From positions 62,001 to 126,000 of the forward strand of contig NZ_VKCZ01000008.1 in assembly GCF_009299835.1 (NCBI RefSeq): a stretch of 64,000 bases of DNA, in the 5' to 3' direction. The notes beneath the pieces are model-generated. The model saw only the letters and a list, made by a program, of their open reading frames with translations, was not told the DNA's origin and searched no databases. The stretch comes from Microlunatus speluncae (GTDB lineage Bacteria; Actinomycetota; Actinomycetes; Propionibacteriales; Propionibacteriaceae). Every line of letters begins with the position of its first letter. Positions within the stretch are counted from its first letter, which is position 1. Made by a program: the position numbers and the translations under genes. Below, one piece after another: positions 1 to 64,000 of the stretch.

Positions 1-77
1 AGTCGCGCGCTCTGACTCATCCCCGGGATGGTGACCGGCTTGCGCTTCTTGCGGGGCGGCGAAGTCATTGTGCTCAT
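1..77 (-). CDS. Sugar ABC transporter permease, second subunit (N-terminus only)
   Basis: An ATG at 77 opens a reading frame that leaves the window after 25 codons, beginning MSTMTSPPRKKRKP. It starts 5 bases after the stop of the LplB-like permease, the usual position of the partner permease (LplC/YtcP type) in this importer class. The visible part is only a basic cytoplasmic N-terminus, so the assignment rests on operon context. It would form the membrane channel together with the 83-1102 product. Confidence 0.55.
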   Translation of the reverse strand, partial: MSTMTSPPRKKRKPVTIPGMSQSAR

Positions 78-82
78 CGTGA

Positions 83-1102
83 TCAGTCCTTCGTCGAGTA
101 GACGCCGCGTTCACCGAAGATGTGGGCCACCTTGTTGGCGCCGAGCACGAGCGCGGTGCCGATCAGGCCCTTGACCAGTCCCACGGCCGCTGAGGCACCC
201 CAGTTGCCGCCGACGATGCCGCGGTTGTAGACGTAGGTGTCCAGCACCTCCGACGCCTCGAGCCCGACCGGGCCCTGCTGCAGGAAGATCTGCTCGAAGC
301 CGACGGTCAGCGCGTCACCGAGCCGCAGGATCAGCAGCAGGATGATCACGCCGCGGATCGCCGGCAGGGTCACGTGCCACAGCTGGCGCAGCCGACCGCC
401 ACCGTCCACCGCGACCGCCTCGTACAGATCGAGGTCGACCCGGGAGATCGCGGCCAGGAAGATGATCGTGCCCCAGCCCGCGTCCTTCCAGATGATCTGG
501 GACGTGATCAACGGGATGAACAGCGACGGTTCGCCGATGATGTTCATGGTGAGGAAGTCGTTCTGCCGGGCCCAGGTGTTGTAGAGGCCCGCATTGCCCA
601 GCATGTGCTGGAAGATCGCGACCACGATCACCCAGGACATGAAGTGCGGCAGGTACAAGATCGACTGCACGACCCGCTTGATCTTCTCGCCCAGCAGCGA
701 GTTCAGCAGCAGCGCCAGGGCGATCGGCACCGGGAAGACGAACACGATCTGCACCAGCGAGATGATCAACGTGTTCTTCAACGCGTTGAGGAAGTAGGGA
801 TCACCGTTGAAGATGATCTCGAAGTTCTCCAGCCCCACCCACGGCGCTTCCCAGATCCCCAGATACGGCTGGTAGTCCTTGAAGGCGATCACGTTGCCGA
901 GCAGCGGGACGTAGTGGAACACCAGCACCAGCAGGACGCCCGGTAGGGCCAGCAGCAGCAGCGGCTTGTCCCGCCAGAACCGCCCGAAGGCCGACAGCTT
1001 GCGATCCCCCGGCACCCTCGGTGACCCGCCGGCGCGAAGCTCGTCGTTCGTCGGCTCGACGTCCCCGGCGCCGATCGCGGTGTCGGTTCTCTGCGAACTC
1101 AT
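83..1102 (-). CDS. Carbohydrate ABC transporter permease, LplB-like
   Basis: This 339-residue membrane protein is a permease of the LplB (COG4209) group, which imports oligosaccharides with a solute-binding protein and a second permease. After a hydrophilic N-terminus of about 45 residues come around six hydrophobic segments, the first being LLLLALPGVLLVLVFHYVP. The EAA-type coupling loop is visible as EAVAVDGGGRLRQLWHVTLP, which docks the ATPase. It is the first gene of a minus-strand operon that continues out of the window; no ATPase is next to it, as is common where a shared MsiK-type ATPase serves. A LacI-type dyad lies 116 bp upstream of the start. The substrate cannot be told from sequence. 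Confidence 0.88.
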   Translation of the reverse strand: MSSQRTDTAIGAGDVEPTNDELRAGGSPRVPGDRKLSAFGRFWRDKPLLLLALPGVLLVLVFHYVPLLGNVIAFKDYQPYLGIWEAPWVGLENFEIIFNGDPYFLNALKNTLIISLVQIVFVFPVPIALALLLNSLLGEKIKRVVQSILYLPHFMSWVIVVAIFQHMLGNAGLYNTWARQNDFLTMNIIGEPSLFIPLITSQIIWKDAGWGTIIFLAAISRVDLDLYEAVAVDGGGRLRQLWHVTLPAIRGVIILLLILRLGDALTVGFEQIFLQQGPVGLEASEVLDTYVYNRGIVGGNWGASAAVGLVKGLIGTALVLGANKVAHIFGERGVYSTKD

Positions 1103-1217
1103 GCCACCTCCCTCTTCCCTGAGCGACTTCCCCCGGTCGAGAACCGAAATGTCAACACAGCGATTTCACTGAATGAAACCGCCTCACGGTGCCTCGGCAA
1201 GCCTTTCCCGCACGCTA

Positions 1218-1233
1218 TTGCAACCGATTGCAA
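1218..1233. promoter_or_regulatory. Candidate LacI-family operator upstream of the sugar ABC operon
   Basis: TTGCAACCGATTGCAA is a dyad of two TTGCAA blocks around CCGA, close to the CG-centred palindromes bound by LacI-family repressors. The flanks extend the symmetry (GCTA on the left, ATAGC on the right). It lies in the 161-bp gap upstream of the permease at 83-1102. No regulator is adjacent; the only LacI-type gene here is at 47774-48811, and linking the two would be speculation. Confidence 0.55.
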
Positions 1234-1263
1234 ATAGCAAGGGTGACCGGCGTAAATGATCTG

Positions 1264-3888
1264 TTACGGGGTGGTGCCGCTGGGCTCCTTGCCCTCGATC
1301 AGGTCCATGAACACGTCTTCCAGCCGACCGCCATGACGTTCGGTGAGCTCCGCCACCGGACCGGTCGTCAGCACCCGGCCCTGATGCATCATCACGACGT
1401 GGCTGCAGGTCAGCTCGACCTCGGCCAGCAGGTGGCTGGACAACAGGACCGTGCGACCCGATGCCGCGTACTCGGCGAGGACCGCCCGCATCGCCCTGAT
1501 CTGTGGCGGATCGAGCCCGTTGACCGGTTCGTCCAAGATCAGCAACTGCGGCAGGCCGAGCATGGCCTGGGCGATGCCGAGCCGCTGCCGCATCCCCTGG
1601 CTGTAGCCACCCACCCTGCGCTTGACCGCCGACCCGAGATCGGCGATCCGCAGCGCCTCGTCGAGGTACGCCTCCTCGATCGGTCGCCCGGTCGCGGCCC
1701 AGTGCGCGCGGAGGTTGTCGAGGCCGGACAGGTGCGGCAGGAAGCCCGGTCCCTCGACCAGCGCGCCGACCGATCGCAGCACCGGAGCCCCCGGCCGGAC
1801 CGGCCGGCCGAGCACGTACGCGGTGCCGGAGTCGGGCCGGATCAGCCCCATCATCATCCGGATCGTCGTCGTCTTGCCCGCGCCGTTGGGCCCGAGCAGC
1901 CCGACCACCTGGCCCGGCTCGGCCCGGAACGAGACCTGGTTGACGGCGCGGACCCGGGCGGCGCCGAAGCGGTCCCGGTAGCTCTTGGTCAGGCCGTCCA
2001 CGGCCAGCGGGGTGTCCCGCAACTCCGGCCGCTCCTCGCCGTCGACGGCCAGCGCCGCGGCCCGCCGACGGCCGATCACGATCGCGCCGATCGCGGCCAG
2101 CAGCAACACCCCGACCACGATCGGCAGCCAGACCGTGATCGAGAAGCGGTTCACCGGCGCCACCTCGACGGGGATCGGGTCGAGACTGGGCAGGTCGAGC
2201 GATTCGTCGACCAACTCGAGTTGATAGGCCGCCGCCTGGTCGGGCAGGGCATAGGCCTGGTCGGTGCTGGAGATCACCAGTTGGACCCGGTGTCCGGGGC
2301 CGAACCGGTGGGCGATCGGCGCCAGGTTGAGCGTGACGTCCTTCGCCTTCCCCGGCTCCAGCCCCTCGATCCGGATCGGCGCCACCGCCAGCGCGGGCAG
2401 CACGGCACTGGTCGGATCGGATCCGCCGCCGGCCGAGTCCGGGCCGAGGTCCCACAGGGCGGCGAACAGGGTGGCTGAGCCGGTGGACGAGGTGAGCCGG
2501 ACCCGCGCCCGCGGGCTGCCGACCAGGGTCAGCGGCTCCGCGACCGGCTCGCTGGTGAAGGCGACCGACTGCCCGGGCAGCACCCCGATCCGGTACGCCT
2601 CGGTGCCGGTCAGGGAGGCGAGTTGCCGGCCCAGCCCGGGCAGGTTGGTCAGCGCCGCCGGCACCCCGCCGGGTGGCGCGATCATCCGTTGCCGGTCGCC
2701 GCCCAGAGGCAGCGAACCCCGCCGCATCGGCGGCGCGTTGCGGCCCGGGTAGCTGGCGCTGGTCAGCTGGTCGACCGGGCGTTGGGCGCCGTCGGCCGAC
2801 GGCCGATTCTCGGGGATGGCGACTTCGAACATCGGCCGCGGCTCGGCCGTCTCGGCCCGGAGATAGTGCCCGAACCAGGCCTCGAGCTCGCCGAACAGCG
2901 GATCGATCGCGATGTCGCCGTCGTGCCCGCCGGTCACCCAGGCCATCCGGGCCGGCGTCGTCGCCGGCAGCCCGCGGAAGTTGGCGTCGGCATGGTCCAG
3001 CGGAAAGAGCGAGTCGTTCTCGCCGGCAATGATCAAGGTCGGCGCCGAGATCCGGTCCAGGACATGGCTTGGGCTCGACCGGTCCAACAGGTCGACCAGC
3101 GCCGGATTGGGCCGGCCGGTCCGCGCGGTCTCCAGGTAGGCCCGGCACAGGTCGAGGGCGAACCGGCCGCAGAGGGACTGGTCCGGCTGCTGATCCGGGC
3201 TCTCGGGATTGCGGGTGTCGAGGAAGAACAGCGCGGCCCAGCGGGCCTTGAACACCCCGGCCGCCTCGACCGGATCGACCTCCCCCGGTGACTCCTGGGT
3301 CCCGCCGGTCGCGTACTGCGGGAACAGGGCCTGCGGCAGGCTGTTCCAGGTGAAGGCCGGCGCGATCGCGTCCACCCGCGGATCGGTGCCGCCGAACAGG
3401 GTGGACGCGCCGCCGTAGGAGACACCGGCCAGACCGATCACCGGGTCCGTGCCGTTCTTGATCACCTCGGGCAGGGTCGTCGCGAAGTCGATGATCTTGG
3501 TCAGATCGGCCACCTCGAAGTCCGGGTGATCGAGATGGATCAGCCCGCCGGAATCGCCGAAGCCGCGGGCGGTGTAGGTGATCACCGTGTAGCCGCCACC
3601 GGCCAGCCGGCGCGCGGACTCGGCGCTGTCGGCCTTGCTGCCGTTGAAGCCGTGGCTGAGCACGATCGCCGGCTGCGGCTCCCCCGGCTTGGCCGTGAAC
3701 ACCGATCCGTCCAGCTCGACCGGGCCCGAGCCCGGTTCCGGTGTGCCGGCGATCCGGACCGGCGTCTCGACCACCTCGTCGGCGCGGGCCGGCGTCGTGG
3801 GTACGGCCAGCAGTCCGACCAGGAGCAGCAGGGCCAACAGGATCCGGACCGGTGCGACGAACCGGTGGCGGCGCGGAGACTTCGACAC
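1264..3888 (-). CDS. Secreted-domain S15/CocE-like alpha/beta hydrolase fused to an ABC ATPase
   Basis: This 874-residue protein joins two activities across one membrane span. A basic N-terminus and hydrophobic stretch (residues 15-30) end in TPARA, a signal-peptide-like region. Residues about 60-340 are an alpha/beta hydrolase of the X-Pro dipeptidyl-peptidase/CocE type: GVSYGG nucleophile Ser157, Asp292 in GENDS, His322 in GGHDGD. A jelly-roll-like C-terminal S15 domain follows to about 575. One membrane segment (582-606) precedes a cytosolic ATPase with Walker A GPNGAGKTT (666-674), signature YSQGMRQ and Walker B LLILDEP. The topology implies an external hydrolase coupled to an internal ATPase; a separate permease would be needed and none is adjacent. 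It follows the amidohydrolase by 3 bases. Confidence 0.85.
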   Translation of the reverse strand: MSKSPRRHRFVAPVRILLALLLLVGLLAVPTTPARADEVVETPVRIAGTPEPGSGPVELDGSVFTAKPGEPQPAIVLSHGFNGSKADSAESARRLAGGGYTVITYTARGFGDSGGLIHLDHPDFEVADLTKIIDFATTLPEVIKNGTDPVIGLAGVSYGGASTLFGGTDPRVDAIAPAFTWNSLPQALFPQYATGGTQESPGEVDPVEAAGVFKARWAALFFLDTRNPESPDQQPDQSLCGRFALDLCRAYLETARTGRPNPALVDLLDRSSPSHVLDRISAPTLIIAGENDSLFPLDHADANFRGLPATTPARMAWVTGGHDGDIAIDPLFGELEAWFGHYLRAETAEPRPMFEVAIPENRPSADGAQRPVDQLTSASYPGRNAPPMRRGSLPLGGDRQRMIAPPGGVPAALTNLPGLGRQLASLTGTEAYRIGVLPGQSVAFTSEPVAEPLTLVGSPRARVRLTSSTGSATLFAALWDLGPDSAGGGSDPTSAVLPALAVAPIRIEGLEPGKAKDVTLNLAPIAHRFGPGHRVQLVISSTDQAYALPDQAAAYQLELVDESLDLPSLDPIPVEVAPVNRFSITVWLPIVVGVLLLAAIGAIVIGRRRAAALAVDGEERPELRDTPLAVDGLTKSYRDRFGAARVRAVNQVSFRAEPGQVVGLLGPNGAGKTTTIRMMMGLIRPDSGTAYVLGRPVRPGAPVLRSVGALVEGPGFLPHLSGLDNLRAHWAATGRPIEEAYLDEALRIADLGSAVKRRVGGYSQGMRQRLGIAQAMLGLPQLLILDEPVNGLDPPQIRAMRAVLAEYAASGRTVLLSSHLLAEVELTCSHVVMMHQGRVLTTGPVAELTERHGGRLEDVFMDLIEGKEPSGTTP

Positions 3889-3891
3889 AGA

Positions 3892-4998
3892 TCAGCCGCC
3901 GACGAAGCGGTGAGTGCCGCCGGCGACGACGTGCCGCGGCCCGGTCAGCACGGACGGGTCGGTCCGCGGGTCGGCGGGATAGATCACCAGGTCGGCCCGG
4001 GCGCCCGGCTCCGGCCGGTCCGACCGGCCGAGCCAGCGCCGGGCCCGCCAGGAGCCGGCCGCCAGCGCACCCTCGGCGCCACAGAAGTCGGCCATCCGGG
4101 CGATCTCGGTGCCGATCAGCCCGTGTGGCTGGTAACCCCCGGCGTCGGTCCCGGCATAGATCGGCACGCCCGCGTCCCAGGCGGCGGCCATGGTGGAGCG
4201 GTGGCCGGCCTGGAGGGCCCGCATGTGCTTGGCGTACGCCGGGAACTTCTCCTCACCCTGGGCCGCGAACCGTTCGAACAGGCTGACCTGGATCATCGTC
4301 GGCACCAGCGAGATCTGCCGCTCGGCCATGATCGCGATCAACTCGTCGGTCAGGCCGGTCCCGTGCTCGATCCCGTCCACGCCGGCATTGATCAACTCCT
4401 CGGTGGCCTGCTCGCCGAAGACGTGGGCGGTGACCCGGACGCCGAGCTGGTGGGCGCGGTCGATCGCCGCGCGGGCCAGCTCGACCGGCCACAACGGGGC
4501 CAGGTCGCCGAGGCTGCGGTCGATCCAGTCGCCGACCAGCTTCACCCAGCCGTCACCGGCCGCGGCCTGGCGTTCGACCGCCGCGATCAACTCGGCCGGT
4601 TCGATCTCGTCGGCGAAGTTGCGCAGATAGCGCTTCGGCCGGGCGATGTGCCGACCGGCCCGGACGATCCGCGGCAGGTCGGGCCGGTCGTCGACCCAGC
4701 GGGTGTCCGAGGGCGAGCCGGCGTCCCGGATCAGCAGCACCCCGGCATCGCGGTCGGCCAGCGCCTGAGCCTCGGCCGTGGCCCGGTCCACCGCACCGCC
4801 GGCGTCCAGCCCGACGTGGCAGTGGGCGTCGACCAGTCCGGTCAGGATCCAACCGTCGCTGCCGATCGAGGTCGCGTCCGCCACCGGCCCTTCGCGGAGG
4901 AGTCCGTCGACGACCCAGAGGTCGACGGACTCCTCCGCGGGTAGCAGCGTGCCGGAAATGTGGAGCCGGTCGGGGTTCGGTCCGGGCGCCGGCGCCAT
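3892..4998 (-). CDS. Amidohydrolase family protein (imidazolonepropionase-like)
   Basis: The 368-residue product is a metal-dependent TIM-barrel hydrolase of the amidohydrolase superfamily. Metal-site motifs are present in order: DAHCHVG (about residue 57), a carboxylatable-Lys candidate in WVKLVGDW, HVFGEQ, EHGTG, and the catalytic Asp in GTDAGG. N- and C-terminal strands form the composite beta-sandwich typical of the family. No signal peptide is seen, so it acts in the cytoplasm. It sits between ffh (3-base gap) and the hydrolase-ABC fusion (3-base gap) in one apparent operon. Family members cleave cyclic amides, ureas or dipeptides; the substrate here is unknown. A perfect 19-bp inverted repeat lies inside its early codons. 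Confidence 0.82.
   Translation of the reverse strand: MAPAPGPNPDRLHISGTLLPAEESVDLWVVDGLLREGPVADATSIGSDGWILTGLVDAHCHVGLDAGGAVDRATAEAQALADRDAGVLLIRDAGSPSDTRWVDDRPDLPRIVRAGRHIARPKRYLRNFADEIEPAELIAAVERQAAAGDGWVKLVGDWIDRSLGDLAPLWPVELARAAIDRAHQLGVRVTAHVFGEQATEELINAGVDGIEHGTGLTDELIAIMAERQISLVPTMIQVSLFERFAAQGEEKFPAYAKHMRALQAGHRSTMAAAWDAGVPIYAGTDAGGYQPHGLIGTEIARMADFCGAEGALAAGSWRARRWLGRSDRPEPGARADLVIYPADPRTDPSVLTGPRHVVAGGTHRFVGG
4893..4939. repeat. Perfect 19-bp inverted repeat inside the amidohydrolase gene
   Basis: Arms 4893-4911 and 4921-4939 are exact reverse complements (core GGAGGAGTCCGTCGAC) with a 9-base loop. It falls in codons about 20-36 of the amidohydrolase, encoding ESVDL, WVV and DGLLREG. 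In the mRNA it would form a very stable hairpin just after the start. Confidence 0.85.
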
Positions 4999-5001
4999 GA
5001 C

Positions 5002-6579
5002 CTACTTGCCCTGATTATTGATCATTTTGCCAAGGCCGGGCGGCAACTGGAAGTCCTTGATGGCCTGCTCCAGCTGTTCTGGTTCCATTCCGCCGCCGAA
5101 CGCGGCCGCCGGATCGACGGTCTCCTCCGGCTGGCCCGACTTGGCCGCGGCCCGTTTGGCCGGGTTTCCGGACACCTTCTTGCCGCGCTTGTTCTTCTTG
5201 CCCTGCTTGGCCGCGGGCCGCTTCGCCGCTCCCGGCAGGCCCGGCATGCCGGGCATCCCCGGCATGCCCTTGCCCGTCGCGAGCTGGCTCATCATCTTGC
5301 GAGCCTCGAAGAACTTGTTCACCAGATTGTTGACCGCCGACACCTCGACCCCGGAGCCGCGGGCGATCCGGGCCCGCCGGGAGCCGTCGATGATCTTGGG
5401 ATTGTCCCGTTCCGACGGCGTCATCGAGTGGATGATCGCCTCGATCCGGTCCACTTCCTTCTCGTCGATTCCGGCGATCTGGTCCTTCATGTCGCCCATC
5501 CCCGGCAGCATGCCGAAGATCTTGGACAGCGGACCCATCTTGCGCACCATCTGCATCTGCTGCAGGAAGTCGGAGAGGCCGAACTCGCCGCCGCCCTTGG
5601 TGGTCAGCTTGGCCGCGGCCTTGGCCGACTGCTCGGCGTCGAACGTCTTCTCCGCCTGCTCGATCAGCGTGAGCATGTCGCCCATGCCGAGGATCCGGCT
5701 CGCCATCCGGTCGGGATGGAACAGGTCGAAGTCGTCGACCTTCTCACCGTTGGAGGCGAACATGATCGGCCGGCCGGTGGCCTTGGCGATGGACAACGCG
5801 GCACCGCCGCGGGCGTCGCCGTCGAGCTGGGTGAGGACCACCCCGTCGAACCCGACGCCGTCGGCGAACGCGTTCGCGGTGTTGACCGCGTCCTGGCCGA
5901 TCATCGCGTTGACCACGAACAGGACCTCGTCCGGGTTCACCGCATCCCGGATGTCGATCGCCTGCTGCATCATCTCGGCGTCCACGCCGAGCCGGCCGGC
6001 GGTGTCGACGATCACGATGTCGTACAGCTTGCGTTCGGCCTCCGCCATGGAAGCGCGGGCCACCGCCACCGGATCACCCGTACCGTTGCCCGGCTCCGGC
6101 GCGAAGACCTGGACCCCGGCCCGCTGACCGACCACCTGGAGCTGGTCGACCGCGTTCGGCCGCTGCAGGTCGGCCGCGACCAGCAGCGGCGAGTGACCCT
6201 GGCCCTTCAGCCAGTACGCCAGCTTGCCGGCCAGCGTCGTCTTGCCGGCACCCTGCAGGCCGGCCAGCAGGATCACCGTCGGCGGGTTCTTCGCGAACCG
6301 GATCACCCGGGTCTCGCCGCCGAGGATGTTGATCAGTTCCTCGTTGACGATCTTGATGATCTGCTGGCCGGGATTCAGCGCGCCGCTCAGCTCGGCCGAC
6401 TGGGCCCGCTCCCGGATCGCGGCGATGAAGTCCTTGACCACGGCCAGTGCGACGTCGGCCTCGAGTAGCGCTCGGCGGATCTCCCGCGCGGTCGCGTCGA
6501 TGTCGGCCTCGGTGATCCGGCCCTTGCCGCGCAGGCTCTTGAACGTCGCGGCCAGGCGGTCCTGCAGTGTGTCGAACAC
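5002..6579 (-). CDS. ffh: Signal recognition particle GTPase Ffh/SRP54
   Basis: Ffh binds 4.5S RNA and signal sequences and delivers ribosomes to FtsY at the membrane. The N domain is followed by the GTPase G domain with LQGAGKTT (G1), DLQRPNAVDQL, DTAGRL (G3) and LTQLDGDARGG. The Met-rich M domain ends in a GMPGMPGMPGLPG run and a lysine-rich tail. I place the start at the GTG at 6579 (VFDTLQDRLA), preceded by GAGGA seven bases upstream; an in-frame extension to 6660 adds 27 residues unlike Ffh. Product 525 residues, normal for actinobacteria. It heads a minus-strand group with the amidohydrolase and hydrolase-ABC genes. No 4.5S RNA gene was recognised in the window. Confidence 0.97.
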   Translation of the reverse strand: MFDTLQDRLAATFKSLRGKGRITEADIDATAREIRRALLEADVALAVVKDFIAAIRERAQSAELSGALNPGQQIIKIVNEELINILGGETRVIRFAKNPPTVILLAGLQGAGKTTLAGKLAYWLKGQGHSPLLVAADLQRPNAVDQLQVVGQRAGVQVFAPEPGNGTGDPVAVARASMAEAERKLYDIVIVDTAGRLGVDAEMMQQAIDIRDAVNPDEVLFVVNAMIGQDAVNTANAFADGVGFDGVVLTQLDGDARGGAALSIAKATGRPIMFASNGEKVDDFDLFHPDRMASRILGMGDMLTLIEQAEKTFDAEQSAKAAAKLTTKGGGEFGLSDFLQQMQMVRKMGPLSKIFGMLPGMGDMKDQIAGIDEKEVDRIEAIIHSMTPSERDNPKIIDGSRRARIARGSGVEVSAVNNLVNKFFEARKMMSQLATGKGMPGMPGMPGLPGAAKRPAAKQGKKNKRGKKVSGNPAKRAAAKSGQPEETVDPAAAFGGGMEPEQLEQAIKDFQLPPGLGKMINNQGK

Positions 6580-6673
6580 GAGCTTCCTCGAAGGTGCTTG
6601 ATGGCAAGACCCGCGGCACGGGTCAGACGGCTGTCCTGGCCAGCCTAACGGGGCCGCCAATCCGGCGCGGCGC

Positions 6674-7231
6674 TCAGTCGACCAGCCGGGCCGGATTGAC
6701 CACGACCTGGTACGGCCTCGTCAGCACCAGCTCCGTGTCGCCCTCGGCGCGGCCGGCCTCGACGTAGCGCCCGTCCACCAGCTCCCAGGCCGCGATGGAG
6801 GGGACGTCGGGATCCACTACCCAGTAGCTCGGGCAGCCCGCGTCCTCGTACCGGGAGTGCTTGAGTATCTGGTCGAACTGCCGGGTGTTCGCCGATACGA
6901 CCTCGATGATCAGTTCCGGCATTCCGGCCAACTGCTCCTCGCCGAGCCGATCTCGCCGAACCACCAGGGCGTCGGGACGAAGCAGGCTGTCCTCGGCGAG
7001 GTCGACGTTCAGCGGTCCGATGAACACTTCCAGTTCCTCAGGGCAGTTCCGCTGGAGCAGAATCACCAGCTCGCGCAAGGCGCCCTGATGCTGCCACGTC
7101 GGCGTCGGGGTCACGATCAACACACCATCGATGAGTTCGTAACGACGCCCATCGTCGGGCAACTCCTCAAGATCCGCCTTCGTGAACGGCGCGCCGGGCA
7201 CCGGCCAGGTAGCGACGACCTTTGCGCTCAT
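6674..7231 (-). CDS. Uma2 family (DUF820) putative endonuclease, copy 2
   Basis: This 185-residue protein belongs to the Uma2/DUF820 family with a PD-(D/E)XK nuclease fold. The family pattern is visible: RRYELIDG near residue 30, LRPDALVV, ELIIEVVS and the basic SRYEDAG helix, then SYWVVDP. The biological role of the family is not settled. It overlaps the upstream paralogue by 4 bases (ATGA), so the two are translationally coupled and arose by tandem duplication. The pair is separated from ffh by 94 bp. Confidence 0.85.
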   Translation of the reverse strand: MSAKVVATWPVPGAPFTKADLEELPDDGRRYELIDGVLIVTPTPTWQHQGALRELVILLQRNCPEELEVFIGPLNVDLAEDSLLRPDALVVRRDRLGEEQLAGMPELIIEVVSANTRQFDQILKHSRYEDAGCPSYWVVDPDVPSIAAWELVDGRYVEAGRAEGDTELVLTRPYQVVVNPARLVD

Positions 7232-7806
7232 CGCCGCTTTGCGATCAGCCGCGCTGGATTCACGACGACCGGATACGGCCGTTCCAATGACAATTCAGTC
7301 GACCCTTCGGCGCGGCCGGCCTCGACATACCGCCCGGCAACCAGATCCCAAGCGACAATCGACGGCAATTCGGGATCGACGACCCAGTAGCTCGCGCAAC
7401 GGGCTTGCTCGAACCGGGAACGCTTGAGGACGAGGTCGAACCTCCTGGTGCTGGGCGACAACACCTCGACCGCCAGTTCCGGCACACCGGACAAATCCCC
7501 ACCGTCGGCAAGCCGATCCTCACGGACCACCAGGATGTCCGGCTGCAACACCGTGTCTTCGGCGACATCGACATCGAGCGGCGCAAAGAACACCTCCAGC
7601 CAGCCCGGGCAGCTGGCATCAAGCAAGTCGAAGACTCCGGCTGCGGCACGCTGATGCAACCACGATGGCGACGGGCTCACGACCAGCACTCCGTCGATGA
7701 GTTCGTAGCGGCGCCCGTCCTTGGGCAACTCATCGAGGTCTGCCCGGGTCATCGGTCGCCCGGGCAGCGGCCAGGTAGCCGCCGCATGCGCCGTCATAGC
7801 TGTCAT
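7228..7806 (-). CDS. Uma2 family (DUF820) putative endonuclease, copy 1
   Basis: A 192-residue paralogue of the following gene, with the same motif order: RRYELIDG, LQPDILVV, ELAVEVLS, KRSRFEQ and SYWVVDP, consistent with the PD-(D/E)XK core. The ATG at 7806 has a good ribosome site (GGGGAGGA). The two copies share the MARYVEAGRAEG-type C-terminal region almost exactly (GRYVEAGRAEG), which points to recent duplication or gene conversion there. Function is unknown; DNA cleavage is a family inference. Confidence 0.85.
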   Translation of the reverse strand: MTAMTAHAAATWPLPGRPMTRADLDELPKDGRRYELIDGVLVVSPSPSWLHQRAAAGVFDLLDASCPGWLEVFFAPLDVDVAEDTVLQPDILVVREDRLADGGDLSGVPELAVEVLSPSTRRFDLVLKRSRFEQARCASYWVVDPELPSIVAWDLVAGRYVEAGRAEGSTELSLERPYPVVVNPARLIAKRR

Positions 7807-7925
7807 CGTAGTTCCTCCCCCGCGTCATCGGCAGAACGTAACGGGCGCCGCTGACAGCGACTGCGGACCGCATGCCGGGCCTCCGCGAATGGATCAGAAA
7901 CCGTTTGTCCTAGATTCGTTCCAGC

Positions 7926-9251
7926 ATGTCCTTCCTCCTCGATCTGACGCCGTTACGGACGTCGCCGTCGTTCCGGCGGCTGTGGTGGGGCCTCGGCATC
8001 TCCAACTTCGGCACCCAGCTGACCGTGGCCGCGGTCGGCCTGCAGGTGTACGCGATCACCGGCTCGACCTTGGCGGTCGGCGTGCTCGGCGTCTGCGCCC
8101 TGGTGCCCCTGATCGTGCTCGGTCTCTACGGCGGTGCGCTGGTCGACACCTACGACCGGCGGAAGGTGGCCCTGGCCTCGTCGTTCGGGCTCTGGCTGGT
8201 GGTGATCCTGCTCGCGGTCCAGGCCTGGCTGCACCTCAACTCCGTGCCGCTGCTGTACGGCCTGGTGGCGCTGCAGTCGGCCGGGTTCGCGATCAACAAT
8301 CCGGCCCGCTCGGCGATCATCCCGCGGCTGGTCGACCCGTTGCTGCTGCCGGCGGCGAACGTGCTGCAGACCGTGCTCTGGAACGTCGCGCTCACCGTCG
8401 GCCCGCTGCTCGGCGCGTTCCTGGTGGCCACCTGGGACTTCGCCGAGGTGTACACGATCGACGCCGTGCTGTTCACCGCGGCGCTCTGGGCGCTCTGGCG
8501 GCTGCCCGACCTGCCGCCGGTCGACGGAGCCGCCGACCGGGCCGACGACCGGACCGCCAACGGGGCCGGGCCGAACGGGAGGCGGCGCGGGCGCGGCTTC
8601 TGGATGGTGCTGGACGGACTGCGTTATCTGGCCACCCGGCCGAACGTCCGGATGACGTTCCTGGTCGACCTGATCGCGATGATCTTGGCGATGCCGCGAG
8701 TGCTGTATCCGGCGGTCGGTGTGTTGATCATCGGCGGCGGCGCGATGACCACCGGGATCCTCGGCGCCGCCTTCGCGGTCGGCGCGGTGCTGGCCGGGCT
8801 GTTTTCCGGCACCCTGGTCCGGATCCGCCGCCAGGGCCGGGTGATCGCCGCCGCGATCCTGGCATTCGGTCTCGCCGTCACCGGCTTCGGCGTGGTGCTG
8901 GTGATCACCGGGCCGACCTCGCCGGGCAACGTGCTGATCGGCTCACTGCTGGCCGCGATGATCTTCCTCGCCCTGGCCGGCGCGGCCGACGCCGTCAGCT
9001 CGGTGTTCCGGCAGACCATCCTGCAGTCGGCCACCCCGGACTCGATGCGCGGCCGGTTACAGGGCGTGTTCATCGTCGTCGTCGCCGGCGGCCCACGCCT
9101 CGGCGAGCTGGTGATCGGCGCCGAGGCGAACTGGTTCGGCGAACACTGGGCCGCGGTGATCGGCGGCCTCAGCTGCGTCATCGTGCTGACCGTCGTGCTC
9201 GCCGTCCAACGCCGCTTCCTGGCTTACGACGCCCGCGACCCACAACCCTGA
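7926..9251 (+). CDS. MFS transporter, EntS-like exporter
   Basis: The 441-residue protein has the twelve hydrophobic segments of the major facilitator superfamily and resembles the enterobactin-exporter (EntS) group. The FR-RLWWGLGISNFGTQL start and the YDRRKV loop after segment 2 (GALVDTYDRRKVA) are typical. A hydrophilic central loop near residues 195-220 (ADRADDRTANGAGPNGRRRG) separates the halves. It probably exports a small molecule with proton exchange; the substrate is unknown. It is divergent from the Uma2 pair and precedes the DUF222 gene without overlap. No strong ribosome site is visible before ATG 7926. Confidence 0.88.
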   Translation: MSFLLDLTPLRTSPSFRRLWWGLGISNFGTQLTVAAVGLQVYAITGSTLAVGVLGVCALVPLIVLGLYGGALVDTYDRRKVALASSFGLWLVVILLAVQAWLHLNSVPLLYGLVALQSAGFAINNPARSAIIPRLVDPLLLPAANVLQTVLWNVALTVGPLLGAFLVATWDFAEVYTIDAVLFTAALWALWRLPDLPPVDGAADRADDRTANGAGPNGRRRGRGFWMVLDGLRYLATRPNVRMTFLVDLIAMILAMPRVLYPAVGVLIIGGGAMTTGILGAAFAVGAVLAGLFSGTLVRIRRQGRVIAAAILAFGLAVTGFGVVLVITGPTSPGNVLIGSLLAAMIFLALAGAADAVSSVFRQTILQSATPDSMRGRLQGVFIVVVAGGPRLGELVIGAEANWFGEHWAAVIGGLSCVIVLTVVLAVQRRFLAYDARDPQP

Positions 9252-9293
9252 CCTCACGGCGGGCGATTTGATCTTGGGATTTCACTTGTTCTG

Positions 9294-9319
9294 CTGCGAT
9301 TGTGGGCTGCGATTGTGGG
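9294..9319 (+). repeat. Tandem 13-bp direct repeat in the DUF222 gene promoter region
   Basis: CTGCGATTGTGGG occurs twice head to tail (9294-9306 and 9307-9319), ending 10 bp before the TATAAT box. It could be a replication-slippage duplication or a binding site. Confidence 0.7.
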
Positions 9320-9329
9320 TGGTGACAGC

Positions 9330-9335
9330 TATAAT
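9330..9335 (+). promoter_or_regulatory. Candidate -10 box (TATAAT) of the DUF222/HNH gene
   Basis: A consensus TATAAT lies 8 bases before the ATG at 9343 and overlaps the LexA-type box by one base. No matching -35 hexamer is clear. Transcripts starting about 7 bases downstream would begin at the start codon, suggesting a leaderless mRNA. Confidence 0.55.
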
Positions 9336-9350
9336 AGAACACATGTTCGA
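9335..9350. promoter_or_regulatory. LexA/SOS box over the start codon of the DUF222/HNH gene
   Basis: TAGAACACATGTTCGA matches the actinobacterial LexA consensus TCGAAC-N4-GTTCGA at 11 of 12 defined positions. It spans the ATG at 9343. LexA bound here would block initiation, so the gene is predicted to be induced by DNA damage. SOS boxes have been reported upstream of 13E12-repeat genes in Mycobacterium tuberculosis, the same protein family. Confidence 0.75.
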
Positions 9351-10842
9351 GTCGTTGGAGTTGCGGGTTGCCGGATACGGCACCGACGACATCCTGAAGG
9401 GCGCCGGGGCCGCGGTGCGGGCGCGGTTGGCGGCCGAGAACGAGCTGTTGGCCTGGGTCGCGGCGTGGGCGGATGCGAATTCGGCGGAGTCGATCCATCC
9501 CGACGAGTTGCGGCTGCACGGCGGGCCGCGGGGAGTCCGGCCGGGTGGGGACGGGACTCCTGAGGTCAATGATCTGGCACTGGTTGAGCTCGCGGTGGCG
9601 ATCAAGAAGGGTGAGTTCGCCGGGACTCGGTTCGTTGCTGAGGTGCTGGATGTCCGGCATCGGCTGCCGCTGCTGTGGGAGAAGGTCATGGCGTGCGAGG
9701 TGGAGGGGTGGCAGGCCCGCTCGATCGCCCGGATGACCCACCACCTGACCGTTGAGCAGGCCGGGCAGGTCGATGCCGACTTGGCCGGGTTCGCCGGGCT
9801 GGTCGGCTATTCCAAGCTGCAGAACCGGGCCGAAGCCGCGATCGCCCGCGTTGACGGCGAACGAGTCGAACGGGTCGCGGCGGAGCGGAAGACCGAGCTC
9901 GGGGTGTGGCTGGCGCAGACCTCTGATGAAGGACTGAAGTCACTCTTCGCCCGACTCGAGCCGGCCGCCGCGATCCGGCTGTACGCGAGAATTCAGGAGA
10001 TCGCCGACGCCCTCCCGGCTGATGAGCGATCGGCCGACGAGCGGCGCGCTGAAGCCCTGGGCATGTTGGGCAACGAGTTGGAGGCGACCCGGATCCTTGC
10101 CGAGGCTCGCCAGCCTGATCTGTTCGCCGAGGAGTTCGCCACCGCTGTCCAGCCCGTTGCGGGAGAGGACCCCGACGAGGTGGTGGAGGAGGCGGAGGTG
10201 CATCCGTCGCTGCGTGATCAACCGGCCATGATCACCGATGCGGAGCTGGTCGTGTTCAGGGCGGCGATCGAGCGGATCGTGGCCGGACTTGATCCGGCCC
10301 GGCTGGTGCCGACCTCGACCCTGATCGTCCACGTCGCGGCCGAATCACTCGAGACCGGCAATGGGATCTGTCGGGTGCCGGGGATCGGGCCGACCACGCT
10401 GGGGGTGGTGAAGGACTGGCTCGGGCACGACCGGGTGGACGTGATCTCGGTGATCGATCTGAACGAGACGCCCGCTCCGGTTGATGCCTACGAGATCCCG
10501 GACCGGCACAAGCGCTATCTGCGGTTCGCCCGGCCGAGCAGCAGCTTTCCCTGGTCCACCGCGACCGAGCGGCTGGAACTTGATCACTCCGAGCCGTACC
10601 GATCCATGGACGAAGGCGGACCACCAGGCCAGACCGGCGTCGACGGACTAGCTCCGTTGGCGAAGCGCGAGCATCGCGCCGTGACTCATGGCGGGTGGCG
10701 GCGACGACAACCTGAGCCGGGCACGATGATCTTTCGATCACCGCACGGCGACACCCAGCTCACCAATTACTCGGGCACCTTCGACCTCGGCCGCGGGCCA
10801 CTCGCGCACGCCATCTGGAACGCCGGCTCGCCGGCGCTCTGA
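9343..10842 (+). CDS. DUF222 (13E12 repeat) protein with C-terminal HNH endonuclease domain
   Basis: The 499-residue product has the all-helical DUF222 domain (residues about 1-330) found in the multi-copy 13E12 repeat family, and an HNH nuclease at the C-terminus: LELDHSEPY, then GLAPLAKREHRAVTHGGW and FRSPHG. The Cys pair often seen in this HNH type is absent (GQTGVDGLAPLAKREH). The start at ATG 9343 is chosen because the TATAAT and LexA box sit on it; an upstream in-frame TTG at 9268 would give an unlikely Cys-rich extension. It converges on the gene at 10853 with only 10 bp between stops. These genes behave as dispersed repetitive elements in actinobacteria; their role is unclear. Confidence 0.88.
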   Translation: MFESLELRVAGYGTDDILKGAGAAVRARLAAENELLAWVAAWADANSAESIHPDELRLHGGPRGVRPGGDGTPEVNDLALVELAVAIKKGEFAGTRFVAEVLDVRHRLPLLWEKVMACEVEGWQARSIARMTHHLTVEQAGQVDADLAGFAGLVGYSKLQNRAEAAIARVDGERVERVAAERKTELGVWLAQTSDEGLKSLFARLEPAAAIRLYARIQEIADALPADERSADERRAEALGMLGNELEATRILAEARQPDLFAEEFATAVQPVAGEDPDEVVEEAEVHPSLRDQPAMITDAELVVFRAAIERIVAGLDPARLVPTSTLIVHVAAESLETGNGICRVPGIGPTTLGVVKDWLGHDRVDVISVIDLNETPAPVDAYEIPDRHKRYLRFARPSSSFPWSTATERLELDHSEPYRSMDEGGPPGQTGVDGLAPLAKREHRAVTHGGWRRRQPEPGTMIFRSPHGDTQLTNYSGTFDLGRGPLAHAIWNAGSPAL

Positions 10843-10852
10843 CCGCTCCGGC

Positions 10853-11419
10853 TCAGTCCTCTTCCGTCGGTCCGCCGCGCAGCTCGGGGTCGGTCGCGAA
10901 CCACAGCGCCTGGGGCAGGTTGAAGGCGGTGAAGCAGTAGTTGCCCATCGGCAGCCAGTAGTCGAACTCCTCGGCCGTCGAGCCCTGGAACACGACCAGA
11001 TACTGCCAGCGTTCGGCATACATCGCCCAGGCCCGGCGCTTCCGGGTCTGTCCGTCCTCGGTGAAGGTGAACGTCCGCTCCACCTTGACGATGTTGTTGT
11101 AGGTGTCGTCCCGGGCGGCCAGGACCTCGGCGTCGGCCAACTGACCGAGGCCGTCGTCGAAGCCCGACCGCAGGGTCGGCAGGTCGTCGGCCACGACCTC
11201 GACCTCCAACGGGGTCACGCTGACCGCGAAGTAGGTCGACTGATCATCGGCCTCGGGCCGGGCGATCACGCCGTCGAGCTCGTCCAGCTCATCCCGGATC
11301 CAACCGAACGGATGGCGGAACTCGAACCGTCCCTTTGGGTCGGTGTAGGTCGTGATGCCGGTGAACCTGGGCCGTCCGGTCCTGATCTTGGCCCCGCTGT
11401 CCGCTGCACCGGTCGTCAT
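10853..11419 (-). CDS. Hypothetical protein at the end of the opp operon
   Basis: A 188-residue soluble protein with no family I can name firmly. It opens with MTTGAADSG and has TYTDPKGRFEFRHPFGWIRDEL near residue 30, a pattern seen in PsbP/DcrB-like (DUF1795-type) folds, then alternating strands and TVTF-type repeats, and ends in GGPTEED. Start ATG 11419 overlaps the OppF stop (ATGA) and has GAGGTGGG before it; a longer reading frame upstream overlaps OppF and is rejected. There is no signal peptide. Its position as last gene of the peptide importer operon suggests an accessory role, which is inference only. Confidence 0.7.
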   Translation of the reverse strand: MTTGAADSGAKIRTGRPRFTGITTYTDPKGRFEFRHPFGWIRDELDELDGVIARPEADDQSTYFAVSVTPLEVEVVADDLPTLRSGFDDGLGQLADAEVLAARDDTYNNIVKVERTFTFTEDGQTRKRRAWAMYAERWQYLVVFQGSTAEEFDYWLPMGNYCFTAFNLPQALWFATDPELRGGPTEED

Positions 11420-12498
11420 CCCACCTCGTCCTTTCCAGCCGCGTCCGTGGCTGCGGCCGACGGTACCAGGGCACCCTTGAGATCCAGTTCCTCGGCGAAG
11501 TGACAGGCCGCCTCGCGCGTCCCGCCGTCCGCGTCGGTGACATCGCGCAGCGGCGGCGTCTCGGTCGAACAGATCGGCTGCGCGTACGGGCAGCGGGTGT
11601 GGAAGTAGCAACCCGAGGGCGGGTTGGCCGGGCTCGGCACGTCGCCGGTGAGCGGGACGACCTCCATCCGGTTCCGCGGGTCCGGCTGCGGCAGCGCCGA
11701 CAGCAGCGCCTCGGTGTAGGGATGCTTGGGCCGGTAGAACAGATCGCGCGTGGTCCCGGTCTCGACCACCCGGCCGACGTACATCACGGCCACCCGGTCG
11801 GAGATGTGCTCGACCACCGACAGGTCATGCGAGATGAACAGGTAGGTCAGCTTCATCCGCTCCTGCAGGTCCTCCAGCAGGTTGATCACCTGGGCCTGCA
11901 CCGACACGTCCAGCGCCGAGACCGGTTCGTCACAGATGATCAGATCGGGCTCCAGGGCGATCGCCCGGGCGATCCCGATCCGCTGCCGCTGACCACCGGA
12001 GAAGGCGTGCGGGTAGCGGCTGGCATGCTCCGGCCGCAACCCGACCACCTTGAGCAGGTCGGCCACCCGGTCCCGCAGTGCCTGGCCCTTCAGCACCTTG
12101 TTGATCAACAGCGGCTCGGCGATCACCCGGCCGACGGTCATCCGGGAATCCAACGAGGCAAAGGGATCCTGGAAGATGATCTGCATCTTCGGCCGGATCT
12201 TCTCCATCGTGCGCCGGTCCGCGCTCTCCACGTTGACCGGCCCGAGCTCGGAGTCGTGGAAGATCACCTGGCCGTCGGTCGGCTGCTCCAGCCGCAGGAT
12301 GCTGCGGCCGGTGGTGCTCTTGCCACAACCGGACTCGCCGACCACGGCCAGCGTCTCGCCCCGGTTGACGGTCAGGTTCACCCCGTCCACCGACTTGACC
12401 TCGCCGATCGTCCGGCGCAACAGGCCGCCCTTGATCGGGAAGTGCTTCTTCAGGTCGATGACCTCGAGCAGCTTCTCGTCGGTCGTCGATTCGGTCAT
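11416..12498 (-). CDS. Oligopeptide ABC transporter ATP-binding protein, OppF/DppF type
   Basis: The 360-residue ATPase energises peptide import. Walker A is GESGCGKSTT, the signature SGGQRQRIGIARA and Walker B LIICDEPVSALD, followed by the switch His in FISHDLSVV. The C-terminal OppF-type extension has the Cys-containing CYFHTRCPYA motif that marks peptide-family ATPases. It overlaps OppD by 4 bases and the hypothetical gene by 4 bases, so the cluster is tightly coupled. It pairs with OppD on the cytoplasmic face of the OppBC channel. Confidence 0.95.
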   Translation of the reverse strand: MTESTTDEKLLEVIDLKKHFPIKGGLLRRTIGEVKSVDGVNLTVNRGETLAVVGESGCGKSTTGRSILRLEQPTDGQVIFHDSELGPVNVESADRRTMEKIRPKMQIIFQDPFASLDSRMTVGRVIAEPLLINKVLKGQALRDRVADLLKVVGLRPEHASRYPHAFSGGQRQRIGIARAIALEPDLIICDEPVSALDVSVQAQVINLLEDLQERMKLTYLFISHDLSVVEHISDRVAVMYVGRVVETGTTRDLFYRPKHPYTEALLSALPQPDPRNRMEVVPLTGDVPSPANPPSGCYFHTRCPYAQPICSTETPPLRDVTDADGGTREAACHFAEELDLKGALVPSAAATDAAGKDEVG

Positions 12499-13625
12499 CG
12501 CGCCCCTCCAGTGCTCGCCGGCTCGGCCGTGCTGGCCACCTCGTCGGAATAGAGGTGACAGCGCACGCCGTGCTGGGTCGGCCCGGCGAGCAGCGACTCC
12601 GCCGGGATCACGTCCTCACAGACCTTGCCGATGAAGCTCGGGCAGCGCGGGTGGAACGGGCAACCCGACACGGTCGAGTACGGGTCCGGGATCGAACCCT
12701 TGATCACCTCGAGCGGCGTGTGCTCGGCCGACCCGATCCGTGGGATCGACCGCAGCAGCGCCTTCGTGTAGGGATGCTTGGGGTTGTAGAAGATCTCGTC
12801 CACCGAGGCACGCTCGACGACCCGGCCGAGATACATCACCATCACCTCGTCGCACAGCTGGGCGACCACGCCCATGCTGTGGGTGATGAACATGATCGAC
12901 ATACCGATCTCGGACTTCAGCTTGCGCATCAGCTGCAGGATCTGCGCCTCGGTGGTCACATCGAGCGCGGTCGTCGGCTCATCCGCGATCAACAGGGACG
13001 GGTGACAGGACAGCGCCATCGCGATCATGGCCCGTTGCCGCATGCCGCCGGACAGTTCGTGCGGATACGACGTCGCGATCCGCTCCGGGTTCGGCATCCC
13101 GACCTGGCGCAGCATGTCGATCGCCTGCTCCTTGGCGACCTTCTTGTCCGGCGTCTGGTGCAGCAGGATCGCTTCCTCGATCTGCGAGCCGATCGTGTAG
13201 ACCGGGTTGAGCGAGGTCATCGGCTCCTGGAAGATCATCGCGATCTCCGCACCCCGCAGCGCCCGCATCGCCGGGCTGCGCGGCTTCAGCTTGGTGATCT
13301 CGACTCCGCCGGAGGAGGTCTCCGCGTCGCCGAGATCCACCTCCTCACCGATCAGCAACTGCGAAACGCTTTCGCCGCCGGCACTGCTCCGGAAATGAAT
13401 CGAGCCTTCGGTGATCCGGCCCGGCGGCTCGAGGATCTGCATGATCGCTCGCGCGGTCACGCTCTTGCCGCTGCCGCTCTCGCCGACGATGCCGATCACC
13501 TTGCCCCGCGGCACGTCGAAGCTGACCCCGTTGAGGGCGTTGACCACTCCGAGGGTGGTCGGGAACTGCACCTGAAGATCACGGACGGAGAGAATCGCGT
13601 CCCCGTCACCGTTCGTGGCTGTCAC
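12495..13625 (-). CDS. Oligopeptide ABC transporter ATP-binding protein, OppD/DppD type
   Basis: This 376-residue ATPase carries Walker [11 protein letters not shown], signature [15 protein letters not shown], Walker [15 protein letters not shown] and the OppD C-terminal [10 protein letters not shown] motif. I place the start at GTG 13625, which has GGAGGAG six bases upstream; a further in-frame ATG at 13676 would overlap the OppC gene and adds 17 residues without homology. An insertion between Walker A and the Q-loop (residues about 75-100, rich in Ser/Gly/Glu) is longer than in E. coli OppD. It acts with OppF. Confidence 0.94.
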
Positions 13626-13650
13626 GTTGGCTCCTCCGTTCTGCTCTCGG

Positions 13651-14778
13651 TCAGCTGTACGGGTCGACGGCATCACGGACGCCGTCGCCGAGAAGTTGGA
13701 AACAGGTGATCACGATGATCACGGCCAGACCCGGCATCAACAGCCACGGGAACTGTTGCAGGACGTCGATCCGGGAGGCGTCCTTGAGCAGCACGCCCCA
13801 GCTGATCGCCGGCTCGAGCATCCCGATGCCGAGGAACGACAGCGACGTCTCGGCCAGGATCGTGGCCGGGATCTGCAGCATCGCCACTGCGACGATGTGG
13901 CTGGTCGCGTTGGGCATCAGGTGGGTGCCGACGATGCGCAGGCCCGACGATCCGGCCGACCGCGCCGCCGCGACGTAGTCGGCGTGGGAATACCCCATCA
14001 CCTTGCCGCGCACCTGTCTGGCGAGACTGGTCCAGGTCACCAGCGACAGGATGATCGTCATCATGAAGAAGCGGTCCGTCACCGCTAGGTCGGGCGACAG
14101 CACCGCGGCCATCGTGGCCCACAACGGCAGCGTCGGGATCGACATGATGATCTCGATGATCCGCTGGATGATGTTGTCCGTCACTCCGCCGGCATAGCCG
14201 GAGATCGTGCCGATCACCGACCCCAGCACGGTGGCGATCGCGACCCCGAGCAGGCCGATCGTCATCGAGATCTGGGCGCCGTGGATGGTGCGACTGAAGA
14301 CATCGCGGCCGTTGCCGTCGGCACCGAAGATCAACACGCGACCCTCGTCCGCCGTGAACAGATGCCGATCGGCCGGGATGAACCCGAACAACTTGTATTC
14401 GAAGCCCTGGCTGAAGAAGTTGAGCTTGATCGGGTCGTCACAGTTCGTGACGTAGGTGGTGGAGATGTTGACCGGATCGATCTCCTGGGTGATCCGGCAC
14501 ATCGCCGGGCCGCCGTCGAAGGTCCACGGACTCGGGGCCGCGTACTTGTAGTCCGGGCTGACCTCCTGCGGATCGTTCGGCGACAAGAAGGGCGCGAACG
14601 CCGCCACCAGATACATGAAGAGCAGGATGATCACACTGACGACGGCCAGCTTGCTGCGCCGGAACCGGCGCAGCATCAGCCGCCACTGCGGGATCTCACC
14701 GACCTTGCTGTCGGGCGTCTGAGAAGGACCGCCGGAGCCCTCGGTGCTGGATTCGGCCAGCTGAAGTGTCCCTGTCAT
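13651..14778 (-). CDS. Oligopeptide ABC transporter permease, OppC/DppC type
   Basis: This 375-residue inner-membrane subunit has a long cytoplasmic N-terminus, a first span (LAVVSVIILLFMYLVAAFAPF) and an extended external loop of about 100 residues before the other five spans. The coupling motif EYVAAARS-like sequence reads DYVAAARSAGSSGLRIVGTH. The external loop is longer than in E. coli OppC and contains two Cys residues (CRITQ, TNCDD) that could form a disulphide. It lies 9 bases after OppB. Confidence 0.94.
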   Translation of the reverse strand: MTGTLQLAESSTEGSGGPSQTPDSKVGEIPQWRLMLRRFRRSKLAVVSVIILLFMYLVAAFAPFLSPNDPQEVSPDYKYAAPSPWTFDGGPAMCRITQEIDPVNISTTYVTNCDDPIKLNFFSQGFEYKLFGFIPADRHLFTADEGRVLIFGADGNGRDVFSRTIHGAQISMTIGLLGVAIATVLGSVIGTISGYAGGVTDNIIQRIIEIIMSIPTLPLWATMAAVLSPDLAVTDRFFMMTIILSLVTWTSLARQVRGKVMGYSHADYVAAARSAGSSGLRIVGTHLMPNATSHIVAVAMLQIPATILAETSLSFLGIGMLEPAISWGVLLKDASRIDVLQQFPWLLMPGLAVIIVITCFQLLGDGVRDAVDPYS

Positions 14779-14787
14779 GGCTTCCTC

Positions 14788-15771
14788 CTAGTCCGTGGCC
14801 TTGACCCGTGGGTCGATCAGCGTGAGCGCGATGTCCGAGATCACGTTTCCGATCACCAGCAGTGCCGACAGCAGCACCAGCAGAGTCGCCGCGACGTAGG
14901 TGTCCTTGACGATCAGTGACTGCAGCAAGGCCTGACCCGTGGTCGGCAGACCGAAGACGATCGAGACGATCGCCTCGCCGGAGATCAACGCCGAGAGCGT
15001 CGTTCCGAAGGTCATCACCAGCGGGTGCAGCGCGTTGCGCACCGCGTGCTTCCAGATCACCAACCGCTCGGAAACCCCTTTGGCACGGGCGGTCTGCACG
15101 TATTGCTGTCCCAGCACGTCAAACAGGTTGGCGCGCATCACGCGGGACAGCCAGGCGGTGCTGGCGACCGCGATCACGACCAGTGGCATCCAGATATGAG
15201 CCAACAGGTCCAGGAACTTCGCCCCGCTGAACGGGGCGTTCCGGAACTCGTTGGAGTTCAGACCCCCGACGTCCATGCCCGACGCGCTGGCCAGGGTCAT
15301 CACCCCCAGGGCCAGCAGGAACTCCGGCACCGCGACGCCGACGAACTGGATCACGGTGATCACGTTGTCCGGCAGGTTGTACCGGTGGGTGGCCGAGTAG
15401 ACGCCGACCGGGATGGCGATCGCCCAGGCGATGACGATGGCGCCCAGGGCGAGCGCCACCGACAACCCCAGCCGGCTCCAGATCAGTTCGCTCACCGGTT
15501 GCCGGTAGGCGAAGGACTGACCGAAGTCGCCGGTGAAGAACCCCTGGGCCCACTTCGCGTACTTGACGAAGAACGGGTCGTTCAACCCGTACTGCTCTTC
15601 CATCGCCGCGACCATCTGGTCGGAGACGTTGTTGCCCTGAGCGCGCAGCCGGGAGATCTCGTCGGTGATCGCCGACCCCGGTGCGAGCTCGATGATGAAG
15701 AAGGCGACTACCGACACCACGGCAAGCGTGAGTATCCCGTAAAGCAGCCGCCGGAGTACGAAGATGAACAC
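14788..15771 (-). CDS. Oligopeptide ABC transporter permease, OppB/DppB type
   Basis: A 327-residue permease with the OppB layout: a first span at residues 7-29 (LLYGILTLAVVSVVAFFIIEL), a large periplasmic-side loop, then five more spans. The coupling loop is QYVQTARAKGVSERLVIWKHAVRN. It forms the channel with OppC. It follows the binding-protein gene by 51 bp, which may allow the binding protein to be made in excess. Confidence 0.95.
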   Translation of the reverse strand: MFIFVLRRLLYGILTLAVVSVVAFFIIELAPGSAITDEISRLRAQGNNVSDQMVAAMEEQYGLNDPFFVKYAKWAQGFFTGDFGQSFAYRQPVSELIWSRLGLSVALALGAIVIAWAIAIPVGVYSATHRYNLPDNVITVIQFVGVAVPEFLLALGVMTLASASGMDVGGLNSNEFRNAPFSGAKFLDLLAHIWMPLVVIAVASTAWLSRVMRANLFDVLGQQYVQTARAKGVSERLVIWKHAVRNALHPLVMTFGTTLSALISGEAIVSIVFGLPTTGQALLQSLIVKDTYVAATLLVLLSALLVIGNVISDIALTLIDPRVKATD

Positions 15772-15822
15772 TCCGATGCCCCCTCAGTCAGACTTGTCCG
15801 GTCATCATTTGGACCGCTTCGG

Positions 15823-17952
15823 TCAAGCGTGCTGAGTCGGATCCTCCCAATACCAGGTTTCTGTCTCGTAGACGGCCGGCGTCGGGTGGATCCACGGGTT
15901 GACCGCGCCGCCCTGGGCGAGATTCTCCCGCTTGGGCACGTTCCGGAGATCCTTCTTGACGATCATGACCTGCGGGTAGTTGGCCACCGACCCGATCATG
16001 AACGGGCCGTCGGAGATGTGGATCTTGATCATGTCCCAGACCAACTGGTGACGCTTCATCTCGTCCGGCTCGACCTTGCTCTGGTCGTACAGATCCCAGA
16101 GCTTCTTGATCGGCCCGTCGGCCTCCGGCTCCATCCGCGGCGGCGTCCGCTCCCACGGATCCTTATCCAGCTCGGTGCCGGCGGTCTTGGTGCCCAACTG
16201 CTGATACCACTGACCTTCCAGCGGGGCCCAGCGGGTGTATTCGAGCGGCACCAGCCACTGCGGGTAGACCAGGTGGTTCGGCCCGTCGCCGACCTCCCAG
16301 TTGCTGTGCCCCATCAGTTTGCCGGTCTTCCACTGGTCGTCGTACGTCTGCGGCGCGATCGGGTTGATCTTCATCTCGATCCCGATCGCCTTCAGGTCCG
16401 ACACCAGCTGGTTGTCCTTGGTCCGGTGCTCCTGCGAGGAGTCGGCCGTGGTGTCCAGTCGGAGCGAGAGCTTCTTGCCGTTCGGCAGGTTGCGCAGACC
16501 GTCGCCGTCGGAGTCCTTGACGCCGATCTCCTCCAGCAACGACTTGGCCTTCTCCGGGTCGTACGCCACGTAGGCGTCCCGCCAATCGGTGTAGGCCTTC
16601 TTGCCGGTCTCGTTGACCGAATACTCAATCGCCTTCGGGCTGAGCGTGCCGGTGGTCGGCTCGCCGGTGTTGAAGTAGACCGACTTGCGGACGGCCTCGC
16701 GGTTGAACGCGTGCGAGATCGCCTGCCGGAACTTCGGCATCCGGATCACCTCGCGGAGATCCTTGTCGAAGTAGTCGTAGTTGAGGAAGAAGATCGAGCC
16801 GGTGCCCGAGCCGCTGTCCCACAAAATGATCTCGGTGTTGGACCGTTCGGCGGTGTCCCGGATGCCCTGGACATCGTTCAGCGCGATCTGGTTGTAGTTG
16901 CCGTTGCAGAAGTCCACGCTGCCCTGCTGGACCTGGAGCTTGCCGGCCTCGGGATCGGTCACGACGTTGATCTGGATCTCGTCGAGGTAGGGAAGTTGAT
17001 CACCGTTGGGCATCACGGCCCAGTAGTACGGGTTGCGCTCCAGCACGACGCCCTTGGCGTTGTCGAACGACTTGCACTTGAAGCCGAGCATCGTCGGGCA
17101 GTCCGGGTTGTTGTGCCAGTCGCCCTTGGTCTCCATCAGACCGCCGACGGTGTCCCAGTTGTCCGGGATGTTCTTGCCGTACTTGGGGTGGAACTGCTTC
17201 AGGTAATGGCTCGGCATGATCCAGATCGGACCGTTCTTGCCGATGTTGCCGTTCACCCACATCGCCATCCGGTCGGCCGTCAGCGGCGCCGGTGCGTCGA
17301 AGGTCATGGTCAGCGTGGAGTCGTCGACCTTCGTGAACTTCGCGAGGGTGCCCTTGCCGGAGCGGGCCTCGTCGGGCGGGGTCTGGGCCATCTTCTGCTC
17401 GATGATGAACTCGTCCCACCAGAACAGGATGTCGTCGATGGTGAACGGCTCGCCGTCGGACCACTTCAGGCCCTTGCGGAAGTGGAAGGTCCACTCCGAG
17501 GCGTCGGCGTTCGACTCCCACTCCTCCACCAGGCCGGGGCCGACGTCCTTGCCGTCGTTGAGCCAGCGCAGCGGGGAGTGGCCATAGAAGAAGTTCCGGT
17601 CCGAGTTCGCCTTGAGCGCCCCGGTGGTGGTGAAGACCTGCATGTTGAGCGTGCCGCCGTACTTGCCCGGCTGGATCCACTTGTGCGGAACCACGTACGG
17701 CTCCTCGGGGAGCCGTTCGGCGACCGGTGGAAGGCTGCCGCCCTCCAGCTTCGGCGACTGCTGGAAAGCCGCCGGCTTCGGCAGCTTCTCGGTGAACGAG
17801 CCCACGGCATCAGAGCCGGGACCGCCCGTCGGATCGTTCCCGCCGGGCCCTTGTCCGCCCCCTCCGGGCGAGCAAGCGCTCAGCACCGCCGCACCGGCAA
17901 CCAGAGCGGAGCCGTAGAGAAAGCCACGGCGGGAGAGCTGAGAAGAGTCCAT
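15823..17952 (-). CDS. Peptide ABC transporter substrate-binding lipoprotein (SBP family 5)
   Basis: The 709-residue protein is an extracytoplasmic family 5 solute-binding protein. The N-terminus has a twin-arginine-like SRRGFL followed by a hydrophobic run and the lipobox LSAC (Cys at about 27), so it is probably a Tat-exported lipoprotein. The mature part shows the family pattern (FTIDDILFWWDE, FHFRKGLKWSDGEPF) and is about 150 residues longer than classical OppA, a size seen in oligosaccharide or large-peptide binders. Start ATG 17952 has ATGGAGGA. It is first in the five-gene importer operon, with a dyad-rich leader upstream. Confidence 0.93.
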   Translation of the reverse strand: MDSSQLSRRGFLYGSALVAGAAVLSACSPGGGGQGPGGNDPTGGPGSDAVGSFTEKLPKPAAFQQSPKLEGGSLPPVAERLPEEPYVVPHKWIQPGKYGGTLNMQVFTTTGALKANSDRNFFYGHSPLRWLNDGKDVGPGLVEEWESNADASEWTFHFRKGLKWSDGEPFTIDDILFWWDEFIIEQKMAQTPPDEARSGKGTLAKFTKVDDSTLTMTFDAPAPLTADRMAMWVNGNIGKNGPIWIMPSHYLKQFHPKYGKNIPDNWDTVGGLMETKGDWHNNPDCPTMLGFKCKSFDNAKGVVLERNPYYWAVMPNGDQLPYLDEIQINVVTDPEAGKLQVQQGSVDFCNGNYNQIALNDVQGIRDTAERSNTEIILWDSGSGTGSIFFLNYDYFDKDLREVIRMPKFRQAISHAFNREAVRKSVYFNTGEPTTGTLSPKAIEYSVNETGKKAYTDWRDAYVAYDPEKAKSLLEEIGVKDSDGDGLRNLPNGKKLSLRLDTTADSSQEHRTKDNQLVSDLKAIGIEMKINPIAPQTYDDQWKTGKLMGHSNWEVGDGPNHLVYPQWLVPLEYTRWAPLEGQWYQQLGTKTAGTELDKDPWERTPPRMEPEADGPIKKLWDLYDQSKVEPDEMKRHQLVWDMIKIHISDGPFMIGSVANYPQVMIVKKDLRNVPKRENLAQGGAVNPWIHPTPAVYETETWYWEDPTQHA

Positions 17953-18033
17953 CGTTGGTCCTCCATCGGGTTAGCCGACTACGTCGTAGGTACGCCGAAG
18001 GGCAGTCCCGCATAGGACTACCCCATGAGGCCC

Positions 18034-18094
18034 ATTGTTACCCCCTTCAATCGATCCTGCATAAAATCGATTGACGAAGTGGGCAATTGTTACC
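18034..18094. promoter_or_regulatory. Nested repeats upstream of the opp operon
   Basis: An inverted repeat TCAATCGAT (18047-18055) and ATCGATTGA (18066-18074), separated by 10 bp, is flanked by direct repeats ATTGTTACC at 18034-18042 and 18086-18094. The block lies about 80-140 bp upstream of the binding-protein start and is AT-rich for this genome. It is a likely regulatory region; the regulator is unknown and none is adjacent. Confidence 0.5.
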
Positions 18095-18173
18095 AAGCCC
18101 GCCTCTCGGCCCGGACCGCCGTGTAGGGTCCGCGCATCGGGGGAGTTTCGCGGAGCCGCGCGAGACTCGGTGA

Positions 18174-19046
18174 TCACGCGCCCTCGGCCAGTCTGGACTC
18201 ACCGAGTTCGAGGTGCAGTTCGAAGGCCCGCGGAGTGCCCCAGCGCAGGCTCGAATAGAGCATGGTGAGCGTGTGATGGGCCCAGTAGCGACGTAGCAGC
18301 GGAGCCGGGATCTCCTTGCTGACCAGGCGATCCAGATGATCGAGAGCCGCGCCGGTCGGCGCGGCGTCGGCTCCGTCGGACCGGGCCGCGAAGGACAAGG
18401 TGTGCAACAACTTGACCAGCCCGTAGCGGCGATCACCGCGGGCGACGCCGTAGTTCCAGTCGACGACTCCGGTGATCATCCCGGCGTCGTCGAACAGCAG
18501 ATTCGGCACCGTGAAATCCACGTGAACAAGATCACCTCGGGTGCTCATCGATCCGCCGGACCGACCGGCGTGTCGGATCAGGGCGACCATCCTGCGGGCC
18601 CGTTCGCTGTGCTCCTCGACCGCCTCGGCCGGCACCGGGTCGTCCGGGCGACCGAGGCTCAGGATCGGCCCGGGCACCTCGGGCCGATCGGCCAGCAGGC
18701 CGGCGAACCGCTCGTTGACGGCGACGGCGGCGTCCACCGTGGCGACGTCGGTCCGGGAGCGCGGCCGGCCAGGCAGCCGCTCCTGCACCACCGCGACCGT
18801 GCCGGGTGACACCTCGAGCAGGAACTCGTGCCGCGGCACCGGCAGCCCCTGAGCCCGTACGTCCTCGAGCACCTCGGCGGTCTGCTCCATCCGCGCGATC
18901 GTGGCGAACGCCGTCGTCACCACCGACTCCCGGCCGTCCGGCCAGCGGACGAACACCGCGCCCGACTGGCCCCGGTGGATCTCCTCCACCACCTCCAGGC
19001 CGCAGCCGGCCAGCGCATTGAGCTCGCGGACGAGCTCGATACTCAT
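18174..19046 (-). CDS. Phosphotransferase family protein (APH/choline kinase fold)
   Basis: The 290-residue protein has the aminoglycoside-phosphotransferase fold. The catalytic loop is LVHVDFTVPNLLFDD (HxDxxxxN, Asp about 184) and the metal-binding motif is VVDWNYG. The N-lobe shows GQSGAVFVRW (nucleotide loop) and a VVT strand. Members phosphorylate small molecules or are macrolide/aminoglycoside kinases; no substrate can be assigned and a resistance role is not supported. It starts 26 bases downstream of ftsY, so it may be co-transcribed with it. Confidence 0.8.
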   Translation of the reverse strand: MSIELVRELNALAGCGLEVVEEIHRGQSGAVFVRWPDGRESVVTTAFATIARMEQTAEVLEDVRAQGLPVPRHEFLLEVSPGTVAVVQERLPGRPRSRTDVATVDAAVAVNERFAGLLADRPEVPGPILSLGRPDDPVPAEAVEEHSERARRMVALIRHAGRSGGSMSTRGDLVHVDFTVPNLLFDDAGMITGVVDWNYGVARGDRRYGLVKLLHTLSFAARSDGADAAPTGAALDHLDRLVSKEIPAPLLRRYWAHHTLTMLYSSLRWGTPRAFELHLELGESRLAEGA

Positions 19047-19072
19047 CTCTCCCGACTCCCCGATCCCCCGGC

Positions 19073-20278
19073 TCAGGCGGCAGCTGCGGGGGTCTCCAGC
19101 AGGGCGTCCACGAACGCCTCCGGCTCGAACGGAGCCAGGTCGTCGGCGCCCTCGCCGAGCCCGACCAGCTTGACCGGCACGCCGAGCTCGCGCTGCACCT
19201 GGATCACGATGCCGCCCTTGGCCGAGCCGTCCAGCTTGGTCAGCACGATGCCGGTCACGTCGACCACCTCGGCGAAGATCCGGGCCTGGGTCAGCCCGTT
19301 CTGGCCGGTCGTGGCGTCCAGCACCAGCAGCACCTCGGTCACCGGCGCCTGGCGCTCGATCACCCGCTTCACCTTGCCCAGCTCGTCCATCAGGCCGGCC
19401 TTGGTGTGCAGCCGGCCGGCGGTGTCGATCACCACGGTGTCGACCTCCTGCTCGATCCCGGCCTTCACCGCCTCGAACGCGACGCTGGCCGGGTCGGCCC
19501 CCTCGTCGCCGCGGACCGTCGGCACGCCGACCCGGTCGCCCCAGGTCTGCAGCTGGTCGGCCGCCGCGGCGCGGAACGTGTCCACGGCGCCGAGCAGCAC
19601 ATCGTTGTCCTCCGCCACCAGCACCCGGGCCAGCTTGCCGACGGTCGTGGTCTTGCCGGTGCCGTTGACACCGACCACCATCACCACGGCCGGGGTCTCG
19701 CCCCGCTGGGTGGCCAGCCCTCGATCCAGCGACGGGTCGACGAGCTTGATCAGCTCCTCGCGCAGGATGCCGCGGGCCTGGTGCGGATCGGCGATCCCGT
19801 CGACCCGGAACCGGGTCCGCAGGTTCTCGACCAGCTCGGTGGTCGGGCCGACCCCGAGGTCGGAGGTGAGCAGGGTGTCCTCGAAGTCCTCCCAGGTCTC
19901 CTCGTCGATCCGGTCCCGGGACAGCAGCGTCAGCAGGCCGCGGCTGAGCGCGTTGCCGGAGCCGGCGAGCCGCCGCCGCAGCCGGGCCAGCCGGCTCTGC
20001 CGCGGTTCCGGCCGCTCCACCTCGGGCTCGACGACCTCGGGCTCGACCGTCGCCGGCTCGGCCGTGTCGGTCGGCGGTGCTGCCGTACCCGGGCCGGGAC
20101 GCTCGGCGACGTCGACGCTGGACTCGGTTGTCGCGGACCCGCTCGTGCTCTCGGACTCGAGCTCCGCCCGCCCCCGCCCCCGCAACGCCGACCGCCGGCC
20201 GACCGCCACGAACCCGACGACGATCACGGCCGCAAGCAGGATGCCGCCCACGATGTACCAGATGACTGTTGGATCCAC
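19073..20278 (-). CDS. ftsY: Signal recognition particle receptor FtsY
   Basis: FtsY is the membrane receptor that pairs with Ffh. It begins with a transmembrane segment ([21 protein letters not shown], residues about 5-25), as in many actinobacteria, then an acidic Pro/Glu/Val-rich linker to about residue 95. The NG domain follows with [10 protein letters not shown] (G1), [11 protein letters not shown] (G2), DTAGRL (G3) and [10 protein letters not shown]. Length 401 is normal. The usual neighbour smc is 28.5 kb away upstream on the same strand and ffh 12.5 kb downstream. Confidence 0.97.
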
Positions 20279-20378
20279 CCGGTCAGCTTAGGGGGACGGT
20301 GCGGTGACCGAAATCCAGCATTCGTTGCCGATCAGGGACCCTGTCGAGCCGATTCCGCGAACGGTTGCCGGATTCCGG

Positions 20379-21470
20379 TCACAGCTGTTCGCCGACCTTG
20401 AAGCCGCGTTCCGCCTCGCCCTGCCGGGTGTAGGAGAAACCGTCGGCGCCGACGGTGACGGCCTCCTCGGCCGGGTCCGAGCGCTGCCGGACGGGGACCG
20501 GGTTGCCGTCCAGGTCGAGGACGACGGACGCCTCGGCATACCAGCTGGGGACGACCGGGTTGCCCCACCAGTCGCGGCGCTGGTTGTCGTGCACGTCCCA
20601 GGTGACGACCGGGTTGTCCGGGTCGCCGGTGTAGTAGTCCTGGGTGTAGAGCTCGACCCGGTGGCCGTCCGGATCACGCAGGTAGAGATAGAAGGCGTTC
20701 GAAACGCCGTGCCGGCCCGGGCCGCGCTCGATGCAGTCCGAGCGGCGGAGGGCGCCGAGCCGGTCGCAGATCGCCAGCACGTGGTGCTGCTCGGGGGCGG
20801 CGAAGGCGAGGTGGTGCAGCCGGGGGCCGTCGCCGCCGGTCAGGGCGACGTCGTGCACGGTCGGCTTGCGCCGCAGCCAGGCGGCGTAGGCGACTCCTTG
20901 ATCATCCCGGATGTCCTCGGTGACCCGGAAGCCGATCCCTTCCAGATAAGCGATTCCCGGGCCCAGGTCCGGGGTGACCTGGTTGACGTGGTCCAGTCGC
21001 GCCAGGGCGCCGGTTCGGTGCAGGTCGTAGCGCCGGGTCAGCCGCTCCACGTGCTCGACCTCGTGGAAGAACTCGTACGGGAAGCCGAGCGGATCGAGCA
21101 CCCGGACCGCGTCACCGATGCCGTCGACGAAGCCGTCCGGTGATCGCCGGGTCGGGCAGGCGAGCTCGCGGTAGTACGCCTCGGCGGCGTCGACGTCCTC
21201 CGGCCGGCGGACCCGGAACGCGATCGCGGCCGCGGCCGGCACCGGGCCCTGGCGCAGCACCAGGTTGTGGTGGATGAACTCCTCCAGGGTGCGCAGATAC
21301 AGCGCGTCCGGCGTCTCCTTGGTGATCACCAGGCCGAGCAGGTCGACGTAGAACTCGCGGGCGGCGGCAAGATCGGAAACGACCAGCTCGACGTAGCCGC
21401 AGCGCAGGATGTCAGGTGGAAGCGAGGACCGGGCTTGCCCTTCGACAGGCTCAGGGAACGATGCGGTCAT
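20379..21470 (-). CDS. hpaD: 3,4-dihydroxyphenylacetate 2,3-dioxygenase (extradiol, VOC fold)
   Basis: This 363-residue enzyme opens the ring of homoprotocatechuate to 5-carboxymethyl-2-hydroxymuconate semialdehyde. It has two VOC modules and the 2-His-1-Glu iron site: His in RLDHVNQVTPD, His in RLHHLAFAA and Glu in HRVELYTQDYY. It is of the HpaD/HPCD class I extradiol type by length and motifs. The start ATG 21470 overlaps the hpaE stop (ATGA). Residues 4-13 (SFPEPVEGQA) are encoded by a REP-like repeat, and normal homology begins only at LPPDILRCGYVELVV, so the N-terminus is an added extension. Confidence 0.9.
   Translation of the reverse strand: MTASFPEPVEGQARSSLPPDILRCGYVELVVSDLAAAREFYVDLLGLVITKETPDALYLRTLEEFIHHNLVLRQGPVPAAAAIAFRVRRPEDVDAAEAYYRELACPTRRSPDGFVDGIGDAVRVLDPLGFPYEFFHEVEHVERLTRRYDLHRTGALARLDHVNQVTPDLGPGIAYLEGIGFRVTEDIRDDQGVAYAAWLRRKPTVHDVALTGGDGPRLHHLAFAAPEQHHVLAICDRLGALRRSDCIERGPGRHGVSNAFYLYLRDPDGHRVELYTQDYYTGDPDNPVVTWDVHDNQRRDWWGNPVVPSWYAEASVVLDLDGNPVPVRQRSDPAEEAVTVGADGFSYTRQGEAERGFKVGEQL
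21437..21460 (-). repeat. REP-like repeat unit inside the hpaD N-terminus
   Basis: On the minus strand this reads TTCCCTGAGCCTGTCGAAGG followed by GC, the same unit that bounds the large palindromes at 37 and 41 kb. It is read in frame as FPEPVEG in hpaD, without breaking the ATGA overlap with hpaE. Confidence 0.85.
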
Positions 21471-22963
21471 GATCTTGCTCCGAATCGAGGGGTGTGGACG
21501 GGTCCGAGACTGACGTGGACCGCCTGCTGGTGACTGTAGAAGTCGAGCGAACGGTAGCCGCCCTCCTGGCCGAGACCGGAGGCCTTGATCCCGCCGAACG
21601 GCGTCCGGAGATCGCGGACGTTGTGCGAATTGAGCCAGACCATGCCGGCCTCGACCCGGTGCGCGAAGGTGTGGCCCCGTTCAAGATCACGGGTCCACAG
21701 GTAGGCCGCGAGCCCGTACCGCACCGCGTTGGCCAGAGTCAGCGCCTCCTCCTCGGTGTCGAACGGGGTCAGCGTCACCACCGGGCCGAAGATCTCCTCG
21801 GTGAAGATCTTGGCCTCCGGTCCGACATCGGCGAAGACGGTCGGCGCGACGAAGTTGCCCTGCTCCAGGCCGGGTGGCCGGCCGCCGCCGGCGAGCAGGC
21901 GCCCCTCGGAGCGGCCCTGCTCGATGAAGCCGAGCACCTTGGCGCAGTGCTCGGGATGGACCAGGGTGCCGACCTCGGTGGCCGGGTCGGTCGGGTCGCC
22001 GACGATGATCTTGCCGGCCCGCTCGGCGTACCGGGTGCAGAACTCGTCGTAGACGGTGCGCTCGATCAGGATCCGGCTGCCGGCGGTGCAGCGCTCGCCG
22101 TTGAGCGAGAAGACGCCGAACAGCGTGGAGTCGATCGCCGCGTCGAGATCGGCGTCGGCGAAGACGACGGCGGGCGACTTCCCGCCGAGCTCCATCGACA
22201 GTCCCTTCAGTCGCGGCGCGGCCCGGGAGAAGATCGTCTGCCCGGTCGCCGACTCGCCGGTGAACGAGATCAGCGGCACGTCCGGGTGCGTGACCAGCGC
22301 GTCGCCGGCCTCCTCCCCCAGACCGTTGACCAGATTGAAGACGCCGTGCGGTACGCCCGCCTCGGTGAAGATCTCGGCCCACAGACCGGCCGACAGCGGG
22401 GTGAACTCGGCCGGTTTCAAGATCACCGTGCAGCCCGCCGCCAGCGCCGGCGCGAGCTTCCAGCTCTCCAGCATGAACGGCGTGTTCCAGGGCGTGATCA
22501 GGCCGGCGACGCCGACCGGCTTGCGGTGGACGTAGTTGAGCTGCCGGCCGGGCACCTGGAACGTGTCGTCGGACTGGGCGACGATCAGGTCGGCGAAGAA
22601 GCGGAAGTTCTCGGCGGCCCGTTGGGCCTGACCGAGGGCCTGGGTGATCGGCAGCCCGGTGTCGTACGTCTCCAGCTCGGCCAGCCGTTGATCCTGGGCC
22701 GCGACCAGGTCGGCGATCTTGGTCAGGATCGCGGCCCGCTGTCGCGGCACCATTCCCGGCCAGGGCCCGTCGGTGAAGGCGGCCCGGGCGGCGGCGACGG
22801 CGCGGTCGACGTCTTCGGCCCGGCCGGCCGCGGCGGTCAGATAGGGCTGGTTGGTGATCGGGTCCAGCACCTCGAAGGTGGCGCCGGACAGACTGTCGAC
22901 CAGTTCACCTCCGATGTAGTGGCGCAGCCGGTCGGGCAGGCCGTCGGGGCGGCGACTTTCCAT
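21467..22963 (-). CDS. hpaE: 5-carboxymethyl-2-hydroxymuconate semialdehyde dehydrogenase
   Basis: A 498-residue NAD(P)-dependent aldehyde dehydrogenase that should oxidise the HpaD ring-cleavage product. Conserved features are TPWNTPFMLESWK, KPAEFTPL, the cofactor motif FTGESATGQ, catalytic Glu in MELGGKSP, nucleophile Cys in NGERCTAGSR, and EEIFGPVVT. The start is ATG 22963 (MESRRPDG), two bases past the stop of the DapA-like gene; an upstream extension in this frame overlaps that gene and is rejected. Assignment to HpaE rests on the hpaD overlap and on close family resemblance. Confidence 0.9.
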   Translation of the reverse strand: MESRRPDGLPDRLRHYIGGELVDSLSGATFEVLDPITNQPYLTAAAGRAEDVDRAVAAARAAFTDGPWPGMVPRQRAAILTKIADLVAAQDQRLAELETYDTGLPITQALGQAQRAAENFRFFADLIVAQSDDTFQVPGRQLNYVHRKPVGVAGLITPWNTPFMLESWKLAPALAAGCTVILKPAEFTPLSAGLWAEIFTEAGVPHGVFNLVNGLGEEAGDALVTHPDVPLISFTGESATGQTIFSRAAPRLKGLSMELGGKSPAVVFADADLDAAIDSTLFGVFSLNGERCTAGSRILIERTVYDEFCTRYAERAGKIIVGDPTDPATEVGTLVHPEHCAKVLGFIEQGRSEGRLLAGGGRPPGLEQGNFVAPTVFADVGPEAKIFTEEIFGPVVTLTPFDTEEEALTLANAVRYGLAAYLWTRDLERGHTFAHRVEAGMVWLNSHNVRDLRTPFGGIKASGLGQEGGYRSLDFYSHQQAVHVSLGPVHTPRFGARS

Positions 22964-22965
22964 GA

Positions 22966-23895
22966 TCAACTCCCGTTCGTCGGGCTGAGGAACTCGGCAC
23001 CGGCGGCCAGCAGTTCGGCGATCTTGACCCGGCCCGGTTCGGTCGGCTCGATCAGCGGCGGTCGGACGTGGCCGGACCTGATCAGTCCGCGCTGCGACAG
23101 GACGTGCTTGGCCGCGGCCGGGTTGGTCTCGGTGAACAACAGGTCGACCAGCGGGTGCAGGCCGTAGTGGATCCGGCGGGCGGCGGCCAGATCGCCGTCG
23201 ACCCAGTGTTGATACATCGCGGCGCAGGCGGCCGGCGCGAGGTTGGCCGTGGCGCTGATGTAGCCGGCGCCGCCGAGCGCCAGCAGCGGCAGGCAGAGCA
23301 GCTCGATGCCGGACCACACCAGCAGCTCCGGTCCGCAGCGGTGCAGCACCCGGGAGAAGTGCTCGAAGTCCTTGGTGGTCTCCTTGATCCCGACGAAGTT
23401 GTCCAGGTCGGTGAACAGCCGGGCCACCGTGTCGGGAGCCAGGTCGACCGCGGTCCGGCTCGGCACGTTGTACGCGATCACCGGCAGGTCCGGGAACTCC
23501 CCCGCCACCGTCGCATACCAGCGATACAAGGCCTCCTGGGTCGGCCGGGCGTAGTACGGGGTGATGATCAACACCGCGTCCGCACCGGCCTCCCGGGCGG
23601 CCGCGGTCAGCTCCAGGGTCTCGTCCAGCTTCGCGCTGCCGGTGCCGGGAACGAACGGCACCCGGTCGTCGACCGTGTCGGCGACAAGCCGGATCGCGTC
23701 CGCCCGTTCGGTGATCGTCTGGGCGCTCGGCTCACCGGTCGAGCCGCCGATCGAGATGCCGTGTGAGCCCTGCGTGAGCTGCCAGCGGACCAGCCCGGCG
23801 AGACTCTCCTGGTCGACCGCGCCGTCGTCGGTGAACGGCGTGATCACCGGGGCGATCGACCCCCGGATCTGCGCCGGATCGCTGCGGAACCTCAT
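22966..23895 (-). CDS. DapA-family (DHDPS/NAL) pyruvate-type aldolase in the hpa operon
   Basis: This 309-residue class I aldolase has the family signatures: GGSTGEPSA (carboxylate-binding loop), the Tyr of AYNVPSRTA and the Schiff-base Lys in VGIKETTKD. Canonical HpaI of this pathway is a metal-dependent class II aldolase, so this DapA-like enzyme may replace it in splitting 4-hydroxy-2-ketoheptanedioate, or may act on a hydrated intermediate. Lysine biosynthesis is unlikely given the operon. It overlaps the GntR gene by 4 bases. Confidence 0.85.
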   Translation of the reverse strand: MRFRSDPAQIRGSIAPVITPFTDDGAVDQESLAGLVRWQLTQGSHGISIGGSTGEPSAQTITERADAIRLVADTVDDRVPFVPGTGSAKLDETLELTAAAREAGADAVLIITPYYARPTQEALYRWYATVAGEFPDLPVIAYNVPSRTAVDLAPDTVARLFTDLDNFVGIKETTKDFEHFSRVLHRCGPELLVWSGIELLCLPLLALGGAGYISATANLAPAACAAMYQHWVDGDLAAARRIHYGLHPLVDLLFTETNPAAAKHVLSQRGLIRSGHVRPPLIEPTEPGRVKIAELLAAGAEFLSPTNGS

Positions 23896-24566
23896 CGGCT
23901 GTTCCTTCCGTTGCGGTGGTCCAGGAAGGCCTGGAGGGTTGCTTCGCGATGCTTGCGGACCGCGGATTCGATCTTGCCGGCACTCGCGCCGGTCGTGATC
24001 AGGTTGATCAACTTCTCGTGTTCGGCGACCGACATCCGGGCTCGGCCGGGGACGAAGCTGAAGGTCGAGTCACGCAGCCCGGCCAGCCTGGTCCGGGTCC
24101 GCCGGACCAGGTCGAGCAGGTGCCGGTTGGGACACCGGCCGAACAACGTCTCGTGGAACTCGAGGTTGAGCCGGGTGAACTCCGTCGGGTCGAAGTCGTC
24201 CAGGGTCCGGGCCAGCGCCGCGTTCAGCTCCCGGGCGCGATCGAGATCAGCCTCGGTGATCAGCGGGACGGCCAGCCCGGTGGCCACTCCTTCGAGGGCG
24301 CCGAGCGTCTGCATCACCTCGACGTAGCTGGCCGGATCGGTCATCGCCACCTGCGCGCCGACGTTGCGTTCGTAGCTGACCAGCCCCTCGGCCTCGAGCA
24401 GCCGCAGCGCCTCGCGCACCGGGGCGACGCTGATCTCCAGCTCGGCGGCGATCGTGCCGAGCACCAGCCGGTAGCCCGGCGGATAGCCGCCGTCGGTGAT
24501 CTTCGCGGCCAGCCAGGCGTAGGCCCGTTGCGCCTTCGAGCTCTCCGGGACCAACGAGTCGATCAT
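23892..24566 (-). CDS. GntR family regulator with FCD ligand domain
   Basis: The 224-residue protein has an N-terminal winged helix (LGTIAAELEISVAPVREALRLLEAEGLV) and a C-terminal all-helical FCD domain with the three metal/ligand His residues in LEFHETLF, VAEHEKLI and AVRKHREA. It is embedded in the hpa operon, overlapping both neighbours by ATGA, so it is probably an autoregulated repressor relieved by a pathway acid. The start ATG 24566 is chosen from the coupling pattern; a GTG at 24581 would add five residues. The candidate operator is the GTATAC palindrome at 26174-26187. Confidence 0.9.
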   Translation of the reverse strand: MIDSLVPESSKAQRAYAWLAAKITDGGYPPGYRLVLGTIAAELEISVAPVREALRLLEAEGLVSYERNVGAQVAMTDPASYVEVMQTLGALEGVATGLAVPLITEADLDRARELNAALARTLDDFDPTEFTRLNLEFHETLFGRCPNRHLLDLVRRTRTRLAGLRDSTFSFVPGRARMSVAEHEKLINLITTGASAGKIESAVRKHREATLQAFLDHRNGRNSR

Positions 24567-26167
24567 GGTCGGGGCTGCCACAGCCGGTAGCGTTCCTTCC
24601 AGGCGTCGTTCATCGGATAGAGGCCGTCGACCGGCTCGCCGGCGGCGACCTGCTCGGCGATGAAGGTCTCCTGGCGCTCCTGCTCGATCGCGTCGGCGAC
24701 CACCTCGGCGACCAGGCTCGGCGGGATCACCAGCACCCCGTCGGCGTCGCCGACGATGACGTCTCCCGGCTGCACCGTGGTCCCACCGCAGGCGATCGTC
24801 TGGTCGACGTCCCAGGGCACGTGCCGGCGGCCGAGCACCGCCGGGTGCGCGCCGGCGTGGTACACCGGCAGGCCGAGCTCCGCCACCGCGTCATGATCAC
24901 GGATCCCGCCGTCGGTGATCACTCCGGCGGCCCCCCGCACCTGGGCCCGCAGGGCGAGGATGTCGCCGATCGTGCCGGTGCCCCGCTCGCCGCGGGCGTC
25001 GATCACCAGCACCTCCCCAGGCCCGAGGGTGTCGACGGCCCGCTTCTGCGCGTTGAACCCGCCGCCGTGGCTGTCGAACAGGTCTTCGCGCAACGGCACC
25101 AGCCGCAGCGTCCGCGCCGTGCCGATCAGCCGCTCGCCGGGGTGCAACGGAATCACTCCGTCGATCGAGACGTTGTTCAGCCCGCGGCGCCGCAGCTGAG
25201 AACTGAGCGTCGCCGTCCCGACCCGCCGCAGCGATTCGATCAACGCCGGCGACAGCGCCCCCTCCGTTCCCCGAGCCGCCCGCTCCGTTCCCCGATCGGC
25301 CTCCTCCGTTCCCTGAGCCGCCTCCTCCGTTCCCTGAGCCTGTCGAAGCGCCGTCCTGAGCCCGTCGAAGGGGGCGGGCCCGGCCGCGGCACTCCCCCAC
25401 GCATCGGCCCGGGTCGCGTCGTCGACCTTCGGCCCGGCTCCGAACCCGGCCAGCGCGACCGTGCCCTCGGTGACCGTGGTGATCAGCCGGCCGCTGCTCG
25501 GGGCTCCGGCCGACTCGGGGGCGTCGACCTCGACCTCGACCCGGTCCCCGGGCTTGATCACCGACGCCCCGGCCGGGGTCCCGGTGAGGATCAGGTCGCC
25601 CACCTCCAACGTGATCAACTGGGACAGGTCGGCGACCAGCCGGGCGAAGTCGAAGATCAACTCCGCCGTGTTGTCCTGCTGCACCACGGTGCCGTTGACC
25701 CAGGTCCGCAGCCGCAGACCCGCCGGATCGATCCGCACCGCCGGGACCAGGACCGGACCGATCGGCGTGAACCCGTCGCCACCCTTGGACCGCAGATTCG
25801 ACCCCTTGTCGGCGTACCGCAGGTCGTAGACGCCGAGATCGTTGGCCGCCGTCACGCCCGCGACCCGGCCCCACGCCTGCTCCGGCGCGATCCGGCGCGC
25901 TCGCTCACCGATCACCAGCGCGATCTCGCCCTCGAAGCCGAGCAACTCCGTCCCCGCCGGTCGCTCCACGCTGCCGGCGGACGACGCCAGCGAACTGACC
26001 GGCTTGAGGAAGTACGACGGCTGGTCCGGCGTCCGGCCCCGCTCGGCCGCGCGGGAGGTGAAGTTGAGATGCACCGCGATGATCTTGCTCGGGTACGGCA
26101 GCCCGAGCCCGCCGTCGTCGTACGGCAGCGCTCGATACGGCAGAGGCGTCATCGCGTCCGAGATCAT
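24563..26167 (-). CDS. Fumarylacetoacetate hydrolase-family enzyme fused to an RraA-like aldolase domain
   Basis: The protein of about 534 residues has an N-terminal FAH domain (EGEIALVIG metal ligands, TAANDLGVYDLRY, KGGDGFTPIGP, LTGTPAGA), as in HpaG isomerase/decarboxylase. The C-terminal part (after about residue 325) is an RraA/HMG-aldolase domain (GERGTGTIGDILALRAQ, GVITDGGIRD, DVIVGDADGVLVIP). E. coli HpaG instead fuses two FAH domains. The linker (about 275-320) is a Gly-Thr-Glu repeat encoded by REP-derived DNA. Start could be ATG 26167 or 26152; the first is given. It is first in the operon and would handle isomerisation, decarboxylation or aldol steps. Confidence 0.85.
   Translation of the reverse strand: MISDAMTPLPYRALPYDDGGLGLPYPSKIIAVHLNFTSRAAERGRTPDQPSYFLKPVSSLASSAGSVERPAGTELLGFEGEIALVIGERARRIAPEQAWGRVAGVTAANDLGVYDLRYADKGSNLRSKGGDGFTPIGPVLVPAVRIDPAGLRLRTWVNGTVVQQDNTAELIFDFARLVADLSQLITLEVGDLILTGTPAGASVIKPGDRVEVEVDAPESAGAPSSGRLITTVTEGTVALAGFGAGPKVDDATRADAWGSAAAGPAPFDGLRTALRQAQGTEEAAQGTEEADRGTERAARGTEGALSPALIESLRRVGTATLSSQLRRRGLNNVSIDGVIPLHPGERLIGTARTLRLVPLREDLFDSHGGGFNAQKRAVDTLGPGEVLVIDARGERGTGTIGDILALRAQVRGAAGVITDGGIRDHDAVAELGLPVYHAGAHPAVLGRRHVPWDVDQTIACGGTTVQPGDVIVGDADGVLVIPPSLVAEVVADAIEQERQETFIAEQVAAGEPVDGLYPMNDAWKERYRLWQPRP
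25264..25372 (-). repeat. Cluster of REP-like units encoding the FAH-RraA linker
   Basis: At least two recognisable units (CCTGAGCCTGTCGAAG and CCTGAGCCCGTCGAAG) and three shorter CTCCGTTCC(C/T)(C/T)GAG copies lie in tandem. They stay in frame on the coding strand and yield PFDGLRTALRQAQGTEE and a run of GTE/GTER repeats. Confidence 0.8.
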
Positions 26168-26173
26168 AGCTCG

Positions 26174-26187
26174 GATCGTATACGATC
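26174..26187. promoter_or_regulatory. Candidate GntR/FCD operator of the hpa operon
   Basis: GATCGTATACGATC is a perfect 14-bp palindrome centred on GTATAC, the core seen in operators of several FCD-type GntR repressors. It lies 7 bp upstream of ATG 26167 of the first hpa gene and so probably overlaps the transcription start. Confidence 0.65.
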
Positions 26188-26235
26188 TCTGCGATTCTTC
26201 CCAGGCCATTCGACTCGCCAAGCAGTTTTGATACC

Positions 26236-26964
26236 GTGTCTCATATGAGGCGGTCACACCGGGTCATCATCATCGCGGCGATCGGCCTGGTCGGGCTGTC
26301 CCTGGTCCTCGCCGGCGGCTATCAGCTGATGAACGCGCGCACCCTGCAGGTCGCCGGCCGGCTCGTCCATCGCGTCGAAACCCCGGACAAGCTCATCGCA
26401 CTCACCTTCGACGACGGGCCGACCAGCTCCGACGAAGCCGCGGCCATCCTCGACACCCTGGCCGCGCGGTCGGTCCGGGCGACCTTCTTCGTCACCGGCC
26501 GGGAGGTCGACCGAGATCCGGAGGCGGCCTCGCGGATCGTCGCGGCGGGCCATGAGCTCGGCAACCACACCTGGAGCCATCCGCGGATGATCTTCCGCCC
26601 GCCGGCCGAGATCGCCGAGGAGATCGAGTCCACCGACCGGGTGATCAGGGCCGCCGGCTATCGCGGCGAGATCACCTTCCGCCCCCCGTACGGCAAGAAG
26701 TTGCTGGCCCTGCCGCTCTATCTCGCCGCCCACGACCGGACGACGATCATGTGGGACGTCGAGGCCGACAGCGACGGCGGCCCGGACCAGTCCGCGGCCG
26801 AGATCGCCGGCCGGACCCTCGCCCACAGCCGGCCCGGTTCGATCATCCTGCTGCACCCGTGGCACGGCCGCAGCGCGACCCAGCAGGCGATCGGCCCGAT
26901 CATCGATTCCCTGCACCGGCAGGGTTATCGGTTCGTCACCGTCTCCGAGTTGATCAATGGCTAG
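26236..26964 (+). CDS. Polysaccharide deacetylase (NodB homology domain) protein
   Basis: This 242-residue protein has an N-terminal membrane anchor or signal (VIIIAAIGLVGLSLVLAGGY) and a single carbohydrate esterase 4 domain: motif 1 TFDDGP (metal and catalytic Asp), motif 2 HTWSHP, motif 3 FRPPYG, motif 4 MWDVEADS and motif 5 IILLHPWHG. It should deacetylate cell-wall or extracellular N-acetylglucosamine polymers. The GTG at 26236 is given; the ATG at 26245 is equally possible because neither has a clear ribosome site. It is divergent from the hpa operon and overlaps the TetR gene by 8 bases. Confidence 0.87.
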   Translation: MSHMRRSHRVIIIAAIGLVGLSLVLAGGYQLMNARTLQVAGRLVHRVETPDKLIALTFDDGPTSSDEAAAILDTLAARSVRATFFVTGREVDRDPEAASRIVAAGHELGNHTWSHPRMIFRPPAEIAEEIESTDRVIRAAGYRGEITFRPPYGKKLLALPLYLAAHDRTTIMWDVEADSDGGPDQSAAEIAGRTLAHSRPGSIILLHPWHGRSATQQAIGPIIDSLHRQGYRFVTVSELING

Positions 26965-27499
26965 GCCGGCCGCGATCACCCGGGACGCGCTGGACCACGT
27001 TGCCCTCGACCTCTTCCTCGCCCGCAGCTATCCGGCCGTCAGCGTGGCCGACCTGGTCGAGGCCGCCGGAATCTCCCGGCCCACCTTCTTCCGCTATGCC
27101 TCGCGGCGGGAGGACCTGGTCCTCGACCACATCGCCGCCTTCGGCACCGCGGTGGCCGATGCGGTGCACCGGCACCCGGCCCGGGGGTGGGCGGCACTCG
27201 CCGGCGCCATCTGCGACTCGCTCGAGTCGATCACGCCCGATTCGCTGACCGGCAAGGCTTTCCAGGTGCTCCGGCGCGACGAACGCCTCCGGTCTGCCGC
27301 CCTCGGACTGACCCGGCCCTGGCGGCGCAAGGTGACCGCGTCCCTACTCGACCGCGGCGACTACGGGGGTGACCCCGTCCGTTGCGAGTCGGCCGCCGCG
27401 ATGGCGATCGGACTGGCCCAGATGATGTGGGCCCAAGACGATCCCCGCCCCGACCCGCGAGCCGTCTACGCCGACGCCCCCAACGCGGTTCGGCTCTGA
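26957..27499 (+). CDS. TetR family regulator
   Basis: A 180-residue regulator with the TetR helix-turn-helix (AVSVADLVEAAGISRPTFFRYASRREDLVLDHI, here starting near residue 28) and a C-terminal helical ligand domain. It overlaps the deacetylase gene by 8 bases and is probably co-transcribed with it. Its ligand and targets are unknown. Confidence 0.87.
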   Translation: MARPAAITRDALDHVALDLFLARSYPAVSVADLVEAAGISRPTFFRYASRREDLVLDHIAAFGTAVADAVHRHPARGWAALAGAICDSLESITPDSLTGKAFQVLRRDERLRSAALGLTRPWRRKVTASLLDRGDYGGDPVRCESAAAMAIGLAQMMWAQDDPRPDPRAVYADAPNAVRL

Positions 27500-27509
27500 G
27501 CCGTCAGGC

Positions 27510-29129
27510 TCAGAGGTCGCCGCGGGAGAAGTCGGCCAGCAGCTGAGGGGCCGCGCTGTCGACGCCGACGAGGTCGAGCATGCCGGAGTCACGCGGGTCG
27601 GCAATGCTGAAGCCGGTGGAGGTCATGCCCCAGACCACCAGTTTGGCCGGGATCCCGGTCTTGCGCCGATACTCGGCCAGGGCCTGATGTGGGTGGACCG
27701 AGCCGGCCCAGGTTTCGCTGTCGGTGATCACCAGGAAGGTGTCGACCTCGAGCCCGAGCTCCAGCGCCTTGATCATCGGCAGCGCGCAGTCGGTGCCGCC
27801 GAAGGGGAGCCCGGAGACGGTGTCGATCACGCCCTCCAGCCGTTGCCGCGGACCGATCGGCAGCTCCGTCAGCACCCGGTCCTGCCAACCGGCGGCCGCC
27901 GAGGTGAAGCCGTAGACGGCGGTCATCGGCTCGGTGGCCACGGTGATCATCGACATCGCCGCCGAGGCCTCCCGGGCGGTGAGCGGGCCGCCGGCGATGC
28001 GGGCCATCATCGAGCCGGACACATCCAAGCCGATCATGGTCCGCCGGTTCGCCGGCACGACGTTGCCGAACGACGCGTAGTACGCCGCGTCCAGGGCATC
28101 GAGCACCGGCCGGGCCGGGGTCCAGGTCGAGGATCCGCGAAAGGACCGGCCGGCGGCGTAGGTGCGCAGCGCGACGAGCACGTTGAACGGGTGGATCCGG
28201 GCCCGGCTCAGCCGCTCCGGGTCGGTCAGTTGCGCCACCACATCGTCGGTCCGATCACCGGCGCGCAGCGCGTTGCCGATCACCTCGAGCCGGGTCAGCC
28301 GGGGCAGCTGCCGGATCAGCGCGGTCATCGGCAGGCCGACCTCGATCAGCGCCTCCCAGACCTCTCGTTCGGTCAGGGCCGCGTCGGGCAACATCTCCCA
28401 GGAGAGCCGGTAGTCCTTGATCAACCGGACCCAGTCGGTGGCCGACTCGGCCGCCTGGGCGGCGACGAACCCGTGCACGAGCCGCGGCAGTTGATACGAC
28501 AGATCGTCCTGGGTGATCCAGCGATAGAGGGCGTTGCGCAGTTGATCATCGGTCTTCGGGTGGATCAGCCGGAGCAGGTCACGCTGGCTGAAGCCTTCCC
28601 GGCTGCGATACTTCACCAGCTGGTACGCCAGCGCGTCGACCTCCTTGCCGTCGTACCAGCGCCGGGCCGCCCGCATCAGCCCCGAGCCCCAACCACGGAA
28701 CTGCGTCACATACTTCGCGAACAGCATCAGGTGGGTCCCGGTGCGCAGCACGTCGGGCAGCGCGGCGAATGCCGCGGCCCGGCCCTCGGGCCGCTCCGAG
28801 GCGGCGGCGACGGCCAGCGCGAAGATCGTCGGTTGTTGCTTGGGGGCGCGGCCGGCGAGCGACACCTCGCGGATGATCTCGACCAGGCGAGCCGGATCGG
28901 TCGCGGCGAAGTCGATCACCGCGGACGCGTTCTCCCGGGTCAGCTCCGCCTCGCCCTGGTAGTAGGTCCCGCCGCTGGTGCCGATGATCAGAAATCGGCG
29001 CAGCCGCTGCTCGGGAGTGATCTCGAAGACGTGCCCGCCGGCGTGATTGGGCACCTGATCCGGGGTCGCCGGCACCGACTGCGGCGTGCGCCGGGTCGAG
29101 ATCCGGGTCAACGGATCCGAGCTGTTCAT
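27510..29129 (-). CDS. rsr: Ro60/Rsr ortholog (TROVE domain RNA-binding protein)
   Basis: This 539-residue Ro protein forms a HEAT-repeat ring (TROVE, residues about 20-330) that binds misfolded RNA and Y RNAs, and a von Willebrand A-like domain with an intact MIDAS: DVSGSM, the Thr in FGGTDCALP and Asp in VITDSETW. Start ATG 29129 is chosen because GGGAGGGG lies 6 bases upstream; longer frames run into the Y RNA. In Deinococcus and Salmonella Ro works with a Y RNA and PNPase in RNA decay. Here the Y RNA gene sits 38 bases upstream on the same strand. No RtcB/RtcA ligase genes are near. Confidence 0.95.
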   Translation of the reverse strand: MNSSDPLTRISTRRTPQSVPATPDQVPNHAGGHVFEITPEQRLRRFLIIGTSGGTYYQGEAELTRENASAVIDFAATDPARLVEIIREVSLAGRAPKQQPTIFALAVAAASERPEGRAAAFAALPDVLRTGTHLMLFAKYVTQFRGWGSGLMRAARRWYDGKEVDALAYQLVKYRSREGFSQRDLLRLIHPKTDDQLRNALYRWITQDDLSYQLPRLVHGFVAAQAAESATDWVRLIKDYRLSWEMLPDAALTEREVWEALIEVGLPMTALIRQLPRLTRLEVIGNALRAGDRTDDVVAQLTDPERLSRARIHPFNVLVALRTYAAGRSFRGSSTWTPARPVLDALDAAYYASFGNVVPANRRTMIGLDVSGSMMARIAGGPLTAREASAAMSMITVATEPMTAVYGFTSAAAGWQDRVLTELPIGPRQRLEGVIDTVSGLPFGGTDCALPMIKALELGLEVDTFLVITDSETWAGSVHPHQALAEYRRKTGIPAKLVVWGMTSTGFSIADPRDSGMLDLVGVDSAAPQLLADFSRGDL

Positions 29130-29166
29130 GATCATCCCCTCCCGGAACGGCGACTCGAACGTGGTG

Positions 29167-29313
29167 CGGTGATCCTCAGACAAGTGATCGGCAACCCGAT
29201 ATTCCAATGCTCTAGCCACTGAGCTACGGCGGGACAGAAGTCACGCCGGCGGGAATCGAACCCGCGACCGTTGGATCAGAGTTAACGGACTGCCTTCGGT
29301 CTGAGGACCACCG
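29167..29313 (-). ncRNA. yrlA: YrlA-like Y RNA with circularly permuted tRNA-like module
   Basis: On the minus strand the ends pair as a 15-bp stem, CGGTGGTCCTCAGAC with GTCTGAGGATCACCG (one G-U). Just inside is CGAAGG, resembling the Ro-binding GNCGAA motif. Then come half of an anticodon-like stem (TCCAA), a 5-base variable loop, a T-arm (GCGGG TTCGATT CCCGC), acceptor strand CGGCGTG, an 8-base cap (ACTTCTGT), the other acceptor strand CCCGCCG, a D-arm (GCTC AGTGGCTA GAGC) and TTGGA, which closes the anticodon-like stem. The T-arm therefore precedes the D-arm and the acceptor stem is closed by a loop, as in YrlA. It lies 38 bases before rsr. Ends are set by the stem, and mature ends may differ. 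Confidence 0.88.
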
Positions 29314-29406
29314 ATCGTCAAGGGTACGGCCCGCCGGGTCGGACCGCCAAGGAATTCCTGCGCATCGCCTACAGTGTTGCGAAATCAACGGTGATGCGGA
29401 GGATCC

Positions 29407-30774
29407 ATGGACTCCCCTGACTCGACTGCGACGGACCGTGCGACGACCGCCAGAGAGCGACGCCGCGTCGCCCTGGCGACAACGATCGGCACGACGATCG
29501 AGTGGTACGACTTCTTCATCTACGCCAGCGCCGCGGGCCTGGTGTTCGCGCAGCTGTACTTCCGGCCGGCGGGCGACCAGATCGCGCTGCTGCTGTCGTT
29601 CGGTTCGGTCGGCGTCAGCTTCCTGTTCCGGCCGCTGGGCGCCTTCCTGGCCGGCCATCTCGGCGACCTGATCGGCCGCAAGGCCATGCTGGTGCTGACG
29701 CTGATCTTGATGGGCGCGGCGACCACCCTGATCGGCGTTCTGCCCACCTACGACTCGGCCGGGGTGCTGGCGCCGGTCTGCCTGCTGATCTTGCGGATCC
29801 TGCAGGGCCTGTCCGCCGGCGGCGAGTGGGGCGGGGCGATCCTGATGGCGGTGGAGCACGCACCTGAGGGCCGGCGCGGCCGGTTCGGCGCCTTCCCCCA
29901 GTTGGGGCCGCCGCTCGGCCTGCTGGCCGCCTCCGGCATGTTCGCCCTGATGGCCGTGATCGCCCCCGGCGAGGCGTTCGCGGCGTGGGGCTGGCGGGTG
30001 CCGTTCCTGTTCAGCGTGGTGCTGATCGCGGTCGGGCTGATCGTCCGGACCAGGGTCGCCGAGAGCCCGGTCTTCACCGAACTCGCGCAGCGCCGGCAAC
30101 GAACCACGGTGCCGATCGCCCGCCTGTTCCGGTTCCACACCCCGATCGTGATCTTGGCCGCGCTCACCTTCGCCGGCAACAACGCGGCCGGCTACATGAC
30201 CACCGGCGGCTACATCCAGAACTACGCGACGAATCCGGCCGGGCCGCTGGGGCTGGAGCGAGCACCGGTGCTGCTCGCGGTCACCGCCTCGGCCGTCGTC
30301 TGGGGCCTGAGCACCTGGATCGGCGGCACCCTGTCGGACCGGATCGGCCGGCGCACCACGTACCTGATCGGCTGGGGTTGCCAGCTGCTCACCGTGTTCC
30401 CGATGTTCTGGCTGGTCAACACCGGCGACCTGTGGTTGCTGGGGCTCGGGCTGGCCCTGTTCACGATCGGCAACGGCCTCACCTACGGTCCGCAGGCGGC
30501 GTTCTTCGCCGAGCTGTTCCCGGCCTCGATCCGCTACTCCGGCGTCGCGATCTCGTACGCCATCGGAGCGATCCTCGGCGGCGCCTTCGCGCCGACCATC
30601 GCGACCGCCCTGGTCCAGCAGTTCGGCAGCACCAACGCGGTCGCGGTCTATCTGGCCGTGCTGACGGTGATCGCGGCGGCGGCGACATTCCTGCTCCGCG
30701 ACCGCACCGGCATCCCGCTCGGCCCGGAGCACGAGCAGGCCCAGTCCCGCGGCACGACCATCCTGTCGAGCTGA
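29407..30774 (+). CDS. MFS transporter, metabolite:H+ symporter (MHS) family
   Basis: This 455-residue carrier has twelve spans and the MHS start pattern TTIGTTIEWYDFFIYASAAGL. The loop after span 2 reads GHLGDLIGRKAM, and the mid-protein counterpart is GTLSDRIGRRTT. Related proteins (ShiA, ProP, KgtP, benzoate or dicarboxylate carriers) import organic acids or osmolytes. It is divergent from the Y RNA/rsr unit. Start ATG 29407 has GGAGGA just before it. Uptake of an aromatic or organic acid feeding nearby catabolism is plausible but not shown. Confidence 0.88.
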   Translation: MDSPDSTATDRATTARERRRVALATTIGTTIEWYDFFIYASAAGLVFAQLYFRPAGDQIALLLSFGSVGVSFLFRPLGAFLAGHLGDLIGRKAMLVLTLILMGAATTLIGVLPTYDSAGVLAPVCLLILRILQGLSAGGEWGGAILMAVEHAPEGRRGRFGAFPQLGPPLGLLAASGMFALMAVIAPGEAFAAWGWRVPFLFSVVLIAVGLIVRTRVAESPVFTELAQRRQRTTVPIARLFRFHTPIVILAALTFAGNNAAGYMTTGGYIQNYATNPAGPLGLERAPVLLAVTASAVVWGLSTWIGGTLSDRIGRRTTYLIGWGCQLLTVFPMFWLVNTGDLWLLGLGLALFTIGNGLTYGPQAAFFAELFPASIRYSGVAISYAIGAILGGAFAPTIATALVQQFGSTNAVAVYLAVLTVIAAAATFLLRDRTGIPLGPEHEQAQSRGTTILSS

Positions 30775-30843
30775 TCTTGACTCCGGTGGGCCGTGTCCGT
30801 ACCGTTACCGAAAACGATTTCATGGAACCCGAGGAAGTGAGCC

Positions 30844-31959
30844 ATGCACCCGCAACCCATCTCTCGTCGTCGCATGCTCGGCACCGCCGCGGCAGCCGGT
30901 CTGGCCGGGGCCGGCCTGGCTGCCGCCCCGCAGTTCGCCCACGCCGCGCCGCGCGGGGTCCCCGATGACTCGGTCATCGTCGACGGCGTCAAGATCACCA
31001 AGGTCAAGAACCTCACCGGGCCGGACATCACCGGGAAGTTCGGGCTGCACTGGGTGGACCTGGGCGCCGTCGCCCGCTGCCCCGACGGCCGCGATCTCTA
31101 CGTGTTCGGCGACAGCTTCGGCCCCTCCTGGGGCGAGAACTGGCGCTCCCCCACCGCACTCTGGTCGCGCACCCGCAACCTGTCCAAGGGCGTCGTGTTC
31201 AGCGGCACCCCGGGCGGCAACGGCAAGCAACTCATCCCGTACGAGCACGGCGAGGAGATCTCCACGATCATCCCGTCCGACGTGATCACCATCGGCCGCA
31301 AGATGTATCTGCACGCGGTGGTGAACCAGGGCTTCGGCAACGTGATCTGGAGCGGCATCTGGGTCTCGAAGGACAACGGCGAGAACTGGGAGGATTCGGG
31401 CGCCCGCTTCCCCGCCGCCGCGTACGGCAAGCGCTGGCAGCTGGCCAGCTGGGACATCGGCAACGACGGCTGGCTCTACGTCTACACCTCGGAGTTCCTC
31501 CGGGAGAGCTCGATGATCTTGCACCGGGTCCGGCCCTGGCACATCACCGAGCCGGAGAAGTACCAGCCGTGGGGCAAGAAGAACGGCCGCTGGGCCTGGG
31601 GTGTCGAGCCGACCCCGCTGTCGGACCGGATCATCGGTGAGAACTCGCTGCGCCGGTTCGGCAACAAGTGGCTGCACACCTGGTTCAACGGCCCGAACTA
31701 CCGGATCGACGCGCAGGTGCTGAATCACCCGACCCAGGACCCGGCGACGGCCAAGACGTTCACGCTGCTGCACGGCACCAGCTGGGACAACCAGGACGTC
31801 AACCACCTGGCGCAGCTGTACGGCAGCTACGTCATCCCGGGCTCGCGACTCGGTGACGTGCACCTGACCGTCAGCCAGTGGAACACCGGCGACAACAGCG
31901 TCTACCACGTGATGCAGTACCGGTTCCAGGGGCTGGACAAGTACGACTGGCGGCCCTGA
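30844..31959 (+). CDS. Tat-exported DUF4185 protein
   Basis: The 371-residue protein begins with a twin-arginine signal (SRRRMLGTAAAAGLAGAGL) and a cleavage-like AHAAP near residue 38. The mature part is a beta-propeller-like DUF4185 domain with VFGDSFGPSW, GIWVSKDNGENWEDSG and HTWFNGPNYRID. Some DUF4185 proteins have been characterised as endo-D-arabinanases (GH183), so glycoside hydrolysis is possible here; that is family knowledge, not shown by this sequence. It stands alone between the MFS gene and the convergent ThDP enzyme. Confidence 0.8.
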   Translation: MHPQPISRRRMLGTAAAAGLAGAGLAAAPQFAHAAPRGVPDDSVIVDGVKITKVKNLTGPDITGKFGLHWVDLGAVARCPDGRDLYVFGDSFGPSWGENWRSPTALWSRTRNLSKGVVFSGTPGGNGKQLIPYEHGEEISTIIPSDVITIGRKMYLHAVVNQGFGNVIWSGIWVSKDNGENWEDSGARFPAAAYGKRWQLASWDIGNDGWLYVYTSEFLRESSMILHRVRPWHITEPEKYQPWGKKNGRWAWGVEPTPLSDRIIGENSLRRFGNKWLHTWFNGPNYRIDAQVLNHPTQDPATAKTFTLLHGTSWDNQDVNHLAQLYGSYVIPGSRLGDVHLTVSQWNTGDNSVYHVMQYRFQGLDKYDWRP

Positions 31960-31999
31960 GCTTGATCACCTGGCGGCCTTGATCAACTGGCGGCCTTGA
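31947..31999. repeat. Short tandem duplication across two convergent stop codons
   Basis: CTGGCGGCC(C/T)TGA occurs at 31947-31959, 31970-31982 and 31987-31999, with TTGATCA between copies. It covers the stop of the DUF4185 gene and the last codons and stop (TGA, 31983-31985) of the ThDP gene on the other strand. Confidence 0.75.
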
Positions 32000-33641
32000 C
32001 CGACGGTCGGAGCCCCGCCTGCGCCTGCACCTCTCGCATGTGCGGGGCCACCACCGTGGTCGAGATCCGGCAGTCGGCGACATAGAGCCCACTGCCGGAG
32101 CCGGCCAGCCAGGCCGTCAGGTCATCAAGATCATCGAGGGTACGGACGACGCGACCGGCGGCGCCGACGGCCCGGCCCAGGCCGGCGAAGTCGACGCCGC
32201 CGATCTGCATCGGCCCCGGGTCGAGACCGCGAACGCCGTACTGGTGCACCTCGGCGCCGTACACGCCGTCGTTGAAGATGATCATCACGGCCCGCCGGGC
32301 GGCGCGGGCCAGGCTCTCCAGGTCGGCCAGCGCCATCAGGGCACCGCCGTCGCCCGAGGCCAGCACGAGGGTCGACTCCGGCCGGGCCCGGGCCGCCCCG
32401 ACCGCGCTGGACAGGCCGAGCCCGATCGTCTGATAGGCGGTGCCGACCATGATCAACCGATCCGGCGCGGCCACCCGCCAGTAGCGCGGACCCCATTCGA
32501 GGAAGTGGCCGCCGTCGGTGACCACCGTCCGGTCGGCCGGCAGGATCGGGTCCAGCCGCCGGGCCAACTGCCGCGGGTCGAGCCGCCCGTCCGGCATCAG
32601 CCCATCGGCACTGGGGCCGGGCTCGGACTCGCGGACGGTGGACAGGCCGGGATGATCGGCCGTCCACACCCGGCTCGTCCGCGCGGGCAACTGCCGGATC
32701 AGCTCGGCCGCGGCCAGCGCGACGTCGCCCCGCACCGCCAGGTCGACCCGCGGCTCGGTCGGCGCGGCAAGATCGATCTGGATCACCGTGGTCTGATCAC
32801 CGAACAGCCGGCCGAACCGGGTGGTGAACTGATTCAGCCCGGCCCCGAACACGAGCACCAGGTCGGCGGCGGCGAAGGCGGCCGCACAGCGCTCCGTGCC
32901 GAAGCCGCCGGCCATCCCGAGATGATCATCGACCGGTCCGAACAGTGAGCGCGCGCACGCCGTGGTCGCCACCGGCGCCTTGATCGCGTTGGCCAACCGG
33001 GTCAGCACCGGACCGGCCTGGGCCAACCAGGCGCCGCGCCCGGCCAAGATCACCGGCCGGCGCGCGGACCGGATCAGGCCGGCCACCCGGGTCAAATCGC
33101 TCAGCGTCGGCACCACCGGAGGCGGCACCGGGATCGCCGCCAGGGCAGGGATCTCGCCGGCCTCGACGGTGGCGAGGTCGTACGGGATCGCGATCACGAC
33201 CGGGGTTCGTTCGGCGAGCGCGTACTCGATCGCCCGCCGGGTCTCGGTCGCCGCCGAGCTCACGCCCACCTCGATGGTCGGGGCCCCGACCGCCGCCGCC
33301 AGCGCGGTCTGATCGACGTCCCACGGTCGCGGTCCGGAGGTCGGCGCGGCGCCGGTGATCAACACCAGCGGGATCCTGGCCCGGACCGCCTCGGCCAGCG
33401 GGGTGATCGCGTTGCTGAAGCCCGGCCCGTAGGTGGCGGTCGCTGCGGCCAGCCGGCCGGAGGCGCGATGGTAGGCGTCGGCGGCCGCGACCCCGCCGGC
33501 CTCGTGCCGGACGGCGGTGAACCGGGTGCCGGTGCCGGCGAGGGCGTCGAGGAAGTAGGCGTTGCCGTTGCCCATCACCCCGAAGATCTCGGTGACGTGA
33601 TCGGCGACGACGGCGGCAACCTGCGCAGAAACGTTCGACAT
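31983..33641 (-). CDS. Thiamine diphosphate-dependent enzyme (acetolactate synthase-like)
   Basis: A 552-residue ThDP enzyme with three domains. The catalytic Glu is in VRHEAGGVAAAD (about residue 47), and the cofactor motif is GDGGALMALADLE followed by NDGVYGAE. It lacks an obvious FAD-site signature and an acetolactate synthase regulatory subunit, so it is more likely a 2-oxo-acid decarboxylase or lyase than IlvB. It lies downstream of the IclR gene on the same strand, opposite the HpaB hydroxylase, which hints at aromatic or sugar-acid catabolism. The inositol enzyme IolD is longer and less likely despite the IolB-like gene nearby. Confidence 0.82.
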   Translation of the reverse strand: MSNVSAQVAAVVADHVTEIFGVMGNGNAYFLDALAGTGTRFTAVRHEAGGVAAADAYHRASGRLAAATATYGPGFSNAITPLAEAVRARIPLVLITGAAPTSGPRPWDVDQTALAAAVGAPTIEVGVSSAATETRRAIEYALAERTPVVIAIPYDLATVEAGEIPALAAIPVPPPVVPTLSDLTRVAGLIRSARRPVILAGRGAWLAQAGPVLTRLANAIKAPVATTACARSLFGPVDDHLGMAGGFGTERCAAAFAAADLVLVFGAGLNQFTTRFGRLFGDQTTVIQIDLAAPTEPRVDLAVRGDVALAAAELIRQLPARTSRVWTADHPGLSTVRESEPGPSADGLMPDGRLDPRQLARRLDPILPADRTVVTDGGHFLEWGPRYWRVAAPDRLIMVGTAYQTIGLGLSSAVGAARARPESTLVLASGDGGALMALADLESLARAARRAVMIIFNDGVYGAEVHQYGVRGLDPGPMQIGGVDFAGLGRAVGAAGRVVRTLDDLDDLTAWLAGSGSGLYVADCRISTTVVAPHMREVQAQAGLRPSVKAAS

Positions 33642-33760
33642 GAACGGGCCCTTTGCTCTGGAGCGAGTGTCAGATCCGTATATGTCTCACCGGTACTACG
33701 GCCGGGCTATTGCCCCTTTTTCGAGCAACGGCGCATGTCTTGCCGGACACCCCCACCATA

Positions 33761-33820
33761 ACCCCGAGTTGTCAGAACCAGGGCACGTTCTGGCGTTCCC
33801 TAGTTCTGACAAGTCGGGGT
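33761..33820 (-). terminator. Long hairpin after the IclR gene (terminator or attenuator-like)
   Basis: Arms 33761-33783 and 33798-33820 are 23 bp with two mismatches (core TTGTCAGAAC) and a 14-base loop. The hairpin starts immediately after the IclR stop and lies 120 bp before the ThDP gene. It has no T tract, so it may be a structured terminator or an operator rather than a classic intrinsic terminator. Confidence 0.55.
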
Positions 33821-34507
33821 TCAGGGGAGGTGGGTGGTGGCGGCGGTGAGGCGGGTGGCGATCGCCTGCGGGGTGCGTGGGTCGGTGGTGAGGTGGACGA
33901 CGGCGAGGGCCGCGGGCGGGTGACCGGGACGCCGCAGCGGTACGGCGACCGAGGCCAGGCCCGGGACCACCTCGTTCCGGCTGGTCGCGTAGCCGCGTTC
34001 GGCCGCCTCGGCGGCCTCCGGCCGGCGGGGCGTGGCGCCGGCGCAGGCCGCCCACTCGGCGTCGGTCAGCGAGCCCTGGATCGCGATCCCGGGGGCGCCG
34101 ATCATGATCGAATGCCGGGTGCCCGGGCGTTGCGCGATCGAGGCGGTGCCCGGCGGCGGTTCGACGCTGGCCAGGGTCACGCACTCGGCCTGATCGAGCA
34201 CCACCAGGAACGTGGTCATCCCGAGCTCGCGAGCCACGGCGGTCAGTTCCGGCAGCGCCGCGGCCTGCAGATCGCGCTGCACGCCGCGGGCCAGGGCGGC
34301 CAGCCGCGGCCCGAGCAGCAGCAGTCCGCGGTCATCGCGGAGCACCAGCCGATGATCTTCGAGGGTGCGCAGGATCCGGTACGCGATCGATCGGTGCAGC
34401 CCCAATTCCGCGGCCAACTGCGCGATGGTCAGCGGCTCGGTGGCCTCGGCCAGGATCTCCAAGGCGCGGATGCCGCGGGACAGCGTCTGGGAATGCGGGG
34501 TCGCCAC
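33821..34507 (-). CDS. IclR family regulator
   Basis: The 228-residue regulator has the IclR winged helix (LTIAQLAAELGLHRSIAYRILRTLEDHRLV) and a C-terminal GAF-like effector domain. Start GTG 34507 has GGAGG 7 bases before it. It is divergent from hpaB, with two dyads in the 113-bp gap, and precedes the ThDP gene. Control of hpaB by an aromatic acid is likely from context. Confidence 0.9.
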   Translation of the reverse strand: MATPHSQTLSRGIRALEILAEATEPLTIAQLAAELGLHRSIAYRILRTLEDHRLVLRDDRGLLLLGPRLAALARGVQRDLQAAALPELTAVARELGMTTFLVVLDQAECVTLASVEPPPGTASIAQRPGTRHSIMIGAPGIAIQGSLTDAEWAACAGATPRRPEAAEAAERGYATSRNEVVPGLASVAVPLRRPGHPPAALAVVHLTTDPRTPQAIATRLTAATTHLP

Positions 34508-34533
34508 CTCTTGCCTCCGTACAGGGTCGACGC

Positions 34534-34577
34534 GTATCGTCCGATACTAGAACATGCTGTTCCATATGAGAACAGCA
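34534..34577. promoter_or_regulatory. Two dyads between the IclR and hpaB genes
   Basis: GTATCG-TC-CGATAC (34534-34547) and TGCTGTTC-CATATGA-GAACAGCA (34555-34577) are perfect inverted repeats. The second has the TTC-N7-GAA layout common in IclR-family operators. Both sit in the shared promoter region. Confidence 0.65.
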
Positions 34578-34620
34578 GTCTGCCAGTCGAGAAAGTCGCG
34601 CGGGATCGAGGAGAACAGTC

Positions 34621-36075
34621 ATGGGAATCCGGACGGGGCAACAGTTCCTGGACAAGATCAACTCGATGCGGCCGCATCTGACGATCGACGGCAAGCTGGT
34701 CCGGGAGAACGCCGCCGAGCACCCCGCGTTCGCCGGAGTGGCGCGGACGTACGCGAAGCTCTACGACCTGCAGCACGACCCGGCGCACGCCGCGGCCCTC
34801 ACCTATGCCTCGCCGAGCAGCGGCGACCCGGTCAGCGCGTCGTTCCTGATCCCCCGGACCCACGAGGACCTGGTGCATCGCCGGGAGGCGGCCCGCACCT
34901 GGGCGGAGTTCTCCAACGGCTTCCTCGGCCGCACCGCCGACTATCTGAACGCCGCGCTCACCGGCCTGGCCGCGGCCTCGGACTGGTTCGACAAGGCCGA
35001 TCCGGAGTACGGCGACCGGGTGCGCGCCTACTACGAGTACGTCCGCGAAAATGATCTGCTGACCACGCACACCCTGATCCCGCCGCAGTCCAATCGGTCC
35101 GTCTCCGGCTCGGAGCAGATGAGCGGCAAGGTCGCCGCCCAGGTCGTCGAGGAGCGGTCGGACGGGATCGTGGTCCGTGGGGCCCGAATGCTGGCCACGG
35201 TCGCGCCGATCGCCGACGAGATCCTGGTCTTCCCGTCCACCCTGCTGCGCGGGACCGCCCGCGATGTGCCGTACAGCTTCGCCTTCGCGATCCCGAACGA
35301 CATCCCCGGGCTGCGCTACCTCTGCCGGTCCTCGCTCTACAACGGCGGGTCGACCTTCGACGAGCCGCTGGCCTCGCGGTTCGAGGAGATGGATTCGTTC
35401 GTGATCTTCGACGACGTGTTCGTGCCCAAGGAACGGGTCTTCATGCTCGGCAATCCCGAGCTGTGCAACGCCTTCTACACCGAGACCGGCGCGACCGCGT
35501 TGATGACCCAGCAGGTGCTGACCCGGACGATCGCCAAGAGTGAGTTCTTCCTCGGCCTGGCCTCGGAGATCGCATCCTCGATCGCGATCGACGGCTATCA
35601 GCACATCCAGGAGGACCTGGCCGAGTTGATCATCGACGTGGAGATCGGCAAGGCGCTACTGCGGACGGCGGAGGCCGACGCGGCGCTGAACCAGTGGGGC
35701 ATGATGACGCCGAAGTGGAGCGCGCTGAACGCCGCCCGGAACTGGTATCCGCGGGTCTCGCAGCGCTTCCCGCAGATCATCCGCAAGTTCTGTGCCTCCG
35801 GCCTGCTGGCGGCGCCGAGCGAGGCCGACCTCTACTCCGAGGCCCGCGACGACATCGATCGCTACCTGCAGGCGAAGACCCTCCCGGCCGAGGAACGCGC
35901 TCGCCTCTACCGGTTGGCGTTCGACGCCTCGATGTCGGGCTTCTCGTCCCGCCAGGCGCAGTACGAGTACTACTTCTTCGGCGATCCGGTGCGGATGGCC
36001 GGCGCCATGGTCAACAGCTACGATCGGGAGCCGGCCCGGGCCCGGGTCCGGGAACTATTGGCCCGAGCCGACTGA
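34621..36075 (+). CDS. hpaB: 4-hydroxyphenylacetate 3-monooxygenase, oxygenase component
   Basis: This 484-residue flavin-dependent hydroxylase belongs to the HpaB/HpaH family (two-component monooxygenases using FADH2 from a reductase). Features include DYLNAALTG, the flavin-proximal HTLIPPQSNRS (the LT.P.Q.nR pattern), VVRGARMLATVAPIADE, FDDVFVPKERVF and the C-terminal helical bundle. It would make 3,4-dihydroxyphenylacetate for HpaD. No HpaC reductase is visible in the window. Start ATG 34621 has GAGGAGAA. It is divergent from the IclR gene. Activity on another phenol is possible. Confidence 0.88.
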   Translation: MGIRTGQQFLDKINSMRPHLTIDGKLVRENAAEHPAFAGVARTYAKLYDLQHDPAHAAALTYASPSSGDPVSASFLIPRTHEDLVHRREAARTWAEFSNGFLGRTADYLNAALTGLAAASDWFDKADPEYGDRVRAYYEYVRENDLLTTHTLIPPQSNRSVSGSEQMSGKVAAQVVEERSDGIVVRGARMLATVAPIADEILVFPSTLLRGTARDVPYSFAFAIPNDIPGLRYLCRSSLYNGGSTFDEPLASRFEEMDSFVIFDDVFVPKERVFMLGNPELCNAFYTETGATALMTQQVLTRTIAKSEFFLGLASEIASSIAIDGYQHIQEDLAELIIDVEIGKALLRTAEADAALNQWGMMTPKWSALNAARNWYPRVSQRFPQIIRKFCASGLLAAPSEADLYSEARDDIDRYLQAKTLPAEERARLYRLAFDASMSGFSSRQAQYEYYFFGDPVRMAGAMVNSYDREPARARVRELLARAD

Positions 36076-36096
36076 TCACCGGGGCCGACTGATCAC
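36067..36096 (+). repeat. Tandem 13-bp duplication over the hpaB stop
   Basis: GCCGACTGATCAC occurs at 36067-36079 and 36084-36096. The first copy contains the hpaB TGA stop and the second repeats it out of use, leaving a small gap before the IolB-like gene. Confidence 0.75.
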
Positions 36097-36110
36097 GAGG
36101 GGTGGCAGCG

Positions 36111-37007
36111 ATGAGCCAGGACCAGTGGTTCCACCGGCGCGGAACGCTCGCCCGGGACGGCTGGCAGAGCAAGATCGACGCCACCCTGCCCGGCTGGGAA
36201 CACACCGGCCTCGGAGTCGCCGAACTGGCCGCCGGCGACGAGCTCGCGCTCCCGGAATCGGACGAGGAGCGGATCGTCGTCCCGCTCGCCGGCTCGTTCA
36301 CGGTGACCCACCTGACCAACGGCGGCACGACCGAGACCGTGCTGGCCGGACGGCCCTCGGTCTTCGCCGGGCCGACCGACGTGCTCTATCTGCCGTGCGG
36401 CACCGGCGGCGCGATCTCCGGCACCGGCCGGGTCGCCGTCGCGACGTCACCGACCACTGAGTCCAGGCCCGCCCGGCACGTGGCCGCGGCCGAGATCCCG
36501 ATCGAGCTGCGCGGTGCCGGCGCCGCCAGCCGGCAGGTGCACAACTTCGGCACCCCGGACGCTCTGGACGCCGCCCGGTTGATCGTCTGCGAGGTGATCA
36601 CGCCGGCCGGCAACTGGTCCTCCTATCCCGCGCACAAGCATGATCAACACGTCCCCGGCCATGAGTCCCGGCTGGAGGAGATCTACTACTTCGAAGCGGC
36701 GCCCGCAGTCGATCATGCTGAAGTTGATCACGAGGCGGCCTTCGGCCTGTTCAGCACCTACTCCTCGCCGGCCGGCGAGATCGACATCAACGCGATGGTG
36801 CGCACCGGCGACGTCGCGCTGGTTCCGTACGGATATCACGGTCCGGCCGTCGCGGCCCCGGGCTACGACCTCTACTACCTGAACGTGATGGCCGGGCCCG
36901 ATCCGGAACGGGCCTGGTTGATCACCGACGACCCGGCCCACACCTGGGTCCGGGACACCTGGCCGGCCCAGCCGGTCGACGCCCGGTTGCCGTACCGCAA
37001 CGACTGA
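36111..37007 (+). CDS. iolB: 5-deoxy-glucuronate isomerase (IolB-like cupin)
   Basis: The 298-residue protein is a bicupin of the IolB family, which isomerises 5-deoxy-glucuronate in myo-inositol catabolism. The metal site is visible in SSYPAHKHDQH and LEEIYYFEA with a distal His in YGYHGPA. Start ATG 36111 has GAGGGGTGG upstream; an in-frame start 9 bases earlier is weaker. It follows hpaB by 35 bases and is probably co-transcribed. No other iol gene is present, so it may work with genes elsewhere or have a different substrate. Confidence 0.85.
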   Translation: MSQDQWFHRRGTLARDGWQSKIDATLPGWEHTGLGVAELAAGDELALPESDEERIVVPLAGSFTVTHLTNGGTTETVLAGRPSVFAGPTDVLYLPCGTGGAISGTGRVAVATSPTTESRPARHVAAAEIPIELRGAGAASRQVHNFGTPDALDAARLIVCEVITPAGNWSSYPAHKHDQHVPGHESRLEEIYYFEAAPAVDHAEVDHEAAFGLFSTYSSPAGEIDINAMVRTGDVALVPYGYHGPAVAAPGYDLYYLNVMAGPDPERAWLITDDPAHTWVRDTWPAQPVDARLPYRND

Positions 37008-37023
37008 GGCTGGGTTCGTTTGT

Positions 37024-37483
37024 GTTCGTTCCCTGAGCCCGTCGAAGGGCATGCCAGACCCGTGCGCATCTCCCGGGGGTTTCGGCCTGTCGGCCGGAAA
37101 GACGCGCCGAGGACGGGTGGGTTGGAGCGGTCGGCCGGAATCGCGGCCGGCCACCGGTCCGGCGCTGGGATTTAGGGGCGCTCATCGAGTGGTCACTTTG
37201 GGCGCGGATTCTCGTCTGGGAGCTGCCCAAACCGTCCACTCGACGCACACCGGCGGCGATCTCGGTTGCGGATCGGGGCCGGCTGCGCCGAGTGTGACCT
37301 TATCCACGCGGATTCGACGAACTCAGGTGGAAAAGTGCACTCTCGACGCAAGCTCGTCCATGCACATTGCCGACTCGACGTCCGCAGCGGAACGCGAGCG
37401 GGCGGACCGGAGCCGACCAGCGGTCGAACCCGCCCCCTCTTGGCGCCAAGAAAGTCTCCGAAGGCTCAACCGGCAGCGATGAT
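37024..37483. repeat. Palindromic REP-bounded element A (right end degenerate)
   Basis: It starts with the REP-like unit (37024-37050, CCTGAGCCCGTCGAAGGG) and continues with GGCCGGAAAGACGCGCCGAGG, matching the arms of elements B and C. The centre holds a dyad TCGAGTGG ... CCACTCGA. The right arm is recognisable only as ACCCGCCCCCTCTTGGCGCC near 37430-37450 and no terminal unit follows. With element B this fills the 908-bp gap after iolB, which holds no supported gene. Confidence 0.7.
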
Positions 37484-37793
37484 CGTTCCCTGAGCCCGTC
37501 GAAGGGCAAACCCGGTGCCGATGCGCCTCACCTGGGGTTTCGGCCCGGCGGCCGGAAAGGACCCGCCATGGGAGGGCGGGTTAGGGCGTTCCTGGGAACC
37601 TCCGGCCGGGCGCCGGTTGTGCTGCGGCTGGAATCATCGACCGGCGACTTCTGACGCCCAACACCGACGCCCGGCCGCCTAACGCCACGAACCGCCGTGA
37701 CCCGCCCGTCCTTGGCGCGTCTTTCCGGCCCTCAGGCCGAATATCGAAGGGAGCACCAGCTGGCCCGCCCTTCGACAGGCTCAGGGAACGAAC
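37484..37793. repeat. Palindromic REP-bounded element B
   Basis: A 310-bp element bounded by inverted REP-like units (37484-37508 and 37767-37793). The two arms of about 140 bases are imperfect reverse complements; for example GGAAAGGACCCGCCATGGGA on the left pairs with the reverse complement of TTGGCGCGTCTTTCC on the right. The centre contains ATCATCGACCGGCGACTT. The remaining 122 bp to the epoxide hydrolase stop show nothing I can name. Confidence 0.8.
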
Positions 37794-37915
37794 ACCCTCG
37801 CACCGACCGGCCCAGCCCGGCCGCCCAGCCGCCCAGCCCGCACAGGAGTCACAGCATCACGGATCCAAGATCATCGGCGGATCCAGGCTGCCGCAGGGAA
37901 CGAGCCAAGCAGCAC

Positions 37916-39067
37916 TCAGCCGGCCGGCGACCTGGTGATCGCGGCGAAGGAGGCGCGGAGTTCGGCGGCGTAGAGGTCGGGGACTTCGAGGGCGGCGAAG
38001 TGACCGCCGGTCGGCGGTTCGCCCCAGTAGCGGAGGTCGGCGAAGCGGCGCTCGGCCCAACGGCGCGACGGTGCCGGCACCTCGGCCGGGAAGATCGACG
38101 CGCCCGCCGGCACGGTGATCAGGTCGGTCGTCTGCTCGGTGAACCAGCCACTGACCTCGGCGATGCTTTCCCAATAGAGGCGGGCGCTCGAGGCTGCGGT
38201 GCCGGTCAGCCAATACAGGGTGACGGTGTCCAGCAGCCGGTCGATCGGTACGCCGGGGCCGGCCGGATCGGCCCAGGCGCGATATTTCTCGGCGATCCAG
38301 GCACAGAGCCCGACCGGCGAATCGGTCAGCGCGTAACCCAGGGTCTGCGGTTTGGTCGCGTGCAGCTCGCCGTACGCGGAGCCGGTGCGGCCACGCTCGG
38401 CCAGCCGGTCGACCGAGCGCTGCTCGGCCTCGGTGAACGGCCGGGACCGGTCCGGCGCGACCAGCGGCGGGATCAGGTGGATCCCGATCACTCGATCCGG
38501 CGCCCGGGCGCCGATCAGGGTGGACACGCTGGTCCCCCAGTCACTGCCGGCCGCGCCGAAGCGGCGATAGCCGAGGCGGTCCATCAGCTCGATCCAGGCC
38601 GCGGCGATCCGGTGGATGTCCCAGCCCGCGACCGACGGCCGGTCACTGAAGCCGTAGCCGGGCAGGGACGGGCAGACGACATGGAAGGCCTGATCGGCCG
38701 TGCCGCCGTACCGGGTCGGATCGGTCAGCGGGTCGAGCACGTCGAGGAACTCCAGGAACGACCCCGGCCAGCCGTGGCTGAGCACCAGCGGGGTGGCGTC
38801 GGGGTGCGGTGACCGGGCGTGCAGGAAGTGGAGGCCGAGGCCGTCGATCGTGGTCCGGAACTGCCGCCGCTCGGCCAGCTCCGCCTCGAGCCCGCGCCAG
38901 TCGTAACCGTCGGCCCAGTAGTCGGTCAGCCGGCGCAGCTCGGACCGCGGGATCCCCTGCTCCCAGCCCGGCGCGGTCGCCGGCTCGGGCCAGCGCGCCT
39001 GCCGGATCCGGTGCCGAAGATCATCGAGCTCCGCGGGCTCGACGTCGACGGTGAACGGCTCGACCAT
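37916..39067 (-). CDS. Epoxide hydrolase (EHN-type, microsomal epoxide hydrolase-like)
   Basis: The 383-residue alpha/beta hydrolase has the N-terminal EHN lid region (FTVDVEPAELDDLRHRIRQARWP). The oxyanion motif is LSHGWPGSF, the nucleophile Asp is in AAGSDWGTS, a lid Tyr is in SAYGELHATKP, and the catalytic His is in TGGHFAALE. This gives the Asp-His-Glu pattern of epoxide hydrolases rather than a Ser esterase. ATG 39067 is used because the longer frame overlaps the arabinofuranosidase promoter and gene. It is a lone gene divergent from GH51. Confidence 0.88.
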   Translation of the reverse strand: MVEPFTVDVEPAELDDLRHRIRQARWPEPATAPGWEQGIPRSELRRLTDYWADGYDWRGLEAELAERRQFRTTIDGLGLHFLHARSPHPDATPLVLSHGWPGSFLEFLDVLDPLTDPTRYGGTADQAFHVVCPSLPGYGFSDRPSVAGWDIHRIAAAWIELMDRLGYRRFGAAGSDWGTSVSTLIGARAPDRVIGIHLIPPLVAPDRSRPFTEAEQRSVDRLAERGRTGSAYGELHATKPQTLGYALTDSPVGLCAWIAEKYRAWADPAGPGVPIDRLLDTVTLYWLTGTAASSARLYWESIAEVSGWFTEQTTDLITVPAGASIFPAEVPAPSRRWAERRFADLRYWGEPPTGGHFAALEVPDLYAAELRASFAAITRSPAG

Positions 39068-39164
39068 CGCCCCATCCTGCCCGAGCCCGCAGACAGGCCC
39101 ACAGCTCGGTGCTAGAGTACGCCGACGGTATAACGTGAAACCTTGATCGTAGAGAGGTGTCTCC

Positions 39165-40706
39165 ATGACCAATTCGACCGCCCGGGCCGTGATCGATCTC
39201 GATGTCACCGGGCCGGTGATCGACCGGCACCTGTACGGCCACTTCGCCGAGCACCTCGGGCGCTGCATCTACGGCGGCTTCTACGTCGGCGAGGACTCCC
39301 CGATCCCCAACGAGGGTGGGATCCGGCTCGACGTGGTGGCGGCGCTGCGGGCGCTGAACATCCCCAACCTGCGCTGGCCCGGCGGCTGCTTCGCCGACGA
39401 GTACCACTGGCGCGACGGGATCGGGCCGAAAGCCGACCGGCCGGTGATGGTCAACACCCACTGGGGCAATGTCGAGGAGAACAACCACTTCGGCACCCAC
39501 GAGTTCATGGCGCTGTGCGAGCTGCTCGGCGCGGAGCCGTACGTCAACGGCAACGTCGGCTCCGGCACCGTGCAGGAGATGAGCGAGTGGGTGGAGTACC
39601 TGACCCGCGACGGCGATTCGCCGGCGGTACGCCAGCGCAAGGCCAATGGCCGGGACGAGGCGTGGCGGGTGCCCTTCTGGGGGATCGGCAACGAGGCCTG
39701 GGGCTGTGGCGGCAACATGCGGGCCGAGGCCTACGCCGACGAGGCGCGCCGGTTCGCGACGTTCTGTCGTGATCATGGTGACAACAAGCTGTACAAGATC
39801 GCCGCCGGCGCCTCCGACGACGACCTGGCCTGGACCGAGACCCTGATGAAGGCCGTCGCCTGCCTCGGCTGCAAGAAGGACCCGAAGAAGTTCTTCCAGG
39901 GCATCTCCTTCCACTACTACACCGTCCCCGGCACCTGGCAGCACAAGGGCAGCGCCACCGAGTTCGGCGCCGACGACTACTACCGGACCATGATCAAGGC
40001 GGCCGACATCGACCGCGTGATCAAGGGCCACAGCGCCGTCATGGACGCCTACGATCCCGGCCGGACGATCGGCCTGGTCTGCGACGAGTGGGGCACCTGG
40101 TGGGACGTCGAGCCCGGCACCAATCCCGGCTTCCTGTTCCAGCAGAACACCCAGCGCGACGCCCTGGTCGCCGGCCTGCACTTCGACATCTTCCACCGCC
40201 ACGCCGCCCGGTTGAAGATGGCCAACATCGCCCAGACCGTCAACGTGCTGCAGGCGATGATCTTGACCGACGACGACGGGTCGCTGGTGTTGACCCCGAC
40301 CTACCACGTGTTCGAGATGAACAAGGGCCACCAGGACGCCGCTTCACTGGCCGTCCATCTGATCGACACCCCGGCCGCCATCTCGGTCGACGACGCGGCC
40401 CTGACCCCGGTGTCGGCCTCGGCCAGCACCAAGGACGGCACCGTGCTGATCTCCGTGACCAATCTGTCGCTGGACTCGGCGACCAAGATCGACTTCGACC
40501 TACGCGGACTTGCTGTCCGGTCACCGCGAGGTCGTCTGCTGACCTCCGATCAGCCGCAAACGCACAACAGCCCGGCTTCTCCAGGCGCCGTGTCTCCGGT
40601 TGAGTTCGAGGTGCGCTTGACCGACGGGACCTTGACCGCCGAGCTTCCGCCGCATTCCTTCGCCACCATTGAAGTCGATCTTGATTCTGAGCCGCGGGGA
40701 AAGTGA
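39165..40706 (+). CDS. Alpha-L-arabinofuranosidase, GH51
   Basis: This 513-residue intracellular enzyme removes L-arabinofuranose from arabino-oligosaccharides. The TIM barrel holds the acid/base Glu in WGIGNEAWG (about 175) and the nucleophile Glu in VCDEWGTWWD (about 308), and NLRWPGGCFADEYHW is typical of GH51. The C-terminal beta-sandwich ends in PHSFATIEVDL. No signal peptide is present. The promoter region includes GGTATAACG and a ribosome site AGAGAGGTG. The gene lies between repeat elements and has no transporter beside it. Confidence 0.94.
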   Translation: MTNSTARAVIDLDVTGPVIDRHLYGHFAEHLGRCIYGGFYVGEDSPIPNEGGIRLDVVAALRALNIPNLRWPGGCFADEYHWRDGIGPKADRPVMVNTHWGNVEENNHFGTHEFMALCELLGAEPYVNGNVGSGTVQEMSEWVEYLTRDGDSPAVRQRKANGRDEAWRVPFWGIGNEAWGCGGNMRAEAYADEARRFATFCRDHGDNKLYKIAAGASDDDLAWTETLMKAVACLGCKKDPKKFFQGISFHYYTVPGTWQHKGSATEFGADDYYRTMIKAADIDRVIKGHSAVMDAYDPGRTIGLVCDEWGTWWDVEPGTNPGFLFQQNTQRDALVAGLHFDIFHRHAARLKMANIAQTVNVLQAMILTDDDGSLVLTPTYHVFEMNKGHQDAASLAVHLIDTPAAISVDDAALTPVSASASTKDGTVLISVTNLSLDSATKIDFDLRGLAVRSPRGRLLTSDQPQTHNSPASPGAVSPVEFEVRLTDGTLTAELPPHSFATIEVDLDSEPRGK

Positions 40707-40770
40707 CTCCCGCCGCGGTCTGATCTTGCCCAACCGGGTGCCTTGGTCCGGTCACGAGAGGCAGGAACCC

Positions 40771-41182
40771 TTCGTTTCCTGAGGCTGTCGGTTGTTCGTT
40801 CCCTGAGCCTGTCGAAGGGCAAGCCAGCTGGCTGCCGGCTTCGGTTTCGGCCTCACGGCCGGAAAAGACGCGGCAGGTGACGGGCGGGTCACGGCGTTCC
40901 CCGGGAACGTCCGGCCGGCGCCGGTTTGCGCTGCGGCGGGATCATCGACTGTGACTTTTCCCGGCTCGATCGGCGTCGGAAGGCCGGGAAGTCACAGTCG
41001 ATGCCCAGCCCGCGACCTCCGCCGCCCAACACCGGCGCCCCGGCCGCCTGACGCGACAACCGCCATGACCCGCCCGTCCTTGGCGCGTCTTTCCGGCCGT
41101 CAGGCCGAAACCGGAGGGCGCCAGCTGGCCTGCCCTTCGACAGGCTCAGGGAACGAACAACCGACAGGCTCAGGCAACGAAC
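40771..41182. repeat. Palindromic REP-bounded element C
   Basis: A 412-bp imperfect palindrome with outer REP-like units at 40794-40820 and 41132-41158. Further mirrored partial units lie outside them (40771-40793 and 41159-41182) and one extra unit is at 41189-41209. Inside, CCAGCTGG and GGCCGGAAAAGACGCG on the left mirror CGCGTCTTTCCGGCC and CCAGCTGG on the right. The centre is a hairpin with arms 40943-40965 and 40983-41003 (ATCGACTGTGACTT and AAGTCACAGTCGAT). It fills most of the 519-bp gap between GH51 and the SDR gene; I see no gene there. Confidence 0.85.
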
Positions 41183-41225
41183 AGGCGCCGACAGGCTCAG
41201 GGAACGAACGGCCACAACCCCCTGA

Positions 41226-41969
41226 TCACCAGGGGACGGGGCCGAGGCGGTCGCTGAAGGTGCCGGTGGGGCCGTCGGGGGCGATGGTGGCCAGCCGGAT
41301 GATCACGTCGCTGCCCTCGGTCACGGTCAGCTGGCCGGTGTGGTGGTTCATGTCGGTGGCGGTGTACTTGTGGTTGGCGACCTCGCCGGGGGTGATCGCG
41401 TTGAACTTGATCTCCGGGAGGGCCTGGGCGTAGCGGACGGTGATCATGTTCAGGGCGGCCTTGGACGAGCTGTAGGCGAGCTCGTGGAGCTTCGAGACGG
41501 CCTGCTCCGGATCGGTCACCACCGAGAACGATCCGCCGCCGCTGGACACCATCACCACCCGTGGATGATCAGCGGCCCGGAGCAGCGGCAGGAACGCCTG
41601 GGTGACCCGGACCGGGCCGTACACGTTGGTGTCGTAGACGGCCTGGAGTTCCGCCGCCGTCGCCACCGCCGGGGCCAGCACCTGTCCCGGGGCGCCGGCG
41701 TTGTTGATCAACACGTCGAGCCGGTCGGTGTGCTGCCGGACGGTGTCGACGGCCGCCGCGACCGAGGCGTCCGAGGTCACGTCGAGCGTGATCAGCACGG
41801 CCCGGACGCCGTGCTCGGCCAACTGTTCGACCGCCGCGCGACCGCGACCCTCGTCGCGGGAGCCGAGGAAGACCGTCCAGCCCTGTTCGCCGAGCCGCCG
41901 CGCGGACTCGAGGCCGAGTCCCTTGTTGCCTCCGGTGATCAACACCGAGGTCTGATCAGAGTTCGTCAT
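41226..41969 (-). CDS. SDR family oxidoreductase
   Basis: A 247-residue classical short-chain dehydrogenase with the nucleotide motif TGGNKGLG, NNAGAPG, the catalytic Ser in VSSGGGS and the YSSSK dyad (Tyr and Lys intact). GSRDEGRG after strand 2 has an Arg typical of NADPH users. Start ATG 41969 is chosen; a GTG eight codons upstream is possible. It lies downstream of the TetR gene by 52 bp on the same strand. The substrate is unknown (carbonyl reductase-like). Confidence 0.88.
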   Translation of the reverse strand: MTNSDQTSVLITGGNKGLGLESARRLGEQGWTVFLGSRDEGRGRAAVEQLAEHGVRAVLITLDVTSDASVAAAVDTVRQHTDRLDVLINNAGAPGQVLAPAVATAAELQAVYDTNVYGPVRVTQAFLPLLRAADHPRVVMVSSGGGSFSVVTDPEQAVSKLHELAYSSSKAALNMITVRYAQALPEIKFNAITPGEVANHKYTATDMNHHTGQLTVTEGSDVIIRLATIAPDGPTGTFSDRLGPVPW

Positions 41970-42021
41970 GCCGGTGAAGACCTGGTCCCACACCGGTTCG
42001 TGACGGAATGTGAGCGACCTC

Positions 42022-42645
42022 TCACCGTCCGGGGGCGGCCCGGCGTCCGCTCGGCAACGCGGTCTCGACGGCGGTCATCATGGCCTGCCGGACCGCGGCC
42101 GGGTCGTCGCCGCCGCGCAGGCTGGTCAGTGCGGCGAAGCTGACGGCGCCGACGGCGGAGCCGACCAGGGCGGCGGCGCGCACCTGGTCCAGCTCGTCGG
42201 GATAGGCCGCCCGCAAGGCGTCGATCAGCTCCTCGTACGCCGGCAACAGGCGTTGCAGCAGCCCGGCCTGCACCGCCGGCGAGGAAGTGGCCAACTCCGC
42301 CCGGAGCCCGGCCAGACCGACCGGAAGATCATGATCGGCGGAGTCGGCGATCATCGCCTCGATGGCCCGGGCCAGCAGCCGGGCCGGCCGGTCCCGGGAC
42401 CCACGCTCGGCGATCACCCCGAGTCCGACCTCGATCCGGGACCGGCCACCGGCGAACAGAACGTCTTCCTTGGTGGGAAAGTGCAGGAAGAAGGTGCGGG
42501 TCGAGACGTCGGCCGCATCGGCGATCTCGGCGACGGTGGTCTGCTCGAAGCCGCGCTCCCGGAACAGCCGCACCGCGGCCCCGATCAGCGCCTCACGGGT
42601 CTGCTGCTTCTTGCGTTCCCGGCGCCCCGGCTGCTCCTCCTCCAT
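42022..42645 (-). CDS. TetR family regulator
   Basis: The 207-residue regulator starts with a basic tail (RRERKKQQTREAL) and the TetR helix-turn-helix (TTVAEIADAADVSTRTFFLHFPTKEDVL). The C-terminal domain is helical and Ala/Leu-rich. It is divergent from the SDR gene at 42706, with a strong 26-bp palindrome between them at 42679-42704, and it precedes the other SDR gene. It probably represses both flanking dehydrogenases. Confidence 0.9.
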   Translation of the reverse strand: MEEEQPGRRERKKQQTREALIGAAVRLFRERGFEQTTVAEIADAADVSTRTFFLHFPTKEDVLFAGGRSRIEVGLGVIAERGSRDRPARLLARAIEAMIADSADHDLPVGLAGLRAELATSSPAVQAGLLQRLLPAYEELIDALRAAYPDELDQVRAAALVGSAVGAVSFAALTSLRGGDDPAAVRQAMMTAVETALPSGRRAAPGR

Positions 42646-42678
42646 GGTGCCGAGAATGCTACACCAAAGGCATTACTA

Positions 42679-42704
42679 CATTGAGTGTATTGATACACTC
42701 AATG
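42679..42704. promoter_or_regulatory. 26-bp palindromic operator abutting an SDR start codon
   Basis: Arms CATTGAGTGTAT and ATACACTCAATG are perfect reverse complements around TG. It lies 34 bp upstream of the TetR start and ends one base before ATG 42706. This is a typical TetR-type operator in an AT-rich patch, and the layout suggests a leaderless mRNA for the SDR gene. Confidence 0.8.
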
Positions 42705-42705
42705 C

Positions 42706-43722
42706 ATGAATAATGACCCCAGCAAGGACCTGACCGGCCGGGTGGCACTGATCACCGGCGCCGGCCGAGGGATCGGGCGCCGGGAGGCGCACTATCTCGC
42801 CGCCCGCGGAGCGCGCGTGGTGATCAACGATCCGGGCGGTGACAGCACCGGTACGGGAGCGGACGGCGAGGTCGCCGCGGCGGTGGTGCGGGAGATCATC
42901 GCCGTCGGCCGCGAGGCTGTCGGCAACACCGACAGCGTGACCGACTGGCAAGGTGCGCGGCGGCTGGTGGCGACGGCGGTCGAGGCCTTCGGCGACCTGC
43001 ACATCGTGATCAACAACGCCGGCACCAACGCGCCGCAATCCCTGATGGAGCTGACCGAGGACGCGTTCGACGGTGTGCTGGCGGTCAAGCTGAAGGGTAC
43101 CGTCGCGGTCAGCCACTGGGCCGCGCAGCACTGGCGGGATCGGCATGCCGCCGGATCCCGCGAGGACCGGGTGATCATCAACACCAGCTCCGGCTCGGGA
43201 CTGCTGAACCCGCTGCCATTGGCCAGCGCCTACGCGGCGGCCAACGCCGGGGTCGGCGCGCTGACGATCGTGCACGCCCTGGAGCTCGCCCGGTACGGCA
43301 TCCGGGTCAACGCGATCGCCCCGTCGATGGTGCGGACCCGGCTCACCGCCGACGTGCCCGGGATGGACGGGCCGGCGGCCGACGCGTACGACCCGCTCGA
43401 CCCGGTGCACCAGGCAGTGGTCGCGGCCTACCTCGCCCGGGCCGATTGTCCGCTGACCGGCCAGGTGCTGACGGTCCGCGGCAGCACGGTGATCCCGAAC
43501 CGGAACTGGTCAGCCGGCGAACCGGTGACGAAGCCGGGCGCCGGCTGGGAGCCGGCCGAGCTGGGCCGGGCGCTGGCGGCGGCGCCGCTGGATGATCAGT
43601 TCGCCAAGCTGCTGGCCGCGCTGGGCCCGGTCTACGGCGTCACCGACCGTGATCAACTCCAGGAACTGCTGAACACCGTGCTGGACAACGGCCGGCTGCC
43701 CGACGCAACCCCGGCTCGTTGA
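42706..43722 (+). CDS. SDR family protein with altered active site
   Basis: The 338-residue protein has an SDR N-terminal domain resembling the dehydrogenase part of multifunctional enzymes: TGAGRGIG, a conserved NDPGGD loop, NNAGTN and NTSSGSG. At the catalytic position YxxxK it reads YAAAN, so the Lys is replaced by Asn. A C-terminal extension of about 70 residues (after IPNRNWSAGEP) is typical of the NAD-dependent hydroxyacyl/steroid group. There is no ribosome site between the palindrome and ATG. It converges on the ABC exporter pair. Activity may be changed or lost. Confidence 0.85.
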   Translation: MNNDPSKDLTGRVALITGAGRGIGRREAHYLAARGARVVINDPGGDSTGTGADGEVAAAVVREIIAVGREAVGNTDSVTDWQGARRLVATAVEAFGDLHIVINNAGTNAPQSLMELTEDAFDGVLAVKLKGTVAVSHWAAQHWRDRHAAGSREDRVIINTSSGSGLLNPLPLASAYAAANAGVGALTIVHALELARYGIRVNAIAPSMVRTRLTADVPGMDGPAADAYDPLDPVHQAVVAAYLARADCPLTGQVLTVRGSTVIPNRNWSAGEPVTKPGAGWEPAELGRALAAAPLDDQFAKLLAALGPVYGVTDRDQLQELLNTVLDNGRLPDATPAR

Positions 43723-43732
43723 TCAAGCGGGC

Positions 43733-45610
43733 TCAGTGCACGGGTTCGCGGCGCGCGTCGCCGACCCGGTGCGCCACCCAGGCCTGGTGCAGCCGGGCGT
43801 AGATGCCGTCGGGAAGATCGACCAGGTCCGCGTGCCGGCCGTGCTCAGCCACGTGCCCGTCGTCCAGCACCAGCACCAGATCGGCGCGCTCGGCGGTCGA
43901 CAGCCGGTGCGCGATGGTGACCGTCGTCCGGCCCCGGACCAGACCCTCGAGGGCGGCCTGCAGCCGGACGTCCGAGGCCGGGTCGACGGCACTGGTCGCC
44001 TCGTCCAGCACGATCAGATCCGGGTCGGCGACGTAGGCCCGGGCCAGGGCGACGAGTTGCCGCTCCCCCGCGCTGAGCGCCTCGCCGCGCTGGTGCACCG
44101 GGGTGTCGAGGCCGAGCGGCATGGACTCGATCCAGTCCAGCAGCCCGAGGTCCTCCATCGCCGCGAGCATCTGCAGCTCGCTCGCGTCCGGCCGGCCGTA
44201 GCGCAGGTTGTCGGCGATGGTGCCGTCGAACAGGAAGCCCTCCTGCGGCACCATCACCACCCGGCCGCGCAGCGAGTCGAACGGGATCCGGTCGACCTCG
44301 ACCCCGCCGATCCGGACGGTGCCGGAGGTCGGGTCCATCATCCGCGTCAGCAGCTTCGCCAGCGTCGTCTTGCCGCTGCCGGTCTCGCCGACGATCGCGA
44401 CGTGCGTCCGCGCCGGGATCGCCACGTTCAGGCCGTGCAGCACCTCGGGTCCGCCCGGGTAGGCGTACCGGAGGTCGGCGATCTCGATCCCGAGCGGACC
44501 GGCGGGCAGCCGCTCGGCGTCGGGCCGCGCCGGGCCGCGCTGCCCGGTCGTCGGGTCGATGGCGCCACCGGGATCGGCGATGTCGGCCGGCGTGTCGATG
44601 ACCCCGAGCACCCGCCGCCAGCCGGCCACCGCGTTCTGGGCCTCGTTCAGCATCTCGATGCCCATCCGGACCGGTTGGCTGAACAGGGACACCAGGAACA
44701 CGAAGGCGATCAACTGCCCGACCGAGAGCAGATCCGTTGACGTGCCCAGCCAGATGCCGACCACGATCACCATGCCGGTGGTGAAGCCGTCGCTCATCTC
44801 CGACAGGGAGAACGACACCGCCTGCGGTCGCAGCACCCGCAGTTGCGCGCCGCGGACCTCGGTGACCGTGCCGTCCATCTCGTCGTTGGTGCGGCCGGTG
44901 ACCCCGTACGCACGGATCGTCGCGGACCCGACCAGGGACTCCGAGACCGAGCCGAGCATCGAGCCGACCCGCGCCCGGACGATCTGATAGCGGGACCGGA
45001 TCCGTTTCTGGATCTGGGTCATCGCCAGCAACACCGGCACGAAGCAGAGCCAGGTCAAGATCGCCAGCGGCCACGAGTAGATCGCCATCACCACCGTCGC
45101 GATGACCACCTGCAGGCTCATCACGATCAGCATGATGCCGCCGAAGGACATGAACTGGCTGACGGTGTCGACATCGCTGGTCACCCGGGAGACCAGGGCG
45201 CCGCGCTTCTCGGTGGACTGGGTGAGCAGCGACAGGTCGTGGATGTGCCGGAACGCCCGGGTCCGCAGCACCCGCAACGCGGTCTCCGAGGCCCGGAACA
45301 GCCGGCGGTTCATGAACACGTTGGAGGTCACCGTCACCGCGAGGACGAGCGCGGCCAGCCCCAGGCTGCTCGCGACGAAGCCCAGATCGATCCCGTCGGC
45401 GCCGACGATCGCTCCGTCGATGATTCGCTGCACCGTCACCGGGACGACGATCTTCCCGGCCGTCGTGATCACGGCCAGGACGAGCGTCAGCCACAGGCCC
45501 TTGGCGACCTGCGGAGTCAGCGCCAGCCCACGACGGATCGTCGTGATGGTGCCCTCTTCCGGGTGCTGATCGGTGGCCAGGCTGCTGCTCTCGGGCGCCG
45601 GCGAGCTCAT
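43733..45610 (-). CDS. ABC exporter half-transporter (canonical Walker B Glu, altered signature)
   Basis: The 625-residue protein has a six-span exporter domain (start LALTPQVAKGLWLTLVLAVI) and an ATPase with Walker A GETGSGKTT, signature LSAGERQ (not LSGGQ) and Walker B LIVLDEATSAVD. It overlaps the upstream partner by 4 bases (ATGA) and has GGAGGAGA before ATG 45610; longer frames run into the partner gene. The motif set complements the partner, so the two form a heterodimer with one consensus and one degenerate ATP site. The substrate (drug, lipid or peptide) is unknown. Confidence 0.92.
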   Translation of the reverse strand: MSSPAPESSSLATDQHPEEGTITTIRRGLALTPQVAKGLWLTLVLAVITTAGKIVVPVTVQRIIDGAIVGADGIDLGFVASSLGLAALVLAVTVTSNVFMNRRLFRASETALRVLRTRAFRHIHDLSLLTQSTEKRGALVSRVTSDVDTVSQFMSFGGIMLIVMSLQVVIATVVMAIYSWPLAILTWLCFVPVLLAMTQIQKRIRSRYQIVRARVGSMLGSVSESLVGSATIRAYGVTGRTNDEMDGTVTEVRGAQLRVLRPQAVSFSLSEMSDGFTTGMVIVVGIWLGTSTDLLSVGQLIAFVFLVSLFSQPVRMGIEMLNEAQNAVAGWRRVLGVIDTPADIADPGGAIDPTTGQRGPARPDAERLPAGPLGIEIADLRYAYPGGPEVLHGLNVAIPARTHVAIVGETGSGKTTLAKLLTRMMDPTSGTVRIGGVEVDRIPFDSLRGRVVMVPQEGFLFDGTIADNLRYGRPDASELQMLAAMEDLGLLDWIESMPLGLDTPVHQRGEALSAGERQLVALARAYVADPDLIVLDEATSAVDPASDVRLQAALEGLVRGRTTVTIAHRLSTAERADLVLVLDDGHVAEHGRHADLVDLPDGIYARLHQAWVAHRVGDARREPVH

Positions 45611-47712
45611 CTCTCCTCCTTCAGGCGTTCCTCGTCCTCGCAGTCGGTCCGGTGCCGTTCCTCGGCCAGCTCGACCCACACCTCCGGGTCGTCCGGCGAC
45701 GGCTCCCGGTCGTCATGCGCCCGATCGCTCTTCTTCTCCGGGATCCGCCGGTCGATGCGCTCGGCCTCGGCGGCGGACCGATCCAGCTCGAGCAGCTCGT
45801 GGGCGATGGCGGCCTCGTCGTAGGCGTCGACCAGGGCGCGGTACGAGGGAACCTCGTCGAGGAGCTCGGCGTGACGGCCGGTGGCGGTGATCCGGCCGTG
45901 CTCGAGGAACACCACCCGGCTGGCGATCGAGATCGTCGACTTGCGATAGGCGACGACCAGCAGCGTCGTTTCGGTGATCTCCCGGTGAATGCCTTCCAGG
46001 ATCGCGGCCTCGATCGCCGGGTCGCAGGCACTGGTGGCGTCGTCCAGCACCAGCAGGCGGGGCCGGCGGACCAGGGCCCGGGCCAGCGCGATCCGCTGCC
46101 GCTGCCCGCCGGACAGCGAACCGCCGCGCTCACCGAGCACGGTGTCGAGGCCCTCGGGCAGGGCGTCGACGAAGGCCTCGGCCTGGGCGATGCGCAGCGC
46201 CCAGCGGACGTCGGCGTCCGAGAACGGCTCACCGAGGGTGACGTTGTCGCGGACGCTGGAGTCGAAGACGAAGGCCTGCTGCAGCACCAGGGCTACGGAC
46301 GCGGCGAGCGAGTCGGCGGTGAGATCGCGCAGCTCCACTCCGTCGAGCAGGATCCGGCCGGCGGTGGGGTCCAGCAGCCGGGAGGCCAGCAGGGTCAGGG
46401 TCGACTTGCCGGAGCCGGTGGCGCCGACGATCGCGACCACCCGGCCGTCGGTCTCGGCATCGGCGGTGAGATCGACCTGGTGCAGTGCGACGGCATCCGG
46501 CCGGGTGCGACCGGTCGCGGAGTGCGAGTCGCGGTATTCGAGGGTGACACCCCGGAACTCCACCCGGGCCGGCCGGCCGGTGGCGGGGGCGGTCGCCGTA
46601 CCGTAGCCGAGCTGGTCGCGGGCGGTGAGGATCCGCTTGGTCCGCCGCCAGCCGACGACCACCCGGGACAGATCGCCGAGCACCCAACCGAACGAGCGCA
46701 GCGGCAGCGCCATCAGCGTGAACAGGTACGCCACCTGGATCAGCTCGCCGGTGGTCAGCGCCCCCTGCCCGATCCGCCAGGTGCCGACCAGGGCGACCAA
46801 CAAGATGGCCAGGTTGGGCAGGGCGTCGATCACCGGGTCGAACCAGCCGCGGACGTAGCCGAGGCGGATCCCGTTGCGGCGCAACCGGTCCGCCGCGTCG
46901 ACGAACCGCTCCTCCTCGATGTCCTCCCGGCCCAGCGACTTCACCACGTTGGCCCCGTCGAACGACTCGTGGGCGATCTCGGACACCTGGGCCCGCAGCC
47001 GCTGCGACTCCAGCGCGATCGGCGCCGCCTTGGACTGGAAGACCATGTTCAGCACCAGCAGCATCGCCACCGTCACGACCATGATCAGCAGCAGCACCGG
47101 GTCGATGCCGGCGACCACGATGACCGCGTACGCCAGCATCGCGAGCGTCGCCAGGGCGAACGGGAACGGCGCGATGGCGAAGAACGTGGCCTCGATGTCG
47201 GAGTACATCGTCGACAGCAGCGCGCCGGTCGACTGCCGCCGGTGCCACAGCAGCGGCAGCTCGGACAGGCGCCGGGTCAACCGCAACCGGTAGTCGGCGA
47301 TCAGGTGGAACTGGGTCACCGACGCCAGGGTGCGCCGGCCGACCACCGCCACCGCCCGCAGCACCGCGATGCCGAACACCAGCAGACCGGCCGTGGCGAC
47401 GGCGCCCGGGACCGGGCTGCCGGACTCGAACGACGGCACGATGACGTTCTGCGTCACCTGCCCGATCAGCGAGGCGGTCAGCACCTGCAGCAGGGCGAAC
47501 GCCACCCCGGCAAGGACCGACGGGATGAAGATCTTCCGGCGCTCCCAGCAGGCCGTGAACAGGCGTCCGAGACCCTCGCGGAAGACGGCAGTCGCCGACG
47601 GAGCCTTGCCGATGCCGTCGGCGACCGATTGGTCGGAGGATTTCGACGACGAGGACGGCGAGGCTGACGGTCGAGGCGGAGTTCCGGTCGAACCGGACGT
47701 GCGTAGGGTCAT
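45607..47712 (-). CDS. ABC exporter half-transporter (degenerate Walker B, consensus signature)
   Basis: This 701-residue partner has a Ser/Pro-rich N-terminus, six spans, and an ATPase with Walker A GATGSGKST, signature LSGGQRQ and Walker B LLVLDDATSACD, where Asp replaces the catalytic Glu. The switch region reads VVAYRKST in place of the usual AHR. A charged C-terminal tail of about 100 residues (RIDRRIPEKKSDRAHDD) is unusual. Together with the next gene it fits heterodimeric exporters such as TM287/288 or BmrCD. It begins 62 bp after the LacI gene. Confidence 0.92.
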   Translation of the reverse strand: MTLRTSGSTGTPPRPSASPSSSSKSSDQSVADGIGKAPSATAVFREGLGRLFTACWERRKIFIPSVLAGVAFALLQVLTASLIGQVTQNVIVPSFESGSPVPGAVATAGLLVFGIAVLRAVAVVGRRTLASVTQFHLIADYRLRLTRRLSELPLLWHRRQSTGALLSTMYSDIEATFFAIAPFPFALATLAMLAYAVIVVAGIDPVLLLIMVVTVAMLLVLNMVFQSKAAPIALESQRLRAQVSEIAHESFDGANVVKSLGREDIEEERFVDAADRLRRNGIRLGYVRGWFDPVIDALPNLAILLVALVGTWRIGQGALTTGELIQVAYLFTLMALPLRSFGWVLGDLSRVVVGWRRTKRILTARDQLGYGTATAPATGRPARVEFRGVTLEYRDSHSATGRTRPDAVALHQVDLTADAETDGRVVAIVGATGSGKSTLTLLASRLLDPTAGRILLDGVELRDLTADSLAASVALVLQQAFVFDSSVRDNVTLGEPFSDADVRWALRIAQAEAFVDALPEGLDTVLGERGGSLSGGQRQRIALARALVRRPRLLVLDDATSACDPAIEAAILEGIHREITETTLLVVAYRKSTISIASRVVFLEHGRITATGRHAELLDEVPSYRALVDAYDEAAIAHELLELDRSAAEAERIDRRIPEKKSDRAHDDREPSPDDPEVWVELAEERHRTDCEDEERLKEER

Positions 47713-47773
47713 GAACTTCCAAGAAGGAGAGCGTGCCGATGGGAATGCCGGAATTTGGCGAATCCCACCGATC

Positions 47774-48811
47774 CTAACTTGCCGCCGATCCGACGAATCG
47801 GGTGGACTCGCGTTCGATGATCTTGGCCGCCGGCATGACCACCCGGGCCGGCACCGGGGTCGAGCTCTGGGCGATCCGCTCGACCAGCAGGGAGCAGATG
47901 GCGTCGGCCATGGCGTCGTTGTCGGGCTCCACCGAGGTCAGAGCCGGAGTGGTGAACCGGCTGCCGCTCAGGTTGTCGAAGCCGATGACCTGGACGTCGT
48001 CCGGGACCCGGCGGCCGGCCTCGGCCAGGGCCCGCAGGGCGCCGTAGGCCGTGGTGTCGGTGAGGGCGAAGACGGCGTCGAAGTCGATCTTGTCGGCGAC
48101 CAGGGTCCGGACCGCCTCGTACGCGCCCTCGATCCGGTGCACCGAGGAGATGATCAACGCCGGATCGATCGGCACGCCGGCGTCCTCGTGGGCCTTGCGG
48201 TAGCCGCGGGTGCGCAACGCCGGCATGGTCTGCTGCCGCGACGTCTTCCCACCCAGCAAGGCGATCCGGCGGGCCCCGGCCCGCAGCAGCAGCGCGGTGG
48301 CGGCGTGGGCCCCACCGACGTTGTCCATCAGCACATGATCGAACCGGGCCGGCACCGCGCGCTCGCCGATCAGCACCACCGGGGTGTCGATCCGCAGCTG
48401 TTCAAGATCATCGCGGTCGCCGGCGACGACGCTGAGCACGAAGCCGTCGTAGCTGCTCAGCCGCGGGGCGGAGAGGGTGTCCAGCTCGGCCGAGCGGCTG
48501 GCGCCGGTGCGTTCCATCACCAGCCGCAGGTCGTGCTCGGCGAGCCGGTCGGCCAGCCGGTCGGCCAGCTCGGAGAAGTAGCCGAAGTCGAAGTCCGGCA
48601 CGGCCAGGCCGACCAGGCCGGTGCGGCCCATCCGCAGCTGCCGGGCGGCGAGGTTGACCTGATAACCCAGCTCGGCGATGGTCGCCAGCACCCGTTGCTT
48701 GGTGGCCTCGCTGACCCGCTGCGACCGGCCGTTGATCACGTTGGACACGGTCATCGTCGACACGCCCGCGGCCTGAGCCACGTCGATCATCGTGACCCCG
48801 CGTCTCACCAT
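47774..48811 (-). CDS. LacI family regulator
   Basis: The 345-residue regulator has the LacI helix-turn-helix and hinge (TMIDVAQAAGVSTMTVSNVINGRSQRVSEATKQRVL) and a periplasmic-binding-protein-like C-terminal domain. It follows smc by 4 bases and precedes the ABC exporter genes. Its sugar ligand and targets are unknown; no perfect LacI-type palindrome is seen beside it. A long-range link to the dyad at 1218 is untested. Confidence 0.92.
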   Translation of the reverse strand: MVRRGVTMIDVAQAAGVSTMTVSNVINGRSQRVSEATKQRVLATIAELGYQVNLAARQLRMGRTGLVGLAVPDFDFGYFSELADRLADRLAEHDLRLVMERTGASRSAELDTLSAPRLSSYDGFVLSVVAGDRDDLEQLRIDTPVVLIGERAVPARFDHVLMDNVGGAHAATALLLRAGARRIALLGGKTSRQQTMPALRTRGYRKAHEDAGVPIDPALIISSVHRIEGAYEAVRTLVADKIDFDAVFALTDTTAYGALRALAEAGRRVPDDVQVIGFDNLSGSRFTTPALTSVEPDNDAMADAICSLLVERIAQSSTPVPARVVMPAAKIIERESTRFVGSAAS

Positions 48812-48815
48812 GGCA

Positions 48816-51800
48816 TCAGGCGACGGACTCCGCGTCCGTACGGAGGCGTTGGGAGATCACCGCGGACACACCGTCGCCCCGCATCGTGACGCCGTACAGG
48901 GCGTCGGCGACCTCCATCGTCCGCTTCTGGTGCGTGATCACCAGCAGCTGGCTGTTCTCCCGCAGCTCCTCGTAGATCTCCAGCAGCCGGCCCAGGTTGG
49001 TGTCGTCGAGCGCCGCCTCGACCTCGTCCAGGATGTAGAACGGGCTGGGCCGGGCGATGAACAGCGAGACCAGGAAGGCGACCGCGACGAGGGACCGCTC
49101 GCCGCCGGAGAGCAGCGACAGCCGCTTCACCTTCTTGCCCGGCGGCCGGGCCTCGACGTCGACGCCGGTGGTCAGCCAGTTGCCCGGCTCGGTCAGCACC
49201 AGCCGGCCCTCGCCGCCCGGGAACAGCCGGGTGAAGACCCGGTTGAACGCGTTCTCCACGTCGGCGTAGGCGTCGGCGAACACCTGCTCCACCCGGGCGT
49301 CGACCTCGGTGATGATGTCGATCAGGTCGGTCCGGGTCTTGCGCAGGTCCTCCAGCTGCTCGGAGAGGAACTGGTGCCGTTCCTCCATCGCGTCGAACTC
49401 CTCCAACGCGAGCGGGTTGATCCGGCCCAGCTGGCCCAGCGAACGCTCGGCCCGACGGAGCCGTTTCTGCTGCTCCTCGCGGACGTACGGCACCGGTTCC
49501 GGCCGCTCGTCCTCGTCGGTGATCAAGGAGCCGTCCTCGTGGGCGAGCACCGGCACCGGCAGCTCCGGTCCGTACTCGTCGGCCAGCACCTGCGGCTCCA
49601 GGCCCAGCTCGGTCATCGCCTTCTCGGACAGGGCCTCGATCCGCATCCGGTGCTCGGCCCGGGCCATCTCCTCCCGGTGCGCCGAGTCGACCAGCGACTC
49701 GAAGTCCGAGCCGAGGGCGCGGACCCGCTTCCGGACCTCGGTCAGCACCGCCTCGGCCTCGGCCCGGGTGGTCTCCGCCTCGGCCCGTTCGGTGGCGGCC
49801 AGAGCGACCGACCGTTCGACCTGGTCGGCCAGATAGCTGCCGGCCGCGTGCACCGCGGTGGCGATCTTCGCCTCGCGCAGCATCCGCTCCCGCCGGGCCA
49901 CCGCCCGGGCGTGCGCCTGCCGTTCGTTCTCCGCGGCCTGCCGCAGCGCGTCGGCGCGGCCGGCCAGGGCCCGTACCCGCTCCTCCAGCGTGCGCAGCGC
50001 GAGCCGGGCATCCATCTCGGCCGCCCGGGCCAGCCGGGCCTCCTCGCCGAGCCGGTCCCGTTCCTCCGGGTCGGGCTCGTCGATCTCGGCCTCGTCGCTG
50101 GCCAACTCGAGCCGGTGCTCCAGGTCGGCCAGCCCGGACAGGTCGGCGTCCCGGGCCTGCTCGGCCCCCTGGATCGCGGCGGCGAGCCGGTCGGCCTCGC
50201 CGCGCGCGCCCTTGGCGGTCGACGACAGCTGGCCCAACTCCTCGGCGACGGCCGCCATCGCGGCGTCGGACTCGTGCAGCCGGGCCAGCGTCACCTCGAC
50301 GTCCCGCTTGGTCTGAGCGTGCCGCTCGGTCAGCTCGGTCTGGGCGAACTTCAGCCGGTCGCAGGCGTGGTTGGCCGCGGCCAGCTTCTGCTCCGCCTCG
50401 TCGACCGCGGCCTGCACCTCGATCAGGCTCGGCTGCGCGGTCGAACCACCGGCGGCGAAGTGGGCGCTGAGCACGTCGCCGTCTCGGGTGACCGCGGTCA
50501 GGTCCGCGTACTGCCGGATCAGGTCCCGCGCCGCCGGCAGATCCTCGACGACCGCGACCTTGCGCAGCATCCGGTCGACCGCCGGCCGCAACTCCGGCGA
50601 GCACTCGACGGCGTCGACCGCGTACCGGACGCCGGCCGGCGGAGTCGGCCAGGCGGCCCGGTCCGACGCCGGTGCCCCGGCCAGCAGCAGCCCGGCCCGG
50701 CCAAGATCCTCGGTCTTGAGATGGGCGAACGCGTCGACGGCGGCGTCCAGGTCGGCCACCGCCACCGCGTCGGCGGCGTAGCCGAAGGCCGCGGCGACCG
50801 CGGTCTCGAAGCCGGCTTCGACGCCGACCAGGGCGGCAACCGAGCCGAGCAGCCCGGTCATCTGATCCGTCGCGGCCAGCAGGGCCGCTCCGGCGTCCTT
50901 GCGCCGCAGCCCGACCTGGAGCGCTTCGACCCGGGCGACCAGCGCGGCCCGCTCCTGCTGGGCCTGGGTCTCGGCCCGGCGCAGTTCGGCGAGCTCGGCG
51001 TCGACCCCGTCCAGGGCCTGTTGGGCGGATTCGTGCTCGGCGTCCAGACCTTCCTCGCCGTCGTCCAACCCGGCCACCCGCGACTCGAGCGAGGTGAACG
51101 CGCGCTCGGCGACGGCGGCCCGCTCGGCGGCCTCGGCCTGGGCGGCACTGAGCCGGCCGATCTCGGCGTCCGCCGCTTCGGCCCGGCTGCGCAACGAATT
51201 GACCTGCCCGGTCAGTCGGGCCAGACCCTCGCGCCGGTCGGCCGCGGCCCGGATCAGGCCTGCCAGCCGGGTCTCCTCGAGCCGGTGCGCCTCCTCCAGC
51301 TCGCCGCGGCGTTCGCTGGCCAGCTCCAGCGCCTCCGATTTCTCCTCCAGCTGCGCGGTCAGCTCGGCCTCCTGCTCGCCGACCGCCTCGGCCTCCCGCT
51401 CCAACTCCTCGGGATCCCGGCCGGGCCGCACCTCCCCCGGATCGGACTCGGCGTTGCGCATCCGCTCCCGAGCGATCGACAGGGTGCTGGCGACCCGCTC
51501 CTTCAGGGCGGCCAGGGAATACCAGGTCTCCTGGGCCGCTGTCAGCCGCGGCAGGCCCTCGCGAACCGACTCCTCGGCGGCGGTCTCGGTCTCCCGCGCC
51601 ACCTCCAACGCCTCTTCCAACTCCCGCCGGCGATCCCGCATCGCCTTCTCGTCGGCCAGGTCGGACTGCATCGCCAGCGTCGCCTGGACCAGGTCGTCGG
51701 CGATCAACCGGGCCTTCGCGTCGCGCACCTCGGCCTGGATCACCGCGGCCTTGCGGGCCACCTCGGCCTGCCGGCCGAGCGGCTTCAGCTGGCGCCGGAT

Positions 51801-52391
51801 CTCCGAGATCAGGTCGTTCAGCCGGTTGAGGTTGCCCTCGGTCGACTCCAGCTTCTTCAGCGCCTTTTCCTTGCGCTTCCGGTGCTTGAGCACACCGGCG
51901 GCCTCTTCGATGAAGCCGCGCCGGCCCTCCGGCGTCGCCTGCAGGATCGAGTCGAGCTGGCCCTGGCCGACGATGACGTGCATCTCCCGGCCGATGCCCG
52001 AGTCCGACAGCAGTTCCTGGATGTCGAGCAGCCGGGCGGTCTGGCCGTTGATCGCGTACTCCGAACCGCCGTTGCGGAACATGGTCCGGGACAGCGTGAC
52101 CTCGGTGTACTCGATCGGCAGCGCGCCGTCGGTGTTGTCGATGGTGAGCGTGACCTCGGCCCGGCCGAGCGGCGCGCGGCCGGACGTACCGGCGAAGATG
52201 ACGTCCTGCATCTTGCCGCCGCGCAGGGACTTGACCCCCTGCTCGCCCATCACCCAGCTCAGGGCGTCGACGACGTTGGACTTGCCCGACCCGTTCGGCC
52301 CGACCACGCAGGTGATCCCTGGTTCGAAATTCAGCGTCGTCGCCGAAGCGAAGGACTTGAATCCCTTCAGGGTCAGGCTCTTCAGGTACAC
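48816..52391 (-). CDS. smc: Chromosome segregation SMC ATPase
   Basis: The 1191-residue protein is a full-length SMC, the condensin ATPase. The N-terminal head has Walker A VVGPNGSGKSN and the R-loop KSLRGGKM; two long coiled coils flank a Gly-rich hinge (about 510-620, FGYAADAVAVADLDAAVDAF); the C-terminal head has signature LLSGGERSLVA and Walker B ILDEVEAALDD. Start ATG 52391 is typical (MYLKSLTLKGFKSF). The usual ftsY neighbour is not next to it; a LacI gene follows instead. The ScpA/ScpB genes are not in the window. Confidence 0.98.
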   Translation of the reverse strand: MYLKSLTLKGFKSFASATTLNFEPGITCVVGPNGSGKSNVVDALSWVMGEQGVKSLRGGKMQDVIFAGTSGRAPLGRAEVTLTIDNTDGALPIEYTEVTLSRTMFRNGGSEYAINGQTARLLDIQELLSDSGIGREMHVIVGQGQLDSILQATPEGRRGFIEEAAGVLKHRKRKEKALKKLESTEGNLNRLNDLISEIRRQLKPLGRQAEVARKAAVIQAEVRDAKARLIADDLVQATLAMQSDLADEKAMRDRRRELEEALEVARETETAAEESVREGLPRLTAAQETWYSLAALKERVASTLSIARERMRNAESDPGEVRPGRDPEELEREAEAVGEQEAELTAQLEEKSEALELASERRGELEEAHRLEETRLAGLIRAAADRREGLARLTGQVNSLRSRAEAADAEIGRLSAAQAEAAERAAVAERAFTSLESRVAGLDDGEEGLDAEHESAQQALDGVDAELAELRRAETQAQQERAALVARVEALQVGLRRKDAGAALLAATDQMTGLLGSVAALVGVEAGFETAVAAAFGYAADAVAVADLDAAVDAFAHLKTEDLGRAGLLLAGAPASDRAAWPTPPAGVRYAVDAVECSPELRPAVDRMLRKVAVVEDLPAARDLIRQYADLTAVTRDGDVLSAHFAAGGSTAQPSLIEVQAAVDEAEQKLAAANHACDRLKFAQTELTERHAQTKRDVEVTLARLHESDAAMAAVAEELGQLSSTAKGARGEADRLAAAIQGAEQARDADLSGLADLEHRLELASDEAEIDEPDPEERDRLGEEARLARAAEMDARLALRTLEERVRALAGRADALRQAAENERQAHARAVARRERMLREAKIATAVHAAGSYLADQVERSVALAATERAEAETTRAEAEAVLTEVRKRVRALGSDFESLVDSAHREEMARAEHRMRIEALSEKAMTELGLEPQVLADEYGPELPVPVLAHEDGSLITDEDERPEPVPYVREEQQKRLRRAERSLGQLGRINPLALEEFDAMEERHQFLSEQLEDLRKTRTDLIDIITEVDARVEQVFADAYADVENAFNRVFTRLFPGGEGRLVLTEPGNWLTTGVDVEARPPGKKVKRLSLLSGGERSLVAVAFLVSLFIARPSPFYILDEVEAALDDTNLGRLLEIYEELRENSQLLVITHQKRTMEVADALYGVTMRGDGVSAVISQRLRTDAESVA

Positions 52392-52531
52392 GTGCGTTCC
52401 CTCAAATTGTCTCGTGCAGCAGCGATCCGGATCGTACGGAAGTCCGGTCGGTCAGGGCCGGGGAAGCAAATTACACCCTAACCGAGCAGCCCGGGCTAAC
52501 CGTGGAGGTCAGCCCCGGCGCCGATTCCGCG

Positions 52532-53164
52532 TCAGCGGCGGGCCTCTTCCCGCGGCAGGGCCGGCTCCGGTTCCTCGTCGGGCCGTCGTTGCTCCTGGGC
52601 GATCTCGGCCTGGAGTTCGGACTCGAAACTGACGTGGCGGCCGCGGCGGACGGCCGAGAACGTCCACAGCTTGTTGAGCACGAACGAGATCGGCACGGTG
52701 AAGCCGATGGTGATCAACTGGGCCCAGTAGTACTTGGTCCGGAAGCCGTTGGAGTTGTCCAGCAGATCCGACGGCAGCGAGAAGATCGACCCTGGGTGCA
52801 TCAGCAGGGTCAGGATGCCGAGGCCGATCAACTGCGCCACCAGGCCGACCGCGAGGAACGGCCCGAACTCCCGCCACCAGCCGCTGTGCTCGGCGCTGCG
52901 GAAGGTCCACTTGCGGTTCAGCTGGAAGTTCCACAGGTTGGCGACCAGGAACGCGATCATCGAGAAGACGTGATACCAGCGGACGTTGAAATCGGTCAGC
53001 GGCAGATCGATGGCGATGTCGTCGAAATGCGGCCCGGTCCGCTTCAACAGCACGACGGTGATCAGGTTGACCAGCACGCCGGACGCGCCGACCAGCCCGA
53101 ACCGGATCAGCAGGAGCCAGTTGTGACGGTGGCGCACGAAGAGATAGTGCCGGAGTCGTTCCAC
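52532..53164 (-). CDS. GtrA family membrane protein
   Basis: This 210-residue protein has four hydrophobic segments of the GtrA family (FGLVGASGVLVNLITVVLL, FSMIAFLVANLWNFQLNRKWTF, FGPFLAVGLVAQLIGLGIL, LITIGFTVPISFVLNKLWTF). GtrA-like proteins are thought to flip polyprenyl-linked sugars for cell-wall or teichoic acid glycosylation. The C-terminal tail is acidic and hydrophilic. It lies 140 bp upstream of smc on the same strand, and no glycosyltransferase is adjacent. Confidence 0.87.
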   Translation of the reverse strand: MERLRHYLFVRHRHNWLLLIRFGLVGASGVLVNLITVVLLKRTGPHFDDIAIDLPLTDFNVRWYHVFSMIAFLVANLWNFQLNRKWTFRSAEHSGWWREFGPFLAVGLVAQLIGLGILTLLMHPGSIFSLPSDLLDNSNGFRTKYYWAQLITIGFTVPISFVLNKLWTFSAVRRGRHVSFESELQAEIAQEQRRPDEEPEPALPREEARR

Positions 53165-53291
53165 GATTCTTCGAGCCTACCGCCCAACCCTGTGGAGTAC
53201 GGAAATCGGCAGTTCACCCCGGGCGCTGGACGATGTCGCCGGACGACCGCGTGTGCCGCGGTCTCGGCAACGCAGTGATCAGCCGTAACCA

Positions 53292-53372
53292 CTACTTGGT
53301 GTCGTTCGGGTGAGATGTGTGCACCCGCTCCAGATGAACCACTTGGCCCTCGACCCTGGTGTCCTTGGCCAT
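53292..53372 (-). CDS. Possible 26-residue small protein after the antitoxin-like gene
   Basis: ATG 53372 starts 3 bases after the stop of the antitoxin-like gene and encodes MAKDTRVEGQVVHLERV and nine more residues to a TAG. The frame reopens after the stop for about 25 codons (WLRLITALPRPRH), so it may be the remnant of a longer downstream partner with a nonsense change. There is no ribosome site of note. Coding status is doubtful. The rest of 53165-53375 shows nothing else. Confidence 0.25.
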   Translation of the reverse strand: MAKDTRVEGQVVHLERVHTSHPNDTK

Positions 53373-53375
53373 AGG

Positions 53376-53831
53376 TCAGGGACGCGCTACGACTTCGCCG
53401 TCTTCGATCCACTCTGTGGGAGTTCGCCCGAGCCCAGCAGCGATGGCGGTAGCGGTTTCCCTCCACGCGGTGAGTTCGGCGATCGCCAGGTGGGATTGCC
53501 CGGTTGCGAACGACGCCCGGGCAGCAGTCAGGACCTTCACCGCGCACTCCTCGCGATCCTCGGGACGGAAGGCAAGCATCCAAGGAAAGCGATCACTCAT
53601 ACGGTCAACAAGGGTCCCTTCGGTGCTGGTCGAGACGGCGATCAACTGCGCTGCCAGTTCAAGAAGAGCGGTCCGTGCACGGTTCTCGCGCTCAGACATC
53701 AGGACCAGCGACTCACCATCACGCCGAGTGACCTCAACCGGGTGGTCGGTGGCAGCGGCGAAAACCTCAGCAGACGATCGGCTGAGGTCGGAAGACTGGA
53801 AGACGGTGCGGGATTCCGCGGCGATGACCAT
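53376..53831 (-). CDS. Phd/YefM-like antitoxin-type protein without a clear toxin
   Basis: The 151-residue protein has an N-terminal Phd-like segment (SSDLSRSSAEVFAAATDHPVEVTRRDGESLVLMS), where the SRSSAEVFA and RRDGESLVLM pattern resembles prevent-host-death antitoxins. A C-terminal helical part of about 80 residues is longer than in simple Phd. ATG 53831 is chosen because the 18-bp palindrome lies 14 bp upstream; an in-frame TTG at 53867 would place the palindrome inside the gene. No RelE, Doc or Fic toxin gene is next to it, only a 26-codon frame. A stand-alone regulator is also possible. Confidence 0.7.
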   Translation of the reverse strand: MVIAAESRTVFQSSDLSRSSAEVFAAATDHPVEVTRRDGESLVLMSERENRARTALLELAAQLIAVSTSTEGTLVDRMSDRFPWMLAFRPEDREECAVKVLTAARASFATGQSHLAIAELTAWRETATAIAAGLGRTPTEWIEDGEVVARP

Positions 53832-53844
53832 ACCGTCACGATAG

Positions 53845-53862
53845 TTCAGAACACGTTCTGAA
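53845..53862. promoter_or_regulatory. Palindrome upstream of the antitoxin-like gene
   Basis: TTCAGAAC-AC-GTTCTGAA has perfect 8-bp arms around 2 bases and lies 14-31 bp before ATG 53831. This is the expected place for autoregulation by a Phd-type antitoxin. Confidence 0.65.
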
Positions 53863-53885
53863 TTCAAGATAGCCAGTGCGCCCGC

Positions 53886-54887
53886 TCAAGGAGCATCCCC
53901 AGGTGCGCGGAACACGGGTCGGCGGGGAAGCACCTCCCGGACCCGGTCGATGCCGCCGGCCGGAAAGCGGCTGACGAGAGCGCGTACCTCCGGGTCCCGG
54001 ATCCGGGCCTGCAACGCTCCCGGGAAGTCGCCCCAGAGCACCCGGAACGGGCGGTCCCACAGCCGCACGATCTCGGTCGGTACGGGGTCGCTCACCCCGA
54101 GCGCGTTCTGCCGCGCCGCCAGTTGGCGATAGGTGGCGATCAACGCCTCCTCCCGGTCCGGCCACGACTCGGCCCGGAGCACAGCGCGAAACAGAGGCGC
54201 CAGCGTGTCGGCACCAGGCAACCGGGCGAAGGCGGTCCCGAACCATTTCGAGTACGGGGCGTAGCGGCGTTCCTGCAGGAAGCAGAGCCGGATCATGTCG
54301 CGGACCAGCTCGGCACCGATCAGGGCGGAGCCGAGCTCGTCGCCGACCTGACCGGCGCGGCCGACCAGATTCTGCTCCGGGTGCAGTCGCCACCACATCG
54401 CGGACAGGAAATAGAGCCACAGCTCGTGCGGATAGTAGGAGAACCGGTCGCGCTCGTGCCGCAGCCCGACCTGATCATGGAAGACCTCGCCTGCGGTGAA
54501 CATCAGCAACCGCGGCTCCGAGAGGCCGAGCCAGTCCGACACGGTGGGCGGCCGGTGATCAGGAGTGACGCCGAGCTGATCTTGCAGATAGTTGTGCAGG
54601 GTGTTCACGGTGACGCCCGTCGGCGCGCCGCCGAAGCGATCCGGCAGCACCCGCCGAATCGTCGCCTCAACCGCTTCGCTCTCTGCGGCGGCACCGAGGA
54701 AGATCAACAGCCGTGCCTGTCGATCATGGTCGGCCGACTGCGGATCGTCGTAGCCAAGCACTTCCGAGCCGCGACCGAGCAGCGCCGCACTGTAGGCCAG
54801 ATCCGGATGCTCCGCCGCCAGCACGGGTCCGACGAGCTCCTCGTACAACCGGCGACTGAGCTCGAGGCCCGGAACGTAACGCTCCAT
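53886..54887 (-). CDS. DUF4037 domain protein (nucleotidyltransferase-like)
   Basis: The 333-residue soluble protein resembles the DUF4037 family. The N-terminal part has LLGRGSEVLGYDDPQSADHD, matching the GSxxxG...D-D pattern of a nucleotidyltransferase core, and the rest is helical with Trp/Tyr-rich RFSYYPHELWLYFLSAMWWRL. No substrate is known for the family. Start ATG 54887 lies 2 bases after the ZIP stop, so the two are probably co-transcribed; the longer frame overlaps the ZIP gene. Confidence 0.8.
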   Translation of the reverse strand: MERYVPGLELSRRLYEELVGPVLAAEHPDLAYSAALLGRGSEVLGYDDPQSADHDRQARLLIFLGAAAESEAVEATIRRVLPDRFGGAPTGVTVNTLHNYLQDQLGVTPDHRPPTVSDWLGLSEPRLLMFTAGEVFHDQVGLRHERDRFSYYPHELWLYFLSAMWWRLHPEQNLVGRAGQVGDELGSALIGAELVRDMIRLCFLQERRYAPYSKWFGTAFARLPGADTLAPLFRAVLRAESWPDREEALIATYRQLAARQNALGVSDPVPTEIVRLWDRPFRVLWGDFPGALQARIRDPEVRALVSRFPAGGIDRVREVLPRRPVFRAPGDAP

Positions 54888-54889
54888 GA

Positions 54890-55645
54890 TCAGACGAGGT
54901 TGGAGAGCGCGGCGGCGACGGCGAAGCCGATCACGGTGAGCAGGCCGGCCCGGTTGCCAGCCTTCTCCTTCGCCTCCGGGATCATCGAGTCGACCAGCAT
55001 CACCAACAGCGCGCCCGCCGCGAAGCCGTCGATCGCGCCCTTCACCTCGGGGCCGGCGACGCTGGCGAGGGCGTAACCGCCGAGGGTCGCGAGGGCGCAG
55101 GCGACGGAGACGACGATCCACAGGCTGGTCACCGAGCGGACGGACTTGCCGGCCGCCCGCATGTCGCTGGCCGAGCCGATCCCCTCGGGCAGGTTGGAGA
55201 TGAAGATCGCCACCAGCAGGGCGACACTGACCCCCTCGCCCGCGGCCAGGCCGATGCCGAGCACCGCTTGCTCCGGGATTCCGTCCAACAGCGAGCCGAG
55301 CGCGAGCGGCAGTCCCCCGGACCCACCGCCGGCCCGGCCGCCGATCCGGTCCACCGCGGCGTTCGCACCGAAGAAGGCCAACGCCCCGACGGCCAGCCCG
55401 ATCGCCACCGGGACCGGGCCGCCGATGGCCAGGCCCTCCTGAGCCAGCTCGAAAGCGACGCTGGAGATCAGCGCGCCGGCGCCGAACGCCAGCACACCGC
55501 CGACCACCCCGGCGTGCCACTTCCTGATCATGCCCAGCACGGCCCCGATCACCAGCGAACTCGCCGCTACCGCGCCCCATCCCAACGCTGCCAGCACGGT
55601 GGTCACGCTACTGGGTCCGCCGTCGCCGATCGACTCCTGCGCCAT
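54890..55645 (-). CDS. ZIP family metal transporter
   Basis: The 251-residue membrane protein has eight hydrophobic segments and the ZIP metal path motifs SLLDGIPEQAVLGIGL and FISNLPEGIGSASDM, with Asp/Glu/Asn in place of some His residues found in zinc-selective ZIPs. It would move divalent metal (zinc, iron or manganese) into the cytoplasm. ATG 55645 is used because homology begins near VLAALGWGAVAA. It is upstream of the DUF4037 gene in one operon. Confidence 0.87.
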   Translation of the reverse strand: MAQESIGDGGPSSVTTVLAALGWGAVAASSLVIGAVLGMIRKWHAGVVGGVLAFGAGALISSVAFELAQEGLAIGGPVPVAIGLAVGALAFFGANAAVDRIGGRAGGGSGGLPLALGSLLDGIPEQAVLGIGLAAGEGVSVALLVAIFISNLPEGIGSASDMRAAGKSVRSVTSLWIVVSVACALATLGGYALASVAGPEVKGAIDGFAAGALLVMLVDSMIPEAKEKAGNRAGLLTVIGFAVAAALSNLV

Positions 55646-55805
55646 CCGGGCCGGCGAGCGCGTACGCGGTGGCCCTCCTCGTCCACGACCAGCGGAGTTA
55701 CGATGTTGCGTCCCTGGAGAGGCGCTGCAGCGGGCCCGCGACGTACGGGTGCCGCAACGCTCCGGCGGGACCTTGTTGATCAAGGGCGCCTGATGATCGA
55801 AAGGC

Positions 55806-56522
55806 GTGCGCGTGGACAACGCAGCGGACGGTGTGGCGGCGCGGCTCGCCCGGATCTGGCGCTATCCGGTGAAATCGATGGCCGGTGAATCACTCGAGTC
55901 GGCCGCCGTCTCCTGGCACGGCCTGGCCGGCGACCGGCGATGGGCGTTCGTTCGACCCGATCATGAATCCAACGGATTTCCCTGGCACACGATCCGCGAG
56001 GAACCTCGGATGTGGCTGTATTCGGCGCGACTCAGGGATCCGGGCCGGCCGGACGCCTCGACGGCCGAGGTGCTGACCCCGGCCGGCGAAACCCTCGAGG
56101 TCACCGATCCGGCGCTGGCCGAGCAACTCGGTGCCCGGTTGCGCCTGATGCGGTTGCATCGCGGCGCCTTCGACACGATGCCCGTCTCGTTGATCGGCAG
56201 CGCGACCGCGGCGGAGTTGTGCCGGACCGCCGGTCTCCCGGTCGACCCGCGCCGGTTCCGACCGAACCTGCTGGTCGAGACCGATGAGCCGTTCGTCGAG
56301 GACTCCTGGGTCGGCCGCACCCTGCGGATCGGCGACGCCGTGCTCCGGGTCGACCGATCCGACAAACGGTGCGTGGCGATCAACGTCGATCCGGAGACCG
56401 GCCAGGTGAGCCCGGAGCTACTCCGCCTGGTCGCCAAGACCCGCGGCTCAGCCGCCGGCGTCTATGCCACCGTCGTCGTTCCCGCCGAGGTTCGCGTCGC
56501 CGCCGACATCCTGTTCGTCTGA
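55806..56522 (+). CDS. MOSC domain protein with N-terminal beta-barrel
   Basis: The 238-residue protein has a MOSC N-terminal barrel (IWRYPVKSMAGESLE, GDRRWAFVRPD) and a MOSC domain with PVSLIG, RRFRPNLLVET and the invariant Cys in DKRCVAINVDPETG. MOSC proteins bind molybdenum cofactor-bound sulphur and act in MOSC/mARC-type reductases or sulphur carriers. It is a single-chain member without a ferredoxin domain. Start GTG 55806 has GAAAGG. The adjacent 160-bp gap holds no other feature. Confidence 0.9.
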   Translation: MRVDNAADGVAARLARIWRYPVKSMAGESLESAAVSWHGLAGDRRWAFVRPDHESNGFPWHTIREEPRMWLYSARLRDPGRPDASTAEVLTPAGETLEVTDPALAEQLGARLRLMRLHRGAFDTMPVSLIGSATAAELCRTAGLPVDPRRFRPNLLVETDEPFVEDSWVGRTLRIGDAVLRVDRSDKRCVAINVDPETGQVSPELLRLVAKTRGSAAGVYATVVVPAEVRVAADILFV

Positions 56523-56604
56523 TGCATGACTCGGCGAATCATCGCAGTCGTCGCAGCATCGCGTCGCCAGGTGATCGTTCCGGCTGGCGTGAGGACGCTC
56601 GGGT

Positions 56605-56632
56605 GTTCGTTCCCTGAGCGTGTCGAAGGGCA
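56605..56632 (+). repeat. Single REP-like unit after the MOSC gene
   Basis: GTTCGTTCCCTGAGCGTGTC followed by GAAGGGC is one complete unit in the 134-bp gap between convergent genes. It differs by one base (G for C) from the copies at 41 kb. Confidence 0.8.
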
Positions 56633-56656
56633 AAGGCCAGTTGTCTTGCAGCGTGA

Positions 56657-57763
56657 TCACTGGTTCTGGACGTAGTCCGGGACGGTGATCTCGGCGCCGT
56701 CGGCCAGGGCGGAGGCGTGGGCGCAGATGCCGGGGGCGGTGAAGGTTGCGGCCTGCCGGGCGTTGATCTTGGCCGGCCGAGCTTCGACGATGCTGGAGAC
56801 GAATTCGTGCACCAGATGGGGATGCGAGCCGCCATGGCCGCCGTCGGCGAAGGGGCGCAGGGGTTCCGGCAACAGCTCCGGTGCGCCGGCGGGATGGACG
56901 TCGGCGACCGACACCGGGCGGCCCCGCTGGCCGGATCGCGCCGGTTCCATCGCGAACTCCTTCATCGGCCCGCCCTCCAACTGCGGCCACTCCAGGGCAC
57001 CCTCGTCGCCGTACACCGAGAATCCTTCGAGATAGGACCGGCCGAGCTGGAAGAACGACATGGTGATGTTGGCGACAAGATCATCGGCGGCCGGGTCGCC
57101 GGCCGGCGGTGCCAGCCGGAACAGACCCGCCTCGGTGCCGAAGCCCGGCCCGCCGACGCCGATCCGATCGGGCGCCAGCCGGGACGAGCCGAGGCAACGG
57201 ACGGAGGCAACGCGGGTCCCGGCCAGCGCCAGGGCCGGCGACAGCGCGTGCGTCACGTAGTGCATCGGCGGAAACCCGAGCCAGTACGGCGGATAGCCGT
57301 CCAGGTTCTGCAGGTGCTCGCCGCGGAAGTAGCTGAGCCGGCCCAGGGCGCCCTGGTCGAGCAGCCGGCGGGCATGGAAGATCTCGCGGGAATACACCGC
57401 GGTCTCCATCATCATGTAATTCCGGCCGCTGCGCCGCTCCGCGGCGATCAGCCGATCACAGTCCTCCAGCGTCGTCGCCATCGGTACGGCGCTGGCGCAG
57501 TGCCGGCCCGAATCCAAGATCAACTCCACCTGATCGGCGTGCAGAGCCACCGGAGTGAGCAGATGCACCGCATCCCAGCCGTCGGCCGCCAGCGCCTGCT
57601 CCAGACTGTCGAAGCGGTCGGGCAGGCCGAGCTCGTCGCCGACCGCAGCCAACCGGTCCGGGTCGCTGTCGACGAGCGCGACCCGGCCGACCTCGGGGTG
57701 CGCGACGTAGATCGGCGCGAAGGCGGCGCCGAAGCCGAGGCCAACGACGATCACGTCGATCAT
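56657..57763 (-). CDS. Gfo/Idh/MocA family oxidoreductase
   Basis: This 368-residue protein has an N-terminal Rossmann fold (VVGLGFGAAFAPIY, GxGxxG-like) and a C-terminal alpha/beta domain of the family. The usual EKP loop reads AVPMATT, so the typical Lys is absent. The motif YMMMETAVYSREIF and the His-rich GGHGGSHPHLVHEF may hold the active site. Members oxidise or epimerise sugars and inositols with NAD(P). It overlaps the EthD-like gene by 4 bases. The substrate is unknown. Confidence 0.87.
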   Translation of the reverse strand: MIDVIVVGLGFGAAFAPIYVAHPEVGRVALVDSDPDRLAAVGDELGLPDRFDSLEQALAADGWDAVHLLTPVALHADQVELILDSGRHCASAVPMATTLEDCDRLIAAERRSGRNYMMMETAVYSREIFHARRLLDQGALGRLSYFRGEHLQNLDGYPPYWLGFPPMHYVTHALSPALALAGTRVASVRCLGSSRLAPDRIGVGGPGFGTEAGLFRLAPPAGDPAADDLVANITMSFFQLGRSYLEGFSVYGDEGALEWPQLEGGPMKEFAMEPARSGQRGRPVSVADVHPAGAPELLPEPLRPFADGGHGGSHPHLVHEFVSSIVEARPAKINARQAATFTAPGICAHASALADGAEITVPDYVQNQ

Positions 57764-58077
57764 GCGACCGGCACATCTTCCTCCGGGCCGAACAGCCGGA
57801 CCGCACCGCCGGAGGCGAAGTTGGCCACGTCCGCCCAGGCCGCCTCACCCTCCTCGGAGGTGAGGATCGCTTCCAGGTCGGCACGGGTCTCGGCGTAGAG
57901 CTCGGCCGCGTAGTAGAACTCCGGCGGTGTGCCGTCCGGGGCCGGCTCGAACTTGGTCACGGTCCACCGGGTCAGGCCTCGCATCCCTTTGGCGATCGGG
58001 ATGTGGGTCTCGTTGTAGTACCGGTCGAAGTCCGGCGGCGAATCGGGCGTCCGGTAGAGCACGACGAGCTTGTACAT
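57760..58077 (-). CDS. EthD family protein
   Basis: A 105-residue dimeric alpha/beta-barrel (ferredoxin-like) protein of the EthD family: KLVVLYRTPDSPPDFDRYYNETHIPIAKGM at the start, with the HIP motif typical of EthD, and AELYAETRADLEAIL. ATG 58077 has AGAGAGG. It overlaps the Gfo/Idh/MocA gene, so the pair probably acts together in sugar or ether catabolism; the role is not known. Confidence 0.88.
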   Translation of the reverse strand: MYKLVVLYRTPDSPPDFDRYYNETHIPIAKGMRGLTRWTVTKFEPAPDGTPPEFYYAAELYAETRADLEAILTSEEGEAAWADVANFASGGAVRLFGPEEDVPVA

Positions 58078-58133
58078 GATCGGCCTCTCTGTTCTGCGGT
58101 TGATCAACGATCTCAGGTCGCCCCCGAGGCCGG

Positions 58134-58454
58134 CTACGGAACCCCGATCAGGCGCAGCCCGGCCGCCACCGCGGCGGCGGCGGTCACGGTGATCACGAAC
58201 GGTGCCCGGCGCCAGGCCAGCACCCCCGCGACGACGACCCCGATCGGCCGGGCGAAGCCGGCGAAGTGCTGCCCCTCCGCTACGGACGTGGTCGCCACCA
58301 CGGCCAGCAACAGGACCACGGTCGAGGTGTCGATCAACTCCCGGATCCGTTCCGGTACGTCGATCCGATGGGCCAGCAACGGGCCGGCCAGCCGGAACGC
58401 GTAGGTGCCGACGGCGAGCGCCAAGGCGGCGATGATCAAGGTCAGCGAATTCAC
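58134..58454 (-). CDS. azlD: AzlD family branched-chain amino acid exporter subunit
   Basis: A 106-residue membrane protein with about four hydrophobic segments and the AzlD opening LIIAALALAVGTYAFRLAGPLL. It works with AzlC to export branched-chain amino acids or analogues. It overlaps azlC by 4 bases (ATGA) and ends the operon. Confidence 0.88.
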   Translation of the reverse strand: MNSLTLIIAALALAVGTYAFRLAGPLLAHRIDVPERIRELIDTSTVVLLLAVVATTSVAEGQHFAGFARPIGVVVAGVLAWRRAPFVITVTAAAAVAAGLRLIGVP

Positions 58455-59134
58455 CTGCGCGCCTTCCGAACGGCGGGAATGATCATGGTGAGCAGACCGG
58501 TCAGGGCGACCAGGACCGGCAGGCCGGGCGGCAGGAACGGCGTGCCGACGAGTGCGATCAGACAGCCGACGCCCGCCGCTCGCCGTACCCCCGGCCGCTT
58601 CAGCGCCGGTACGGCCACGGCCAGCAGCACCGCTGGAAACATCGCGTCCAGGCCCAGTTGCTCCGGCGCGGCGACCAGGCCGCCGAGCAGCCCGCCGAGC
58701 ACGGCACCGCCGGGCCAGCAGATCAGTACGCCCAACCCACAGAGCCAGAACACCGCGCGACGCCGCTCCGGGTCGGTCTGACCAAGAGCCAGCGCGACCG
58801 ACTCGTCGTTCATCAGATGGCTGCCCAACAACCGGCGCCAGCCGATGCCGACGGTGTCGGCGACGGACAGGCCGAACGGCAGGTGTCGGGCATTGACCAG
58901 CAGGCCGGCCGCCACGGCCGCCACCGGACCACCACCGGCGGCGAGGATGCCGACGAACAGGAACTCGGCCGACCCCGCCAGCACGGTGACCGAGAGCAGG
59001 GCCGGCACCCAGAGGTCGAAGCCGGAGCCGACCGCGATCGCCCCGTACGACACCGCCACCAGCGCCACCGCGGCACAGACCACGGCGACATCGCGGACCA
59101 TCCCTCGATCAGCCGTTCGCCATATCGAACGCAT
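58451..59134 (-). CDS. azlC: AzlC family branched-chain amino acid exporter subunit
   Basis: The 227-residue protein (216 from the next ATG) has six or more hydrophobic segments and the AzlC pattern GSAEFLFVGILA and LLVNARHLPFGLSV. It pairs with AzlD. The start is uncertain: ATG 59134 is given, but ATG 59101 has GAGGG before it and would leave the operator at 59114-59131 outside the gene. It is divergent from the XRE-cupin regulator, with which it shares two matched operators, a layout common for azlCD. Confidence 0.88.
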   Translation of the reverse strand: MRSIWRTADRGMVRDVAVVCAAVALVAVSYGAIAVGSGFDLWVPALLSVTVLAGSAEFLFVGILAAGGGPVAAVAAGLLVNARHLPFGLSVADTVGIGWRRLLGSHLMNDESVALALGQTDPERRRAVFWLCGLGVLICWPGGAVLGGLLGGLVAAPEQLGLDAMFPAVLLAVAVPALKRPGVRRAAGVGCLIALVGTPFLPPGLPVLVALTGLLTMIIPAVRKARR

Positions 59135-59178
59135 GTAGTCTACGGTGAACGCACCATGGTCGTTCGTCAAATCGAACG
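59114..59178. promoter_or_regulatory. Two matched operators between azlC and the XRE-cupin regulator
   Basis: CGTTCG-N6-CGAACG occurs twice, at 59114-59131 and 59161-59178, with centres 47 bp apart (about 4.5 helix turns). The second sits just upstream of a TACGAT -10 candidate of the regulator gene. The pair probably lets one repressor control both directions. Confidence 0.75.
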
Positions 59179-59205
59179 ATCGTACGATGAGACGATCGGA
59201 GCTGC

Positions 59206-59784
59206 ATGACCGAGGACCGGCCGGCCCGCACCCGGGCACCGCTGGACGTGATCGCCGCATCACTGCGGGCCGAGCGCCGGCGGACCGGCCTGTCGCTGGG
59301 CGAGGTCGCCCGCAAGGCCGGGATCGCCAAGTCCACGCTGTCGCAGCTCGAGTCCGGCTCCGGAAACCCGAGCGTGGAAACCCTGTGGGCCCTGAGCACC
59401 GCGCTCGATGTGCCGATCGCGCACCTGGTCCAACCACAGCGGGCGCCGATCCGGCTGATCCGGGCCGGCGAGGGGCCGGCGGTCGCCTCGGACCGGGCCG
59501 ATTACGTCGCCACCCTGCTCGCCGCCAGCCCGCCGTCGGCCCGCCGCGACATCTTCCTGGTCACCGCTCAGCCCGGCTCCGCCCGCGACTCCGACCCGCA
59601 CCTGCCGGGCGTGGTCGAGCACGTGATCATGAGCTCCGGGCGGGCCGAGGTCGGCCCGGCCGACGAACCGGTCGAGCTCGCGCCAGGCGACTATCTGTCC
59701 TATCCGGGCGATGTCGCCCACGTCTTCCGGGCGCTCGAACCGAACACCGCCGCCGTGCTGGTCTCGGAACACACCCGCGCCTGA
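59206..59784 (+). CDS. XRE family regulator with cupin domain
   Basis: The 192-residue regulator has an XRE helix-turn-helix (LSLGEVARKAGIAKSTLSQLESGSGNPSVETLWALS) and a C-terminal cupin (VEHVIMSSGRAEVG, LAPGDYLSYPGDVAHVFRAL). Such proteins sense amino acids or metals and control exporters. ATG 59206 has CGGAG upstream. Control of azlCD through the two CGTTCG-N6-CGAACG sites is strongly suggested by position. Confidence 0.92.
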   Translation: MTEDRPARTRAPLDVIAASLRAERRRTGLSLGEVARKAGIAKSTLSQLESGSGNPSVETLWALSTALDVPIAHLVQPQRAPIRLIRAGEGPAVASDRADYVATLLAASPPSARRDIFLVTAQPGSARDSDPHLPGVVEHVIMSSGRAEVGPADEPVELAPGDYLSYPGDVAHVFRALEPNTAAVLVSEHTRA

Positions 59785-59854
59785 CCGTCAATTATGACCA
59801 GTTGTTCATGGACTTCTGGTTGACCGAATACCCGTCTCCGGGTTTGGATTCGCT

Positions 59855-61438
59855 ATGCGAACCCAACCGGATCGACGACGATTCCTCGGCCTGGCCGGAG
59901 GCGGCGCCCTCGCGGTAGCCGTCAGCAGCCACCTCAGCGACCCCGGGCGCGCCTGGGCCGGCACGACCTTCCCCGACGACCCGTTCCGGCTCGGCGTCGC
60001 GTCGGGCGAACCGTTCTCCGACAGCGTCCTGATCTGGACCCGGCTCGCGCTGGACCCGGTCAGCCCGGACGGGACCGGCGGGATGCCCGACTCGGTCGTG
60101 CCGGTCGACTGGGAGGTCGCCGAGGACGAGCGGTTCGCCAAGATCGTGTCCCGCGGCACCGCCTCGGCCTCGCCGGCCCTCGGCCACTCGGTCCACGTCG
60201 AGGTGGCCGGCCTGCGCCCGGATCGCCGTTACTGGTACCGGTTCCGGGCCGGCGGTCAGCTCAGCCCGGTCGGCCGGACCCGGACCACGCCCGAGGCCTC
60301 GGCCGCGGTACGGGAGCTCAAGTTCGCCTTCGCCAGCTGCCAGAACTACCCCGAAGGTTTCTTCACCGCCTTCACCCACCTGGCCGCCGAGGATCTGGAC
60401 TTCATGGTCCACCTCGGCGACTACATCTATGAGGGCGGCGGGACGAGCACCATCGGTCGCGGCCACCTGCCGACGACGGAGGTCTTCTCGCTCGCCGACT
60501 ACCGGGTCCGGTTCGGTCAGTACAAGTCCGATCCCGAGCTGCAGTCGGCGCACGCGGCCTTTCCCTGGCTGGTCACCGTCGATGATCATGATGTGGAGAA
60601 CAACTGGGCCAGCAGCCACTCCCAGCCGGACAGCGAGCCGGACCAGGATCCGGCGGTGTTCCTGAAGCGCCGGGCCGACGCCTTCCAGGCGTTCTACGAG
60701 AACCAGCCGTTGCGACTGACGGCCAAGCCGGACGGGCCGGACATGCAGTTGTTCCGGCGGCTCCCGTACGGCCGGCTGGCCACCCTGCACATGGTCGACA
60801 CGCGGCAGTTCCGCGACGTCCAGCCGACCCTGCAGGAAGATCGCCACGACCCGGCCCGCACGATGCTCGGCACCGAGCAGGAGCGCTGGCTGCTGGACGG
60901 CTTCGGGCGATCCCGGAGTCGCTGGGACATCCTCGGCAATCAGGTGTTCATGTTTCAGGCCGACCACACCGAAGGGCCGGACACGCGCTACGGCCTCGAC
61001 CCGTGGGACGGCTACACCGCGGCCCGGCAACGGCTGTTCAACGCCGTCCATGATCGCCAGGTGGACAACTTCGTCGTGCTCACCGGTGACGCGCACCGCA
61101 GCACCGCCGCCGATCTCAAGATCAACTTCGACGACCCGGGCTCGGCCACGGTCGGGGCGGAGTTCCTCGGCACCTCGATCAGCTCCGGCCGCGACGGCAC
61201 CGCGATGGACAACCTGGGCCGGATCTGGCTGGCCGAGAACCCGCACCTGCGGTTCCACAACGCGCAGCGCGGCTACGCGACCTGCACCGTCACCCACCGG
61301 GAATGGCGGACCGATTACAAGATCGTGCCGTACGTGACCCGGCCGGACGCGCCGATCCAACTCGCCGCGAGCGTCTACGTCGAGGGCGGCGTGCCCGGCA
61401 TCCGCAACGTCGAGCCGGGGCCGATCGATCAGGCCTGA
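59855..61438 (+). CDS. Alkaline phosphatase D (PhoD) family protein
   Basis: The 527-residue metallophosphatase has a Tat-type signal (RRRFLGLAGGGALAVAV, cleavage near AWA, about residue 35), a PhoD N-terminal Ig-like domain (FRLGVASGEPFSDSVLIWTRL) and a metal-centre domain with MVHLGDYIYEGGG, VDDHDVENNW and LTGDAHRS. Such enzymes release phosphate from esters or phosphodiesters outside the cell with calcium and iron. Start ATG 59855 has weak spacing. It overlaps the convergent TetR gene by 10 bases. Confidence 0.92.
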   Translation: MRTQPDRRRFLGLAGGGALAVAVSSHLSDPGRAWAGTTFPDDPFRLGVASGEPFSDSVLIWTRLALDPVSPDGTGGMPDSVVPVDWEVAEDERFAKIVSRGTASASPALGHSVHVEVAGLRPDRRYWYRFRAGGQLSPVGRTRTTPEASAAVRELKFAFASCQNYPEGFFTAFTHLAAEDLDFMVHLGDYIYEGGGTSTIGRGHLPTTEVFSLADYRVRFGQYKSDPELQSAHAAFPWLVTVDDHDVENNWASSHSQPDSEPDQDPAVFLKRRADAFQAFYENQPLRLTAKPDGPDMQLFRRLPYGRLATLHMVDTRQFRDVQPTLQEDRHDPARTMLGTEQERWLLDGFGRSRSRWDILGNQVFMFQADHTEGPDTRYGLDPWDGYTAARQRLFNAVHDRQVDNFVVLTGDAHRSTAADLKINFDDPGSATVGAEFLGTSISSGRDGTAMDNLGRIWLAENPHLRFHNAQRGYATCTVTHREWRTDYKIVPYVTRPDAPIQLAASVYVEGGVPGIRNVEPGPIDQA

Positions 61439-62025
61439 GCAGCCGGAATGATCACCGGCACCCGGCTGAGCTCGGCCAGCAGGGTCCGGGCCACCGCGGC
61501 GTGCTCGACCGAACGATCACCGGCCCACCAACGGTCCCAGGCGAGGTGCCAGACCCCGAACGCGATCAACGCGGTCAGCGCCACCTCGGGCTCGGCCGGG
61601 TCCCGGCCCATCCGGTCGGCCAGCGCCGCGGCGAAGTCGTCGCGGCTGTGCGCCAGCAGGTCCCACAGCTTCGCCCGCGGTCCCGGTGTCCGGTCGACCA
61701 GTTCGCGCAGCCGGGCGAACCGGTCGAGATCGCCGAAGTCGGCGCCCGGGACCCCGATCACGACGGCGCCGAGCGACTCGGCCAGCGGCTCCTCCGCCGG
61801 CCGGCCACGCAGTGCCTCGCCCAGGGCCAGCCCGGCACGGAACGGTTCCAGCGCGATCAGATCCTTGCTCGGGAAGTAGCGATACAACGTGGTGGAGCCG
61901 ACCTCGGCCCGCTCGGCGATCTGCTCCATCGTGGTCTCATCGAACCCCTGGGTCAGGAACAGGTCGAGCGCCACCTCGGCGATGCGGTGGCGGTTCCGCT
62001 CCGCCTTCAGCTCCCGAAGTCCCAT
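61429..62025 (-). CDS. TetR family regulator
   Basis: This 198-residue regulator has a TetR helix-turn-helix (TTMEQIAERAEVGSTTLYRYFPSKDLIAL, residues about 30-58) and a long helical ligand domain with several Arg/Asp-rich helices. It is convergent with the PhoD-like gene and divergent from the TIM-barrel gene at 62140. Target and ligand are unknown. Confidence 0.9.
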   Translation of the reverse strand: MGLRELKAERNRHRIAEVALDLFLTQGFDETTMEQIAERAEVGSTTLYRYFPSKDLIALEPFRAGLALGEALRGRPAEEPLAESLGAVVIGVPGADFGDLDRFARLRELVDRTPGPRAKLWDLLAHSRDDFAAALADRMGRDPAEPEVALTALIAFGVWHLAWDRWWAGDRSVEHAAVARTLLAELSRVPVIIPAAQA

Positions 62026-62097
62026 GGCGAAATCCTAACGTCGGGCCCGATCGGGCTTGAAGCCTGACCGGGTACGACTTCATAATGGGCATCATTC

Positions 62098-62109
62098 CCG
62101 AAATTTCGG
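62098..62109. promoter_or_regulatory. Palindrome upstream of the TIM-barrel/GMC operon
   Basis: CCGAAATTTCGG is a perfect 12-bp palindrome in the gap between the TetR gene and the TIM-barrel gene. It is AT-rich for this genome and 30 bp before ATG 62140. It may bind the divergent TetR or a LacI-type protein. Confidence 0.5.
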
Positions 62110-62139
62110 ATCGCCGTCGATCACCGCGAGGGAGCACCC

Positions 62140-63087
62140 ATGTCGACCCTGTCCGTGTCCAGCTACAGCCTCCGCGAGCACCTGGGACCGCTGTCCTTCG
62201 ACTTCACCGACGGCGACGGCAACGAGGTGCACCTCGACCTGCCGAACGCCAAGGAGCTGGACCTGTCGGACTTCCCGGCGCGGGCTCGGAGCGAGTTCGG
62301 GGTGCAGGCGATCGAGACGGTCGCGTTCCAGTTCACCGGGCCCGACGACCCCGAACTGGACCGTTTTGCCGCCGCCCTGACCACCTCCGGCGTACGGCTG
62401 ATCAACGCCGCGATCGACCAGGGCGATCTCGCCGTCGAGCCGTCGCGGCGGGCCGATCAGCTGGCCCTGATCACCCCATGGATCGACCGGTTCGCCGCGA
62501 TGGGTTCGGCGTTCGTCCGGGTCAATCCCGGCTCCCCGTTCGGCCCGCATGCTGCCGGTGGGCCGTCCGCGCACCTGGTCGAGGCGTTGATCGAGCTCGG
62601 CGGCTACGCCCGGGATCGGGGCACCCGGCTGCTGGTGGAGAACCACGGCGGCCCGAGCAGCGACCCGGCCTGGCTGATCGCGCTGCTCGACGCCGTCGGC
62701 CGCGAGCAGCTCGGGCTGTTGCTCGACCTGGGCAACTTCGAGGTGCTCACCCAGCCGGTCATGGCGGCCCTGTTCGGCGGCGGCGAGGTCGACCTGCCGA
62801 CGCTGCTGGACGGTCTCGACCTGACCTCGCTGTACGACGACCTCGAGGCCCTGGCCGGCCGGGCCGAGCTGGCCCACGTCAAGGTGCACGACGTCGCCGC
62901 GGACGGGACGCTCCGCGCTGTTGATCTTGACCGATCCCTCGGCATCCTCGCCGCCCACGACTACCGCGGCCCGCTGACGATCGAGTACGAGGGCAACGGC
63001 GGCGACCCGTGGTGGAAGACCGGCCAGGTGGTCGACGCCGTCCGGGCCTTCGCCGCGCGGCCGGCGCCGGCGGCGGAAGGAGCATGA
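62140..63087 (+). CDS. Sugar phosphate isomerase/epimerase-type TIM barrel protein
   Basis: The 315-residue protein is an AP endonuclease family 2-type TIM barrel, as in sugar isomerases/epimerases. Metal ligands appear in order: Glu in LLVENHGG, Asp in LLLDLGNFE, His in VKVHDVA and Glu in LTIEYEG. It overlaps the GMC oxidoreductase by 4 bases (ATGA). In C-glycoside catabolic clusters of actinobacteria a TIM-barrel lyase/isomerase and a sugar 3-oxidase occur together, so a similar oxidised-sugar pathway is possible here; this is inference. Confidence 0.87.
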   Translation: MSTLSVSSYSLREHLGPLSFDFTDGDGNEVHLDLPNAKELDLSDFPARARSEFGVQAIETVAFQFTGPDDPELDRFAAALTTSGVRLINAAIDQGDLAVEPSRRADQLALITPWIDRFAAMGSAFVRVNPGSPFGPHAAGGPSAHLVEALIELGGYARDRGTRLLVENHGGPSSDPAWLIALLDAVGREQLGLLLDLGNFEVLTQPVMAALFGGGEVDLPTLLDGLDLTSLYDDLEALAGRAELAHVKVHDVAADGTLRAVDLDRSLGILAAHDYRGPLTIEYEGNGGDPWWKTGQVVDAVRAFAARPAPAAEGA

Positions 63088-64000
63088 TCATGTCCGACTC
63101 GTACGACGTCGTGATCATCGGCTCCGGTCCGGCCGGGGCGACCTACGCCCGCACCATCGGTGATGCCGTGCCCGGCGCCCGGATCCTGATGGTGGAGGTC
63201 GGTCCGGCGATCCCCGGCGGCCGCGGCGAGCACACCCAGAACCTGACCGAGCCGGAACGGATCGCGGCCCAGTTGCTGACCCAGGGGCCCGAGGCCGGGA
63301 TCGAGCGGGCGAAGGCGCTGGCCGGCATCGCCGACGGCTTCGACCCGAGCCTGGAGTTCCGGCAGACCATCCTGCCCGGCCTGTTCTTCCTCGATCCGCG
63401 GCCGCAGTTGGGGCCGGGTGAGGCCGGGCTGTCCGCCGCCAGCATGTCCAGCGGGGTCGGCGGCATGGGCATCCACTGGGGCACCTCCACGCCGCGCCCG
63501 CAGCAGTCGGAACGGATCCCGTTCCTGCCGGCCGCCGAGCTGGACACCGCCCTCACGCACGCCGAGCGGCTGCTCCGGGTCAGCACCTGGGCGACGCCGG
63601 GCGCCGGGCTGGGCGAGGCGATCCGGCGCGAACTGGTGGCCGAGTTCGACGGGCCCGGGCTGGCGCCGATCGGCTTCATGCCGCTCGCCATCCAGTGGCA
63701 GGACGGGCGGCCGCACTTCTCCGGCACCGGCACGATCCTCGGCGACCTGGAGCGGACCGCGCCCGGCTTCGAGTTGCGCGCGGAGACCTTGGCCCAGCGG
63801 GTGATCGTCGACGGCGGCCGGGCCACCGGGGTGGTGCTGCAGGACCGGCGCACCGAAGAGGTCACCGAGGTGCGGGCCGCGCACGTCGTGGTCTGCGCCG
63901 ACGGGCTGCGGACTCCGCAGGTCCTGTTCGCCTCGGGCGTCCGGCCGACCGCGCTCGGCCACTATCTCAACGAACACTTCCAGGTCGGCGCGTTCGGATT
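63084..64000 (+). CDS. GMC family FAD-dependent oxidoreductase (5' part)
   Basis: The first 305 residues are visible before the window ends. The N-terminus has the ADP-binding motif VVIIGSGPAGATYA, and SAASMSSGVGGMGIHWGTS resembles pyranose 2-oxidase and glycoside 3-oxidase FAD regions. VVCADGLRTPQVLFASGV is the second FAD motif. It likely oxidises a sugar or glycoside OH group. ATG 63084 overlaps the TIM-barrel stop; an ATG at 63090 is equally plausible (GGAAGGAG lies just before). Confidence 0.88.
   Translation, partial: MIMSDSYDVVIIGSGPAGATYARTIGDAVPGARILMVEVGPAIPGGRGEHTQNLTEPERIAAQLLTQGPEAGIERAKALAGIADGFDPSLEFRQTILPGLFFLDPRPQLGPGEAGLSAASMSSGVGGMGIHWGTSTPRPQQSERIPFLPAAELDTALTHAERLLRVSTWATPGAGLGEAIRRELVAEFDGPGLAPIGFMPLAIQWQDGRPHFSGTGTILGDLERTAPGFELRAETLAQRVIVDGGRATGVVLQDRRTEEVTEVRAAHVVVCADGLRTPQVLFASGVRPTALGHYLNEHFQVGAFG

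Follow-up and report, generated by a model that had tools for sequence, protein, structure and literature searches.

A YrlA-type Y RNA beside the Ro60/Rsr gene of Microlunatus speluncae, and its relatives in actinobacteria

The genome of Microlunatus speluncae contains a locus which is, with high confidence, an actinobacterial YrlA Y RNA together with its partner Ro60/Rsr, a caretaker protein for RNA. The locus lies in a window of 64,000 nucleotides (contig NZ_VKCZ01000008.1, positions 62,001 to 126,000), a term used here for the whole stretch of DNA that was analysed. The analysis establishes the Ro gene and, for the RNA, a comparative fold, conservation and an association with Ro. A preliminary description had named a Ro60 gene with an adjoining YrlA-type Y RNA carrying a permuted tRNA module, and this was borne out by a covariance model built without this RNA, by covariation and by co-occurrence with Ro. 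The pair is real and well supported, and is a further example of an already known kind.

The protein-coding part of the locus consists of the following features:

27510..29129, minus strand: Ro60/Rsr gene, 539 amino acids from ATG 29129 (ATG 29135 is an alternative start), with TROVE and vWA domains
29138..29142, minus strand: GGAGG, likely ribosome-binding site of Ro, read from the letters, 8 nt before ATG 29129

The earlier claim of an intact TROVE/vWA Ro gene was confirmed with Pfam, where the protein matched vWA_Ro60 with 196 bits (E 5.3e-58) and TROVE with 144 bits (E 1.1e-41). Among proteins of known structure, it matches Rsr of Deinococcus radiodurans best (PDB 2nvo, E 5.2e-108). The TROVE domain precedes the vWA domain, and the protein was aligned with 2nvo and 1yvp. 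Because the match to 2nvo extends over the full length, a ring-shaped fold is likely for the Ro protein, judging from its sequence. The DxSxS metal site of the vWA domain is intact, with D370, S372 and S374 invariant across 15 proteins. The Ro protein of Microlunatus parietis is 87% identical to that of the window. The distance from the end of the outer stem of the Y RNA to ATG 29129, the start with the well-spaced GGAGG, is 37 nt on the same strand, which corrects the 38 bases given before. A longer reading frame of Ro begins at GTG 29219, within the Y RNA, and automatic annotation could therefore put the Ro start inside the Y RNA.

The RNA is composed of the following parts:

29167..29313, minus strand: YrlA-type Y RNA, 147 nt, from covariance model and comparison, with ends set by the outer stem and not by a transcript
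29299..29313, minus strand: outer stem, 5' arm CGGUGGUCCUCAGAC, 15 pairs, mean pair probability 0.992, covarying in relatives (with picking bias)
29167..29181, minus strand: outer stem, 3' arm GUCUGAGGAUCACCG, pairing with 29299-29313
29295..29298, minus strand: internal loop of the predicted Ro-binding site, 5' side CGAA, with C 29298 and G 29297 invariant in 56 aligned units
29182..29189, minus strand: internal loop, 3' side GAUCACUU, from the fold
29286..29294, minus strand: predicted Ro-binding helix (helix 2), 5' strand GGCAGUCCG, 9 pairs, mean probability 0.80
29190..29198, minus strand: predicted Ro-binding helix, 3' strand CGGGUUGCC, containing most of the ATCGG-GTTG-CCGAT letters
29271..29275, minus strand: short stem at the base of the tRNA-like module, 5' strand UCCAA, fitting the 4-bp stem of Rfam YrlA, mean pair probability 0.53
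29203..29207, minus strand: short stem at the module base, 3' strand UUGGA, pairing with 29271-29275
29249..29265, minus strand: T-arm GCGGG-UUCGAUU-CCCGC, mean pair probability 0.998, covarying in relatives
29227..29248, minus strand: acceptor-type stem with closing loop, CGGCG-U-GAC UUCU GUC-C-CGCCG, mean pair probability 0.992, covarying
29209..29224, minus strand: D-arm GCUC-AGUGGCUA-GAGC, paired in relatives, mean pair probability 0.405 in the single-sequence fold

The 15-bp outer stem proposed earlier is complete when one G-U pair is counted among its 15 pairs, and the permuted order inside it, with the T-arm, the capped acceptor stem and the D-arm following each other, was read both in the fold and by comparison. 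The T- and D-arms of the module match the tRNA consensus, and an anticodon arm is absent from the fold. For the RNA strand, a minimum free energy of -71.1 kcal/mol was obtained; 200 shuffles gave -50.4 on average, and none of them folded as low (z -4.75). Within the ensemble of this single sequence, the low pair probabilities listed above apply to the D-arm and the basal stem, and the minimum-energy structure draws other pairs at the base of the module; the hand-drawn YrlA fold has -68.2 kcal/mol.

For the classification of the RNA, 80 named Ro loci (L032-L111), the best 80 of 141, were fetched, and Y units were sought upstream of Ro by a stem scan. These loci were obtained with a Ro alignment as query; a single Ro protein as query gave no relatives in genome contigs or viral contigs. 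A covariance model, R1, was derived from 45 Y RNAs of other genera with zero Microlunatus rows, many of the 80 loci contributing rows. R1 placed the window RNA at 29172-29308 with 89.4 bits and E 1.7e-16, and gave no other match in the genome at E<=0.01. Among the 18 Ro-less Microlunatus genomes, the best R1 match had 32.8 bits, and matches at E about 0.005 in two genomes were gone at E<=1e-4. R1 also gives partial matches of about 30-42 bits (positions 27-106 or 29-106) at successive tRNAs, for example at L116 6138-6221, and seven partial matches (positions 29-106, 41.6-42.2 bits) found elsewhere in Ro-bearing genomes of one genus are likely to be tRNA pairs of the same sort.

At the curated cut-offs of Rfam, the window contained no match, tRNA included, and ARAGORN called 0 tRNAs in it, so that the refuting outcome named earlier, placement as an ordinary tRNA remnant, did not occur. 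At a lax threshold, the best family was YrlA (RF02553) with 37 bits over model positions 1-114 of 114, under the cut-off of 69. The window RNA was the only match of this search at E<=0.001 in the whole genome; matches were also obtained in 7 of 14 control genomes, and the search is hence not proof. From the tRNA clan, only an 18-nt T-arm of tmRNA with 15.3 bits was shown at the lax threshold, in a table from which lower-scoring clan matches were omitted. The YrlA matches at 29 loci of the family (L003-L031) were likewise below the cut-off of 69, the best having 52.5 bits. Covariance-model searching, proposed in the preliminary description, upheld the assignment with R1 and gave a score below the cut-off with the Rfam YrlA model. 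The gathering score of RF02553, which the window RNA does not reach, is an annotation threshold and not a biological trait. The RNA combines a permuted tRNA-like module, an end-formed stem with a conserved internal loop and an adjoining Ro60/Rsr gene, which are the traits of the YrlA class, and it does not form the cloverleaf with an anticodon arm by which a tRNA is recognised. Its structure places it in the YrlA class; it is not counted as a member of RF02553 in the present outline of that family.

The fold was examined in alignment A2, consisting of 56 full Y units (55 distinct), which were picked by requiring pairing of the outer stem and helix 2 and a D-arm pattern. In the drawn structure, 95.8% of the cells are paired and 25 of the 32 pairs show double changes; the covariation score is 0.497, compared to 0.156 on shuffling and no more than 0.122 when partners are slid. 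The picking favours the outer stem, helix 2 and the D-arm in these counts. Within this bias, compensating changes in the 15-bp stem of homologous loci, as envisaged earlier, are present, 8 of 9 pairs in helix 2 vary on both sides, and the D-arm, whose pairing was part of the picking, is paired in 99.5% of the cells. Pairing of the T-stem (100% of cells; double changes in 4 of 5 pairs) and of the acceptor stem (86.1%; 4 of 5) was not a picking criterion. For a test of helix 2 free of this bias, units were collected by sequence motifs alone; 128 5' motifs were found, 96 of them with the 3' motif downstream. In these 96 units, the five variable pairs of helix 2 are formed in 87.3% of the cells; shuffling gave 57.5%, and in 2000 rounds never more than 64.0%. 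The complete set of five pairs is formed in 55 units, compared to at most 17 on shuffling. The window is absent from this set, and the YrlA of M. parietis misfits the 3' motif. All these shuffle statistics ignore the kinship of the rows. The stem at the module base is weakly supported, the longest helix averaging 4.21, and 3.82 when partners are swapped, with 1 of 200 swaps reaching the observed value. The covariation expected for a genuine Y RNA is present, for helix 2 in the motif-only set as well.

The comparison also bears on an extra hairpin, ATCGG-GTTG-CCGAT, which the preliminary description had not recognised from described Y RNAs. The letters are there; the new hairpin did not hold up, since most of them belong to the 3' strand of helix 2, where CGGGUUGCC pairs with GGCAGUCCG as a nine-pair helix. 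The hairpin has a mean pair probability of 0.003, and in the 56 units (55 distinct) 37.2% of its cells are paired, with 52 of 500 shuffles as high. The best fold containing it has -67.6 kcal/mol, which is 3.5 above the minimum of -71.1. Fold energy alone cannot choose between hairpin and helix 2, because the hand-drawn YrlA fold itself reaches only -68.2, and conservation decides. In M. parietis, the helix is formed by GACAGUCCG/CGGGUUGUC, in which one G-C pair is replaced by A-U (GGC/GCC to GAC/GUC), and the hairpin is broken there. The detail is therefore ordinary, the compensating change in M. parietis keeping helix 2.

The RNA follows Ro through the family. A Ro match was identified in 30 of 198 family genomes, the window's included, and R1 at E<=1e-4 found a Y RNA in 27 of the 198, each full-length and all 27 within the 30 with Ro. 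None was found by R1 at this threshold in the 168 Ro-less genomes. The three genomes that have Ro and gave no match (G074, G180, G193) have the Ro gene directly at the end of a contig or no more than 97 bases away from it. Some Ro-bearing genomes gave rows to R1, so that the figure of 27 leans on the model, which does not apply to the 0 of 168 and to the two Microlunatus genomes; the scan of the 198 genomes used stricter filters, by which some weak matches were lost. One Y unit of 68.3 bits (G072:C1:1426969-1427112) lies far from the Ro locus of its own genome at 3.33 Mb. This distribution bears on the reading of the RNA as a broken or permuted tRNA remnant without function, such as a former phage integration site, to which the tRNA-like T- and D-arms and the tRNA calls of ARAGORN on similar units in two phages would lend themselves. 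No tRNA is called at the window RNA, its arms sit in a 15-bp stem and a putative Ro-binding helix kept in other actinobacteria, and its presence tracks that of Ro (27 of 30 compared to 0 of 168 genomes), and we give a remnant practically no probability.

Within the genus, Ro was found in 2 of 20 Microlunatus genomes, those of the window and of M. parietis. The Y RNA of the window and its counterpart in M. parietis share 82.6% identity, compared to 40.7% for the stretch before and 45.2% for the stretch after it. Two Microlunatus genomes that lack Ro (G101 and G107) have a gene for a fumarylacetoacetate-hydrolase-like protein next to a divergent MFS gene, with aligned parts 62 and 261 bases apart, and relatives of the aldehyde dehydrogenase and GntR genes follow beyond this pair. 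The gap between the hydrolase-like and the MFS gene holds Ro and two Y RNAs in M. parietis, and Ro, one Y RNA, a polysaccharide deacetylase gene and a TetR gene in the window. The deacetylase and TetR regulator genes lie at 26236-27499, between the hydrolase gene and Ro, and have no match at E<=1e-10 in a 19-kb stretch of M. parietis. The simplest reading is that the Ro-Y RNA pair was inserted once in this Microlunatus lineage, repeated loss being a conceivable alternative.

The origin was also approached by a tree of 61 Ro proteins, from the window, 55 of the 80 named loci and 5 phages. The Microlunatus pair branches separately, on a long stem, and forms no supported clade with other Propionibacteriaceae; phage BearBQ groups with Gordonia and phage Farewell with Mycolicibacterium.

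The second Y RNA of M. parietis is short, precedes its YrlA (L032 3702-3768) and has 43 bits with R1. No such unit was found near the Ro gene of the window, where unfiltered R1 over 26,900-30,000 gave 89.3 bits for the known RNA and 14.7 for the next match. R2, a model of short Y RNAs which has the short unit of M. parietis among its own rows and scores it with 53.8 bits, gave no match at E<=1 in the window's genome; R2 failed to report the known YrlA genome-wide, so a divergent second unit could escape it. A stem-scan candidate about 332 bases before Ro was rejected, as it overlaps the start of the MFS gene and is unsupported by unfiltered R1.

Arrays of Y units are common at the related loci. 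At least one unit lies within 1600 nt upstream of Ro on the same strand in 78 of the best 80 (of 141) loci, with one unit in 11, two in 32, three in 16 and four in 19 loci, so that multi-unit arrays (two to four) are present at 67 of 80; the loci of Cellulomonas gelida and C. cellasea have four units each. By a coarse motif test, 97 of 199 units have T- and D-arm, 49 the T-arm only, 12 the D-arm only and 41 neither. The full type accounts for the first, Ro-distal unit in 55 of 67 arrays. At the Ro-proximal position, 19 of 78 loci have a full unit, 21 a T-only unit, 4 a D-only unit and 34 a unit with neither arm. A recurring order emerges, with a full tRNA mimic distally, a T-arm-only unit in the middle and often no tRNA part beside Ro. 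In 23 short units, the covariation score of both shared helices exceeds that of all 500 shuffles, the structure having been predicted from the same rows.

Ro relatives were also identified in 350 of 50,697 phage records. At the phage loci that were opened, Y units were found in 7 of 7, and two or more in 6 of 7, Ava3 being counted. The Ro protein of phage BearBQ is 57% identical to that of the window and has Y units upstream. The prophage prophiGD43A-5 carries four Y units before Ro, the first being a YrlA unit at 752-885 with 108 bits. A tRNA-Thr annotated there (L135 747-825), and also called by ARAGORN, lies almost wholly inside this unit and is probably a misannotation. In Gordonia phage Forza, the region beyond Ro (L116 5387-6024) has Y units interspersed with tRNA genes, with four full-length Y matches at E<=0.001; an annotated tRNA-Gln (5537-5604) lies within a Y unit at 5533-5663 (51 bits), and a tRNA-Leu called by ARAGORN (5723-5811) overlaps a Y unit at 5739-5872 (83.7 bits). 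The remark that such loci are easily misread as tRNA is matched by these two phage records. Y RNAs in phages are mentioned in PMC7765460, and according to PMC12282133, citing Chen 2014, they were computationally identified in mycobacteriophages.

The position of the units upstream of Ro raises the question whether the RNA is a cis-acting leader, which as part of the 5' untranslated region would control the translation of Ro in an autoregulatory manner and would not act in trans. The window RNA stands on the same strand 37 nt before the start codon, no terminator was recognised in between, and the same-strand upstream position recurs in 78 of the best 80 (of 141) loci. However, a leader would not need a tRNA-like module, the four full-length matches of Forza lie beyond Ro among tRNAs, and related RNAs elsewhere in bacteria are Rsr-bound RNAs, as stated in PMC4726728. 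A leader is consequently considered very unlikely.

The likely function, by analogy, is the tethering of Ro to PNPase for the decay of structured RNA. PMC8394870 and PMC4726728 describe such an arrangement, RYPER, in D. radiodurans, where a Y RNA tethers Rsr to PNPase. YrlA is reported in the former to be bound by Rsr in the cell, its module to be bound by PNPase and to be modified by TruB and DusA, and PMC4726728 has Ro60 holding Y RNAs via a bulged lower stem, which helix 2, the CGAA/GAUCACUU internal loop and the outer stem of the window RNA resemble. In the proposed mechanism, Ro would hold the outer stem and the CGAA-loop stem formed by 29286-29298 and 29182-29198, and the tRNA-like module would offer an L-shaped face to PNPase and perhaps also to tRNA-modifying enzymes. 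The Y RNA, possibly made with Ro from one transcript, would then tether and gate Ro on PNPase, leading to decay or maturation of structured RNA, probably under stress. Neither a promoter nor a terminator was recognised at the locus. A PNPase gene is present in the window's genome and in 14 of 14 control genomes; its presence says little because it is nearly universal. For RtcB, no match was found in the window's genome (97.4% complete), and 9 of 14 control genomes have one; RtcB-linked RNA repair is therefore probably not part of this system.

Instead of a PNPase tether, the Ro-associated RNA might be a decoy for enzymes that bind or cut tRNA, such as anticodon nucleases or modification enzymes, possibly in phage contexts. 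This idea was raised for YrlA in PMC7790460, and it would suit a module with T- and D-arms and without an anticodon arm as well as the Ro relatives in 350 of 50,697 phage records and the Y units at 7 of 7 opened phage loci. The examined neighbours of the window locus, judged by protein families, are catabolic, transport and regulator genes and not phage genes, and a decoy is regarded as unlikely. The tether to PNPase is the reading retained here.

Vertebrate Y RNAs are not known to have a tRNA-like module. The CGAA stretch and the start of the helix in the window RNA presumably resemble hY1. According to PMC4726728, vertebrate Y RNAs (hY1 and others) have a Ro60-binding lower stem with bulges, to which the window RNA is likened with homology not being claimed. 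One of the closest known systems is YrlA (RF02553) of Salmonella Typhimurium and Mycobacterium smegmatis, which has the identical end-to-end topology of outer stem, second stem, short basal stem, T-arm, acceptor hairpin and D-arm and is located beside rsr, as the window RNA is beside Ro60/Rsr. The window RNA differs in its score of 37 bits under the cut-off of 69 and in the RtcB not found in its genome, while in the RNA-repair operon rsr-yrlBA-rtcBA, RtcB accompanies Ro and the Y RNA. Rsr of D. radiodurans (2nvo), compared by the protein alone, is a whole-length relative with TROVE and vWA domains. In Propionibacterium (Arachnia) propionicum, of the same family as Microlunatus, Ro60 RNPs with Y RNAs were immunoprecipitated (Greiling et al., as cited in PMC11277228). 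The A. propionica loci L048 and L065 have four Y units each, compared to one in the window, and Arachnia Ro (L048) belongs to a supported clade in the tree which excludes the Microlunatus pair. The Ro genes and Y RNAs of actinobacterial phages lie on phage genomes, with at least two units at six of the seven loci opened, and the window locus has one unit.

Several Y RNAs per Ro have already been published, as for yrlBA in Salmonella in PMC7790460. For ordered Y RNA arrays, no description was found in a literature search that did not reach the main YrlA/Ro60 papers. A tentative picture, to which we give somewhat less than even weight, is that in actinobacteria and their phages one Ro is served by one to four Y RNAs with a common stem and graded, ordered modules, and that swapped tethers would steer Ro to different partners. 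The lone YrlA of the window, without the small unit of M. parietis, might then be a stripped-down version with the tRNA mimic only.

The main gain is in the annotation gap, by which Y RNAs are misread or missed, and in the ordered arrays of the relatives. At its curated cut-off, Rfam fails to report this RNA and its counterparts at 29 related loci; because of this, and because such RNAs are listed as tRNAs in two phage records, the number of Y RNAs in actinobacteria is probably underestimated. The compact Ro-YrlA pair of Microlunatus, with an empty site in two relatives, offers a test case for the role of a single Y RNA.
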